From Streptomyces niveiscabiei (GTDB taxonomy: Bacteria > Actinomycetota > Actinomycetes > Streptomycetales > Streptomycetaceae), in the NCBI RefSeq assembly GCF_001419795.1, contig NZ_LIRL01000016.1, forward strand, positions 1-33,880: a stretch of 33,880 nucleotides of DNA, in the 5' to 3' direction. The position numbers and the translations under genes were made by a program. Shown one piece after another: positions 1 to 33,880 of this stretch; positions within the stretch are counted from its first letter, which is position 1, and each line of letters begins with the position of its first letter. The notes under the pieces are model-generated. The model worked only from the letters and a program-made list of their open reading frames with translations, had not been told where the DNA came from and did no database searches.

Positions 1-262
1 GCAGGCCCTGCGCAACGGCTACGTCGGCCGCGCCGGGACGTTCACCATCTACCGGTCGAACAACTGCCCCAACCCGACCGGCGACGACTACGTGGTCACC
101 GCGGGCAACAGCAGCGCGATCAGCTTCGCCGAGCAGATCAACAAGACCGAGGCGTACCGGCCCGAGTCGTCCTTCTCCGACGCCGTCAAGGGGCTCGCAC
201 TGTACGGCGCGAAGGTCATCCGTCCCGAGGCGCTGGCCACAGCCATCGCGTCCAAGACCTGA
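1..262 (+). CDS. Major capsid protein, C-terminal end (partial)
   Basis: The reading frame is open from base 2 to a TGA at 260-262 and encodes the last 86 residues of a protein whose start lies before the window. The visible part is rich in aromatic and polar beta-strand residues and ends with a segment reading GAKVIRPEALATAIASKT. This kind of ending (conserved V-x-RPEA) is typical of the C-terminus of actinophage major capsid proteins of the HK97 or P22 coat fold. It is the first of a tightly packed series of head and tail genes in the usual siphovirus order, which supports the call. The capsid role is inferred from this ending and from position; the fold itself cannot be judged from so short a piece. 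Confidence 0.7.
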   Translation, partial: QALRNGYVGRAGTFTIYRSNNCPNPTGDDYVVTAGNSSAISFAEQINKTEAYRPESSFSDAVKGLALYGAKVIRPEALATAIASKT

Positions 263-280
263 TCAGGAGGGTCAACCCCT

Positions 281-646
281 ATGGCACGCACCGCTGTTCC
301 GTACAGCAACCTCGTTCCCAACGGCAGCCTCGCCGATCCGGCGGGCACAGCGGTCGCCTCCGGAGCGGGCAACGGCGGCCAGGTCGCCGCCTCGTTCCCG
401 GAGCTGACGCTGCTGCGGGTCTCCAACGCCTCCGGCGGTTCCGGAACCGCCACCGTCCTCGCGGGCTCCCTGCCCCTGGCCATCGCCTCCGGACAGGGCG
501 CCCTCGCCGTGACGGTGGCCAGCGGAGCCACCCAGTGGATCGGGCCGGTGGAGTCCGGCCGGTTCCTCCAGAACGACGGCTCTCTGATCGTGGAGACGTC
601 CGTCGCGATGACCATCACCGCTTTCAAGGTCCCGAGGAACACCTGA
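281..646 (+). CDS. Small virion protein, possible head decoration protein
   Basis: 121 residues, ATG start with AGGAGG ten bases upstream (264-269), 18 bases after the capsid stop. The sequence is rich in Ala, Gly, Ser, Thr and Val with alternating hydrophobic residues, as in an all-beta domain, and has no membrane segment or signal peptide. Position directly after the major capsid gene and the composition suggest a decoration or capsid-stabilising protein, but I recognise no named family. Its C-terminal half shares a pattern with the product of 2809-3138 (V-x-SG, then IGP, a Phe-Leu/Gln stretch, DG, then a Val/Thr-rich strand), so the two may be diverged copies of one fold. The stop overlaps the start of the next gene. 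Confidence 0.7.
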   Translation: MARTAVPYSNLVPNGSLADPAGTAVASGAGNGGQVAASFPELTLLRVSNASGGSGTATVLAGSLPLAIASGQGALAVTVASGATQWIGPVESGRFLQNDGSLIVETSVAMTITAFKVPRNT

Positions 647-1005
647 TGGCCGAGACGATCTACGTTCGCGGCGAGGGCGGCGGCATCCACGCGATGGACC
701 TGCCGCTGCCCGAGCCGATCGAGGAGCGCTTGCGCAAGGGCATGCTCCGCCGCGTCAACGAGGACGGCACCCCCTACATCGAGCCTCCGGCCGAACCGGA
801 CGAGGACTCCGAGCAGACCACCGGCGCGGGCCAGGTACCGGCCCCGGGGCAGCAGGTCACCGGGCCCCCTCTGACCGAGCCAGGGAAGACCGCCAGCAAG
901 GCGGACTGGGTGGGCTGGGCCGTCGTGAACGGCGCCAACGCTGAGGAGGCCGACGGCATGACCAAGGCCGACCTCATCGACAAGTACGGCACCCCGTCCA
1001 TCTGA
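646..1005 (+). CDS. Phage head-region protein with C-terminal helical SAP/Rho-N-like tail
   Basis: 119 residues. The start ATG at 646 overlaps the previous stop as TGATG, so translational coupling is likely; an in-frame upstream ATG at 535 lies inside the previous gene and was rejected. The N-terminal 55 residues read like a small beta domain. Residues about 55-85 are a low-complexity Pro/Glu/Gly linker. The last 30 residues (KADWVGWAVVNG then MTKADLIDKYG) look like a helix-extended-helix motif of the Rho N-terminal or SAP kind, which is common at the end of small actinophage head proteins. Its position between capsid and connector genes suggests a head-assembly or head-completion role. That role is inference. 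Confidence 0.7.
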   Translation: MAETIYVRGEGGGIHAMDLPLPEPIEERLRKGMLRRVNEDGTPYIEPPAEPDEDSEQTTGAGQVPAPGQQVTGPPLTEPGKTASKADWVGWAVVNGANAEEADGMTKADLIDKYGTPSI

Positions 1006-1014
1006 GGAGGCACC

Positions 1015-1572
1015 GTGCCGCTCCCTCCTCTCGCCACCGGGGCGGACGCCACCACCTACGGCTACAACCTGCCGCCGGCGTCCGCCGACTCGCTGCTCGC
1101 CCGCGCGTCGACCCGCATCCGCCGCGCGGCAGGCCAGCCCATCACGGCCAGCGCCGTCACCGTGCAGCTGCCGGTCGAAGACGGCAAGGTCGAACTGCCA
1201 GCCCCGCCGGTCCTTGAGGTCCAGGCCGTCTCGTCCGTGGACGAGACAGGCGCCCTCACCGCCCTCACCGGCTGGTGGTGGGACGGCGAGCACCTCCACG
1301 TCGGATGCCAGATCCGCGTGCAGGTCACCTACCGGCGAGGCTGGGACACGCTGCCCGACGGCATCGTGGAACTCACCTGCCAGGTCGCCGACCGCCTAGC
1401 CAGCACGCCGGCCGGACTGGCGGCGGGCCTCCGCGAGCGCGCCATCGACGACTACCGCGAGGTGTACGCGACCGAAGCCCTCCAGGCCACCGGTGACCTG
1501 CTGCCCAGCGAACTCGCCGCGCTCCAGCGGGAGCTGGGAGTGCGCTGCGTCTGGGTGGTGAGCTCATCGTGA
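1015..1572 (+). CDS. Head-tail connector (HK97 gp6-like adaptor)
   Basis: 185 residues, GTG start with GAGGAGG just upstream. The N-terminal 40 residues are helical and Arg-rich (LLARASTRIRRAAGQPI), followed by a beta region with VTYRRGWD (about residue 105) and a helical C-terminal half. The pattern of a helical first segment, then a short beta insertion carrying V-x-Y-x-x-G, then Leu/Ala-rich helices, is that of adaptor proteins of the HK97 gp6 type, which sit under the portal and prepare the head for tail joining. Its place, after capsid genes and before the HK97 gp10-like gene, agrees. The stop overlaps the next GTG as GTGA. Confidence 0.7.
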   Translation: MPLPPLATGADATTYGYNLPPASADSLLARASTRIRRAAGQPITASAVTVQLPVEDGKVELPAPPVLEVQAVSSVDETGALTALTGWWWDGEHLHVGCQIRVQVTYRRGWDTLPDGIVELTCQVADRLASTPAGLAAGLRERAIDDYREVYATEALQATGDLLPSELAALQRELGVRCVWVVSSS

Positions 1573-1979
1573 CCGCCCCCGGCTTCGAGGAGTTCCTCGC
1601 CCGAGGCCGGGCAGCGGCTGAGGACCTCCAGCGCGACCGCATCCACCTGTGGATGCCGGGGCCCGACGTCTTCGACCGGGCCACCGGCACCACCACCCCG
1701 GGGCCTCCGCTCGTGGACTACTACACAGGCGAGGCGCGGGTGAAGCCCGTTGCCAGCAGCGAGGAAGTCACGGCCGCCGAGCGGGAGATCACCCTGACCG
1801 ACTTCGAGGTCTCCGTGCCGTGGAGCACCGCAGTTACAGAACGGCCTCTGCCCGGCGCCGTCATCGACGTCCTTGCCGCACCGGATACCCGCATGGTCGG
1901 GCTGCGCCTGTGGGTCACCGGCGTCAAATTCAACTCCACTGCCACGGCCTGGCGGATCAGAGCGGAGGTGAGGGCCTGA
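1569..1979 (+). CDS. Head-closure protein (DUF6093-like)
   Basis: 136 residues, GTG start overlapping the previous stop by four bases. The sequence has a helical start and then a beta-rich body with ARVKPVASS, ITLTDFEVSVPW and a final beta hairpin (LRLWVTGVKFNS). This order matches the small beta-barrel stopper proteins found between adaptor and tail-completion genes in actinophages, often labelled DUF6093. The family assignment is from memory of the pattern; the head-closure role rests mainly on gene order. No unusual residues or frame breaks are seen. The stop overlaps the next start (TGATG), so these connector genes are read as one translationally coupled block. Confidence 0.6.
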   Translation: MTAPGFEEFLARGRAAAEDLQRDRIHLWMPGPDVFDRATGTTTPGPPLVDYYTGEARVKPVASSEEVTAAEREITLTDFEVSVPWSTAVTERPLPGAVIDVLAAPDTRMVGLRLWVTGVKFNSTATAWRIRAEVRA

Positions 1980-2380
1980 TGAGCGCACGCTTCGACATGG
2001 GTGACGTCCGCCGCCTGGAGCGCCACCTCGCGCGCAGCATCCCGCGTATCCGCCGCGACGCGCGCCAGGTCGTCGTCCGGGGCGCGGTGAACGTGAAGAA
2101 CGACTGGCGCAACAACGCCCGCGCCAGCGGGCGCAAGCACGCGGGCAAGCTCTACCCGCGGACAGTGGGCTTCGACGTCGCCGCGTACGGCCCGGACGTG
2201 TGGGCGGCGACGATCGGCCCGGACAAGGCGGGCACCCAGGGGGCTCTGGGCAACCTGCTGGAGTACGGGTCCGTGAAGAACCCGCCGCACCGGGACGGCG
2301 GCCGGGCCCTGGACGCCGAACTCCCGGCGTTCGTCGCGCAGATGGAGCTGCTGGCCGCGCGCGGACTGGCGTGGTGGTGA
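1979..2380 (+). CDS. HK97 gp10-like tail-completion protein
   Basis: 133 residues from ATG 1979; an open extension upstream to 1649 lies inside the previous gene and was rejected. It starts with a basic helical segment rich in Arg, then VKNDWRNNARASGRKHAG, a beta region ending in ATIGPDKAGTQG, and ALGNLLEYGSVKNPPH. The LEYG followed by a P-P-H motif near the C-terminus is a hallmark of HK97 gp10-like and tail-component proteins, where LxEFGT-x-x-xPA-x-P is usual. These proteins join the head connector to the tail. Neighbours on both sides are connector genes, which supports the call. Confidence 0.75.
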   Translation: MSARFDMGDVRRLERHLARSIPRIRRDARQVVVRGAVNVKNDWRNNARASGRKHAGKLYPRTVGFDVAAYGPDVWAATIGPDKAGTQGALGNLLEYGSVKNPPHRDGGRALDAELPAFVAQMELLAARGLAWW

Positions 2381-2384
2381 GCCG

Positions 2385-2798
2385 GTGAGCACTCCTCCCG
2401 ACGCTCTCCCGCACATGGACGCCGTCCAGGCCGCGTTGGAAGCGATCGGCCTCACCGTGTACGTGGGCGGGGCACCTACCACGGCCGGGTGGTCGCCGCC
2501 GGACAAGTTCGCCGTTCTGTACCCGGACCCGGGCAAGGCCGTGAGGGCGTCGCTCGCCGACAACCGCGACGACTTCGACACCGTCATGCAGGTCACCTGC
2601 GTCGGAAGCGACGTCGTACGGGCCCTGTGGGTCGCCGCCCGGGTCCGCCGGGCCCTCGCCGCGCCCCTCACGGTAGAGGGCCGTATCTGCTGGCCCGCCG
2701 AGGACCTCGGCGGGCCGCCCGTACAGCGGGACGACGACGTCACACCGCCTGTCTTCTACGTGCCGGTCCAATACCGGCTCTGCTCAACTCCCGCCTGA
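2385..2798 (+). CDS. Tail terminator protein
   Basis: 137 residues, GTG start four bases after the previous stop; the Shine-Dalgarno is weak, so coupling to the upstream gene is likely. The layout is that of tail terminators of the lambda gpU or DUF3168 kind: an N-terminal helix (PHMDAVQAALEAIG), a strand with YVGGAP, a beta strand FAVLYPDPGK, a conserved VMQVTCVGSD strand, a helix carrying AARVRRALAAPL, and a final strand with PVQYRLC. Position between the gp10-like gene and the major tail gene fits. It would form the ring that caps the tail tube. The assignment is by pattern and gene order. Confidence 0.7.
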   Translation: MSTPPDALPHMDAVQAALEAIGLTVYVGGAPTTAGWSPPDKFAVLYPDPGKAVRASLADNRDDFDTVMQVTCVGSDVVRALWVAARVRRALAAPLTVEGRICWPAEDLGGPPVQRDDDVTPPVFYVPVQYRLCSTPA

Positions 2799-2808
2799 TG
2801 GAGGACCC

Positions 2809-3138
2809 ATGGCCACCCTGACCACCCAGGTCGTCGCCCTCGCCGGGCTGAACCCGGCTTACGCCTCGGCGGCGGCCGGCGGGGACAAGTGCGCGGTCGG
2901 CGACCGGAACTTCCTGCACGTGAAGAACGGTTCGGCGTCGTCGGTGACTGTGACGCTCACCGCGACGGCGTCCGTACGCGGGCAGGCCGTTGCGAACCTG
3001 ACGGTCGCGGTCCCGGCATCCGGGGAACGGATGATCGGCCCGCTCCAGCCGGACCTTTTCCAGTCCCAGACCGACGGCCTGTGCGCCATCGGCTACAGCG
3101 CGAGTGCCTCCGTCACCGTCGCGTCCCTGCGGATCTGA
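2809..3138 (+). CDS. Small beta-rich virion protein, possible second decoration-type protein
   Basis: 109 residues, ATG start with GGAGG six bases upstream. The protein is Val/Thr/Ser/Ala-rich with repeated strand-like segments and ends in SASASVTVASLRI. It has a motif FLHVKNGSASSVTV near residue 37 and ASGERMIGPLQP near residue 72. The pattern resembles the product of 281-646, which suggests a shared immunoglobulin-like or decoration fold used twice, once after the capsid gene and once before the tail-tube gene. I do not recognise a named family. It is the last gene before an intrinsic terminator, so it may be the end of the head transcription unit. Confidence 0.65.
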   Translation: MATLTTQVVALAGLNPAYASAAAGGDKCAVGDRNFLHVKNGSASSVTVTLTATASVRGQAVANLTVAVPASGERMIGPLQPDLFQSQTDGLCAIGYSASASVTVASLRI

Positions 3139-3159
3139 TCCGCTCCCCGCCCCTGCCCG

Positions 3160-3185
3160 CCCCGCGCCGACGGCCGGGGTTTTTT
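3160..3185 (+). terminator. Intrinsic terminator between head and tail genes
   Basis: CCCCG at 3160-3164 pairs with CGGGG at 3175-3179, with further pairing inside (GCC at 3166-3168 with GGC at 3172-3174) around the triloop GAC and a one-base bulge at 3165. Six T follow at 3180-3185. This is a textbook rho-independent terminator, unusual for standing in the middle of a virion gene block, 21 bases before the major tail gene. Confidence 0.8.
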
Positions 3186-3205
3186 GATGCCCTGGAGGGA
3201 CTCTC

Positions 3206-3685
3206 ATGGCTGACCTGATCAGCGACGGCAAGACCCGCGTGGCGTGGGCCAGCGCCATCGCGAACATCAACGCCCCTACCGTCGCCGAACTGACGGCGGC
3301 GGCCGACTACACCACACGCATCACCCCGGACGGCCTCAAACTCGACCCGTCCACAGCGGACGTCGACACGTCCTCGCTGGCGTCCACCTTCGACACGAAG
3401 ACGGTCGGCCGGGTGGGCTTCGACACCGAACTGACCTTCAAGCGCGGCGACAACCCGACCGACGACGCCCCGTTCACGACCCTCAAGTACGGGGTCTCCG
3501 GCTTCCTCGTCGTCCGCCGGGCAGTCGCCTACGCCACCGCGTGGACGGTTGGCCAGAAGGTGGAGGTCTACCCGATGGCCTGCGGCGAGCCGCAGAACAG
3601 CTCTCCGGCCGCGAACGAGGTCGCGAAGTTCGTGTCGCCGATGAAAGTCACGGACGCCCCGGCGACCGCCGCGACGGTGGCCTGA
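3206..3685 (+). CDS. Major tail tube protein
   Basis: 159 residues, ATG start with GGAGG upstream. It carries the usual features of an actinophage tail-tube subunit: a start reading GKTRVAWASAIANIN, the strand DYTTRITPDGLKL, a central segment with KTVGRVGFDTELTFKRGD, and a C-terminal strand VEVYPMACG. The length is at the short end for the family (usually 150-250). It lies right before the tail-assembly chaperone pair and the tape measure, exactly the order expected. It would polymerise around the tape measure to form the tube of a non-contractile tail. The stop overlaps the next start as TGATG. Confidence 0.85.
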   Translation: MADLISDGKTRVAWASAIANINAPTVAELTAAADYTTRITPDGLKLDPSTADVDTSSLASTFDTKTVGRVGFDTELTFKRGDNPTDDAPFTTLKYGVSGFLVVRRAVAYATAWTVGQKVEVYPMACGEPQNSSPAANEVAKFVSPMKVTDAPATAATVA

Positions 3686-4203
3686 TGTCCGACATCGAAG
3701 AAATCCTCAAGGCGGCCAAGCCCCGGCAGCGCACTGTGCAGGTGTGCGTCCGGGGCGATCTCGCGGGCGAGGTCGAGCAGCTCGCGGACGAGCTGTCGCG
3801 GGTGTCGGAGGACTGGGAACCGTCGAACATCGCCGAGGCCCATCCGGGCCGAGCTATCGCCGCGCGGCTGCGGGAGGCCCGGGAGCTGGCGAAGGCGGCG
3901 GAACAGCCGTTCACGCTGCGGTACATCGGCGACCGCGCGTACTCCGACCTGCTGGCCGCCCACCCGTCGGACAACGACAACGAGTTGTTCGACGACCGCA
4001 CGTTCCCACGCGCGCTGATCGCCGCAGCCTGCATCGACCCGGTGATGAGCGAGAAGCAGGCCGCCGCCCTGTTCGAGGTCATCAGCCAGGGCGAGATCAA
4101 GAAGCTGTTCGACGCTGCGTGGGACGTCCACCATGCGGCCGACGTCGCCCCTTTCTCGCTGGCCGCCTCCGCGCTCCTGGCGGGCCTTGGCGGCGGGAAG
4201 TAG
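3685..4203 (+). CDS. Tail assembly chaperone, short form (gpG-like)
   Basis: 172 residues from ATG 3685, overlapping the major tail stop. It is acidic and helical, with KPRQRTVQVCVRGDLAGEVE near the start, a long Glu/Leu-rich middle, and RTFPRALIAAACIDP about residue 110. The latter resembles the conserved FPRALIAAC...P segment of actinophage tail chaperones. In lambda-like phages this protein is made together with a longer form produced by a -1 ribosomal shift, and both guide tail-tube assembly on the tape measure. A fitting slippery site is present near its end (4149-4155) and the downstream frame continues to 4511. The family role is established knowledge; the pairing here is inferred. Confidence 0.85.
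   Translation: MSDIEEILKAAKPRQRTVQVCVRGDLAGEVEQLADELSRVSEDWEPSNIAEAHPGRAIAARLREARELAKAAEQPFTLRYIGDRAYSDLLAAHPSDNDNELFDDRTFPRALIAAACIDPVMSEKQAAALFEVISQGEIKKLFDAAWDVHHAADVAPFSLAASALLAGLGGGK
4149..4155 (+). promoter_or_regulatory. Predicted -1 ribosomal frameshift site CCCTTTC
   Basis: The heptamer C-CCT-TTC is in the zero frame of the chaperone gene and fits the X-XXY-YYZ rule exactly, with Pro and Phe tRNAs able to re-pair on CCC and TTT. Five bases later GGCCGCC (4161-4167) can pair with GGC-G-GGCC (4179-4186), giving a possible stimulatory stem. The -1 frame entered here runs open to 4511. The zero frame stops at 4201-4203. Confidence 0.7.
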
Positions 4204-4511
4204 AAGCGGCGCGCGCCTGGGGTGTGCCGAGATCGGTGTTCCTGGGGCGCGTCGTGCACGACGGCGAGCCGCTGTGGCTGGCGGAGGACCGGGCGTGGGC
4301 GCTGGCTCTGCTGGAGGTGGAAGCCGACGCCTGCCCGGAGTGCCGACAGCCCTGGAGTGAAGCCACGGCCGCCGACAACGAGTTCGGCTATACGGCGGAG
4401 CTGATCCGCTGTCACGCCTGCACCGCGTCGGCGCGGACGGTGCGGGCCTACCAGGACAAGGGCGGGCAGGCCGAGGGCCTCCACGTTCGGATCGAGCGCA
4501 CAACGCAATAA
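4155..4511 (+). CDS. Tail assembly chaperone frameshift extension (gpT-like), zinc-binding
   Basis: This frame has no convincing start of its own before 4220 and is most simply read as the -1 continuation of the chaperone, giving a fusion of about 274 residues. The extension has PRSVFLGRVVHDGEPLWLAED near its start and ALALLEVEADACPECRQPW followed by LIRCHACTAS, so two CxxC pairs that probably bind zinc. Extensions of this type, with paired CxxC, are common in the long chaperone form of actinophages. In this class the long form binds the tape measure and the short form binds the tube protein. A separate GTG start near 4219-4241 cannot be ruled out. Confidence 0.7.
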   Translation, partial: LAGRLRAPGGPWRREVEAARAWGVPRSVFLGRVVHDGEPLWLAEDRAWALALLEVEADACPECRQPWSEATAADNEFGYTAELIRCHACTASARTVRAYQDKGGQAEGLHVRIERTTQ

Positions 4512-4529
4512 CGCGACGGGGGGTGAGCC

Positions 4530-7500
4530 GTGGTCACCCGCACCGTCACTGTCCGCCTGGTCGGGGACGTCAACCGCTACACCAGCAGCATGCGGCAGGC
4601 CGCACGCCAGACGTCCCAGCTCGCGGGCGCGGGCGCGGCTGTCGGCACAGCGCTGGTCGCCGGATTCGCGCTGGCCGCCACAGCAGCGGCCAAGTTCGAC
4701 AAGGAACTCAGCAACGTCCGCGCCGTGACCCAGGCGAACGGCGCGGAGATGAAGAAGCTCCGCGCCGCCGCGCTCGAAGCGGGCAAGACCACGAGCTTCA
4801 CGGCAACTGAGGCGGCCCGCGCGGAAGCCGAGCTGGCGCGCGCCGGCGTCAGCACGGCCGACATCGTCGGCGGCGCGCTGAAGGGAGCCCTCGCGCTCGC
4901 GGCGGCCGGTCAGGTCGACCTCACTGAGGCCGCGGTCGTGAGCGCCCAGGCCATGAACACCTTCGGCCTGAAGGGCAAGGACGTCACCCACGTCGCCGAT
5001 CTCCTCGCCGCCGGCGCGAACAAGAGCGCGGCCGACGTCCACGGGCTGGCGATGTCTCTGCGGATGGGAGGTCTGCTCGCGCACCAGACCGGCCTGTCCA
5101 TCGAGGACACCGTCGGCGTCCTCGCGGCGTTCGCCGACCACGCGTTGATCGGCTCCGATGCCGGGACCTCCCTGAAGGTCATGCTTCAGCGCCTCGTGCC
5201 TCAGAGCAAAGAGGCGAAGACGATGATGGAGGAGATCGGCTTCTCCGCCTACGACGCGACCGGGAAGTTCGTGGGTTTGGAGGAACTGTCGGCCCGCATG
5301 AAGACGTCGTTCTCCAAGCTCACGCCGGAGGCGCGGAACGCCGCGATGGCGACGATCTTCGGCGCGGACGCCGTACGGTCGGCGACGATCCTGTACGAGC
5401 TGGGCGCCGACGGCATCACGAAGTACGTCGATGCGGTCGACGACCAGGGCGCGGCTCAGCGGATGGCGGCGACGCAGACCGACAACCTCGTCGGCGACCT
5501 GGAGCGGCTGCGCGGGGCGATCGAGGTCGCCCTGATCGAGTCCGGGTCGGCGGCGAACGACTCGCTGCGGGCGATGACCCAGTGGGTCACCCGGCTGGTG
5601 AACGCGTACAACGACCTCCCGCCGTCGCTCCAGCACGCGGTCACGCTGTTCAGCGGCATCGGTGGAGCTGCCGCCCTGGCTGCGGCCGGTGTTCTCCTGT
5701 TGCTCCCCAGGATCGCCGCGACCCGTACGGCGCTCGCCTCCATGGGGCTGACGGCCGCCCGCACGAGGGCCATTCTCGGAACCCTCGGCAGGGTCGGCAT
5801 CGTGGTCGCCGGCCTGGAGCTGATCTCGTACGCCTCCGAGCAGGTCCGCAAGGAGTTCCAGGACGCGCCGCCGTCGGTGTCGAAGATGGCGAACAGCCTG
5901 GTCGACCTCGCCCGGACGGGGAACGTCGGGGGCGAGGCGCTCAGCAAGCTGGGCAGCGACCTGGACGGGTTCGGCGAGGCCGTACAGCGTGTGGCGCACC
6001 CGGACTGGAAGGCCCGTACGACCGACGTCGTCAACTCGCTGACCTTCGGGATCACCGAGGGGCTGGCGGAGACGCAGATCCCCCTTCAAGAGGCCCGCGA
6101 CAAGATCAAGGCGGTCGACGAGGCGTTGGCACAGCTCGCGCAGTCGGGCAATGCCCAGCTCGCGAGCGACGCCTTCACCCGGCTCGCGGGTGCTGCGGCG
6201 GCGGACGGCACCAGCAAGGAGAAGCTCCTGACGCTGATGCCGCAGTACACCGACGCGCTCGCCAACGTGGACACGCAGTCCAAGACCAACGCGACCTCGC
6301 AGGCGGAACTCGCCAAGCAACTCGGCCTGACGGCCGACGAGCTTCAGGATCAGCGGACCGAGGCGGAGAAGCTCGCGGACTCCCTCAACGCGCTCAACGG
6401 CGTCAACATCGGCGCTGCCCAGCGTGAGATCTCCTTCAGGCAGTCCCTCGCCGACCTCACGGAGGCGGTGAAGGACAACGGCAGGTCGCTCGACGTCACC
6501 AGCGCGAAGGGGCGGCAAGTCAAGTCGGCGTTCCTGGACGCCGCTTCAGCCGCGATGGAGCACGCGCAGGCGATCAGCGAGCAGAAGGGGTCCCAGGAGG
6601 CCGGGCAGAAGGTCTTGGAGAAGGACATCTCGCTGCTGCGGCAGCAGATGCTCACGGCCGGGTTCGCCAAGGACGTTGTCGACGACCTGCTCTCCTCCTA
6701 CCTCCAGATGCCGGTGTCGACGACGACGACCGTGAAGGCCGACACGAAGGCGGCTGTCGCCGACCTCGAAGGAGTACAGCAGCGGCTCCGGGAGACCAAG
6801 GGCAAGTCGGTGACCGTCAACGCGCTCACCGGACAGGCCGAGAAAGCGCTGACGGACGTCGGCTTCAAGGTCACCCATATGAAGGACGGGCGGGTGAGCA
6901 TCACCATCCCGACGGGGCCGCCCACAGCCGCCATCTCGGCGATCCAGGGCGCGATCAACAGCGTCACGGGCAGGACCATCGGGATCGGTGTCTACCGCAC
7001 GGAGTACCTCACCACGGTCCGCAAGTCCATTCCGGGGGTCACTCCGAACGCTCAGGGTGGCCTGATCCGCCGAGCCGACGGGGGGCCCGTCCAGTTCATC
7101 CCGGACGGCGGCCCCATCGTCGGGCCCGGGACGGGAACGTCGGACAGCATCCCGGCCCTGATCAGCAACGGCGAGTACGTCATCAAGGCGTCGTCGGTCC
7201 GCAAGTACGGCGTGGCGATGTTCGACCGGCTCAACGCGGGCCATTTCGCGTCCGGCGGCCTGCTGGGCGGCTTCACCTACGAGCCGTCCGGGCAGCCGGT
7301 GCTGGGCGGTCCGTCGGACGCCAAGCAGCGGTACGACGACCTGGTCAACAAGCTCCGGGACGCCTGGAAGGAGTACCAGGACGCGCTCAAGGAGCGCGAC
7401 AAGGTCCTGCGCGACAAGAAGTCGACGAAGAAGGACCGCGACGCCGCCCGCAAGGAGGCCGCGACCGCGTACGCGGCGGTGAAGTCCCTCGACGCCCAGC

Positions 7501-8495
7501 TCGGGCTGAGGGCCGGGGCTCCCGCGCCGGGCGCGTTCAACCTGGCCGCCTACCAGAAGCAGTTGGGTATCTCGCTTAAGGCGACCGAGGCGTGGCGGTC
7601 CCAGCTGGCGAAGATCGGCAAGCGGGGCGGGGAGGAGATCCGGTCCCTCCTGGAGGGGATGGGCGAGGACGGTGCCGCGCTCGTCGCGGCCCTGGCCGGC
7701 GCCTCGGACAAGCAGTTCAAGGACATCACCGCGAAGCTGCTGAAGACCGGGGAGTTCGCGAAGACGACGCTGGCGGACTTCACCCGGCAGCTCGGCGCAA
7801 GCACCGCGCAGTCGAAGCAGTTCGCGGCCGATCTCCAGACCCTGGCCGCTCGCGGGTTCGGCAGTCTGGCGCAGGCCCTGGCCGCCCAGGGCGACACGTC
7901 GGCGCAGGCGCTCGCCCGACAGGCGGTCACCGGCTCGCCGAAGGACGTCGCGGCGGCGAACAAGACGGTCGAAGGGGCGCAGGGGACGCTGAGCGGGGAC
8001 GACCTGGCGGACGCGCTGACCTTGCTGTCGACACTGCGCGGGGCTCCCGGGCGCGGCTATGCCGACCTGATCGCCGCCGGGCTGGACGTCGCCGCGATCC
8101 GCGCCCTGGTCCCGAAGATGACCGGTCAGATCAAGGCCCTGCCCGCCGCCTACAAGGACACCTTCGTACGGCAGTGGGTGCAGCAGGGCGGCAAGGCGAT
8201 GGCGCGCGGCGGCATTCTGACCGGCCCGCAGATGGTGCTCGGCGGTGAGGCGGGGGTGCCGGAGTCGTGGATTCCGTGGACGCCGTCCGCGCGCTCGCGG
8301 GGTCTGCTCGCCGCGACGGCCTCGGCTCTCGGCTACCAGCTGGTGCCTGCGGCCCGGTACGGCTCCGGCCGTACGGGCAGCACGGCGCCGGCGCAGGAGG
8401 TGACCCGAACGGTCAACGTGACGCTGAACGGCGCGCGGCAGTCAACCGCCGAGCAGGCCGCAGACATCGCCCGCCACATGGCTTGGGTCGGCTGA
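4530..8495 (+). CDS. Tail tape measure protein (TP901 type)
   Basis: 1321 residues, GTG start. The first 360 residues form a TP901-type core: RLVGDVNRYTSSMRQAAR, then KFDKELSNVRAVTQANGAEM, TSFTATEAARAEAELARAG, and TIFGADAVRSATILYELG. Hydrophobic segments lie near residues 31-56 and 368-397, the second strongly membrane-like (AAALAAAGVLLLLPRIAAT). A middle region of helical repeats follows, then Gly-rich segments with GGPIVGPGTGTSDSIPALISNGEYVIKA (cut into two motifs: GPGTGTSDSIPA and NGEYVIKA) around residue 870. That motif recurs in weaker form near 1235 (GGILTGPQMVLGGEAGVPES). A lysine-rich coiled-coil segment is at about 930-985. It sets tail length and is ejected with DNA. By the usual relation of 1.5 angstrom per residue, a tail near 200 nm is expected. 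Confidence 0.95.
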   Translation: MVTRTVTVRLVGDVNRYTSSMRQAARQTSQLAGAGAAVGTALVAGFALAATAAAKFDKELSNVRAVTQANGAEMKKLRAAALEAGKTTSFTATEAARAEAELARAGVSTADIVGGALKGALALAAAGQVDLTEAAVVSAQAMNTFGLKGKDVTHVADLLAAGANKSAADVHGLAMSLRMGGLLAHQTGLSIEDTVGVLAAFADHALIGSDAGTSLKVMLQRLVPQSKEAKTMMEEIGFSAYDATGKFVGLEELSARMKTSFSKLTPEARNAAMATIFGADAVRSATILYELGADGITKYVDAVDDQGAAQRMAATQTDNLVGDLERLRGAIEVALIESGSAANDSLRAMTQWVTRLVNAYNDLPPSLQHAVTLFSGIGGAAALAAAGVLLLLPRIAATRTALASMGLTAARTRAILGTLGRVGIVVAGLELISYASEQVRKEFQDAPPSVSKMANSLVDLARTGNVGGEALSKLGSDLDGFGEAVQRVAHPDWKARTTDVVNSLTFGITEGLAETQIPLQEARDKIKAVDEALAQLAQSGNAQLASDAFTRLAGAAAADGTSKEKLLTLMPQYTDALANVDTQSKTNATSQAELAKQLGLTADELQDQRTEAEKLADSLNALNGVNIGAAQREISFRQSLADLTEAVKDNGRSLDVTSAKGRQVKSAFLDAASAAMEHAQAISEQKGSQEAGQKVLEKDISLLRQQMLTAGFAKDVVDDLLSSYLQMPVSTTTTVKADTKAAVADLEGVQQRLRETKGKSVTVNALTGQAEKALTDVGFKVTHMKDGRVSITIPTGPPTAAISAIQGAINSVTGRTIGIGVYRTEYLTTVRKSIPGVTPNAQGGLIRRADGGPVQFIPDGGPIVGPGTGTSDSIPALISNGEYVIKASSVRKYGVAMFDRLNAGHFASGGLLGGFTYEPSGQPVLGGPSDAKQRYDDLVNKLRDAWKEYQDALKERDKVLRDKKSTKKDRDAARKEAATAYAAVKSLDAQLGLRAGAPAPGAFNLAAYQKQLGISLKATEAWRSQLAKIGKRGGEEIRSLLEGMGEDGAALVAALAGASDKQFKDITAKLLKTGEFAKTTLADFTRQLGASTAQSKQFAADLQTLAARGFGSLAQALAAQGDTSAQALARQAVTGSPKDVAAANKTVEGAQGTLSGDDLADALTLLSTLRGAPGRGYADLIAAGLDVAAIRALVPKMTGQIKALPAAYKDTFVRQWVQQGGKAMARGGILTGPQMVLGGEAGVPESWIPWTPSARSRGLLAATASALGYQLVPAARYGSGRTGSTAPAQEVTRTVNVTLNGARQSTAEQAADIARHMAWVG

Positions 8496-8508
8496 GAGGA
8501 GGGCGATC

Positions 8509-9369
8509 ATGCCGTACACGCCAGGGGCCGCCCTGTCGGGGCTCGGGGCGACGCTGGGCAGCGTCGCCCTGGGCGCGGTCGACGACGCGGGGACCGCGTG
8601 GTACCTCCAGACCTTGGAGGGCTGGGACAGCCCGGAGATCCGCGCGGAGTACAGCGACCGCGAGGGCGACCACGGGGCATGGCCGTCCCCCGTCTACCTC
8701 GGGGCGCGACCTGTCACCCTCGGCGGCACGATCGTCGCCCCCTCCAGAGCCCAGCTGGAGCAGGCGATGGAGCGGCTGCGTGCGGCGGCCGGTCTGACCG
8801 ACACCGTGCTCACCGTCGGCGAGGAAGACCCAAAACGGACCGTCGTCCGACGGTCGGGCAAACTGCTGCTCCAGTACCTGACCGACACCACCGCGCAGTA
8901 CAGCGTGCTGGTGACGGCGGCCGACCCGCGCCGCTACGAGGCCGTCGAGCAGATCGGGCAGACGGCTCTGCCCTCCACCACCGGCGGCCTCGTTCTGCCG
9001 GCGGCGCCGCCGTGGACGATCAGCGCGACCACGGTGTCCGGGCAGTTCGACGCCGCCAACCGAGGCTCCGTCGCCACCCGGCCCATGTTCACCGTCGCCG
9101 GGCCGGTGCAGCAGCCGACCGTCGCGGTGCTGTACGAGGACGGCGCGGTCCGCTCCCTCGCCTACGCCGACACCCTCGGGGCCGGAGACGTCCTGACCAT
9201 CGACACGGACGCGCACACGGTGATGCTCGGGTCCGCGTCTCGGCGCCGCTACCTGTCCGGCCAGTGGCCGGAGATCCCGCCCGGCGAGTCGGTGACCATC
9301 ACGTTCACCGCCGCCGCCTACAACCCGTCCGCGCTCCTGACCGCCCGGTGGCGGTCGGCCTGGCTGTGA
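8509..9369 (+). CDS. Distal tail protein (Dit-like)
   Basis: 286 residues, ATG start with GAGGAGG upstream. The N-terminal 140 residues contain TAWYLQTLEGWDSPEIRAEY, then YLGARPVTLGGTIVAPSRAQLEQAMERLR, a strand-helix layout typical of the first domain of siphovirus distal tail proteins. The motif of a long beta strand, G-x-I-x-A-x-S, then an amphipathic helix is the part that forms the hexameric ring under the tail tube. The second half is beta-sandwich like, with PMFTVAGPVQQPTVAVLYEDG and SRRRYLSGQWPEIPPGE. Position right after the tape measure is the normal place for this gene. Confidence is high for the family and moderate for the exact ring role. Confidence 0.8.
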   Translation: MPYTPGAALSGLGATLGSVALGAVDDAGTAWYLQTLEGWDSPEIRAEYSDREGDHGAWPSPVYLGARPVTLGGTIVAPSRAQLEQAMERLRAAAGLTDTVLTVGEEDPKRTVVRRSGKLLLQYLTDTTAQYSVLVTAADPRRYEAVEQIGQTALPSTTGGLVLPAAPPWTISATTVSGQFDAANRGSVATRPMFTVAGPVQQPTVAVLYEDGAVRSLAYADTLGAGDVLTIDTDAHTVMLGSASRRRYLSGQWPEIPPGESVTITFTAAAYNPSALLTARWRSAWL

Positions 9370-9378
9370 GGAGACCCC

Positions 9379-10407
9379 GTGCCGACCAACCCCACCTGGC
9401 AGAACACGGTCACCTACGCGGGCTCGGACCTGCGCCGCGCGTCCATGACCGCCGTCATGGGCGACGGCACCGCGCTCGGGGGACGCTCCGGCGTCCGTCC
9501 CGGTGACCCCGGCCTCGCGGTCACTCTCACCGGCGGGACGACCATCAACGTCGCCGCTGGCGTCGCCTCCCTCTACCGCTCGGGCCAGGGCCTGTACCGG
9601 GCGTTCCTCGCCTCCGCGACGGTGGTCGGCACGCTGAACGCCGCGCACGCCTCTTTCACCCGCATCGACCTCGTCTATCTGCGGGTGTGGGACACGGACG
9701 TCGACTCCACCGGCCTGCGCAAGGCCGACGCCGTATACCTGGCCGGGACCGCCTCGGCGTCGCCGGCGGCCCCCACCCCGGGAGCGTCGGAGATCTACAT
9801 CCCGCTCGCCACGATCACCGTCCCGCCCTCCGGCGGCGGCGCTGCCTCCGTCCAGGACGGCCGCCCCGTCACCACCGCACCCGGCGGCATCCTCCCCGCC
9901 ACCACCGCGCCCGGCAGCCCGTACACCGGGCAGTACTGGGACGACGGCACCCAACTGCGTCGCTGGAACGGCACCGCGTGGGAGACGTACGGGCCGGTCA
10001 CCGCGTGGACCGCGTACACGCCCGTCTGGGCCGGGCTGTCCGCCCTCGGCGCCTCGACCGTCCGGGGCCGCTACTGGAAGACGGGCACGCGCTGCGAGGT
10101 CGTCGCGATGCTCGCCTGGGGGACGGGCAGCAGTCTCGGCAGCGGCTCGATCACCGTCAGCCTCCCGTTCACCGCGGCGACGTTCGGCAGCGATCCGTTC
10201 GGCTGGCAAGGCGAAGGAAAGTACCGGGAGAGCGGCACCGGTCTGTGGCATCCCCTGCACATCGCGGTCGAGGCCGGCGGCAACACCGCGGTCGTCCAGG
10301 CCCACCGGGCGGGCGACATCGGCCTCGTCTCCCCCGGCGCCCTCGGCTACACCTGGGGCGGCGTCACCGCCCACATGCGGGCCCACATCGTCTACGAGAC
10401 CGTCTGA
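9379..10407 (+). CDS. Minor tail / baseplate fibre protein
   Basis: 342 residues, GTG start nine bases after the previous stop, with GAGGAG upstream. The N-terminal 170 residues have the layout TVTYAGSDLRRASM, LTGGTTINVAAGVASLYR and ARIDLVYLRV-like FTRIDLVYLRVWD, found in actinophage minor tail proteins that sit on the baseplate. A short linker rich in Ala, Thr, Pro and Gly (residues 165-185) leads to a Trp- and Tyr-rich C-terminal domain (WDDGTQLRRWNGTAWETYGP, then YTPVW). That domain probably forms a beta-sandwich head that could bind the host surface. The receptor-binding role is an inference from composition and gene position. Confidence 0.65.
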   Translation: MPTNPTWQNTVTYAGSDLRRASMTAVMGDGTALGGRSGVRPGDPGLAVTLTGGTTINVAAGVASLYRSGQGLYRAFLASATVVGTLNAAHASFTRIDLVYLRVWDTDVDSTGLRKADAVYLAGTASASPAAPTPGASEIYIPLATITVPPSGGGAASVQDGRPVTTAPGGILPATTAPGSPYTGQYWDDGTQLRRWNGTAWETYGPVTAWTAYTPVWAGLSALGASTVRGRYWKTGTRCEVVAMLAWGTGSSLGSGSITVSLPFTAATFGSDPFGWQGEGKYRESGTGLWHPLHIAVEAGGNTAVVQAHRAGDIGLVSPGALGYTWGGVTAHMRAHIVYETV

Positions 10408-11489
10408 TGCCGGCCGTCGAACTCACCTGGCTCGCCTGCGACCTGAAGTCCGGCCGCATCGCCGAGGAACTGCGCTCGCTCACGCCGTCCGGACCACTCG
10501 AACGTCGCCTGAGCCTGTCGAGCAGCGGCCAACTCGATCTCGACCTCGCTGGGGCGCCGGCACAGTGGGAATCGGCGACGGACCCGGGCCGCACTCTCCT
10601 GGTCGCCGTCGACACCTACACCAGCCGCCCGGTCTGGTCCGGGATCGTCCTCACCCGTGCGGGAGGCTCCGACACCGTCGTGCAGCTCGGCGCGGCCACC
10701 CCCGAGGCGTACCTCGACCGCCGATACACCGGCGCCTACACCGGGATCGCCCGCGACCAGGCCCTCATCATGAGCGACCTCGCAACCGCAGTCCTGACCG
10801 ACGCCCCGCCGATCGTCATCGACGCCGTCGCGGGCAGTGCACCGATCACCTACCTCCTCCAGGACGGCGACGACCGCACTGCCCTGAGCGCCTTGCAGGA
10901 ACTCGCGGGGATGGAGGGGGCCCCGGAGTGGACCATCGACACTGTGTGGGCGGACTCGGCGCAGTCGGCCGTCCAACTGGTCGTCCGGGTCCGGCCGACG
11001 ATCGGCGTGCAGTCGACAACGCCAGAGGCCGTGTTCGACCTGCCCGGCTGCATTGCCTCCTACAGCCTCAGCGAGTCGTACGAGAGCGGCCGGGGCGCCA
11101 CCGTCGTACGGGCCTGGGGCGATGGAGAAGGCGCGGCGCGACTGCGAGGTGTTGATCAGAGCGCCGCCGACCTCATCGCGGCCGGCTGGTGCCGGTGGGA
11201 GAACCGATTCACCCCCAGCTCCGGCCTGACCGACCCCGACCAGCTCACCGCGCATGCCGTCCAGGCCCTCGCCCAGCAGCGCACCGGCACCCGGACGTGG
11301 ACGGTCGACGCGGTCGCCTCCCGCGCCCCCCGCCTCGGCCTGGACTGGGCGCTCGGCGACAGCGTCCACGTCCAGATCAGTTCCTCGCCCCGCCACCCAC
11401 TCGGCGCCGAAACCGTGTCACGCGCCTATGCCTGGCGTCTGGACCCCGGCGCCGACCGAGTCACCCCCGTACTCGTGGAGGAGGACTAG
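10407..11489 (+). CDS. Baseplate hub / tail-associated minor tail protein
   Basis: 360 residues from ATG 10407, which overlaps the previous stop as TGATG. The open frame continues upstream to 9687 inside the previous gene, so that extension was rejected. The sequence has ELTWLACDLKSGRIAEEL at the start, an RPVWSGIVLTRAGG strand, LQLGAATPEAYLDRRYTGAY-like text around residue 95-110, and a beta-rich end with WALGDSVHVQISSSPRHP. The W-x-G-x-V/I strand, the AYLDRR motif and the D-x-V-x-V strand near the end are typical of hub proteins at the tail tip of actinophages. It probably forms the trimeric hub that closes the tail tube. No lytic motif is visible. Confidence 0.65.
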   Translation: MPAVELTWLACDLKSGRIAEELRSLTPSGPLERRLSLSSSGQLDLDLAGAPAQWESATDPGRTLLVAVDTYTSRPVWSGIVLTRAGGSDTVVQLGAATPEAYLDRRYTGAYTGIARDQALIMSDLATAVLTDAPPIVIDAVAGSAPITYLLQDGDDRTALSALQELAGMEGAPEWTIDTVWADSAQSAVQLVVRVRPTIGVQSTTPEAVFDLPGCIASYSLSESYESGRGATVVRAWGDGEGAARLRGVDQSAADLIAAGWCRWENRFTPSSGLTDPDQLTAHAVQALAQQRTGTRTWTVDAVASRAPRLGLDWALGDSVHVQISSSPRHPLGAETVSRAYAWRLDPGADRVTPVLVEED

Positions 11490-12353
11490 ATGCCGCTGCG
11501 CGCAGAGTCCCTTCCCGGCAACCCCCGAGCCCTGTGGGAGGCTGTCCGCCAGCTCCAGCGCGCTGTCCGCGAGCTGCGTGCGTCCCGGAGCCTGGAGCAC
11601 GCCTCGCTCTCCTCCGGTTCGCTCTCCGTCCTCGGCTCGGCGGAGCAGAGTCTGCGTCTGGTCCCGGTCAGCCCCACCGGCGTCACCCTGCCGGACGGCA
11701 GCGTCGTCTACCCGCCCGCCGTCGCCTTCCTCTCCGGCTCCGGCGACATCGCGGCCGGCGCCCTCACCGCCTACCGCAAACCCACCGCAGCCGGGAGCGT
11801 CCCCGTCGTCCTGCTGCTCTCCCCGCAGGCCGGAACGGCGACGGCGGGTCTGACGCTTCAGGGCGGAGAGACCGGAGGCGAGGCAGCTCTCGCAACGCTC
11901 GCCGCCGGCGGAGCCGCCCTCACCCTCAGCACCGCCGGAATCGCGGTCAGCGGAGTTCCCGGGAACGGCTGGGCCGAGGACGCCGTCACCACCACCAACA
12001 CCAGCACTACCTACGCCGACGCGTTGAGCGGCGTTTTCTCCGCCACCTGCACCGTGCCCCCGACCGGCCGCGTGACGGTCACGATCCGCTGTACGCAGCG
12101 CGCGACCGGCACCCTCAACGCCCTCACGTCGTGGCGAGCCACCGGTACGGCGTCCGGCATCCGGTACGCCGAGAACGACGACGCCGCGCTCGTCGTCCCT
12201 GGCGCCAACAACCTCAGCTTGAGCCTGCGCCACCCACTTACCGGGCTCGCCCCGGGCGAGACCCTCACCGTCAAGACCCTGCACCGGCTCAACTCCGCGA
12301 CCACGCAGACGATCGCCTACCGCTCGATCCTCCTCGAACCCAACCTCACCTGA
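11490..12353 (+). CDS. Minor tail protein of unknown role
   Basis: 287 residues, ATG directly after the previous TAG, with GGAGGAGG upstream. The first 35 residues are an Arg/Leu helix that could form a coiled coil (LWEAVRQLQRAVRELRAS). The rest is rich in Ala, Gly, Thr, Ser and Val with many strand-like segments and the motif VTLPDGSVVYPPAV around residue 65. The final 120 residues look like one beta-sandwich, with TCTVPPTGRVTVTIRCTQR and a last strand ending in RSILLEPNLT. An N-terminal coiled coil followed by beta domains suits a trimeric tail fibre or tip protein. No named family is recognised. Confidence 0.6.
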   Translation: MPLRAESLPGNPRALWEAVRQLQRAVRELRASRSLEHASLSSGSLSVLGSAEQSLRLVPVSPTGVTLPDGSVVYPPAVAFLSGSGDIAAGALTAYRKPTAAGSVPVVLLLSPQAGTATAGLTLQGGETGGEAALATLAAGGAALTLSTAGIAVSGVPGNGWAEDAVTTTNTSTTYADALSGVFSATCTVPPTGRVTVTIRCTQRATGTLNALTSWRATGTASGIRYAENDDAALVVPGANNLSLSLRHPLTGLAPGETLTVKTLHRLNSATTQTIAYRSILLEPNLT

Positions 12354-12619
12354 TGGAGCCCACCGTGCCCGTCGTTATACCGCGCTTCGAGTCCCGCCGC
12401 TACGACGGCACCAACGGTGACGCCCTCGTCGACTGGCTCTCCGGCACCGTCGACCTGGTAAGCGACGACGGACAGGAACTCGTAGTCCGATTCAACGGCG
12501 AGCGCCGCCGAGTCCCCGTCGGCTGGTGGATCATCGCGGGCGGCGGCGGCAAAGCCGCCTTCTACACCGAGCAGACGCCCGACGACTACCTCAACTACTG
12601 GCTGGAACTCCCGGCCTGA
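12353..12619 (+). CDS. Small conserved phage protein
   Basis: 88 residues from ATG 12353, overlapping the previous stop as TGATG. The sequence reads as a compact beta domain: RRYDGTNGDALVDWLSG, LVVRFNGERRRVPVGWWIIAG and YTEQTPDDYLNYWLELPA. It has no membrane segment and no cysteine. Genes like this one, about 90 residues with a WxxxG and a D-Y-x-x-x-W end, are often seen between the tail fibre and lysin genes of Streptomyces phages, but no function is known to me. A hairpin that may be a weak terminator follows at 12645-12667. Confidence 0.65.
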   Translation: MEPTVPVVIPRFESRRYDGTNGDALVDWLSGTVDLVSDDGQELVVRFNGERRRVPVGWWIIAGGGGKAAFYTEQTPDDYLNYWLELPA

Positions 12620-12644
12620 CTTACCCCCACGCCTGCCCCATCCG

Positions 12645-12672
12645 CCCCGCGCCACTCGGCTGCGGGGCTTTC
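12645..12672 (+). terminator. Hairpin, weak terminator between tail and lysis genes
   Basis: CCCCGC at 12645-12650 pairs with GCGGGG at 12662-12667, extended inward by GCC/GGC. It is followed by CTTTC, a weak T run. It may partly separate tail and lysis transcripts. Confidence 0.5.
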
Positions 12673-12690
12673 GCACGCAAGGAGCCCCCG

Positions 12691-13437
12691 ATGAAGCTCG
12701 TCACCCGCGCCCAGCTCGGTTGGCCCACCTCGGCCGCGCCCATCCAGACGTCCACCCGAGGCGTGAAGATCCACTACGAAGGGACGTCCGTCAGCACGCG
12801 CCTCCTCACCGACCACTCCGCATGCCTCGCGGAGTGGAAAGACATACGCGCCTCCCACCTCGCGAACAAGAGGGAGAACTACAGCGACGTCGCGTACAAC
12901 TACGCGGCCTGCCCCCACGGCTACCTGCTGGAGGGGCGCGGCATCGGCCGACGTACGGGGGCCAATGGGAACCAGGAGCTGAACAGGAACCACTACGCGA
13001 TCGTCGGCCTCCTCGGCTCCTCCGGGCTGACCAAGCCGACGGACGCGATGCTCGGCGCGATCCGCGACGGGATCGAGCTGCTCCGCAAGAACGGCGCGGG
13101 AACCGAGATCAAGGGGCACCGGGACGGCTACGCCACCGACTGCCCCGGCGGACCCCTCTACGCGTGGGTGCAGAAGGGCGCCCCGCGACCGGCCACCACC
13201 TCTACGTCCAAGGAGGACACCGACATGCCCACTGCCAAGGAGATCGCCACCGCCGTCTGGGCGCAGCCGATTCCGAACCGCTTCCGCAAGGACGCCGCGG
13301 GCAAGCCCGTGCCGACCCCCGCCGGGACGTTCCTGGAGTACGGCGACGCGCACTACGACGTCCTCGCCGCCAAGCTCGACAGCCTCACCACGGCCGTCGA
13401 GAAGCTGACCGCAGCCCTCGCCGCGAAGGGAGCCTGA
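12691..13437 (+). CDS. Endolysin, PGRP-type N-acetylmuramoyl-L-alanine amidase
   Basis: 248 residues, ATG with AAGGAG nine bases upstream (12679-12684). Residues 1-165 form a peptidoglycan-recognition amidase domain that cleaves the bond between muramic acid and the stem peptide. Visible zinc ligands are His28 (VKIHYEG), His143 (KGHRDG) and Cys151 (TDCPGG). The middle has YNYAACPHGYLLEGRG and RNHYAIVGLLG, the usual core of this family. A Thr/Ser linker (165-178) joins a 70-residue C-terminal part with NRFRKDAAGKPVPTPAG and a Leu/Val heptad-like end, probably for cell-wall binding or oligomerisation. A strong internal Shine-Dalgarno precedes an in-frame ATG at 13225, so a separate C-terminal product is likely (see findings). 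Confidence 0.9.
   Translation: MKLVTRAQLGWPTSAAPIQTSTRGVKIHYEGTSVSTRLLTDHSACLAEWKDIRASHLANKRENYSDVAYNYAACPHGYLLEGRGIGRRTGANGNQELNRNHYAIVGLLGSSGLTKPTDAMLGAIRDGIELLRKNGAGTEIKGHRDGYATDCPGGPLYAWVQKGAPRPATTSTSKEDTDMPTAKEIATAVWAQPIPNRFRKDAAGKPVPTPAGTFLEYGDAHYDVLAAKLDSLTTAVEKLTAALAAKGA
13210..13227 (+). promoter_or_regulatory. Internal ribosome binding site and ATG inside the endolysin gene
   Basis: AAGGAGG at 13210-13216 lies eight bases before ATG 13225-13227. The ATG is in frame with the lysin and at the exact border between linker and C-terminal domain. It would yield a 70-residue protein (13225-13437). This Shine-Dalgarno is stronger than most true starts in the window. Confidence 0.6.
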
Positions 13438-13440
13438 CTC

Positions 13441-13665
13441 ATGTCCAACGCAGCGAAGCGCACCGCGCGCACGATCATCCAGACCGCGCTCGGTATCGCG
13501 GCCGTCCTCCCCGCCGTCGTCAGCGCCTCCGGAATCCCCGCCGCGCTGCCGTGGGTGGCCGGTGCGCTCGCCGTCTCGGCCGGCGCGACCCGGGTCATGG
13601 CGCTGCCCGGCGTCCAGGCGCTCCTTCCGAACTGGCTGCGTACCGACGACGGAGAAACCAGATGA
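13441..13665 (+). CDS. Holin-like small membrane protein
   Basis: 74 residues, ATG three bases after the lysin stop. There are two hydrophobic segments, about residues 12-30 (IIQTALGIAAVLPAVVSA) and 36-55 (LPWVAGALAVSAGATRVMAL), joined by a short turn with Gly-Ile-Pro. The N-terminus is basic and the C-terminus is charged. The size, the two membrane spans and the place right after the lysin are those of a class II-like holin, which would form the lesion that lets the endolysin reach the wall. Many actinophages have a similar protein at this spot. Its stop overlaps the next start. Confidence 0.75.
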   Translation: MSNAAKRTARTIIQTALGIAAVLPAVVSASGIPAALPWVAGALAVSAGATRVMALPGVQALLPNWLRTDDGETR

Positions 13666-13973
13666 CGGAAGCCGCGACCGGCGTGCCGACCGTGGACACT
13701 GCGGTCGCCTGGTCCGTGGCCATCAGCGCCATCGCCGGACTTACGACCCTGGTGTGGCAGTTGCTCCGAGCCGTACGCCGGATCGCGGGTTGGGCGGAAG
13801 AGATCCGGGACGACTGGGTCGGCACACCGGGCCGCCCTGGAGTTCCGGCTCGGCCCGGGGTAATGCCCCGGCTCGGCGCTCACGACGACCAACTCGACGA
13901 GCACGGCCAGCGTCTCGACGACCATGAGCGGAGAATCACGCGGGTCGAGACCCGCATACCCGACGGCACATGA
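13662..13973 (+). CDS. Second lysis-region membrane protein with coiled-coil tail
   Basis: 103 residues from ATG 13662, overlapping the holin stop (ATGA). It has one hydrophobic span at about residues 14-35 (VAWSVAISAIAGLTTLVWQL), then a basic segment, a Pro/Gly-rich stretch and a charged C-terminal helix (HDDQLDEHGQRLDDHERRITRVETR) shown here as HDDQLDEHGQRL plus DDHERRITRVETR. The topology, one membrane span with a long cytoplasmic coiled coil, is like DUF2746-type phage proteins found next to holins. It may be a second holin, an anti-holin or a helper of lysis timing; sequence alone does not decide. It is the last gene of the late operon. Confidence 0.65.
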   Translation: MTEAATGVPTVDTAVAWSVAISAIAGLTTLVWQLLRAVRRIAGWAEEIRDDWVGTPGRPGVPARPGVMPRLGAHDDQLDEHGQRLDDHERRITRVETRIPDGT

Positions 13974-13975
13974 CC

Positions 13976-14011
13976 GCGGCCCTCACCCTCCTCCGGGAGG
14001 GTGAGGGCCGC
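13976..14011. terminator. Strong bidirectional terminator hairpin ending the late operon
   Basis: Sixteen bases at 13976-13991 (GCGGCCCTCACCCTCC) pair perfectly with 13996-14011 around the loop TCCG. The stem sits between the converging ends of the lysis gene (stop 13971-13973) and the flavoprotein gene (stop at 14016), so it probably ends transcription from both sides even though no long T run follows. Confidence 0.8.
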
Positions 14012-14015
14012 TTCG

Positions 14016-14561
14016 TCATGCCCGGGGCGCGAGGCGCTCCGCCGCATCGAGCAGCAGGCCCCACGGATACTCGCCCGGCTGCCCTCGGCCCGGCTGGTTC
14101 GGGATGAACCCGCCCTCGCCATACAGCACGGTGACCCCCATCTCTCGCAGTTCGGCGACGCTCCGCTCGAACTGCCGGTGCTGCACATACGCAGCGTTCA
14201 CACATGGCATGGCTACGATCGGGATCCCTTTCCCGATGCCCTCCGCGACGACCCCGACCACGAACTCGTGGGTGAGGCCGAGCGCCCACGCGTTCACCGT
14301 GTTGAAGGTGGCCGGCGCGAAGGCGATCACGTCAGCCGTCGGCCACGCATCCGGCTCCCCCGGCCGCTTGTACTCGCTCCGTACAGGATGCCCAGTGAGC
14401 CTCTCCAGTTCCGGTAGCTGAGGCTCCAGCCAGCGAGCGGCCGTCGGGGTCAAGCCGAGGCACACGTCGAAGCCGCGTTCCTGCGCGTCCGCGATGACGG
14501 CGGCGACGTTGAGGACGGGTGGGGCTGCGGAGCCGAACAGGTACAGCACACGAGAGGTCAT
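14016..14561 (-). CDS. Flavoprotein of the phosphopantothenoylcysteine decarboxylase family
   Basis: 181 residues from the ATG at 14561; longer open frame upstream to 14690 would run into the divergent promoter region and was rejected. It begins with a Rossmann-like strand (RVLYLFGSAAPPVLNV) and has FAPATFNTVNAWALG near residue 85, which matches the FMN-binding APATANT-x-x-x-x-ALG motif of the family. It also has MPCVNAAYVQHRQFERSV followed by LREMGVTVL, matching the P-x-MN-x-x-M...N...L...G clamp. Family members bind FMN and act on peptidyl-cysteine or pantothenate compounds; the substrate here is unknown. In Streptomyces such genes often stand next to an XRE regulator, as here. It looks like an accessory (lysogenic conversion) gene. 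Confidence 0.8.
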   Translation of the reverse strand: MTSRVLYLFGSAAPPVLNVAAVIADAQERGFDVCLGLTPTAARWLEPQLPELERLTGHPVRSEYKRPGEPDAWPTADVIAFAPATFNTVNAWALGLTHEFVVGVVAEGIGKGIPIVAMPCVNAAYVQHRQFERSVAELREMGVTVLYGEGGFIPNQPGRGQPGEYPWGLLLDAAERLAPRA

Positions 14562-14680
14562 GGCGCCTATCGGACCACATGCAACCGCCCCCGATCCGAG
14601 TGGAGTCGAGGGCGGACGCCTGCACTCGCAGCTGGGCGCGAGTACCGTTCCAAGTGGCTGCAAGGAACGAGGAGACCAGT

Positions 14681-15865
14681 ATGCCCTCATTCGACGACGA
14701 CCACATCGGTACCCGTATCCGCGAGCAACGGAGACTGGCCAGGCTTACCCAACGGGAACTGGCCGCCCGGACACCGTTCTCGTACAGCCTGCTCAACCAG
14801 GTCGAATGCGGCGCCCGACCAGCCACTCAGAACTTCGTCGCGGCAATCGCAAAGGCGCTCAAGGTCGACGTCACCACCCTTACAGGACAGCCCTACGTGA
14901 CTGAACTCCAGCGTGACCGGCTCGCCGAACTGGTGCGGCCGATCCGTGAAGCCCTCGACCTCTACGACCTCGGTATCAACACCGATCTGGTCGTGCGACC
15001 GACTGCCGCACTGATCACGGAGTCAGACCGGCTGTGCGCCGAGGTGCGCGCCACTCACCTGCGGAACGCGGCCCGCGCCCTGCCCGGCGTGATCGCCGAG
15101 CTCACCCATACCGCATGGGCCACCCCGTCGACCGAGGCGTGGAGGGCACTCGCTTCCACTTACCGGACGGCGCACGACATCGCGGTGAAGCTCGGCTACT
15201 ACGACCTGTCGACGGTCGCTCTGGACCGGATGGCGTGGGCCGCCGAACGTGCCTCCGATCCGTGCCTGGGCGCCGTCCGCCAGTACATGCGGGCCCTGGT
15301 CTACTTCAGGGAGGGTGAGTACACAATCGGACAGCGGCTGATCGCCGCCGGGCACAGCATCGTCGGCCAGGCGGAGGACGGCAGGGAAGGGCACGCCGTA
15401 GCTGGTCAGTTGCATCTCGGCGCGTCCGTGATCGCGGCGCGCGCCAACGACGTGACCGGGGTGGTAGAGCACATCAGCGAAGCGCGGAAGATTGCGAAGC
15501 GGATCGGAGACGCCTCCGACGTGCACTGGCTGTCCTTCGGGCCCGTCAACGTGGCCCTGCACCGCATGTCCGCCGCCGTCGAGATGGGCCAGTACGACAA
15601 CGCCCTGACGCAGGCCCGCCGCGTACGGATCCCGGCGGCCCTGGCGACGTCTCGTCGCGCGCACTTCTTGATCGACCGAGCGCGTACCGAGATGGAGACT
15701 GGGCACACCGAAGCCGCCCTCGATCACCTCGTGCAGGCGCGGAAAGCGGCGCCGGAGCAGACCCGCTACCACCCAGGCGCGCGGGAGACGATCCGGGGAC
15801 TCGTACACGCTGCCCGGCGGACGCCGGACACGCTGAACTACATGGCTGCTTGGGTCGGCATGTAG
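14681..15865 (+). CDS. XRE-family regulator with TPR-like C-terminal domain
   Basis: 394 residues, ATG with GAGGAG seven bases upstream; an in-frame extension to 14519 was rejected because it crosses the divergent intergenic region. Residues 7-65 form a helix-turn-helix (GTRIREQRRLARLTQRELAA, then SYSLLNQVECGARPAT). The remaining 320 residues are helical with TPR-like repeats (EAWRALASTYRTAHDIAVKL, DNALTQARRVR, EAALDHLVQARKAAP). This layout is typical of Streptomyces regulators that respond to a small ligand or peptide. It is divergent from the flavoprotein gene and heads a plus-strand set with 15966-17205. It is not the phage immunity repressor, which lies at 20081-20524. Confidence 0.8.
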   Translation: MPSFDDDHIGTRIREQRRLARLTQRELAARTPFSYSLLNQVECGARPATQNFVAAIAKALKVDVTTLTGQPYVTELQRDRLAELVRPIREALDLYDLGINTDLVVRPTAALITESDRLCAEVRATHLRNAARALPGVIAELTHTAWATPSTEAWRALASTYRTAHDIAVKLGYYDLSTVALDRMAWAAERASDPCLGAVRQYMRALVYFREGEYTIGQRLIAAGHSIVGQAEDGREGHAVAGQLHLGASVIAARANDVTGVVEHISEARKIAKRIGDASDVHWLSFGPVNVALHRMSAAVEMGQYDNALTQARRVRIPAALATSRRAHFLIDRARTEMETGHTEAALDHLVQARKAAPEQTRYHPGARETIRGLVHAARRTPDTLNYMAAWVGM

Positions 15866-15877
15866 GCATGCTCACAG

Positions 15878-15897
15878 CGCTCACAAAACTGTGAGCG
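15878..15897. promoter_or_regulatory. Inverted repeat CGCTCACA-AAAC-TGTGAGCG
   Basis: A perfect 8-bp inverted repeat with a 4-base centre lies 13 bases after the XRE stop and 70 bases before the next gene. There is no T run, so an operator is more likely than a terminator. The half-site CACA/TGTG is shared with the two dyads inside the next gene (16031-16081). Confidence 0.5.
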
Positions 15898-15965
15898 TTG
15901 TGCCCCTTCCAAGCCTCTACGGTCGCAGTGTGAGACGGATCACCGTGACCGTGGAGGCGTGAGTG

Positions 15966-16406
15966 ATGACCCAGGTCCGTGGAACAACCGCGCAGGTCTA
16001 CGAGGTGGACCCGTACGGCACGGTCACCAAGGCACAGATTGTGCCGAGCACCGAACTGCCGTCGCTCGGCACAATCTGTGCGGCTGCCACGTGGTACCGC
16101 TCGCAGGAGACGTTGCTCCGGCACGGCGAAGTGGCGGAGTTCGGCCGCGAGTTCACCGCCTGCCTCGACCGCCTGGTGCCGGAGATCGAGAGGATGGCGA
16201 AGGACCGGGACCCGGGCGACACCGAGGCGACGATGGCTCTTGCCGCCGTCGTGGAGGCCCGCAAGCGCAGGGCACGCCGCGAGGCTGACGGCCTGAAGGG
16301 AGAGACGGCGCGGGTCGATGACCTCGCACTCTCGATCACCTCCCTCGCCTACCACCACGAGAAACTCTCCGGCAGTGCTCCCTCCGATGGGTCGCGTGCG
16401 CGATGA
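15966..16406 (+). CDS. Conserved hypothetical protein downstream of XRE regulator
   Basis: 146 residues from ATG 15966, eight bases after GGAGG at 15953-15957; an adjacent GTG at 15963 is an alternative start. The first 35 residues read as strands (QVYEVDPYGTVTKAQIV), followed by a helical body with WYRSQETLLRHGEVAEFGRE and a basic helix (AAVVEARKRRARREADGLKG). There is no membrane span, cysteine pair or enzyme motif that I can name. Residues 23-39 are encoded by a perfect inverted repeat (16032-16081), so this piece of the protein is constrained by DNA structure. The gene lies in the XRE regulator cassette and its stop overlaps the next start. Confidence 0.65.
   Translation: MTQVRGTTAQVYEVDPYGTVTKAQIVPSTELPSLGTICAAATWYRSQETLLRHGEVAEFGREFTACLDRLVPEIERMAKDRDPGDTEATMALAAVVEARKRRARREADGLKGETARVDDLALSITSLAYHHEKLSGSAPSDGSRAR
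16032..16081. repeat. Perfect 18-bp inverted repeat within a coding region
   Basis: GCACAGATTGTGCCGAGC at 16032-16049 is the exact reverse complement of 16064-16081, around a 14-base loop. Each arm also contains its own short dyad: GGCACA-GAT-TGTGCC at 16031-16045 and the mirror GCACA-ATC-TGTGC at 16069-16081 region. It could be a double operator, a transcript hairpin or both. Confidence 0.8.
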
Positions 16407-16537
16407 CCCCGACTCACGCCCGCCGAGGCGAGCCCCGACGCCGACGCGCGGTCCTCACCGCCGCCTACCTGACCGTCCTGCTCGCCACGATCGTCGCCCT
16501 GGTCTGGGGCATCGCCGCCTCCGGGAGTCCCTCGTGA
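16403..16537 (+). CDS. 44-residue single-span membrane protein
   Basis: Too short for most gene finders. ATG 16403 overlaps the previous stop (ATGA) and the TGA at 16535-16537 overlaps the next GTG (GTGA), so it fills the gap exactly and is most likely translated by coupling. The first 16 residues are very basic (RRGEPRRRRAV), followed by a hydrophobic span of about 22 residues (LTAAYLTVLLATIVALVWGI) and a short Ala/Ser/Gly tail outside. By the positive-inside rule the N-terminus is in the cytoplasm. Function is unknown; it might anchor or regulate a partner encoded next to it. Confidence 0.6.
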   Translation: MTPTHARRGEPRRRRAVLTAAYLTVLLATIVALVWGIAASGSPS

Positions 16538-17205
16538 CGCCCACCCGGCTGAACTGGCACGGCACGCCGGTGCCCTGGGTGACCACCTGGAGCCGCGAGC
16601 AGTCGCTGCCCAGCCGGTTCGTCCGGCACGTCAACCGGGATGCCGAGGAGCGGCTCGGCTACGCGGACGAACACCCCTCGGACCGGCGCCACGGCGTCCT
16701 GTGGGTCCGGATGTCGGTGCTGCGGGGGCGTGGGAAGCCGGACTTCGCGGGCCTGCACCCGCTGCGCCAGCGGCAGGCGATGGCGCACCTGCTGTGCCAG
16801 GTGTGCGGGACCACGACCATCGGCACCCGCGCGGACGAGCGACACCTGTTCGTCTTCGTCGCCCGCGACGGCCGCTCCCCGGTGCGGGAGGGCGAGACGG
16901 TCACTGTCCCGCCCGTGCACGAGACCTGCGCCCTCCAGGCCGTCGAGCAGTGCCCCCACCTGCGCCGGGGCTGGACCGCAGCCCTCGTCGGCTGGGCCCC
17001 GCTCTGGGGCGTCGCCGGAGCCCTCATCCACCCGGACACCCTCGACCTGATCAGCGATCCGGCCGACCTCGTCGAGGTGCCGTACGAGGACGAGCAGCGC
17101 CTGCGCTGGATCTACGCCTCCCGCGAGGTCGTCTCCCTCCACGAGGTCGAGCCGATCACCCTCGACCGCCTGGAGACCGAAGCCCAAGCCGTGTCCCCGC
17201 CCTGA
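16534..17205 (+). CDS. Conserved hypothetical protein with cysteine pairs
   Basis: 223 residues from GTG 16534, overlapping the previous stop; upstream in-frame sequence to 16318 lies in other genes and was rejected. It has MTPTRLNWHGTPVPWVTTWS at the start, a basic middle, and HLLCQVCGTTTIGTR at residues 85-100. CxxC here plus CALQAVEQCPH near residue 133 could form a zinc site. The C-terminal part contains YEDEQRLRWIYASREVVSL. Proteins with this LCQVCG segment are common in Streptomyces genomes beside XRE regulators, but I know no function. It is the last gene of the cassette and is followed by a strong terminator. Confidence 0.7.
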   Translation: MTPTRLNWHGTPVPWVTTWSREQSLPSRFVRHVNRDAEERLGYADEHPSDRRHGVLWVRMSVLRGRGKPDFAGLHPLRQRQAMAHLLCQVCGTTTIGTRADERHLFVFVARDGRSPVREGETVTVPPVHETCALQAVEQCPHLRRGWTAALVGWAPLWGVAGALIHPDTLDLISDPADLVEVPYEDEQRLRWIYASREVVSLHEVEPITLDRLETEAQAVSPP

Positions 17206-17209
17206 GCCC

Positions 17210-17245
17210 CCCGCTCCCGGCCTGACACCGGCGGCCGGGAGCGGG
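17210..17245 (+). terminator. Terminator hairpin after the accessory cassette
   Basis: CCCGCTCCCGGCC at 17210-17222 pairs perfectly with 17233-17245 (13 bp) around a 10-base loop. It lies five bases after the stop of the last cassette gene. No T run, as is common in Streptomyces. Confidence 0.75.
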
Positions 17246-17433
17246 ACCGACGGCCGCCCGCACGTCCCCCACGGAGAGGCGGCCAGGCCCGCCGCCGCGC
17301 GCACCCCTGTACGCCGGCGGCGGGTCACTCCGGCTCGGCAACCAGCTTCCCGCCAGCCTTACCTGCTCGCGGGATGAGCCCGCCGATGGCGTTGCGGCCT
17401 CACGGCCCAGGACAGGACGCCAGAGGCGGGGCA

Positions 17434-17461
17434 GGGCGGCCGTCCGCATGGACGGCCGCCC
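17434..17461. terminator. Second hairpin in the gene-free stretch
   Basis: GGGCGGCCGTCC at 17434-17445 pairs with 17450-17461 (12 bp, loop GCAT). The stretch 17246-17560 around it has no gene that I can support. This hairpin probably backs up the terminator at 17210-17245, insulating the att region. Confidence 0.6.
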
Positions 17462-17560
17462 GCTCCTCGCTTACGCCTCAGGGGGCCTCACCGGGGACTC
17501 CGGGAATCGACTGGCCCGAGAAGGTGTCCGCCGGGCACCCAACCTCATGATCACCTGCAC

Positions 17561-17582
17561 TTCGGTTGAGCTTCGGCTGAGC
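17561..17582. repeat. Left att arm: tandem pair TTCGGYTGAGC
   Basis: TTCGGTTGAGC (17561-17571) and TTCGGCTGAGC (17572-17582) stand head to tail with an 11-bp period. The same 9-mer CGGTTGAGC occurs twice with the same 11-bp period and the same direction at 17845-17864, on the other side of the att core. Candidate integrase or excisionase arm sites. Confidence 0.6.
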
Positions 17583-17612
17583 TAATGATCTTCAGCACCC
17601 AAAAAGCACCAC

Positions 17613-17645
17613 GCCCCCAGCTCGCTGACGCGCTGAGCTGGGGGC
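17613..17645 (-). terminator. Minus-strand intrinsic terminator next to the tRNA remnant
   Basis: GCCCCCAGCTC (17613-17623) pairs with GAGCTGGGGGC (17635-17645). Read on the minus strand, the stem is followed by GTGGTGCTTTTTGGG, so it is an intrinsic terminator placed eight bases after the tRNA 3' end. It would end transcription of a tRNA gene rebuilt by integration. Confidence 0.7.
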
Positions 17646-17652
17646 GAAACCG

Positions 17653-17696
17653 TAGGCCCTGTCGGACTCGAACCGACAACCAATGGATTAAAAGTC
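17653..17696 (-). other. Attachment site core: 3' half of tRNA-Lys(UUU)
   Basis: On the minus strand, bases 17696 to 17653 read as the anticodon loop CTTTTAA, the 3' side of the anticodon stem, a variable loop, a perfect T arm (GTCGG-TTCGAGT-CCGAC) and the 3' acceptor strand with discriminator A. The bases before the anticodon loop (GCAGA) no longer pair with the 3' side, so the 5' half of the tRNA is missing and this is not a working tRNA. The identity segment ends in the anticodon loop, which is a standard crossover point for tyrosine integrases. It is adjacent to the 3' end of an integrase gene. This is the att core, about 44 bp. Confidence 0.9.
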
Positions 17697-17715
17697 TGCG
17701 ACCTCCCCCGAAGCT

Positions 17716-17828
17716 CCCGTATCGGCTCGTATCGCGTCGCGCCTCCCTGCGTCATATGGTCCAGGTCAGCGGCCTGGCGGTCGTCTACAGTTCGCACGTT
17801 CGTAGTGTCTCGTACCGCCCCGTATCGC
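17716..17828. repeat. Right att arm: two tandem pairs of YCGTAYCGS repeats
   Basis: CCCGTATCGG-CTCGTATCGC at 17716-17735 and CTCGTACCGC-CCCGTATCGC at 17809-17828 are two pairs of 10-bp direct repeats, each with a 10-bp period, 93 bp apart. Such paired short repeats beside an att core are typical of arm-type integrase binding sites, for example in mycobacteriophage L5. Confidence 0.6.
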
Positions 17829-17844
17829 GCTCTTACGCAACTCC

Positions 17845-17864
17845 CGGTTGAGCACCGGTTGAGC
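17845..17864. repeat. Right att arm: tandem pair of CGGTTGAGC
   Basis: CGGTTGAGC at 17845-17853 and 17856-17864, 11 bp apart and in the same direction as the left pair at 17563-17582. Their presence on both sides of the core suggests that both arms belong to one attP. Confidence 0.6.
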
Positions 17865-17865
17865 A

Positions 17866-17900
17866 GAAGGGCCCCGCCACCTGCGGTGACGGGGCCCTTC
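17866..17900. terminator. Terminator hairpin downstream of the integrase gene
   Basis: GAAGGGCCCCG at 17866-17876 pairs perfectly with CGGGGCCCTTC at 17890-17900, and the 13-base loop can pair further. It lies 13 bases past the integrase stop (minus strand) and blocks transcription out of the integrase gene into the att core. Confidence 0.75.
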
Positions 17901-17913
17901 ATGTTTCTCAACT

Positions 17914-19602
17914 CTACTCGGGCGGGATGCCATTGTCAGTGACGTCGCCTACCGTGGGCGGTTCATCACCCACATCTGTTGGCTGCGACGTGTCGGGCCC
18001 CACTCCCGGGACAGCGACCGCGGGCGGGGCTTCGTTGTGCGGTCGGCGCGCTCGCGGCACTGCCGCCGCCGCGCGCTCTGTCACCTCGTCCTCGTACTCC
18101 TCGAACAGTTCCATGTACGTGTCCGACGTCAGCGTGATCGTCGAGTGGCGCAGCTTGACCTTGGCGTCGTGCAGATCACCCCCGCCCGCCTTCACGAGCG
18201 CCGCCGCGCCGTGGCGCAGGTCCCTGAGGTTGATCGGCGGCAAGCCTGCCTGAGTGGCGATGCGCCGGAAGCTCTTGCTGACGGTGTCTGGGTGGAGCCA
18301 TGCCCCATCCGGCTGCACGAACATCTTGCCGGTGTCGAGCCAGTCGTACGCCTTCTCGCCTCGCTCCCGCTTCTCCGCAGCCGCAGCGTTCCAGACGTCC
18401 CGCTCGGCGGCCTGGCGCTCGCGGTGCTCCAGCAACACCCGTACGGTGTTGCGGTCCACCTTGACCACGCCAGCGCTGCCCTCTGTCTTGGGGGCCGTCT
18501 CCATCGGCGTCCACCCGTCCGCCCCGACGACGATCTCCTTCGCCACCAGGATCTGCTTGCGCTCCGGGGAAAAGTCCGTCCACTCCTGGCCCACCCCTTC
18601 GCCGCGGCGAAGGCCGTGATGGGCGATCAGGTGGAAGAAGGCGTACAGCCTGTTCTCTTCCGCAGCATCAAGGAACGCACCCAGTTGCTCCGGAGTCCAG
18701 ACCATGACGGGGCCAGGAACTTCACCGGTCTCCCGCCACCGCTCGACGCGTTCTGCCGTCCACAGCAGACCCTTCGGCCGGGGAGCCGCGTCGAGTTCGA
18801 CGTGCGAGGCCGCGTTGAAGGTGATGAGCTGCTTTGCGATGGCCTTATTGAGGGCCATGCGGAGGGTGCGCCTGATCGCCTGCTTCGTGGCAGGGCCGGT
18901 GATCCGCCGGAAGGGCGGCATGGCGGCGAGGATCTCCCGCTCCCGCTCCAGCCGCTCCCGCTCGCGGGCCGGTGGGCGGCCGGGTTTCTTCCACCGGCAG
19001 CGCTGTACCTGCTCGCGGCGGGCGGCGTTCTCTGCGGCGATCACCTCGTTGCGGTCGTCGATCGCATTGAACATGTCCTCGACATGGCCGACCGTGAGCC
19101 GGTCGAGGCGCAGGTGCTCAAGCGCCGGCTTGAGGTGGACGCGAATGTGCGAGGCGTAGCCGCTGTTCGTGGTGGCCCGGGTCTTCTTGGACTCCATGAC
19201 TCGGTCGAGCCAGTCACCCACGAGGGTCTTGCCGTCGAGCGGTACGCCGACCCCGAGCTTGCGAGAGACCTCGGTCGGGTCGGGAATCGGACTGCGGCTC
19301 GCGCTCAGCTCGTCGAGCAAGTCACCGACGCGGCGCAGGCCGTCTTCGTCATCGTCATCGGGCAGGTCGAGGATCGCGCGGATGCGGTCGAGGTCCTTTT
19401 GCGCGTCCTTCAGTTCCACGTAGCCGGTGCGCTGGAAGCGCCGGCGCTTCCCCTCGGCGTCCACGGGGAGTTCTTGGCTGACGCGGTGCTTTCCGTGTGA
19501 ACGCTTAGACAACCGCGGGCACTTCTGCCCCAGTCGCTTCCCATCCGGTCCACGGCACTCACACCGCTTCGAGATGCCGCCAGCGCGGCGCGTCGCGGGC
19601 AT
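17914..19602 (-). CDS. int: Tyrosine integrase
   Basis: 562 residues, ATG at 19602 with AAGGAG five bases upstream. The N-terminus has a Cys-rich arm-binding segment (KRCECRGPDGKRLGQKCPRL). A core-binding region follows at about 125-285 (RVHLKPALEHLRLDRLT, then a basic insertion rich in Arg and Glu at 200-225). The catalytic domain has Arg332 (HGLRRGEG), Lys in the KTEGS turn, Arg463 (RDLRHGA), His486 (LRHSTITL) and Tyr496 (SDTYMEL). The first residue of the usual H-x-x-R motif is Arg460 rather than His; this variant also occurs in related Streptomyces integrases. The Pro/Asp-rich 45-residue tail is extra. It catalyses recombination between attP at 17653-17696 and tRNA-Lys in the host. It is directly next to the att core, as usual. 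Confidence 0.95.
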   Translation of the reverse strand: MPATRRAGGISKRCECRGPDGKRLGQKCPRLSKRSHGKHRVSQELPVDAEGKRRRFQRTGYVELKDAQKDLDRIRAILDLPDDDDEDGLRRVGDLLDELSASRSPIPDPTEVSRKLGVGVPLDGKTLVGDWLDRVMESKKTRATTNSGYASHIRVHLKPALEHLRLDRLTVGHVEDMFNAIDDRNEVIAAENAARREQVQRCRWKKPGRPPARERERLEREREILAAMPPFRRITGPATKQAIRRTLRMALNKAIAKQLITFNAASHVELDAAPRPKGLLWTAERVERWRETGEVPGPVMVWTPEQLGAFLDAAEENRLYAFFHLIAHHGLRRGEGVGQEWTDFSPERKQILVAKEIVVGADGWTPMETAPKTEGSAGVVKVDRNTVRVLLEHRERQAAERDVWNAAAAEKRERGEKAYDWLDTGKMFVQPDGAWLHPDTVSKSFRRIATQAGLPPINLRDLRHGAAALVKAGGGDLHDAKVKLRHSTITLTSDTYMELFEEYEDEVTERAAAAVPRARRPHNEAPPAVAVPGVGPDTSQPTDVGDEPPTVGDVTDNGIPPE

Positions 19603-19613
19603 TCTTCTCCTTG

Positions 19614-19697
19614 CTCCATAGCCATCGGGCTACGGAGCAGAGGATGTGTGAGGCCGAGGCGGGACAGGTCGCCGTAGCCTCCAGTGTCCTCTGCTCC
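19614..19697 (-). promoter_or_regulatory. Integrase leader with competing hairpins
   Basis: On the minus strand a 10-bp hairpin (CTCCGTAGCC-CGAT-GGCTATGGAG, one G-U pair) ends one base before the integrase Shine-Dalgarno. Its 5' arm, CCGTAGCC (19635-19628), is also complementary to GGCTACGG at 19679-19672, and TCCTCTGCTCC (19644-19634) is complementary to GGAGCAGAGGA at 19697-19687. The pairings cannot all form at once, so the leader could switch between folds. Confidence 0.45.
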
Positions 19698-19921
19698 TAC
19701 TTCTCCGGGTCGGGCGGCTTCGGCGAGGGATTGATCTGGGCCAATCCGACCCCCAAAACAAACTGTGCGGTCCGATTCAGCTCATCGAGTGTGTCCTGAG
19801 GCATCGCCCCCCTGCGGATCGCGATGCCCAAGCCATGCTCGGTCATGACCGGAACTACCACCTCCCCTGCTGGCAGGTTGTCACTGAAGGCGAACCAGGC
19901 CGTCAACGTTGGTGACTCCAT
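19697..19921 (-). CDS. Small hypothetical protein between repressor and integrase
   Basis: 74 residues, ATG at 19921 with GGGGGAGG six bases upstream on the minus strand. It reads LTAWFAFSDNLPAGEVVVPV, then HGLGIAIRRGAMPQDTLDEL and a Pro-rich end. No domain is recognised; the mix of strands and one helix suggests a small folded protein. Its stop lies at the edge of the integrase leader hairpins, and its start overlaps the end of 19903-20094, so it probably belongs to the repressor-integrase operon. A role in lysogeny control is possible but not shown. Confidence 0.55.
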   Translation of the reverse strand: MESPTLTAWFAFSDNLPAGEVVVPVMTEHGLGIAIRRGAMPQDTLDELNRTAQFVLGVGLAQINPSPKPPDPEK

Positions 19922-20094
19922 GCAGCCTCCCCCTCATCTCCCGCAAACGCGTTCGATTCTCGGCGTAGACCAGCACCCTTTCGGTCGCTGGGTGTCCGCA
20001 CATGATCGCACCATGGACACCAAATCTCTACAGGCTGCTCAGAAGCGTCACTCAAAGTGATCTCAAGGGGAACGCTTGACTCAGCCAGCGTCAC
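19903..20094 (-). CDS. Possible small CxxC protein in the repressor operon
   Basis: 63 residues, ATG at 20094 inside the last codons of the repressor gene, and stop overlapping the next gene start. It contains VEIWCPWCDHVRTPSDRKG, a CxxCxH motif that might bind one zinc with a partner or act as a thiol pair. The overlaps on both sides fit a coupled operon. On the other hand, its codon use is less G/C-biased at third positions than its neighbours and it lacks a clear Shine-Dalgarno. It may also be unused spacer. I keep it at low confidence. Confidence 0.35.
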   Translation of the reverse strand: MTLAESSVPLEITLSDASEQPVEIWCPWCDHVRTPSDRKGAGLRRESNAFAGDEGEAAWSHQR

Positions 20095-20524
20095 CCGACT
20101 GCGGCGGAACCATGGAATCGATCAGGCGAAAGAGGTTCTCGCGCTGCTCGTCCGTGAGGAGGTCGAGCTTGCGCACATAAGCGACCGCTTCGCCGGTTCC
20201 GGTCCGCAGGGGATCCCGCCCGTGGAACTGGCTACCCGCAGCGTCCTGGAGGCGTTCGAGAGGTAGTTGGTATCCCGCGGCGATCGCCCTCAGTTCCGCC
20301 GCGTTCGGGGGCGTGATTCCGCCATCCTCACGGCCCTCTAGGCGCCAGAGCCGCCCCTTCTTCATCCCGTCCCCGGTGACCGGATCTACGGCATGCCGGG
20401 TCACCCAGTCGATGCCCTTCCCCAGTTCCTCCCGGCGCCCCCTGAGGAGGCTCGTGAGTGCTCCGCGAGGTTCATCGTGTTCATGGGTCACGGGCGGGGT
20501 TTCGGTGGGCGCCATGGGGCTCAT
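20081..20524 (-). CDS. Phage immunity repressor (XRE, cI-like)
   Basis: 147 residues from ATG 20524, nine bases after AGGAGG on the minus strand (20539-20534); a longer frame to 20602 has no ribosome site. The helix-turn-helix spans about residues 20-90: LTSLLRGRREELGKGIDWV, MKKGRLWRLEGREDGGITPP and AELRAIAAGYQLPLERLQ. The last 45 residues are helical (EAVAYVRKLDLLTDEQREN) and may dimerise. There is no peptidase-type C-terminal domain, so the classical RecA-stimulated self-cleavage is not expected. It is divergent from the cro-like gene at 20792, with operator-like repeats between them, and stands upstream of the integrase. This is the usual layout of an immunity region. Confidence 0.75.
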   Translation of the reverse strand: MSPMAPTETPPVTHEHDEPRGALTSLLRGRREELGKGIDWVTRHAVDPVTGDGMKKGRLWRLEGREDGGITPPNAAELRAIAAGYQLPLERLQDAAGSQFHGRDPLRTGTGEAVAYVRKLDLLTDEQRENLFRLIDSMVPPQSGDAG

Positions 20525-20621
20525 CCTGCCATTCCTCCTGGCTACGTAGTCGTGCGCACGTTCAGGACCTAGTCGAATCTGTGAGACGTACGGGCAGGTC
20601 ACGCATGCCGTTCATTCATCC

Positions 20622-20733
20622 TGCTGACCAGATTGTTCAGCACATCGGACGCTACCGCCAGGTAGTGCGGGGGCATTGACCAAATACATACACGCGCCCC
20701 CACCTTCCATCTTGCTGGACAGAGTGTTCAGTT
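20622..20733. promoter_or_regulatory. Two operator-like repeats in the immunity intergenic region
   Basis: TGCTGACCAGATTGTTCAGCA (20622-20642, shown as TGCTGA-9-TCAGCA, a dyad) and a second site at 20713-20733 (TGCTGG-9-TCAGTT) agree at 16 of 21 positions and point the same way, 91 bp apart. They lie between divergent repressor and cro-like genes and are the best candidates for repressor operators. Divergent promoters are expected here, but I cannot pick -10 and -35 boxes with confidence. Confidence 0.55.
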
Positions 20734-20754
20734 CATGGGATGCTCGCAGCGACC

Positions 20755-20770
20755 ATCCATCTAGATGGAT
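20755..20770. promoter_or_regulatory. Perfect 16-bp palindrome before the cro-like gene
   Basis: ATCCATCTAGATGGAT is its own reverse complement. It sits 21 bases upstream of the GTG start of the cro-like gene and covers the alternative ATG at 20765. A dimeric DNA-binding protein site is likely, perhaps for the cro-like protein itself. Confidence 0.6.
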
Positions 20771-20791
20771 AGAACTTCCATTGGGGAGAAT

Positions 20792-21076
20792 GTGAGCGAC
20801 CAGAACACCCCTCCCGCCCGATACGCCATCGACAGCCCCGACCGGCTCAAGACGCTGATGGAGCGCACCCGAACCGGCCAGCCGATCACAAGCCGCAGAC
20901 TCGCTGCCGCCGCCGGGATCGCACACGGAACCGTCGGAGCCCTGATGGCCGGCACGCAGCGCACCGTCCCCACGACCAAGGCGCAGGCGATCGCCGACGT
21001 CCTCGGCGTCGAGATCCTCGTCCTCTGGGTGCCGGTGACCGGTGAGCCGTTCATCCCGGCGCAGGCCGCCGTATGA
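20792..21076 (+). CDS. Cro-like helix-turn-helix regulator
   Basis: 94 residues from GTG 20792, which has GGGGAG close upstream; an in-frame ATG at 20765 is an alternative but has no ribosome site and overlaps a palindrome. The helix-turn-helix is clear: TSRRLAAAAGIAHGTVGALM, then KAQAIADVLGVEILVLW. This is the HTH type common in Streptomyces phages and AICEs at the head of the early operon. It is divergent from the repressor and the first gene of the rightward early transcript. It may act as a Cro-type repressor or as an early activator. The stop overlaps the start of the next gene (ATGA). Confidence 0.75.
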   Translation: MSDQNTPPARYAIDSPDRLKTLMERTRTGQPITSRRLAAAAGIAHGTVGALMAGTQRTVPTTKAQAIADVLGVEILVLWVPVTGEPFIPAQAAV

Positions 21077-21384
21077 CCGCCCTCACCCCCGAGCAGGTTC
21101 TCAACCTGCCCGCGATGCCGAAGGCCCAGGACGCATTCCGCGCCATGAACATCGGCCCGACCAACGGCTACACCCTGATCAACCAGGGTGAATTCCCGAT
21201 CGAGGTCATCAAGTTCGGGCGCGTGTACCGCGTCCGCAAGACCGAGCTGCTCGCCTTCCTCGGGCTCTCCGAGCCTGCCGCTGCCGAGGTCCAGTCGGCA
21301 CCGGCCCCGCACAACGACGGCGCCCCCGGGGTCCAGCCGGAGACGCCGTCCGAGCAGTCCGCACCCACTTACGCCAGCAAGTAG
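21073..21384 (+). CDS. Excisionase-like winged-helix DNA-binding protein
   Basis: 103 residues, ATG overlapping the previous stop. The N-terminal 65 residues contain NIGPTNGYTLINQGEFPIEV and KFGRVYRVRKTELLAFLGL, the MerR/AlpA-like winged-helix pattern (helix, turn, then R-x-x-RV-x-K-x-ELL) used by excisionases and by small regulators. The rest is a Pro/Ala/Glu-rich disordered tail. In AICEs and actinophages a protein of this kind bends the att arms to direct excision. It is 3.3 kb from the att site and read away from the integrase, so it could be expressed early, upon induction. The excisionase role is probable, not certain. Confidence 0.65.
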   Translation: MTALTPEQVLNLPAMPKAQDAFRAMNIGPTNGYTLINQGEFPIEVIKFGRVYRVRKTELLAFLGLSEPAAAEVQSAPAPHNDGAPGVQPETPSEQSAPTYASK

Positions 21385-21398
21385 AACGAGGCCCGCTC

Positions 21399-21881
21399 AT
21401 GTCTGAGCTTCCCACGGCCGCTGAGCCGTCCGCCGCGCCCGAGACCGCCCGCGCGCTCGCCAGCATCGAGGCCGCCAAGTTGGTCGTCGACCAGGACATC
21501 GCCGAGTGCCTCGACGCCGTTGGCGATCTGATCCGGATCACCTCCTGTCCGTCCGGCGTGTTCGCGTGGGTCGTCGACCTCCTCAGCCGCGAGCAGTTGA
21601 GCGCCGTCTCCACCCACCACCGCATCACGGTGCACGAGTCGAGAGCCGACGCGAAGGACCAGTTGGACAGGACGGTCGTCATCTGGACCGCCGACGGGTC
21701 GGGGCTCGCCATCGTCCCGGCCGGTCAGCGTCCGGCCGACACGCTGCTGAACCTGCGCGAGGAGATCGCCCTGCGCGATCAGGAGGCGCAGCAGGCCCGC
21801 GACTTCCAGGAGTCCGTGGCCGCCGGGCACGTCGAGGACCTCGACGCCTGGCACGCGCGCACCACCCAGGCGCCGCAGTGA
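21399..21881 (+). CDS. Early hypothetical protein
   Basis: 160 residues, ATG start with GAGG upstream. The N-terminus is Ala/Pro/Glu-rich; the middle has a helix (VDQDIAECLDAVGDLIRI), a Trp/Val strand (GVFAWVVDLLSREQ) and TVVIWTADGSGLAIVPAGQ; the end is a charged helix (LREEIALRDQEAQQARDFQE). There is no known motif, membrane span or cysteine pair. It lies in the coupled early operon just before the primase, with its stop overlapping the next start as GTGA. It may be a replication accessory factor, but nothing in the sequence proves it. Confidence 0.6.
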   Translation: MSELPTAAEPSAAPETARALASIEAAKLVVDQDIAECLDAVGDLIRITSCPSGVFAWVVDLLSREQLSAVSTHHRITVHESRADAKDQLDRTVVIWTADGSGLAIVPAGQRPADTLLNLREEIALRDQEAQQARDFQESVAAGHVEDLDAWHARTTQAPQ

Positions 21882-22108
21882 CGACGGCCAGCGCCTCGGC
21901 CCGGGACACCCCGGGCCGGGCGCCCTCCCGTCAGCAGATCGTCGGCCTGCTGGTCGTCAACACCCAGGACATCAGCGCTCGGTACGAGTGCTACCGCCCA
22001 GGCTGCCCGATGCCTCACGAGACCCCACTCAACACCTCCACCACCAAGGCGTTCATCGGCGGGATCAAGGCCCGGCACTTGAGCCAGTACCACGGGGAGA
22101 CCCCTTGA
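21878..22108 (+). CDS. Small C2H2-like zinc-binding protein
   Basis: 76 residues from GTG 21878, overlapping the previous stop. The C-terminal half reads YECYRPGCPMPHETPLNTST, then KARHLSQYHG: two Cys (C-x4-C) and two or three His spaced about as in a C2H2 finger. It could bind DNA or RNA. The first 30 residues are Arg/Ser/Pro-rich. It stands directly before the primase-polymerase gene with overlapping stop and TTG start, so the two proteins are made together. A link to replication is suggested by that coupling only. Confidence 0.6.
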   Translation: MTTASASARDTPGRAPSRQQIVGLLVVNTQDISARYECYRPGCPMPHETPLNTSTTKAFIGGIKARHLSQYHGETP

Positions 22109-24948
22109 CCGACCCACAGTCCCCAGACCTCCGCGCAGCCGCCCGCGAGCTGCACGACGCTGGCCTGTGCGTCCTGCCCATCAAGGCCGACGGCAGCAAG
22201 GCGCCGTCCGTCCGCTCCTGGACCCCGTACAAGCTGGCCCGATCCACCCCCGCCGAGCACGACTCCTGGTTCGGCGGCGACCGCCCGGCGGGCATCGCCG
22301 TCGTCTACGGCGCCGTGTCCGGCAACGTCGAGATGATCGAGTTCGAGGGCCTCGCAATCCGCGAAGGACTGCTCGACAAGGTCACCGAGATCATGGAGGC
22401 TTCCGGACTCGCCGAGCCGTGGGCCGCGATCCTCGGCGGCTGGGTGACCGAGTCCCCGTCCGGCGGCCGGCACTTCCGCGTACGGGTGGAAGGCGCCGAC
22501 GTTCCCGGGAACACGAAGCTGGCCAGCCGCCTCGCCCGAGAGGACGAGTACACCGACGAGGAGCGGCAACGGCTCCGGGAGAAGCCGACCTCGCGCATCG
22601 TCCGCGTCCTGATTGAGACCCGGGGCGAGGGCGGCTATGGGCTCGTCGAGCCGTCCGGCGGCACGGTCCACGCTTCCGGCCATCCGTACGTCCGCCTCGC
22701 TGGAGGCCCGGCGAGCGTGCCCGTTCTCGACGGCGACACCATGACGTCGATCCGGGACGTCTGCCGGATGCTGGACAGCCTGCCCCGGCCCGAGCCCGCG
22801 AAGACGGCACCCAAACCGTCTGCTCCCCGACCCGACGGAACTCTGCGCCCGGGTGACGACTTCGAGCTCCGCGCGTCCTGGGAGGACATCCTTCGCGGGA
22901 CCTTCCGGCCCCTCAGCACGCGCGGCAGTGAGACCTACTGGGGGTGGGCCGATGGCGTCGGTGGGGTGAAGGCCACCACGGGCAAGGACGAGCACGACCG
23001 CCTGTTCGTGTTCGCGACCGGCTCGAACTTCACCCCCGAGGTGCCGTACAGCAAGTTCGGCGCGTACGCCCTGCTGGAGCACAACGGAGACCACAAGGCC
23101 GCCGCGCGGGCCCTCGCCCTCAAGGGGTACGGCAGCCGCCACCTTGCCGCAGTTGGGGCGTCGTCCTCCGCCTCGACACCTCCTCCTTCGGCCACCGATA
23201 CGCCCTCCGAGCCGGAAGTGGACGCGGTCGCCAAGGATCTGGACGACCCAGATCCCGAAGGCTTCGGCTACGACACCGTGTTCGGGCTCCCTGCTGCCGT
23301 CCGTACGCCGTACGGCTACCGGGTCACCGGCTTGGGCGTCGAGGTACTCAGCGCCAGCGGCGAGAACTGGCAGAGGGTCACCTTCGCCCCGTTGGCGGTG
23401 ACCGCGACGTTCGAGGACCCCGAAGGGGACCAGTACGTCGAGCTGTCGTGGATCGACCGCAGCCTCGGCCGCCCGCGGCGGATCTCCCGCATCGTGTCCC
23501 GCGAGACCGCAAAGCGTGGCCGGAAGCTGATCGAGGCACTGGGCTCGGCCGGTCTGCCCGCGGTCGAGGGCGACGCACGCGCCGTCGAACGGTGGTTGGC
23601 CGAGTTCGAGGCCCGCAACGTCGGGCGTATTCCGTCCGAGCAACTGGCGCGCTGGCTCGGCTGGCAGGACGACGGCACGTTCGTCTCCTCTCCCGAGGAC
23701 GGCATCAAGGTCGACGTGCCGTTCGAGGAGCAGCGGGGCCCGGCCCGCGCGCACGCCAGGAAAGGGACCCTCGACGGCTGGAAGGAGACCGTCGCGCAGT
23801 TGTCGGGATTCCCGGTGCCGCGGGTCGCCGTCGCAGCGGCGCTCGCCGCTCCCCTGCTCAAGCCGCTCGGGCTGAACTCCTTCACCCTGGACATCTCCAG
23901 CCGGTCCACCAAGGGCAAGACGACCGCGCTCCAGTGCGCGTTGTCGGTGTGGGCCGATCCGTCCGAGCACGCCTCCGCCATGAACAACTGGCGTACCACG
24001 CTGTACGCGATCGAGAAGCGGCTGAACCTGGTGCGCGGGCTGGTCACAGTCTTCGACGAGACGATGGCTGTCACCGACGACACCCTCATCGACGAGGTGC
24101 TCTACCAACTCCCGATGAACCACGGGAAGGCAAGGTCAGGCGGGGCATTCGGGAACATGCTGCCCTGGGAGACCATCCTCCTGTCCTCCGGGGAGCGGCC
24201 CGCTCTCTCCTTCACGACCAGCCAGGGCGCGGCGGCCCGCATCCTGGGCACGACGATCGCCCCGTTCGGCGACGGCGGCGGCCCGGCAGCGACAGCGGCC
24301 CGAGAGGGCGTACTGGCCCACCACGGCCACGCCGGGCCCGAGTTCGTCCGGTACATCCTCAGCGGCCTCGCCCAGCCGAACGGCCGCGAGAAGCTCAAGG
24401 AACACCACCGCACCCTGGTTGACGAGTTCCGCGGCAGTGGCGACATGACGAACCGGCGCGCGCCGATGGTCGCCGCCCTGGTCCTCGCCGAGACACTGGC
24501 GTGCCGTACGGGACTCCTGCCGTACGAGCCGCTGCCGTACGACGTCTGGCGAGGGCTGTTCACCGCCCACAACCCGACGGACAACAGGCCCGAGATGGCG
24601 CTGGATGTCCTGCGGGAGTACGTCGCTGGGCACGCGCACGAGCTGTACACCGCGACGCGGGCAGCCTTGGGCGAGCGTCCGCCGTACGCGGGGTGGCTCG
24701 GTGTCCTCTCGACGAAGGACGGCGTCACCGAGGTGGCGCTGTTGCCCGAGCGCGTCCGCAAGGTCCTGGCGGACGCGGGCTACTCGCTCGACGCCGTGAT
24801 CGGCAGTTGGGTCGACGCCGAGTACGTGAAGACCCTCAAGAGCCAGCGTCCGGCTCATCTGCTGCCGCGCCGGTTCGACGGAGCCCGCGCGAAGTGCCTC
24901 GCCTTCACGCCCGCCGGTATCGGCTACGGCGACGACGAGGCGGCATGA
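22105..24948 (+). CDS. Bifunctional DNA primase-polymerase with DUF927 helicase domain
   Basis: 947 residues from TTG 22105 (GGGGAG six bases upstream, overlapping the previous stop). Residues 8-230 are a primase-polymerase domain: LRAAARELHDAGLCVLPIKA, the acidic pair Glu79-x-Glu81 (NVEMIEFEG) in the place of the usual DxD, and His123 (GGRHFRVR). Glu in place of Asp is frequent in Streptomyces members. A short Pro-rich linker leads to a zinc-free middle part, then a DUF927 helicase-like ATPase at 385-780 with Walker A S599-RSTKGKT and Walker B Asp651-Glu652 (TVFDET). The C-terminus (870-947) may be a winged helix. This enzyme would start and drive DNA replication of the element and is the kind used by AICEs and some actinophages. 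The iteron array follows immediately. Confidence 0.85.
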   Translation: MTDPQSPDLRAAARELHDAGLCVLPIKADGSKAPSVRSWTPYKLARSTPAEHDSWFGGDRPAGIAVVYGAVSGNVEMIEFEGLAIREGLLDKVTEIMEASGLAEPWAAILGGWVTESPSGGRHFRVRVEGADVPGNTKLASRLAREDEYTDEERQRLREKPTSRIVRVLIETRGEGGYGLVEPSGGTVHASGHPYVRLAGGPASVPVLDGDTMTSIRDVCRMLDSLPRPEPAKTAPKPSAPRPDGTLRPGDDFELRASWEDILRGTFRPLSTRGSETYWGWADGVGGVKATTGKDEHDRLFVFATGSNFTPEVPYSKFGAYALLEHNGDHKAAARALALKGYGSRHLAAVGASSSASTPPPSATDTPSEPEVDAVAKDLDDPDPEGFGYDTVFGLPAAVRTPYGYRVTGLGVEVLSASGENWQRVTFAPLAVTATFEDPEGDQYVELSWIDRSLGRPRRISRIVSRETAKRGRKLIEALGSAGLPAVEGDARAVERWLAEFEARNVGRIPSEQLARWLGWQDDGTFVSSPEDGIKVDVPFEEQRGPARAHARKGTLDGWKETVAQLSGFPVPRVAVAAALAAPLLKPLGLNSFTLDISSRSTKGKTTALQCALSVWADPSEHASAMNNWRTTLYAIEKRLNLVRGLVTVFDETMAVTDDTLIDEVLYQLPMNHGKARSGGAFGNMLPWETILLSSGERPALSFTTSQGAAARILGTTIAPFGDGGGPAATAAREGVLAHHGHAGPEFVRYILSGLAQPNGREKLKEHHRTLVDEFRGSGDMTNRRAPMVAALVLAETLACRTGLLPYEPLPYDVWRGLFTAHNPTDNRPEMALDVLREYVAGHAHELYTATRAALGERPPYAGWLGVLSTKDGVTEVALLPERVRKVLADAGYSLDAVIGSWVDAEYVKTLKSQRPAHLLPRRFDGARAKCLAFTPAGIGYGDDEAA

Positions 24949-24960
24949 GGGCCGTGATGC

Positions 24961-25239
24961 GGGTGGTACGCACGAGGTGCGTACCACCCCGCCACCCGGG
25001 TTTCCGCAGGTCAATGACGTGCGCGAGGCCGTTTGAAGGCCGGTACGCAGTCGCCCGGAAATGGCACCCCTCAGGCGTGGGCGCGTGTGCGCGTGCGGGC
25101 GTGCGTGTGCGCACACATCGAGCCCTGTGTGTTTCTGCGTACCTGCGTACCACTCCTTCTAGAGAGAGACATAAGACCAGCTCAGAGGTGCTTTTCCCCC
25201 GGTACGCAGCCGGTACGCACCCGGTACGCAGTGCGTACC
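24961..25239. other. Candidate replication origin: nine GGTACGCA iterons
   Basis: The octamer GGTACGCA occurs on the plus strand at 24965, 25042, 25201, 25212 and 25223, and on the minus strand at 24978, 25136, 25144 and 25232. Three copies (25201-25230) repeat every 11 bp, two (25136-25151) are directly joined. The first two form a perfect 13-bp-arm dyad at 24961-24989 (loop GAG). A stretch of alternating purine-pyrimidine (25081-25117) and a less G+C-rich run (25159-25181, agagagagacataagacc) lie between. No gene is visible in 24949-25274. Iterons right after a primase-helicase gene point to an origin. A regulator binding array is the alternative. Confidence 0.7.
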
Positions 25240-25274
25240 GCTCTCTCCTCCACTCCACCGAATCGAGGTGCCCC

Positions 25275-26882
25275 ATGTCCTTCGCTCCCCGCCCCTACCA
25301 GGTCGACGCCATCGCGGCGCTCCGCCAGGGCTGGGCCGCCGGCAAGACGCGACTGGCCGTCGTCCTTCCCACCGGCGCCGGAAAGACCGTCGTGTTCTCC
25401 CACCTGGCCCACCAGATGCTCGACAGCCTCAACGGACGCCGCGCGCTGGTGATCGCTCACAGGGAAGAGCTGATCGAGCAGGCCGCTTCCAAGCTGCTGG
25501 CGGTCGACTCGATGCTGCGGGTCGGCATCGTCAAGGCCCAGCGCGATGACCACCACGACGCCGACGTGATCGTGGCCAGCGTCCAGACCCTCGCCGTTCC
25601 TCGCCGTCGCGAGGCGATCCGGGACATCGGCCTGATCATCGTGGACGAGTGCCACCATGCCGCCGCCCCCACCTACATGGAGGTGCTGAGGCACTTCGGT
25701 GCCTGGGACGGCGTGCCGACGGCTGGCTTCACCGCGACTCTGACGCGGACTGACGGCGGCCTGGCCGAGGTGTGGGAGGACGTCGTCTTCCGCCTCGACA
25801 TCCTCGACATGATCAGCGACGGCTACCTCTGCGACGTCCGCGGCAAGAGGATCACCGTCGACACTCTCGATCTCAGCAAGGTTCGAACGCGCGGGGGCGA
25901 CCTGGTCGAGGGGCAACTGGGTAAGGCCCTGGAGGACTCGGGCGCCCTGGAGGCGATCGCCAAGGCGTACGTCGACCACGCCGCCGACCGCCCCGGTGTC
26001 GTCTTCACACCGACCGTGGCCACCGCTCAGCAGGCCGCCACCGCACTCCGTACGGTCGGCATCGAGGCGGCCCCGGTGTGGGGGGACATGGGCCGCGACG
26101 AACGCCGCGCCGCCCTCGCCCGGTATGAGGCGGGTGAGGTCCAGGTGCTCACCAACTGCATGGTCTTGACGGAGGGGTTCGACGCGCCGCACACCAGCTG
26201 CGTTGTTGTCGCGCGCCCGACCCAGAGCCCCGGCCTGTACGTGCAGATGGTCGGCCGCGGACTCCGCCCGGCGCCCGGAAAGACGGACGCCCTGCTGCTC
26301 GACGTCATGGGCGCCGCGTCCCGCCACAAGCTCGCGAGCATGGTCGACCTCACCGCCCGGGAGATCGGCGAGGCCGAAGAGGGCAGGAGCCTCCGGGAGG
26401 TTGCCGAGAAGCACGTCGCGGCCGAGAAGCGGAAGGCGCTCGCCGCGCGGGTCGAGGCCGAGGAGATCAACCTCTTCGGTTCCTCCGAGATCCGCTGGCT
26501 GAGGACCTCTCAGGGGATCTGGTTCATCCGGCTCACGTCGGCGCAGGTGCTGTTCCTGGTCAGGGACCCGGGGACCCGGATGTACCGGATGCGTCGCTGG
26601 ACCCAGGCGCACGGCGCGCACGCCCCCAAGGACGACGTCGCTCGTCCCCTGCCGGAGGCACTGACGTGGCTGGAGCAGCAGGCCAAGGCCCTGGCGCCCG
26701 GCACGTTCGTCGCCCGCCAGGCCCGCTGGCGATCGGGCGCCCCCAGCTCGAAGGCGCTCGGCCTGTGCCGACGGCTCGGCATCAAGGTGCCGAGCGGGAG
26801 CACGGCGGGCGACGTCGCCGACCTGATCGACCGCGACCGCGTGGACACGATCCTCGGCTCGCTGTTCCTTCCCGCCGCATGA
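25275..26882 (+). CDS. SF2 DNA helicase (DEAD/ResIII type)
   Basis: 535 residues from ATG 25275; the open frame extends upstream into the iteron region, which was rejected. Motif I is P32-TGAGKT, motif Ia VIAHREELIEQ, motif II Asp124-ECH (IIVDECHHAAAP), motif III TAGFTATLTR, and motifs V-VI include NCMVLTEGFDAPHTS and QMVGRGLRPAPGKTDALLLD. The C-terminal 130 residues are specific to this phage group (WTQAHGAHAPKDDV, then LGLCRRLGIKVPSG). The protein probably opens DNA for the primase or works in repair and recombination during replication. It lies just after the iteron array in the replication block and is followed by a hairpin. Confidence is high for the enzyme class. Confidence 0.9.
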   Translation: MSFAPRPYQVDAIAALRQGWAAGKTRLAVVLPTGAGKTVVFSHLAHQMLDSLNGRRALVIAHREELIEQAASKLLAVDSMLRVGIVKAQRDDHHDADVIVASVQTLAVPRRREAIRDIGLIIVDECHHAAAPTYMEVLRHFGAWDGVPTAGFTATLTRTDGGLAEVWEDVVFRLDILDMISDGYLCDVRGKRITVDTLDLSKVRTRGGDLVEGQLGKALEDSGALEAIAKAYVDHAADRPGVVFTPTVATAQQAATALRTVGIEAAPVWGDMGRDERRAALARYEAGEVQVLTNCMVLTEGFDAPHTSCVVVARPTQSPGLYVQMVGRGLRPAPGKTDALLLDVMGAASRHKLASMVDLTAREIGEAEEGRSLREVAEKHVAAEKRKALAARVEAEEINLFGSSEIRWLRTSQGIWFIRLTSAQVLFLVRDPGTRMYRMRRWTQAHGAHAPKDDVARPLPEALTWLEQQAKALAPGTFVARQARWRSGAPSSKALGLCRRLGIKVPSGSTAGDVADLIDRDRVDTILGSLFLPAA

Positions 26883-26883
26883 C

Positions 26884-26914
26884 GGTCCGGGCCTGTCGCT
26901 ATCAGGCCCGGACC
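26884..26914 (+). terminator. Hairpin after the helicase gene
   Basis: GGTCCGGGCCTG (26884-26895) pairs perfectly with CAGGCCCGGACC (26903-26914) around TCGCTAT. It begins one base after the stop. It is a likely terminator or attenuator between the replication genes and the following accessory genes. Confidence 0.7.
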
Positions 26915-26941
26915 TCCACCCATCACACCACGGAGGAACCC

Positions 26942-27394
26942 ATGATCAGCGAACTGCCCCACGACCCGTACATGGAGGCCGTCGTCGAGGCTCTCGCCGC
27001 TGCGGGAATCGAGCCCGACGCGCGGACGTCGGACGCCGAGATCGACCGGCACGACGACGGTCCCGACGCCGGGTGCACGCGAGTGCTCGACGCGTTCCTC
27101 GTCTGGGACGCCTGCACCCCCGGCCTGAACACCGACTCCCACGAGTACGGCATCGCGCTGCTGTGGGAGCACAGCGCCGACCAGTGGACGTGGGCGCCCC
27201 TCCGCGAGGACGGGGTGCTGGAGTACGTGCCGGAGTCGCTGCCTCTGCACCGGTGGGCCGACCCGGCCGCTGTCGTCGATGTGGTTCGCGTCCTGCTTGC
27301 CGGTCTGCCCGCGCCGGCCGCCGAGGACCCCCGCCTGTGGTTGCACTACGTCTCGGCCAGCGAGGCCGTCGCGGCGTGGAGCACCGAAGCCTGA
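26942..27394 (+). CDS. Hypothetical early protein
   Basis: 150 residues from ATG 26942 (GGAGG five bases upstream); the in-frame extension upstream lies in the helicase gene. It is acidic, with PYMEAVVEALAAAGIEPDA at the start, a Trp-rich middle (YGIALLWEHSADQWTWAP) and a helix near the end (PAAVVDVVRVLLAG). No known motif. Genes of similar sequence are frequent in Streptomyces plasmids and phages with no known function. It is flanked by two hairpins (26884-26914 and 27401-27431) and so may be its own transcript. Confidence 0.6.
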   Translation: MISELPHDPYMEAVVEALAAAGIEPDARTSDAEIDRHDDGPDAGCTRVLDAFLVWDACTPGLNTDSHEYGIALLWEHSADQWTWAPLREDGVLEYVPESLPLHRWADPAAVVDVVRVLLAGLPAPAAEDPRLWLHYVSASEAVAAWSTEA

Positions 27395-27400
27395 CTCCCT

Positions 27401-27431
27401 GGCCGCCCCGCAGTCGAGTTGCGGGGCGGCC
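27401..27431 (+). terminator. Terminator hairpin
   Basis: GGCCGCCCCGCA (27401-27412) pairs perfectly with TGCGGGGCGGCC (27420-27431), loop GTCGAGT, six bases after the stop of the previous gene. No T run. Confidence 0.7.
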
Positions 27432-27517
27432 TCCCACCCACCACATCACCGACGGCCAACCTCTGCAATGCCGTCGGCACACCCGGACACCCACGACAAG
27501 AAAGTAGGGCCAGCAGG

Positions 27518-28012
27518 ATGAACGCCGCCGCTACTCACCGCGGACTGACCATCCAGCAGCCGTGGGCCTTCGCCATCGCTGAAGGTTTCAAGACGGTGGA
27601 GAACCGCACTCGCCGCACCAACTACCGCGGCCCGCTGCTCGTCCACGCGGGACTCAAGCTCAACCGCACCATCCCCGTGGTCCGCTACAGCCGGGACGCC
27701 GCGATCCGACTCGACGAACTCGGAGGCTCCGGCAACTTCTACGACGCCCGAGGGCGCGTACCGAGTGTCCTTTCCCAGCCGCACGCCACGCTCGCCCTCG
27801 GCGCGGTCATCGCCACCGCCACCCTCGCCGGTTGCCACGAGGCTGCTGACGGCTGTTGTGCTCCCTGGGGGTTCCCCGACGTCTGGCACTGGGAGCTGGC
27901 CGACGTGCAGCCCCTTCGCCGGGCCGTACCGCGCAACGGCGCCCTCGGCCTGTGGAAGCCCGACGCCGCGCTCTGCGACGCCGTAGCCGCTGAGTCCTCG
28001 GCCATCGCATGA
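27518..28012 (+). CDS. ASCH-domain protein
   Basis: 164 residues from ATG 27518; a longer frame upstream to 27419 crosses a terminator and was rejected. The start matches the ASCH fold closely: LTIQQPWAFAIAEGFKTVENR followed by RGPLLVHAGLKL, i.e. the I-x-QPWA-x-x-I...G-x-K-x-VE-R...G-x-x-LIHA pattern. The end contains VWHWELADVQPL and Pro-Arg-Asn-Gly. ASCH domains resemble PUA domains and bind RNA or modified nucleosides; some hydrolyse N4-acetylcytidine. In phages they are found among early genes and may act on host RNA or on defence signals. The exact role here is unknown. Confidence 0.8.
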   Translation: MNAAATHRGLTIQQPWAFAIAEGFKTVENRTRRTNYRGPLLVHAGLKLNRTIPVVRYSRDAAIRLDELGGSGNFYDARGRVPSVLSQPHATLALGAVIATATLAGCHEAADGCCAPWGFPDVWHWELADVQPLRRAVPRNGALGLWKPDAALCDAVAAESSAIA

Positions 28013-28191
28013 GGCCGACCCGCGCCCGCTGCGCCAGCGGCCACTTCATCCCCACCACCGAGCAACCCGGCCAACTCTGCCACTGCGTACGCAGATCCCG
28101 ACCACGAGACCACGCCGACCTGTGGGGCCAGGGCCGCTACATCACCCACCGCCGCATGACCACCATCCGACTCACCGGGAGCTACCTGTGA
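28009..28191 (+). CDS. Small Cys/His protein
   Basis: 60 residues from ATG 28009, overlapping the previous stop (ATGA), with its own stop overlapping the next GTG (GTGA). It has CASGHFIPTTEQPGQLCHCV, i.e. C-x3-H...C-x-C, which could bind zinc, then a basic tail (RSRPRDHADLWGQGRYITHR). The double overlap shows it is part of a translationally coupled string of small genes, so I treat it as real. Function unknown. Confidence 0.55.
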   Translation: MRPTRARCASGHFIPTTEQPGQLCHCVRRSRPRDHADLWGQGRYITHRRMTTIRLTGSYL

Positions 28192-28520
28192 CCCTCACCG
28201 AACGCGTCCTGCGCTGGCTCTACCTCGTGGCCGGCGCCTTCACCGCCTACTGCGCCACCGTGAGCGCCGACCATGGCGCCCCCTGGTACGCAGCAGGACT
28301 CTTCATCACCACTGGCCTGATGGTCACCGCCGCTGTCCGCGACTACCTCGACGCCGACGAGCGCCGCGTCGCGGCCGTACGAGCCGAGCGCGCCGCGCGG
28401 TTGAAGGCCACGGAGGACGAGCGCCGGATGCGCGAGGCCGCTGAGGCGTTCGCAGCCCACCGCGGCGTGCTCGCCCTCGACGTCCACCAGCTCGCTGCTC
28501 GGAAGGACGACACTGCGTGA
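28188..28520 (+). CDS. Two-span membrane protein with coiled coil
   Basis: 110 residues from GTG 28188, which overlaps the previous stop. Two hydrophobic spans are at about residues 9-26 (WLYLVAGAFTAYCATVSA) and 32-49 (PWYAAGLFITTGLMVTAA). A long charged helix follows (DERRVAAVRAERAARLKATE), probably a cytoplasmic coiled coil, and the end is less structured. The layout recalls small membrane proteins of Streptomyces plasmids. Its partner is not known. The stop overlaps the next start, GTGA. Confidence 0.6.
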   Translation: MTLTERVLRWLYLVAGAFTAYCATVSADHGAPWYAAGLFITTGLMVTAAVRDYLDADERRVAAVRAERAARLKATEDERRMREAAEAFAAHRGVLALDVHQLAARKDDTA

Positions 28521-29155
28521 ACTCCTGCGCTGTGTGCGGCAACGCGGTCAACGGCTACCTGTGCGCTAAGCACCGGGAGCAGTTGACCGCGCGGCTGCGT
28601 GAACTCCCTGCCCTGTACGCGGAGGTCGGCGAGTGCCTCGTGCCCCGCCAGTCCGGATGGGGCGAGATCGTGTCGACGCGAAATCCGGCCGGGCCCCGGT
28701 CCCCGGTCAACGAGGACATCATCGACACCGTGAACTGGGGCCGCGCCACCGAGGTCATCCACCTGTGGCGAGTCGACGTACGGCGGGAGCGCTGGCCGCA
28801 CCGGGGCGCACCGCCGGCCGCCCGCCTGGGCGACGACTGTTGGTGGCTGGCCCGGGAAATGGAGTGGATCGCGGCCCAGTACGCGGCAGCCGGGGAACTC
28901 TTCCGCGAGGTGGAAGAGCTGGACGCGCAGGCCCGCGCGGTCGTTGGTGACCCCGCCCCGCGCCCGCAGCGCATCGGCCTGTGCATCAACGTAACGGACG
29001 ACGAGGGCACCGTGTGCGGGGCAGTTCTTTCCCGGCTTCCTGGTGAGCCGGTGACGTGCCGGTGGTGCGGGACGCAGTACCGAACCGAGCAGGACCTGCT
29101 GTTCCTGCTGCACTACCAGCCTCAGTCAGCGCGTGGCGCGTCGGTGTCACGCTGA
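28517..29155 (+). CDS. Zinc-ribbon hypothetical protein
   Basis: 212 residues from GTG 28517. Two zinc ribbons frame the protein: SCAVCGNAVNGYLCAKH at the N-terminus and LCINVTDDEGTVCGAVL ... VTCRWCGTQYR at the C-terminus. The middle has a helix with DDCWWLAREMEWIAAQYAAA. Proteins of this build are common in Streptomyces phages and conjugative elements. They are thought to bind nucleic acid, but no function is proven. It is the last gene of the coupled string; its 3' end overlaps the end of the RHH gene on the other strand (29122-29155). Confidence 0.7.
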   Translation: MNSCAVCGNAVNGYLCAKHREQLTARLRELPALYAEVGECLVPRQSGWGEIVSTRNPAGPRSPVNEDIIDTVNWGRATEVIHLWRVDVRRERWPHRGAPPAARLGDDCWWLAREMEWIAAQYAAAGELFREVEELDAQARAVVGDPAPRPQRIGLCINVTDDEGTVCGAVLSRLPGEPVTCRWCGTQYRTEQDLLFLLHYQPQSARGASVSR

Positions 29156-29310
29156 CCTGGGCGGGCGGACACGTAGCGGTGGAGCGCCGACACGATCACG
29201 TCCGTGATCGTGCGGCCCTCCGCCTTGGCTTTCGCCATGGCGTCGGCCCACAGCTTGTCCGGGACACGGACGTTGCGCAGCGGCGTCTTGCCAGTGGCCG
29301 GCCTCCCCAT
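29122..29310 (-). CDS. Ribbon-helix-helix DNA-binding protein
   Basis: 62 residues, ATG at 29310 with AGGAGG five bases upstream on the minus strand. It reads LRNVRVPDKLWADAMAKAKA, then EGRTITDVIVSALHRYV: a strand with alternating R/V-x-V, then two helices, the Arc/CopG fold. The C-terminus is polar. It is the only minus-strand gene in the right arm and faces an HTH gene across a 119-bp region with repeated TGTAGGTACA sites, so it probably represses that gene and itself. No toxin gene is next to it, so an antitoxin role is less likely. Confidence 0.75.
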   Translation of the reverse strand: MGRPATGKTPLRNVRVPDKLWADAMAKAKAEGRTITDVIVSALHRYVSARPGQRDTDAPRAD

Positions 29311-29321
29311 CGCACCTCCTG

Positions 29322-29398
29322 TGTAGGTACAGAAATGTACGCCCAGCTCAGCCGAGGCGCTTGACAGGGTTCACGCGAGGCAAGTTAATGTAGGTACA
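29322..29398. promoter_or_regulatory. Divergent control region with direct operator repeats and a -10/-35 promoter
   Basis: TGTAGGTACA occurs at 29322-29331 and 29389-29398, each followed by (G/C)AAA, 67 bp apart. A good promoter for the rightward gene is visible: TTGACA at 29361-29366, 17-bp spacer, GTTAAT at 29384-29389. The second repeat lies directly at the transcription start. The first lies just upstream of the RHH gene. Confidence 0.7.
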
Positions 29399-29429
29399 CA
29401 AACTCGCTTTGGACAGGGAGGGGGTGAAA

Positions 29430-29756
29430 ATGTCCATCATCACTTGGCACCGCCCCGAGTACCAGGGCAAGGACGACCACCTCATCAGCCTCGTCGAGGT
29501 CGCCGCGCTCGCGGGAGTCACCCGGTCCGCCGTCTCCAACTGGCGCAAACGGCACGACTTCCCGCAGCCCGCCATGACCGCCGGCCGAACCGTCTGGGTC
29601 GTCCGCGCGGAGGCCGAGGTGTGGCTGGCCGACCGTCCGGTCCGCAACGTCTCGACCGGCGACGCCGCCATCGCGCGCTTGAAGGCCCGTGAGTCCCGCC
29701 AGGCCGCCGCCCTGGCCAGGACCCGCCAGAAGCTGCGCCGACTTCAGCAGCCCTGA
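29430..29756 (+). CDS. HTH regulator of the AlpA/MerR-like type
   Basis: 108 residues from ATG 29430 with GGAGGGGG eight bases upstream; an upstream TTG at 29409 was rejected for lack of a ribosome site. It contains HLISLVEVAALAGVTRSAVS, then NWRKRHDFPQPAMTAGRTVWV, a clear helix-turn-helix plus wing. The C-terminal half is a charged helix (AAIARLKARESRQAAALART). It is controlled by a sigma70-like promoter and faces the RHH repressor. It stands at the head of the genes leading to the Spd cluster, so it may be an activator of the spread or transfer block, similar in place to Pra-type activators of AICEs. Confidence 0.75.
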   Translation: MSIITWHRPEYQGKDDHLISLVEVAALAGVTRSAVSNWRKRHDFPQPAMTAGRTVWVVRAEAEVWLADRPVRNVSTGDAAIARLKARESRQAAALARTRQKLRRLQQP

Positions 29757-29840
29757 ACAAATACGGCCCAAGGCCGGGATCGCACTCCCAGCCAAGGGCC
29801 TGACCGACAACCATCCTGATCACACCAGGAGTCATCGGCT

Positions 29841-30122
29841 ATGACCGATCTTTCCGCGCGAGCCAGTACGCCCGCAAGTTCCCCGTCCCGCCGCCTCGTC
29901 GCCGCCGGCATCATCCGCCGCTTCGCGGGCCGCACTCTCACCGTGCGCGCCACCCAGTCCGGCGTCACCGGCGCCATCACCCCCACCCGCGCCGACCGCA
30001 TCGCCGAGCTGCACCGCCTCTGCCGCGAGGACTACGAGAGCAACGCCAGCCGCCGTATCCAGGGACGCCGCGACGACGCCAACCTCATCGCGAACGCGGT
30101 CGAGGCGGTGACCTGCCGATGA
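29841..30122 (+). CDS. Small basic hypothetical protein
   Basis: 93 residues, ATG with AGGAG upstream, 84 bases after the HTH gene; those 84 bases hold a short imperfect dyad and nothing else that I can name. It is basic, with SRRLVAAGIIRRFAGRTLTV and ITPTRADRIAELHRLCREDY, suggesting strand-turn-helix. The end has RRIQGRRDDANLIANAVEAV. No family recognised. The stop overlaps the next start (ATGA). Confidence 0.6.
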   Translation: MTDLSARASTPASSPSRRLVAAGIIRRFAGRTLTVRATQSGVTGAITPTRADRIAELHRLCREDYESNASRRIQGRRDDANLIANAVEAVTCR

Positions 30123-30637
30123 CGAACGACTCCCCGGGCATCGGCAAGGCCACGGACCTCCGCGCGCTCCTGGAGGGCGTCCGCGCCGCGCTGACCCTGC
30201 CGTACGACGACCGCGAGTACGACCGGCGCATGCTCGACCGTGCCGCGCTCGTCCGCACCACCCTCGACGGCGCTCTCGCCGAGCACCCCAACGACATCGG
30301 GTGGGACGTCGGCTACCTGGCGCGCAAGGTCCTCCAGGAGGAGCAGGCCGCCGCCGAGCGCGAGGCCACCCGCTGCCGCCGCTGCCGCAAGCCGTTCGAG
30401 GGCGACGACACCCGCTTCGACGGCCGCGCCCGCCACCGCGACACCCCCTGGTGCCGCTCCTGCATCGACAACTGCCACGAGGGCGGCACCGAGCACGTCT
30501 GCGTGATCTGCGAGCCCTCCCGCTACGACAGCACCCCGCCCCCCAAGGGCGACGCCATCGAGCGGTCCGTCCGCGCATCCTTCCCCGCCGTCGCGATGTT
30601 CCTCGACACCGAGGCCGAGCGGGGTGAAAGCCGGTGA
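30119..30637 (+). CDS. Cys-rich zinc-binding hypothetical protein
   Basis: 172 residues from ATG 30119. The first 75 residues are helical (LRALLEGVRAALTLPYDDRE). Then comes TRCRRCRKPFEGDDTRFDG, PWCRSCIDNCHEGGTEHVCV and ICEPSRYDS: four or more CxxC-like pairs in 60 residues, which should bind two zinc ions. The rest is polar. Similar cysteine-rich proteins are found near spd genes on Streptomyces plasmids and AICEs. No function is known. Stop overlaps the next GTG. Confidence 0.65.
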   Translation: MTNDSPGIGKATDLRALLEGVRAALTLPYDDREYDRRMLDRAALVRTTLDGALAEHPNDIGWDVGYLARKVLQEEQAAAEREATRCRRCRKPFEGDDTRFDGRARHRDTPWCRSCIDNCHEGGTEHVCVICEPSRYDSTPPPKGDAIERSVRASFPAVAMFLDTEAERGESR

Positions 30638-30891
30638 AGTTCACCGAACGCCGCGCTGCCGTCCGCCGCCACCGTCAGCTGATGGCCGCCGCCGAGCAGA
30701 TCGTCAGCCGCAGCATCCTCTACAGCCAGGTCGACAAGGCCGCCCCCGCCGACGTCGCCGCCCTCGCCTTCGGACGGCACGGGCTGCGCATCGAGCAGGA
30801 CGAAGCCCTGGACTACCTCAACGCCGTCCTCGCCGAGCACGGCTACGCGCTCCGCCGTCCGGACACCACCACCCCGGAGGCCGGCGCATGA
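30634..30891 (+). CDS. Small hypothetical protein before the Spd cluster
   Basis: 85 residues from GTG 30634, overlapping the previous stop. It is helical: KFTERRAAVRRHRQLMAAAE at the start and EQDEALDYLNAVLAEHGYAL at the end. The start is very basic, the middle short and Ala-rich. No domain recognised. The stop overlaps the next ATG (ATGA), which couples it to the DUF2637-like gene. Confidence 0.6.
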   Translation: MKFTERRAAVRRHRQLMAAAEQIVSRSILYSQVDKAAPADVAALAFGRHGLRIEQDEALDYLNAVLAEHGYALRRPDTTTPEAGA

Positions 30892-32018
30892 CGACGACCA
30901 GAGACCTCACCGGGGGCCAGATTGCCGTGCTCGGCACGGCAGGCGTGATCATGACCGCCGTCGGCGGCATCGGCGCCTGGGGCACCTACACCAACACCAT
31001 GTCCGAGTTCCACCGGCAAGCGACCGCCGCGGGCGTCGTCGCCGCAGGGGAGGGCCTCACCCTCGTCCTCGGCCTGCTCATGCTCGGGCGGACCATGATG
31101 GGCCAGTCCTCCCCGGCCGTCGTACGCGGCGGCATGTGGCTCGCCCCGCTGTCCGCCGCGTGCATCGGCGTGACGATCGCGGACACTGCCCAGACCGCCG
31201 CCGTGTACGCCGTCACCCCGCTCGCCATGAGCGGGGCCGCCGAGGCCCTCAGCTACATCGCGCGCTCCATCGTCGTCTACCGCACCGGCCGCGACGCCGA
31301 CGCCGACCGCCGTAACGCGGACGTCGTGCAGCAACTCGCCTATCAGCAGGCGCTCGCCGCCGGGCACCCTGACGACGACGTCCAGAACGCCGCGACCCGC
31401 AAAGCGTGGAAGTTGATCGGCCGCGTCGGAGTCGGCGACCAGCAGCTCGCCGAGGGCCTGGTCGAGGTCTCCCGCGCCCGCCTCACCACGGGCGCAGGGC
31501 ACGCCCTGGACCAGATGCTCGCCCTGCCAGGGGCCGAGGCGCCGAAGAGTCCGCCGCCCCCGCGCCCGTTCAGCGCCACCGAACGACTCCGCGCCCACAT
31601 GGCCGGCATGGACCCGACCGATGCGATCCACTTCGCATCAGCCGCACGACCTGATGCGCCCCCGGCCGAGCTGTCCACGATCCTGGGGACGTACGGCATC
31701 ACGGTCGACCCCGTCGCGGTCGCCCTGGTGCTGGCTCAGCGGGACCCCGAGTACACCGTCGACCGGCCTGATGCGGGCGTTGCGCCGCAGGTCAGTGCGC
31801 TCCCCGCGCTGAACGTGCAGGGCGCCGTCGAGGAGGCCGCCGCCTTCCTCGGCTCGTCCGCATCGGCTCGCGAGATCGCCGTGTACCTGGAGCGCACCCG
31901 GCGGCTGATCGTCCCGGAGAACCACATCCGCAGCGCGCTCTCGCGGGCCGCGAAGAAGACCGAGCCGCCGATGGCCGCAACGCCGGGCGACGACCTGATG
32001 CGGGGCGGGTACAACTGA
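30888..32018 (+). CDS. DUF2637/SpdB2-like membrane protein with long cytoplasmic tail
   Basis: 376 residues from ATG 30888. Hydrophobic spans lie near residues 11-30 (IAVLGTAGVIMTAVGGIGAW), 45-67 (AAGVVAAGEGLTLVLGLLML), 80-100 (GMWLAPLSAACIGVTIADTA) and 105-125. The pattern of span one, a Y-T segment, a His-x-Ala-x-x-AG turn and the next spans is similar to DUF2637/SpdB2 proteins of Streptomyces plasmids. The remaining 250 residues are soluble, with ATRKAWKLIGRVGVGDQQLA and a final winged-helix-like part (SSASAREIAVYLERTRR). In known plasmids such proteins help spread DNA through the mycelium. The family link is moderate, the cluster context strong. Confidence 0.6.
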   Translation: MTTTRDLTGGQIAVLGTAGVIMTAVGGIGAWGTYTNTMSEFHRQATAAGVVAAGEGLTLVLGLLMLGRTMMGQSSPAVVRGGMWLAPLSAACIGVTIADTAQTAAVYAVTPLAMSGAAEALSYIARSIVVYRTGRDADADRRNADVVQQLAYQQALAAGHPDDDVQNAATRKAWKLIGRVGVGDQQLAEGLVEVSRARLTTGAGHALDQMLALPGAEAPKSPPPPRPFSATERLRAHMAGMDPTDAIHFASAARPDAPPAELSTILGTYGITVDPVAVALVLAQRDPEYTVDRPDAGVAPQVSALPALNVQGAVEEAAAFLGSSASAREIAVYLERTRRLIVPENHIRSALSRAAKKTEPPMAATPGDDLMRGGYN

Positions 32019-32170
32019 TGCCCGCCGCAATCGCTGCCCTGTGCTTCGCGCTCGCCGCCCTCGCGGCCCTCGTCGGCCTCGCCCTGGTCGACCTCCGCAC
32101 CGTCCCCGTCACCGGGACATGCGCACTGATCCTCACCCTCGCCGCGCTCGGCGTGTCCGTCCTGCGCTGA
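32018..32170 (+). CDS. 50-residue two-span membrane protein
   Basis: Missed by simple length cut-offs. ATG 32018 overlaps the previous stop and the TGA at 32168-32170 is nine bases before the next GTG. It has two hydrophobic spans (IAALCFALAALAALVGLALV and GTCALILTLAALGVSVL) around a short DLRTVPVT turn. Small hydrophobic proteins of 50-100 residues are a regular part of Spd clusters. The exact role is not known. Confidence 0.65.
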   Translation: MPAAIAALCFALAALAALVGLALVDLRTVPVTGTCALILTLAALGVSVLR

Positions 32171-32179
32171 AGGAATCCC

Positions 32180-32743
32180 GTGACCGACACCCCGCCCCCG
32201 CGCTCCGGCGCGGGCCGTGTCCCCGACTGGTGGCTCACCAAGACACCCGAACTTCCCGACGAGAACACCCTCGACGGCGCGGACGACTGGTGGGACGCCC
32301 TGTACGACGCGCCCGACACCAGCGACGAGAACACCCCCGTCGTCGAGCCGGAGTCCGCCGAGGCCGAGCCCGAGACCGCCTCGTCCGCATGGCTCATCCC
32401 GCAGCCCGACTACTACCCGAGCCCGCACGCTCCCGTCTTCATCACCCAGGCGCCCGCCCGCATCGCCCTCAGCGGCAAGACCCGCGCGGGCCTGTACAAC
32501 GCGTCCGCCGCCGGAGCCGGATGGGCCCTCGGACTGTACGACCCCCTCGCCGCCGCGCTCGCCGACTGCGGCCACGACAGCACCGGCGGCGCCCTCGTCC
32601 TCGGCTTCGGAACGTGCCTGCTCATCGCCGAGACCTGGGACCGCCGCACCCGCCACTGGTGGCCCGGCATCGCCTGGGCCGCCCGCATCCCCCTCGCCAC
32701 CGCCGTCCTCGCGCTCGCCCTCTGGGCGCCCGCCGCACCCTGA
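32180..32743 (+). CDS. Spd-type membrane protein (plasmid spread)
   Basis: 187 residues, GTG with AAGGAA six bases upstream. An acidic Pro/Glu-rich N-terminal 80 residues (RVPDWWLTKTPELPDENT) precede a membrane part. Conserved blocks include ARIALSGKTRAGLYNASAAG, AGWALGLYDPLAAALADCG and RTRHWWPGIAWAARIPLATA, ending in AVLALALWAPAAP. These blocks, especially YN-x-x-AAGAG-x-x-x-GL and RTRxWWPG-x-AW-x-x-RIPLA-x-AVLALALYAP, are those I know from the Spd region of Streptomyces conjugative plasmids and AICEs. These proteins are thought to build the channel for movement across septa within the mycelium. Presence in an element with virion genes is unusual. Confidence 0.75.
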   Translation: MTDTPPPRSGAGRVPDWWLTKTPELPDENTLDGADDWWDALYDAPDTSDENTPVVEPESAEAEPETASSAWLIPQPDYYPSPHAPVFITQAPARIALSGKTRAGLYNASAAGAGWALGLYDPLAAALADCGHDSTGGALVLGFGTCLLIAETWDRRTRHWWPGIAWAARIPLATAVLALALWAPAAP

Positions 32744-32757
32744 CCAGGAGACCTACC

Positions 32758-33261
32758 GTGCACAGCATCCTCGCCGCCGCCCCCGCCATCAGTGTGGAGG
32801 GCGGACGCATCCTCGGCAGCGTCGGAGCGGGCGGCCTCGCGACCGCGCTCACCGTCGTCCTGATCGCCGGTATCCGCGAGCCCAAGGCGGCCAAGGCCGG
32901 GCCGGGCGGCGGAGGCGGCGGCAAGAAGGGCCGCATCCGCAAGAAGCTCTCTTCCGACCAGGCGCAGTGGACCGGCATCGCGGCCGGCACCCTCTACATG
33001 ACCGCCGGTTCGATCTGGACCGTCGGCAAGAACGTCTCCGACGCCTTCGCCAGCGTCTTCACCAACGGCGGCTTCGGCACCGCCGGCCTCGGCGCGGTCT
33101 CCCTGGTCCTCGGCTCCGTCCTGTACTTCCGGGAGCTGGCCCCCGGCAGGGCCGCCGTCACCGGCATCGTCGCCGCCGGGGTATGGGCACAGGCGGGGGG
33201 CATCTGGGGACTGCCCCAGGCCCTGATCCTGACCGGCGCCCACGCGATCGGCATGATCTGA
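32758..33261 (+). CDS. Spd-type membrane protein
   Basis: 167 residues from GTG 32758, with AGGAG eight bases upstream (32746-32750); the in-frame extension to 32041 lies in other genes. A first span at about 18-40 (GSVGAGGLATALTVVLIAGI) is followed by a Gly/Lys-rich linker (GPGGGGGGKKGRIRKKL) and three more hydrophobic segments with AQWTGIAAGTLYMTAGSIWT and GLGAVSLVLGSVLYFRELAP. Similar proteins, with a lysine-rich loop and a SLVLGSVLYFR-like span, occur beside the previous gene on AICEs. Function in spread is inferred. Stop overlaps next ATG as TGATG. Confidence 0.65.
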   Translation: MHSILAAAPAISVEGGRILGSVGAGGLATALTVVLIAGIREPKAAKAGPGGGGGGKKGRIRKKLSSDQAQWTGIAAGTLYMTAGSIWTVGKNVSDAFASVFTNGGFGTAGLGAVSLVLGSVLYFRELAPGRAAVTGIVAAGVWAQAGGIWGLPQALILTGAHAIGMI

Positions 33262-33880
33262 TGAAGATCACCAAGGACGAGGGGGAGTCCTCCCCCTCGT
33301 TTCCCCGCCGCATCACCGCCGAACTCCGGCCCGTCCTCGCGGTATCCGGAGCCGGGAGCACGCTGTGGGCCGGGTCCCGCATCCTCATCGGCCGGGGATG
33401 GGCCCTGCTCGACCAGCACGTCACCGGGTGGGAAAAGGTAGGCGTCGTCCTCGGCGGCGGCTACCTCATCGCCTACGCCGCCCGTCAGGCCCCCGAGATC
33501 GCCCAGTTCGCCGTGCCCGGCGTCGCCGTGGCGTGGTGCGTGGCCGCCTGGTGCACTGCCCCCGCCGCTCCCCACGTCGACGAGGCCGTCGGCCCCGGAC
33601 CGGACGAGCCCGAGGAGCACGTCCTCGCTCTCGACGACCTCACTGCGGCCGTCCGCCGGATCGCCGGATCTCGCCAGGGCGCGCACCTCGCGCAGCTCCT
33701 CGACGACCCGGAGTTCACCGGCTGGGACCAGGCCGGCCTCAAGGCCGCCATCCTCGCCCTGAACGTGCCGGTGGAGGAGTTCAAGCTCACCCTCGCCGGA
33801 CGGCAGCGAGTAAGGGCTGGCGTCCGCATCCGTCACCTGCCTGCCGAGGCCACCCCGGAGGCCCCCGCGTCAGCCCCGCC
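33261..33880 (+). CDS. Spd-type protein, N-terminal part (runs off the window)
   Basis: At least 206 residues from ATG 33261; the stop lies beyond the window. Two hydrophobic segments are near residues 56-75 and 82-100 (FAVPGVAVAWCVAAWC). The soluble part has VLALDDLTAAVRRIAGSRQG, AHLAQLLDDPEFTGWDQAG, then LKAAILALNVPVEEFKL and GVRIRHLP. The sequence V-R-x-x-x-G-x-x-x-G-x-HL-x-x-LL...W-x-x-x-x-LKA...LG/LN-IPV-x-x-x-x-x-x...G-V-R/H-x-x-LP is a signature of soluble tails in AICE spd operons. A transfer protein (FtsK/TraB type) would often come next. The gene is partial only because the window ends. Confidence 0.75.
   Translation, partial: MKITKDEGESSPSFPRRITAELRPVLAVSGAGSTLWAGSRILIGRGWALLDQHVTGWEKVGVVLGGGYLIAYAARQAPEIAQFAVPGVAVAWCVAAWCTAPAAPHVDEAVGPGPDEPEEHVLALDDLTAAVRRIAGSRQGAHLAQLLDDPEFTGWDQAGLKAAILALNVPVEEFKLTLAGRQRVRAGVRIRHLPAEATPEAPASAP

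Follow-up and report, generated by a model that had tools for sequence, protein, structure and literature searches.

A short-repeat array behind a Streptomyces phage primase-helicase gene as a probable replication origin inherited with the C-terminal half of its initiator

The window, the whole stretch of DNA analysed here, is 33,880 nucleotides long and makes up an entire contig (C525) of a 9.5-Mb draft genome of Streptomyces niveiscabiei. It encodes a tape measure protein, a minor tail protein, an endolysin, an integrase, regulators, a primase and a helicase. The window carries part of a tailed temperate phage; its tail-related proteins (tape measure and minor tail) and its endolysin indicate such a phage rather than an actinomycete ICE (AICE). 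No terminase, portal or major capsid protein was found among the 20 window ORFs scanned against PHROGs. The integrase gene (17914-19602) lies mid-contig with phage-like genes on either side, a position that agrees better with a circular or phage-order form than with an integrated end. The contig itself was rejected as a closed circle, as it has no exact terminal overlap of 15 to 200 bp.

A 326-bp gap separates the stop of the primase gene (24948) from the start of a helicase gene (25275). The features of the two genes and of the gap are as follows.

22108-24948, forward strand: primase-helicase initiator, a PrimPol part (aa about 1-345) fused to a DUF927/Cch-type half (aa about 411-946)
24589-24906, forward strand: predicted winged-helix-like DNA-binding region of the initiator (AlphaFold model residues 418-523)
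24961-24989, no strand: dyad with exact 13-bp arms, holding iterons 1 and 2
24965-24972, forward strand: iteron 1, exact GGTACGCA
24978-24985, reverse strand: iteron 2, exact GGTACGCA
25007-25013, forward strand: constant motif copy 1, CAGGTCA; with the next three bases, two mismatches to CAGSTCAGAG
25042-25049, forward strand: iteron 3, exact GGTACGCA
25081-25116, no strand: alternating purine-pyrimidine tract, 33 of 35 steps, a value not exceeded elsewhere in the window
25125-25174, no strand: AT-rich segment (52% AT), candidate unwinding site, overlapping iterons 4 and 5
25136-25143, reverse strand: iteron 4, exact GGTACGCA
25144-25151, reverse strand: iteron 5, exact GGTACGCA
25178-25187, forward strand: constant motif copy 2, exact CAGCTCAGAG by sequence match
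25201-25208, forward strand: iteron 6, first of the 11-bp triplet, exact GGTACGCA
25212-25219, forward strand: iteron 7, exact GGTACGCA
25223-25230, forward strand: iteron 8, exact GGTACGCA
25232-25239, reverse strand: iteron 9, exact GGTACGCA
25275-26882, forward strand: DEAD/DEAH (SF2) helicase gene, outside the swapped cassette; Pfam ResIII, DEAD and Helicase_C, phrog_16 DNA helicase

A preliminary description of this DNA had read the gap as an iteron origin, citing nine exact octamers, three of them spaced by 11 bp, and a dyad with 13-bp arms. All of these are present: the nine copies lie on both strands between 24965 and 25239, the triplet starts at 25201, 25212 and 25223, and the dyad arms (24961-24973 and 24977-24989) match exactly. 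The first octamer follows the primase stop by 16 bp, and the last precedes the DEAD helicase gene by 35 bp. The chance level given there, one octamer per 30 kb per strand, needs correction to one per 65.5 kb per strand at even base use, or one per 33 kb over both strands. Counting both strands, the window holds 11 copies of GGTACGCA, nine of them in the array, against a mean of 0.69 and a maximum of 3 in dinucleotide-preserving shuffles of the whole window. The two stray copies each lie inside a listed ORF, one at 13637-13644 on the reverse strand (ORF 13441-13665) and one at 28285-28292 on the forward strand (ORF 28122-28520). The AT-rich segment, which comes after the alternating tract, is matched in AT content by only 0.17% of the 50-mers of the window. 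GC skew does not switch at the array, a point against the origin reading.

The primase-helicase matches PF09250 (8e-9) and PF06048 (2e-34) in Pfam. A profile of its C-terminal half matches PDB entries 8tch (5e-16), titled as the SaPIBov1 replication initiation protein, and 5dgk (1.7e-15), titled as SCCmec Cch. Both entries also top a structure search with this half, poor model notwithstanding: the mean pLDDT is only 48.1, and of the 12 ten-residue blocks from 411 to 530, seven score 63-80 and five 46-54. Since the model is too poor for detail, kinship of the C-terminal half with SaPIbov1 Rep and Cch is argued from sequence. HTH_56, the helix-turn-helix family of Cch, exceeds its 26.2-bit cut-off in one relative (L107, 36.2 bits), falls below it in L005 (21.2) and in the plasmid pFP4 (22.6), and does not appear among the matches of the window protein at E 0.001. 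Family scans of the small zinc-like protein encoded at 21878-22108 gave no match.

The nine named-genome loci found with the window primase comprise eight from Streptomyces and one from Frankia. As the preliminary description had suggested looking for, the octamer recurs at the same place in relatives, 3' of their primase genes. Usable loci numbered 119, after leaving out those without a match, without an ORF end or with less than 300 bp past the stop codon; collapsing identical first 300 bp of the gap gave 72 distinct elements, the window copy included. These are 28 of class A, which carry the DUF927-type half of the window at 25-100% identity, 38 of class B, whose C-terminal half is unrelated and D5/SaPI5-like, and 6 others.

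A short-repeat array lies directly 3' of the primase-helicase gene in all 66 class A and B elements, window included. In each, some 7-mer occurs at least six times within the first 350 bp past the stop, and none of 200 shuffles per element reached the repeat count of its gap. Of 14,195 control windows taken from other parts of these loci, only 98 reached six copies. When 20 distinct gaps (the window and 19 others) are aligned, the flanks vary while the octamers keep their order, their orientation and most of their spacings. Base changes have removed one or two copies in some loci, several loci carry a 12-bp insert mid-gap, and one has an extra 11-bp unit. Both dyad octamers are exact in 20 of the 21 close class A elements, window included; in L002 the second has one base changed. 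Across these 21 elements the octamer occurs 174 times inside the gap (7-10 copies each) and four times in 259,900 bp outside it. The preliminary description had named a transcription regulator's site, with copies at other promoters, as part of what would overturn an origin. In the stretches examined, so few outside copies argue against a regulator site spread over promoters, and a regulator's operator was rejected as the main role of the array.

The repeat itself varies among relatives. Close class A elements share GGTACGCA, and distant ones carry GTTACGCA with a similarly spaced triplet (L107), GGGGTACGC (L009, Frankia), CGGGACCC (L123), AGTTACCC (pFP4) and GGGGGAAC (a plasmid of S. virginiae). 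Class B repeats are GCGGGG, GCAGGG or near variants. Among elements of neither class, arrays are clear in L103 (GCAGTGAC) and L104 (CAGTGCC), and an AGTGACA array is present in the Arthrobacter phage L126. No clear array was found 3' of the primase gene in the Arthrobacter phages L124 and L125 (7 and 10 of 200 shuffles as high) or in L105 (5 of 200), and three helicase homologues of 26-30% identity (L140, L162, L163) show no evident array within 420 bp. Arrays directly 3' of a DUF927 gene occur also in the Thermoanaerobacterium phage THSA-485A (GGTAACCGA, L127 6097-6500) and, as TTGTGACAG-like repeats, in a Geobacillus plasmid (L131 5178-6600). The arrangement therefore reaches beyond actinobacteria.

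Two further features, a constant motif and the alternating tract, recur in many gaps, not in all. CAG[GC]TCAGAG is exact on the coding strand in 27 of the 72 gaps, as against 0.2% of shuffled gaps, and has one mismatch in 11 more (shuffles, 2.4%). The remaining 34 gaps have two or three mismatches, which is the chance level, and include most class B gaps of the GCGGGGA type. On the opposite strand the motif is exact in one gap. A 36-bp alternating tract exceeds shuffles (p 0.05 or less) in 57 of the 72 gaps and mostly lies 115-160 bp past the stop codon. It is not above shuffles in 15, namely all six elements of neither class and nine A or B loci (Frankia L009, L118, L123, L127, L131, L078, L082, L083 and L122). 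Other factors may therefore act in these gaps, as the motif is kept in many of them whatever their class. The PrimPol part was considered as its reader, a candidacy weakened by L005 and L123, which have the exact motif, and L107, which has the CAGGTCA core: in a scan that covered the initiator gene only, the initiators of these three have no PF09250 match.

By comparison of the loci, the array follows the C-terminal half of the primase, not the DEAD helicase. Between class A and class B loci, PrimPol halves are up to 78.5% identical and DEAD helicases up to 96.8%, with different arrays. With repeat types assigned from six patterns picked by the analyst, none of 217 pairs with DEAD helicases at least 80% identical and different C-terminal classes share a repeat type, and all of 35 class A pairs with DEAD helicases at most 65% identical do; the pairs in these counts are not independent, and every one of the 35 involves L004 or L118. 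Trees were made for the 56 loci with a DEAD helicase over 400 aa, 54 of which have the PrimPol half. The helicase tree has at least eight class changes, five of them forced by supported branches. The PrimPol tree has only two, one forced, which suggests that the primase gene mostly moves as one piece. The class B locus L069 and the class A locus L016 become 94.7% identical in DNA no more than 5 bp from the helicase start, immediately past the arrays, and on the left side detectable identity stops within the PrimPol part. These limits indicate an exchanged cassette of C-terminal half and array, with some of the PrimPol part. Such tracking of the C-terminal half is as expected if the primase-helicase is the initiator, and the comparison lends good support to the iteron origin first proposed. 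The association could be partly linkage, since array and half are adjacent.

The array could instead be an operator through which a phage protein, the primase-helicase or some other, controls the helicase operon, with replication starting elsewhere. Its position directly upstream of the helicase gene would suit this role, and iteron arrays can double as operators. We nevertheless consider it unlikely. An operator would not need nine copies in 275 bp plus a constant motif, an AT-rich segment and an alternating tract, copies outside the gap are few, and the array changes with the initiator rather than with the gene downstream. No sigma-70-like promoter was found in 24700-25500, although such scans perform poorly for Streptomyces.

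Class B arrays differ from one another, among other things, in one base, GCGGGG versus GCAGGG. Most copies share the same base in most loci. With each locus labelled by its majority copy (several arrays are mixed, such as L064 with nine A and six G), 1 of 453 alignment columns splits the 12 A loci from the 26 G loci, 38 of 38: K stands in every G locus, and C or R in every A locus. This column is residue 472 of the class B model (pLDDT 77.9), between the last two strands, and sits at the predicted wing of the winged helix. The next best seven columns, with 0.70-0.85 of the full information, span aa 905-942 of L054; one runner-up (0.82) falls at model residue 445, in the helix that precedes the wing. 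Among 1000 random labelings built from clades matched in size, none produced a column that splits the labels. On the class B tree six A/G switches are needed, two of them forced by supported branches, and a sign test on the two forced switch pairs is not significant (p 0.5). The prediction was fixed before 12 further loci were read, of which four were duplicates and eight new. Four new loci have arrays (L138, L156, L158 and L161); the rest are the distant L140, L162 and L163 and the broken gene of L164. L138 is class A at 45% and carries GGTACGCA six times. The other three, class B loci with the wing motif, all obey the rule at that base; the repeats of L158 and L161 differ elsewhere. The residue-base rule is a candidate, drawn from class B and not from the class A of the window.

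This rule bears on another explanation, in which array and C-terminal half are merely hitchhiking neighbours and the array is read by, for example, a partition or packaging protein. The two do adjoin, and the constant motif leaves room for other factors. Against this, the DEAD helicase gene is also near the array and does not co-segregate with it, the repeat base goes with one wing residue within class B, and about 9 kb separate the array from the annotated terminase in a closed relative (L132). We regard hitchhiking as very unlikely. That the primase mRNA ends in an RNA element or terminator formed by the dyad and repeats is rejected as extremely improbable: a perfect 13-bp-arm dyad begins 12 bp past the stop codon and four helix pairs are changed on both sides (2 of 500 shuffles as high), a change seen at two inner flank pairs, but the hairpin control is mixed, with the percentage paired not above shuffles (123 of 500), most sequences leave two of the four covarying pairs unpaired, 8 of 13 dyad pairs never vary, seven of nine octamers lie outside the dyad, and there is neither an Rfam match nor a terminator-like site.

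An initiator that reads repeats beside its own gene is of a known kind, represented by SaPI, Cch2 and pWTY27, here in a fused, modular form. SaPI Rep and SCCmec Cch/Cch2 resemble the window in having a DUF927-type helicase, related by sequence. SaPI Rep is described as reading iterons directly downstream of its gene, and the C-terminal domain of Cch2 (400-538) as binding its repeat region (PMC7581432). These systems are reported to have a C-terminal DNA-binding domain and short repeats directly downstream of the helicase gene (PMC7581432). The repeats of the window are placed in the same way, and its initiator has a candidate counterpart of the domain, predicted at low confidence. The window differs in its PrimPol fused in front, its Streptomyces host, its GC-rich repeats and its tailed phage. 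The basic replication locus of the Streptomyces theta plasmid pWTY27 is reported to consist of two genes, one for a primase/polymerase, and a 300-bp region with inverted and direct repeats of 7-8 bp, which RepA binds (PMC3583192). The PrimPol-type gene with an adjacent repeat region of about 300 bp is like the window; the genes of pWTY27 are separate, however, and its repeat is GTGGGAAC (PMC3583192). A probe search with this repeat gave no match. PrimPol modules of actinomycete ICEs have been described in a paper whose main text does not use the word "iteron" (PMC3218068).

A further relative is the Streptomyces plasmid-phage pFP4 (NC_017833). It has a PrimPol gene and a DUF927 helicase with a 43% identical half, followed directly downstream by an array (AGTTACCC). 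It also has an alternating tract and a motif, CTGGTCAGAG, that departs from the consensus at one base. In contrast to the window, PrimPol and helicase are two genes and the repeat is different. Class B relatives resemble SaPI5 PriRep1, NrS-1 and D5 helicases in modelled structure, at sequence identities of about 6-12%, and are not of the window's own type. The class B model aligns with the SaPI5 primase-helicase 7ola at a VIA Z of 14.2 (rmsd 8.2 over 369 residues), D5-type helicases are tied with 7ola, and NrS-1 leads in Foldseek. In phage P4, the alpha protein is a primase-helicase fusion whose C-terminus reads short iterons. Its primase and helicase types are unrelated to those of the window, and its origin includes a second, distant region (crr).

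We read the gap from 24949 to 25274 as a replication origin recognized by the C-terminus of the upstream primase-helicase, with a probability of about 0.88. The nine octamers very probably mark the start of phage DNA copying, and the most likely reader of the array is the primase-helicase through its winged helix. In this mechanism, the C-terminal winged helix would bind the GGTACGCA iterons and load the DUF927 helicase as hexamers beside the AT-rich segment. The fused PrimPol domain would lay the first primers, and the downstream SF2 helicase would help the fork. We infer binding, AT-rich melting, hexamer loading, priming, the SF2 helicase role and the direction of replication.

A broader reading, which we offer tentatively and hold to be possible rather than probable, is that these are plug-and-play origins with two keys, a variable iteron and a constant CAG[GC]TCAGAG motif with its alternating tract. 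The iteron would be read through the recognition helix and wing, single residues setting single bases; in class B, K would go with G, and C or R with A. The constant motif and tract, at similar places, would be read by a host factor or act as a strand-opening device. Such a role is suggested because they recur across unrelated helicase classes and in three loci whose initiator genes show no detectable PrimPol domain. Were the two-key reading true, a cassette swap would change the compatibility of coinfecting phages and resident prophages and leave the other replication machinery untouched. Origin exchange may also help to explain how one cell could host related phages and phage-plasmids together. 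Many phages keep a nearly identical helicase and a similar primase domain and exchange the origin-reading half with its origin, a natural experiment in which swapped loci provide pairs on which origin specificity can be tested directly. In one open-access library, with queries not worded for them, neither the cassette swap nor the residue-base rule was found described. The constant motif (CAGGTCAGAG), a second element that is still unexplained, could lead to a replication factor of the host, and arrays with their initiators are possible new replicons for Streptomyces vectors.

Elements of this arrangement exist as circles, which does not imply that their replication depends on the array. One closed circular record of 34.5 kb, which has genes for terminase, portal, capsid and tail, contains a class B array with its genes. 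Nowhere on it outside the array does any 7-mer reach six copies in 350 bp, and no other initiator is annotated in a gene table that its makers call incomplete. The DUF927 arrangement is found on pFP4 and on a 16.3-kb closed circle.

Some single loci deserve mention. The class B primase-helicase of L164 (G815:C1:8708000-8714500) is broken by stops, apparently in a decayed prophage. The contig of L002 (NZ_JAIUKE010000092.1) is listed at 33,880 bp, like the window, with a primase only 81% identical, either a coincidence or a listing oddity. The S. virginiae plasmid NZ_CP108092 (L133) holds a second cluster at 3451-3950, with up to 11 copies of AGCCGAA in 350 bp; it overlaps an annotated DUF2637 gene (2431-4032), away from the origin-like array.
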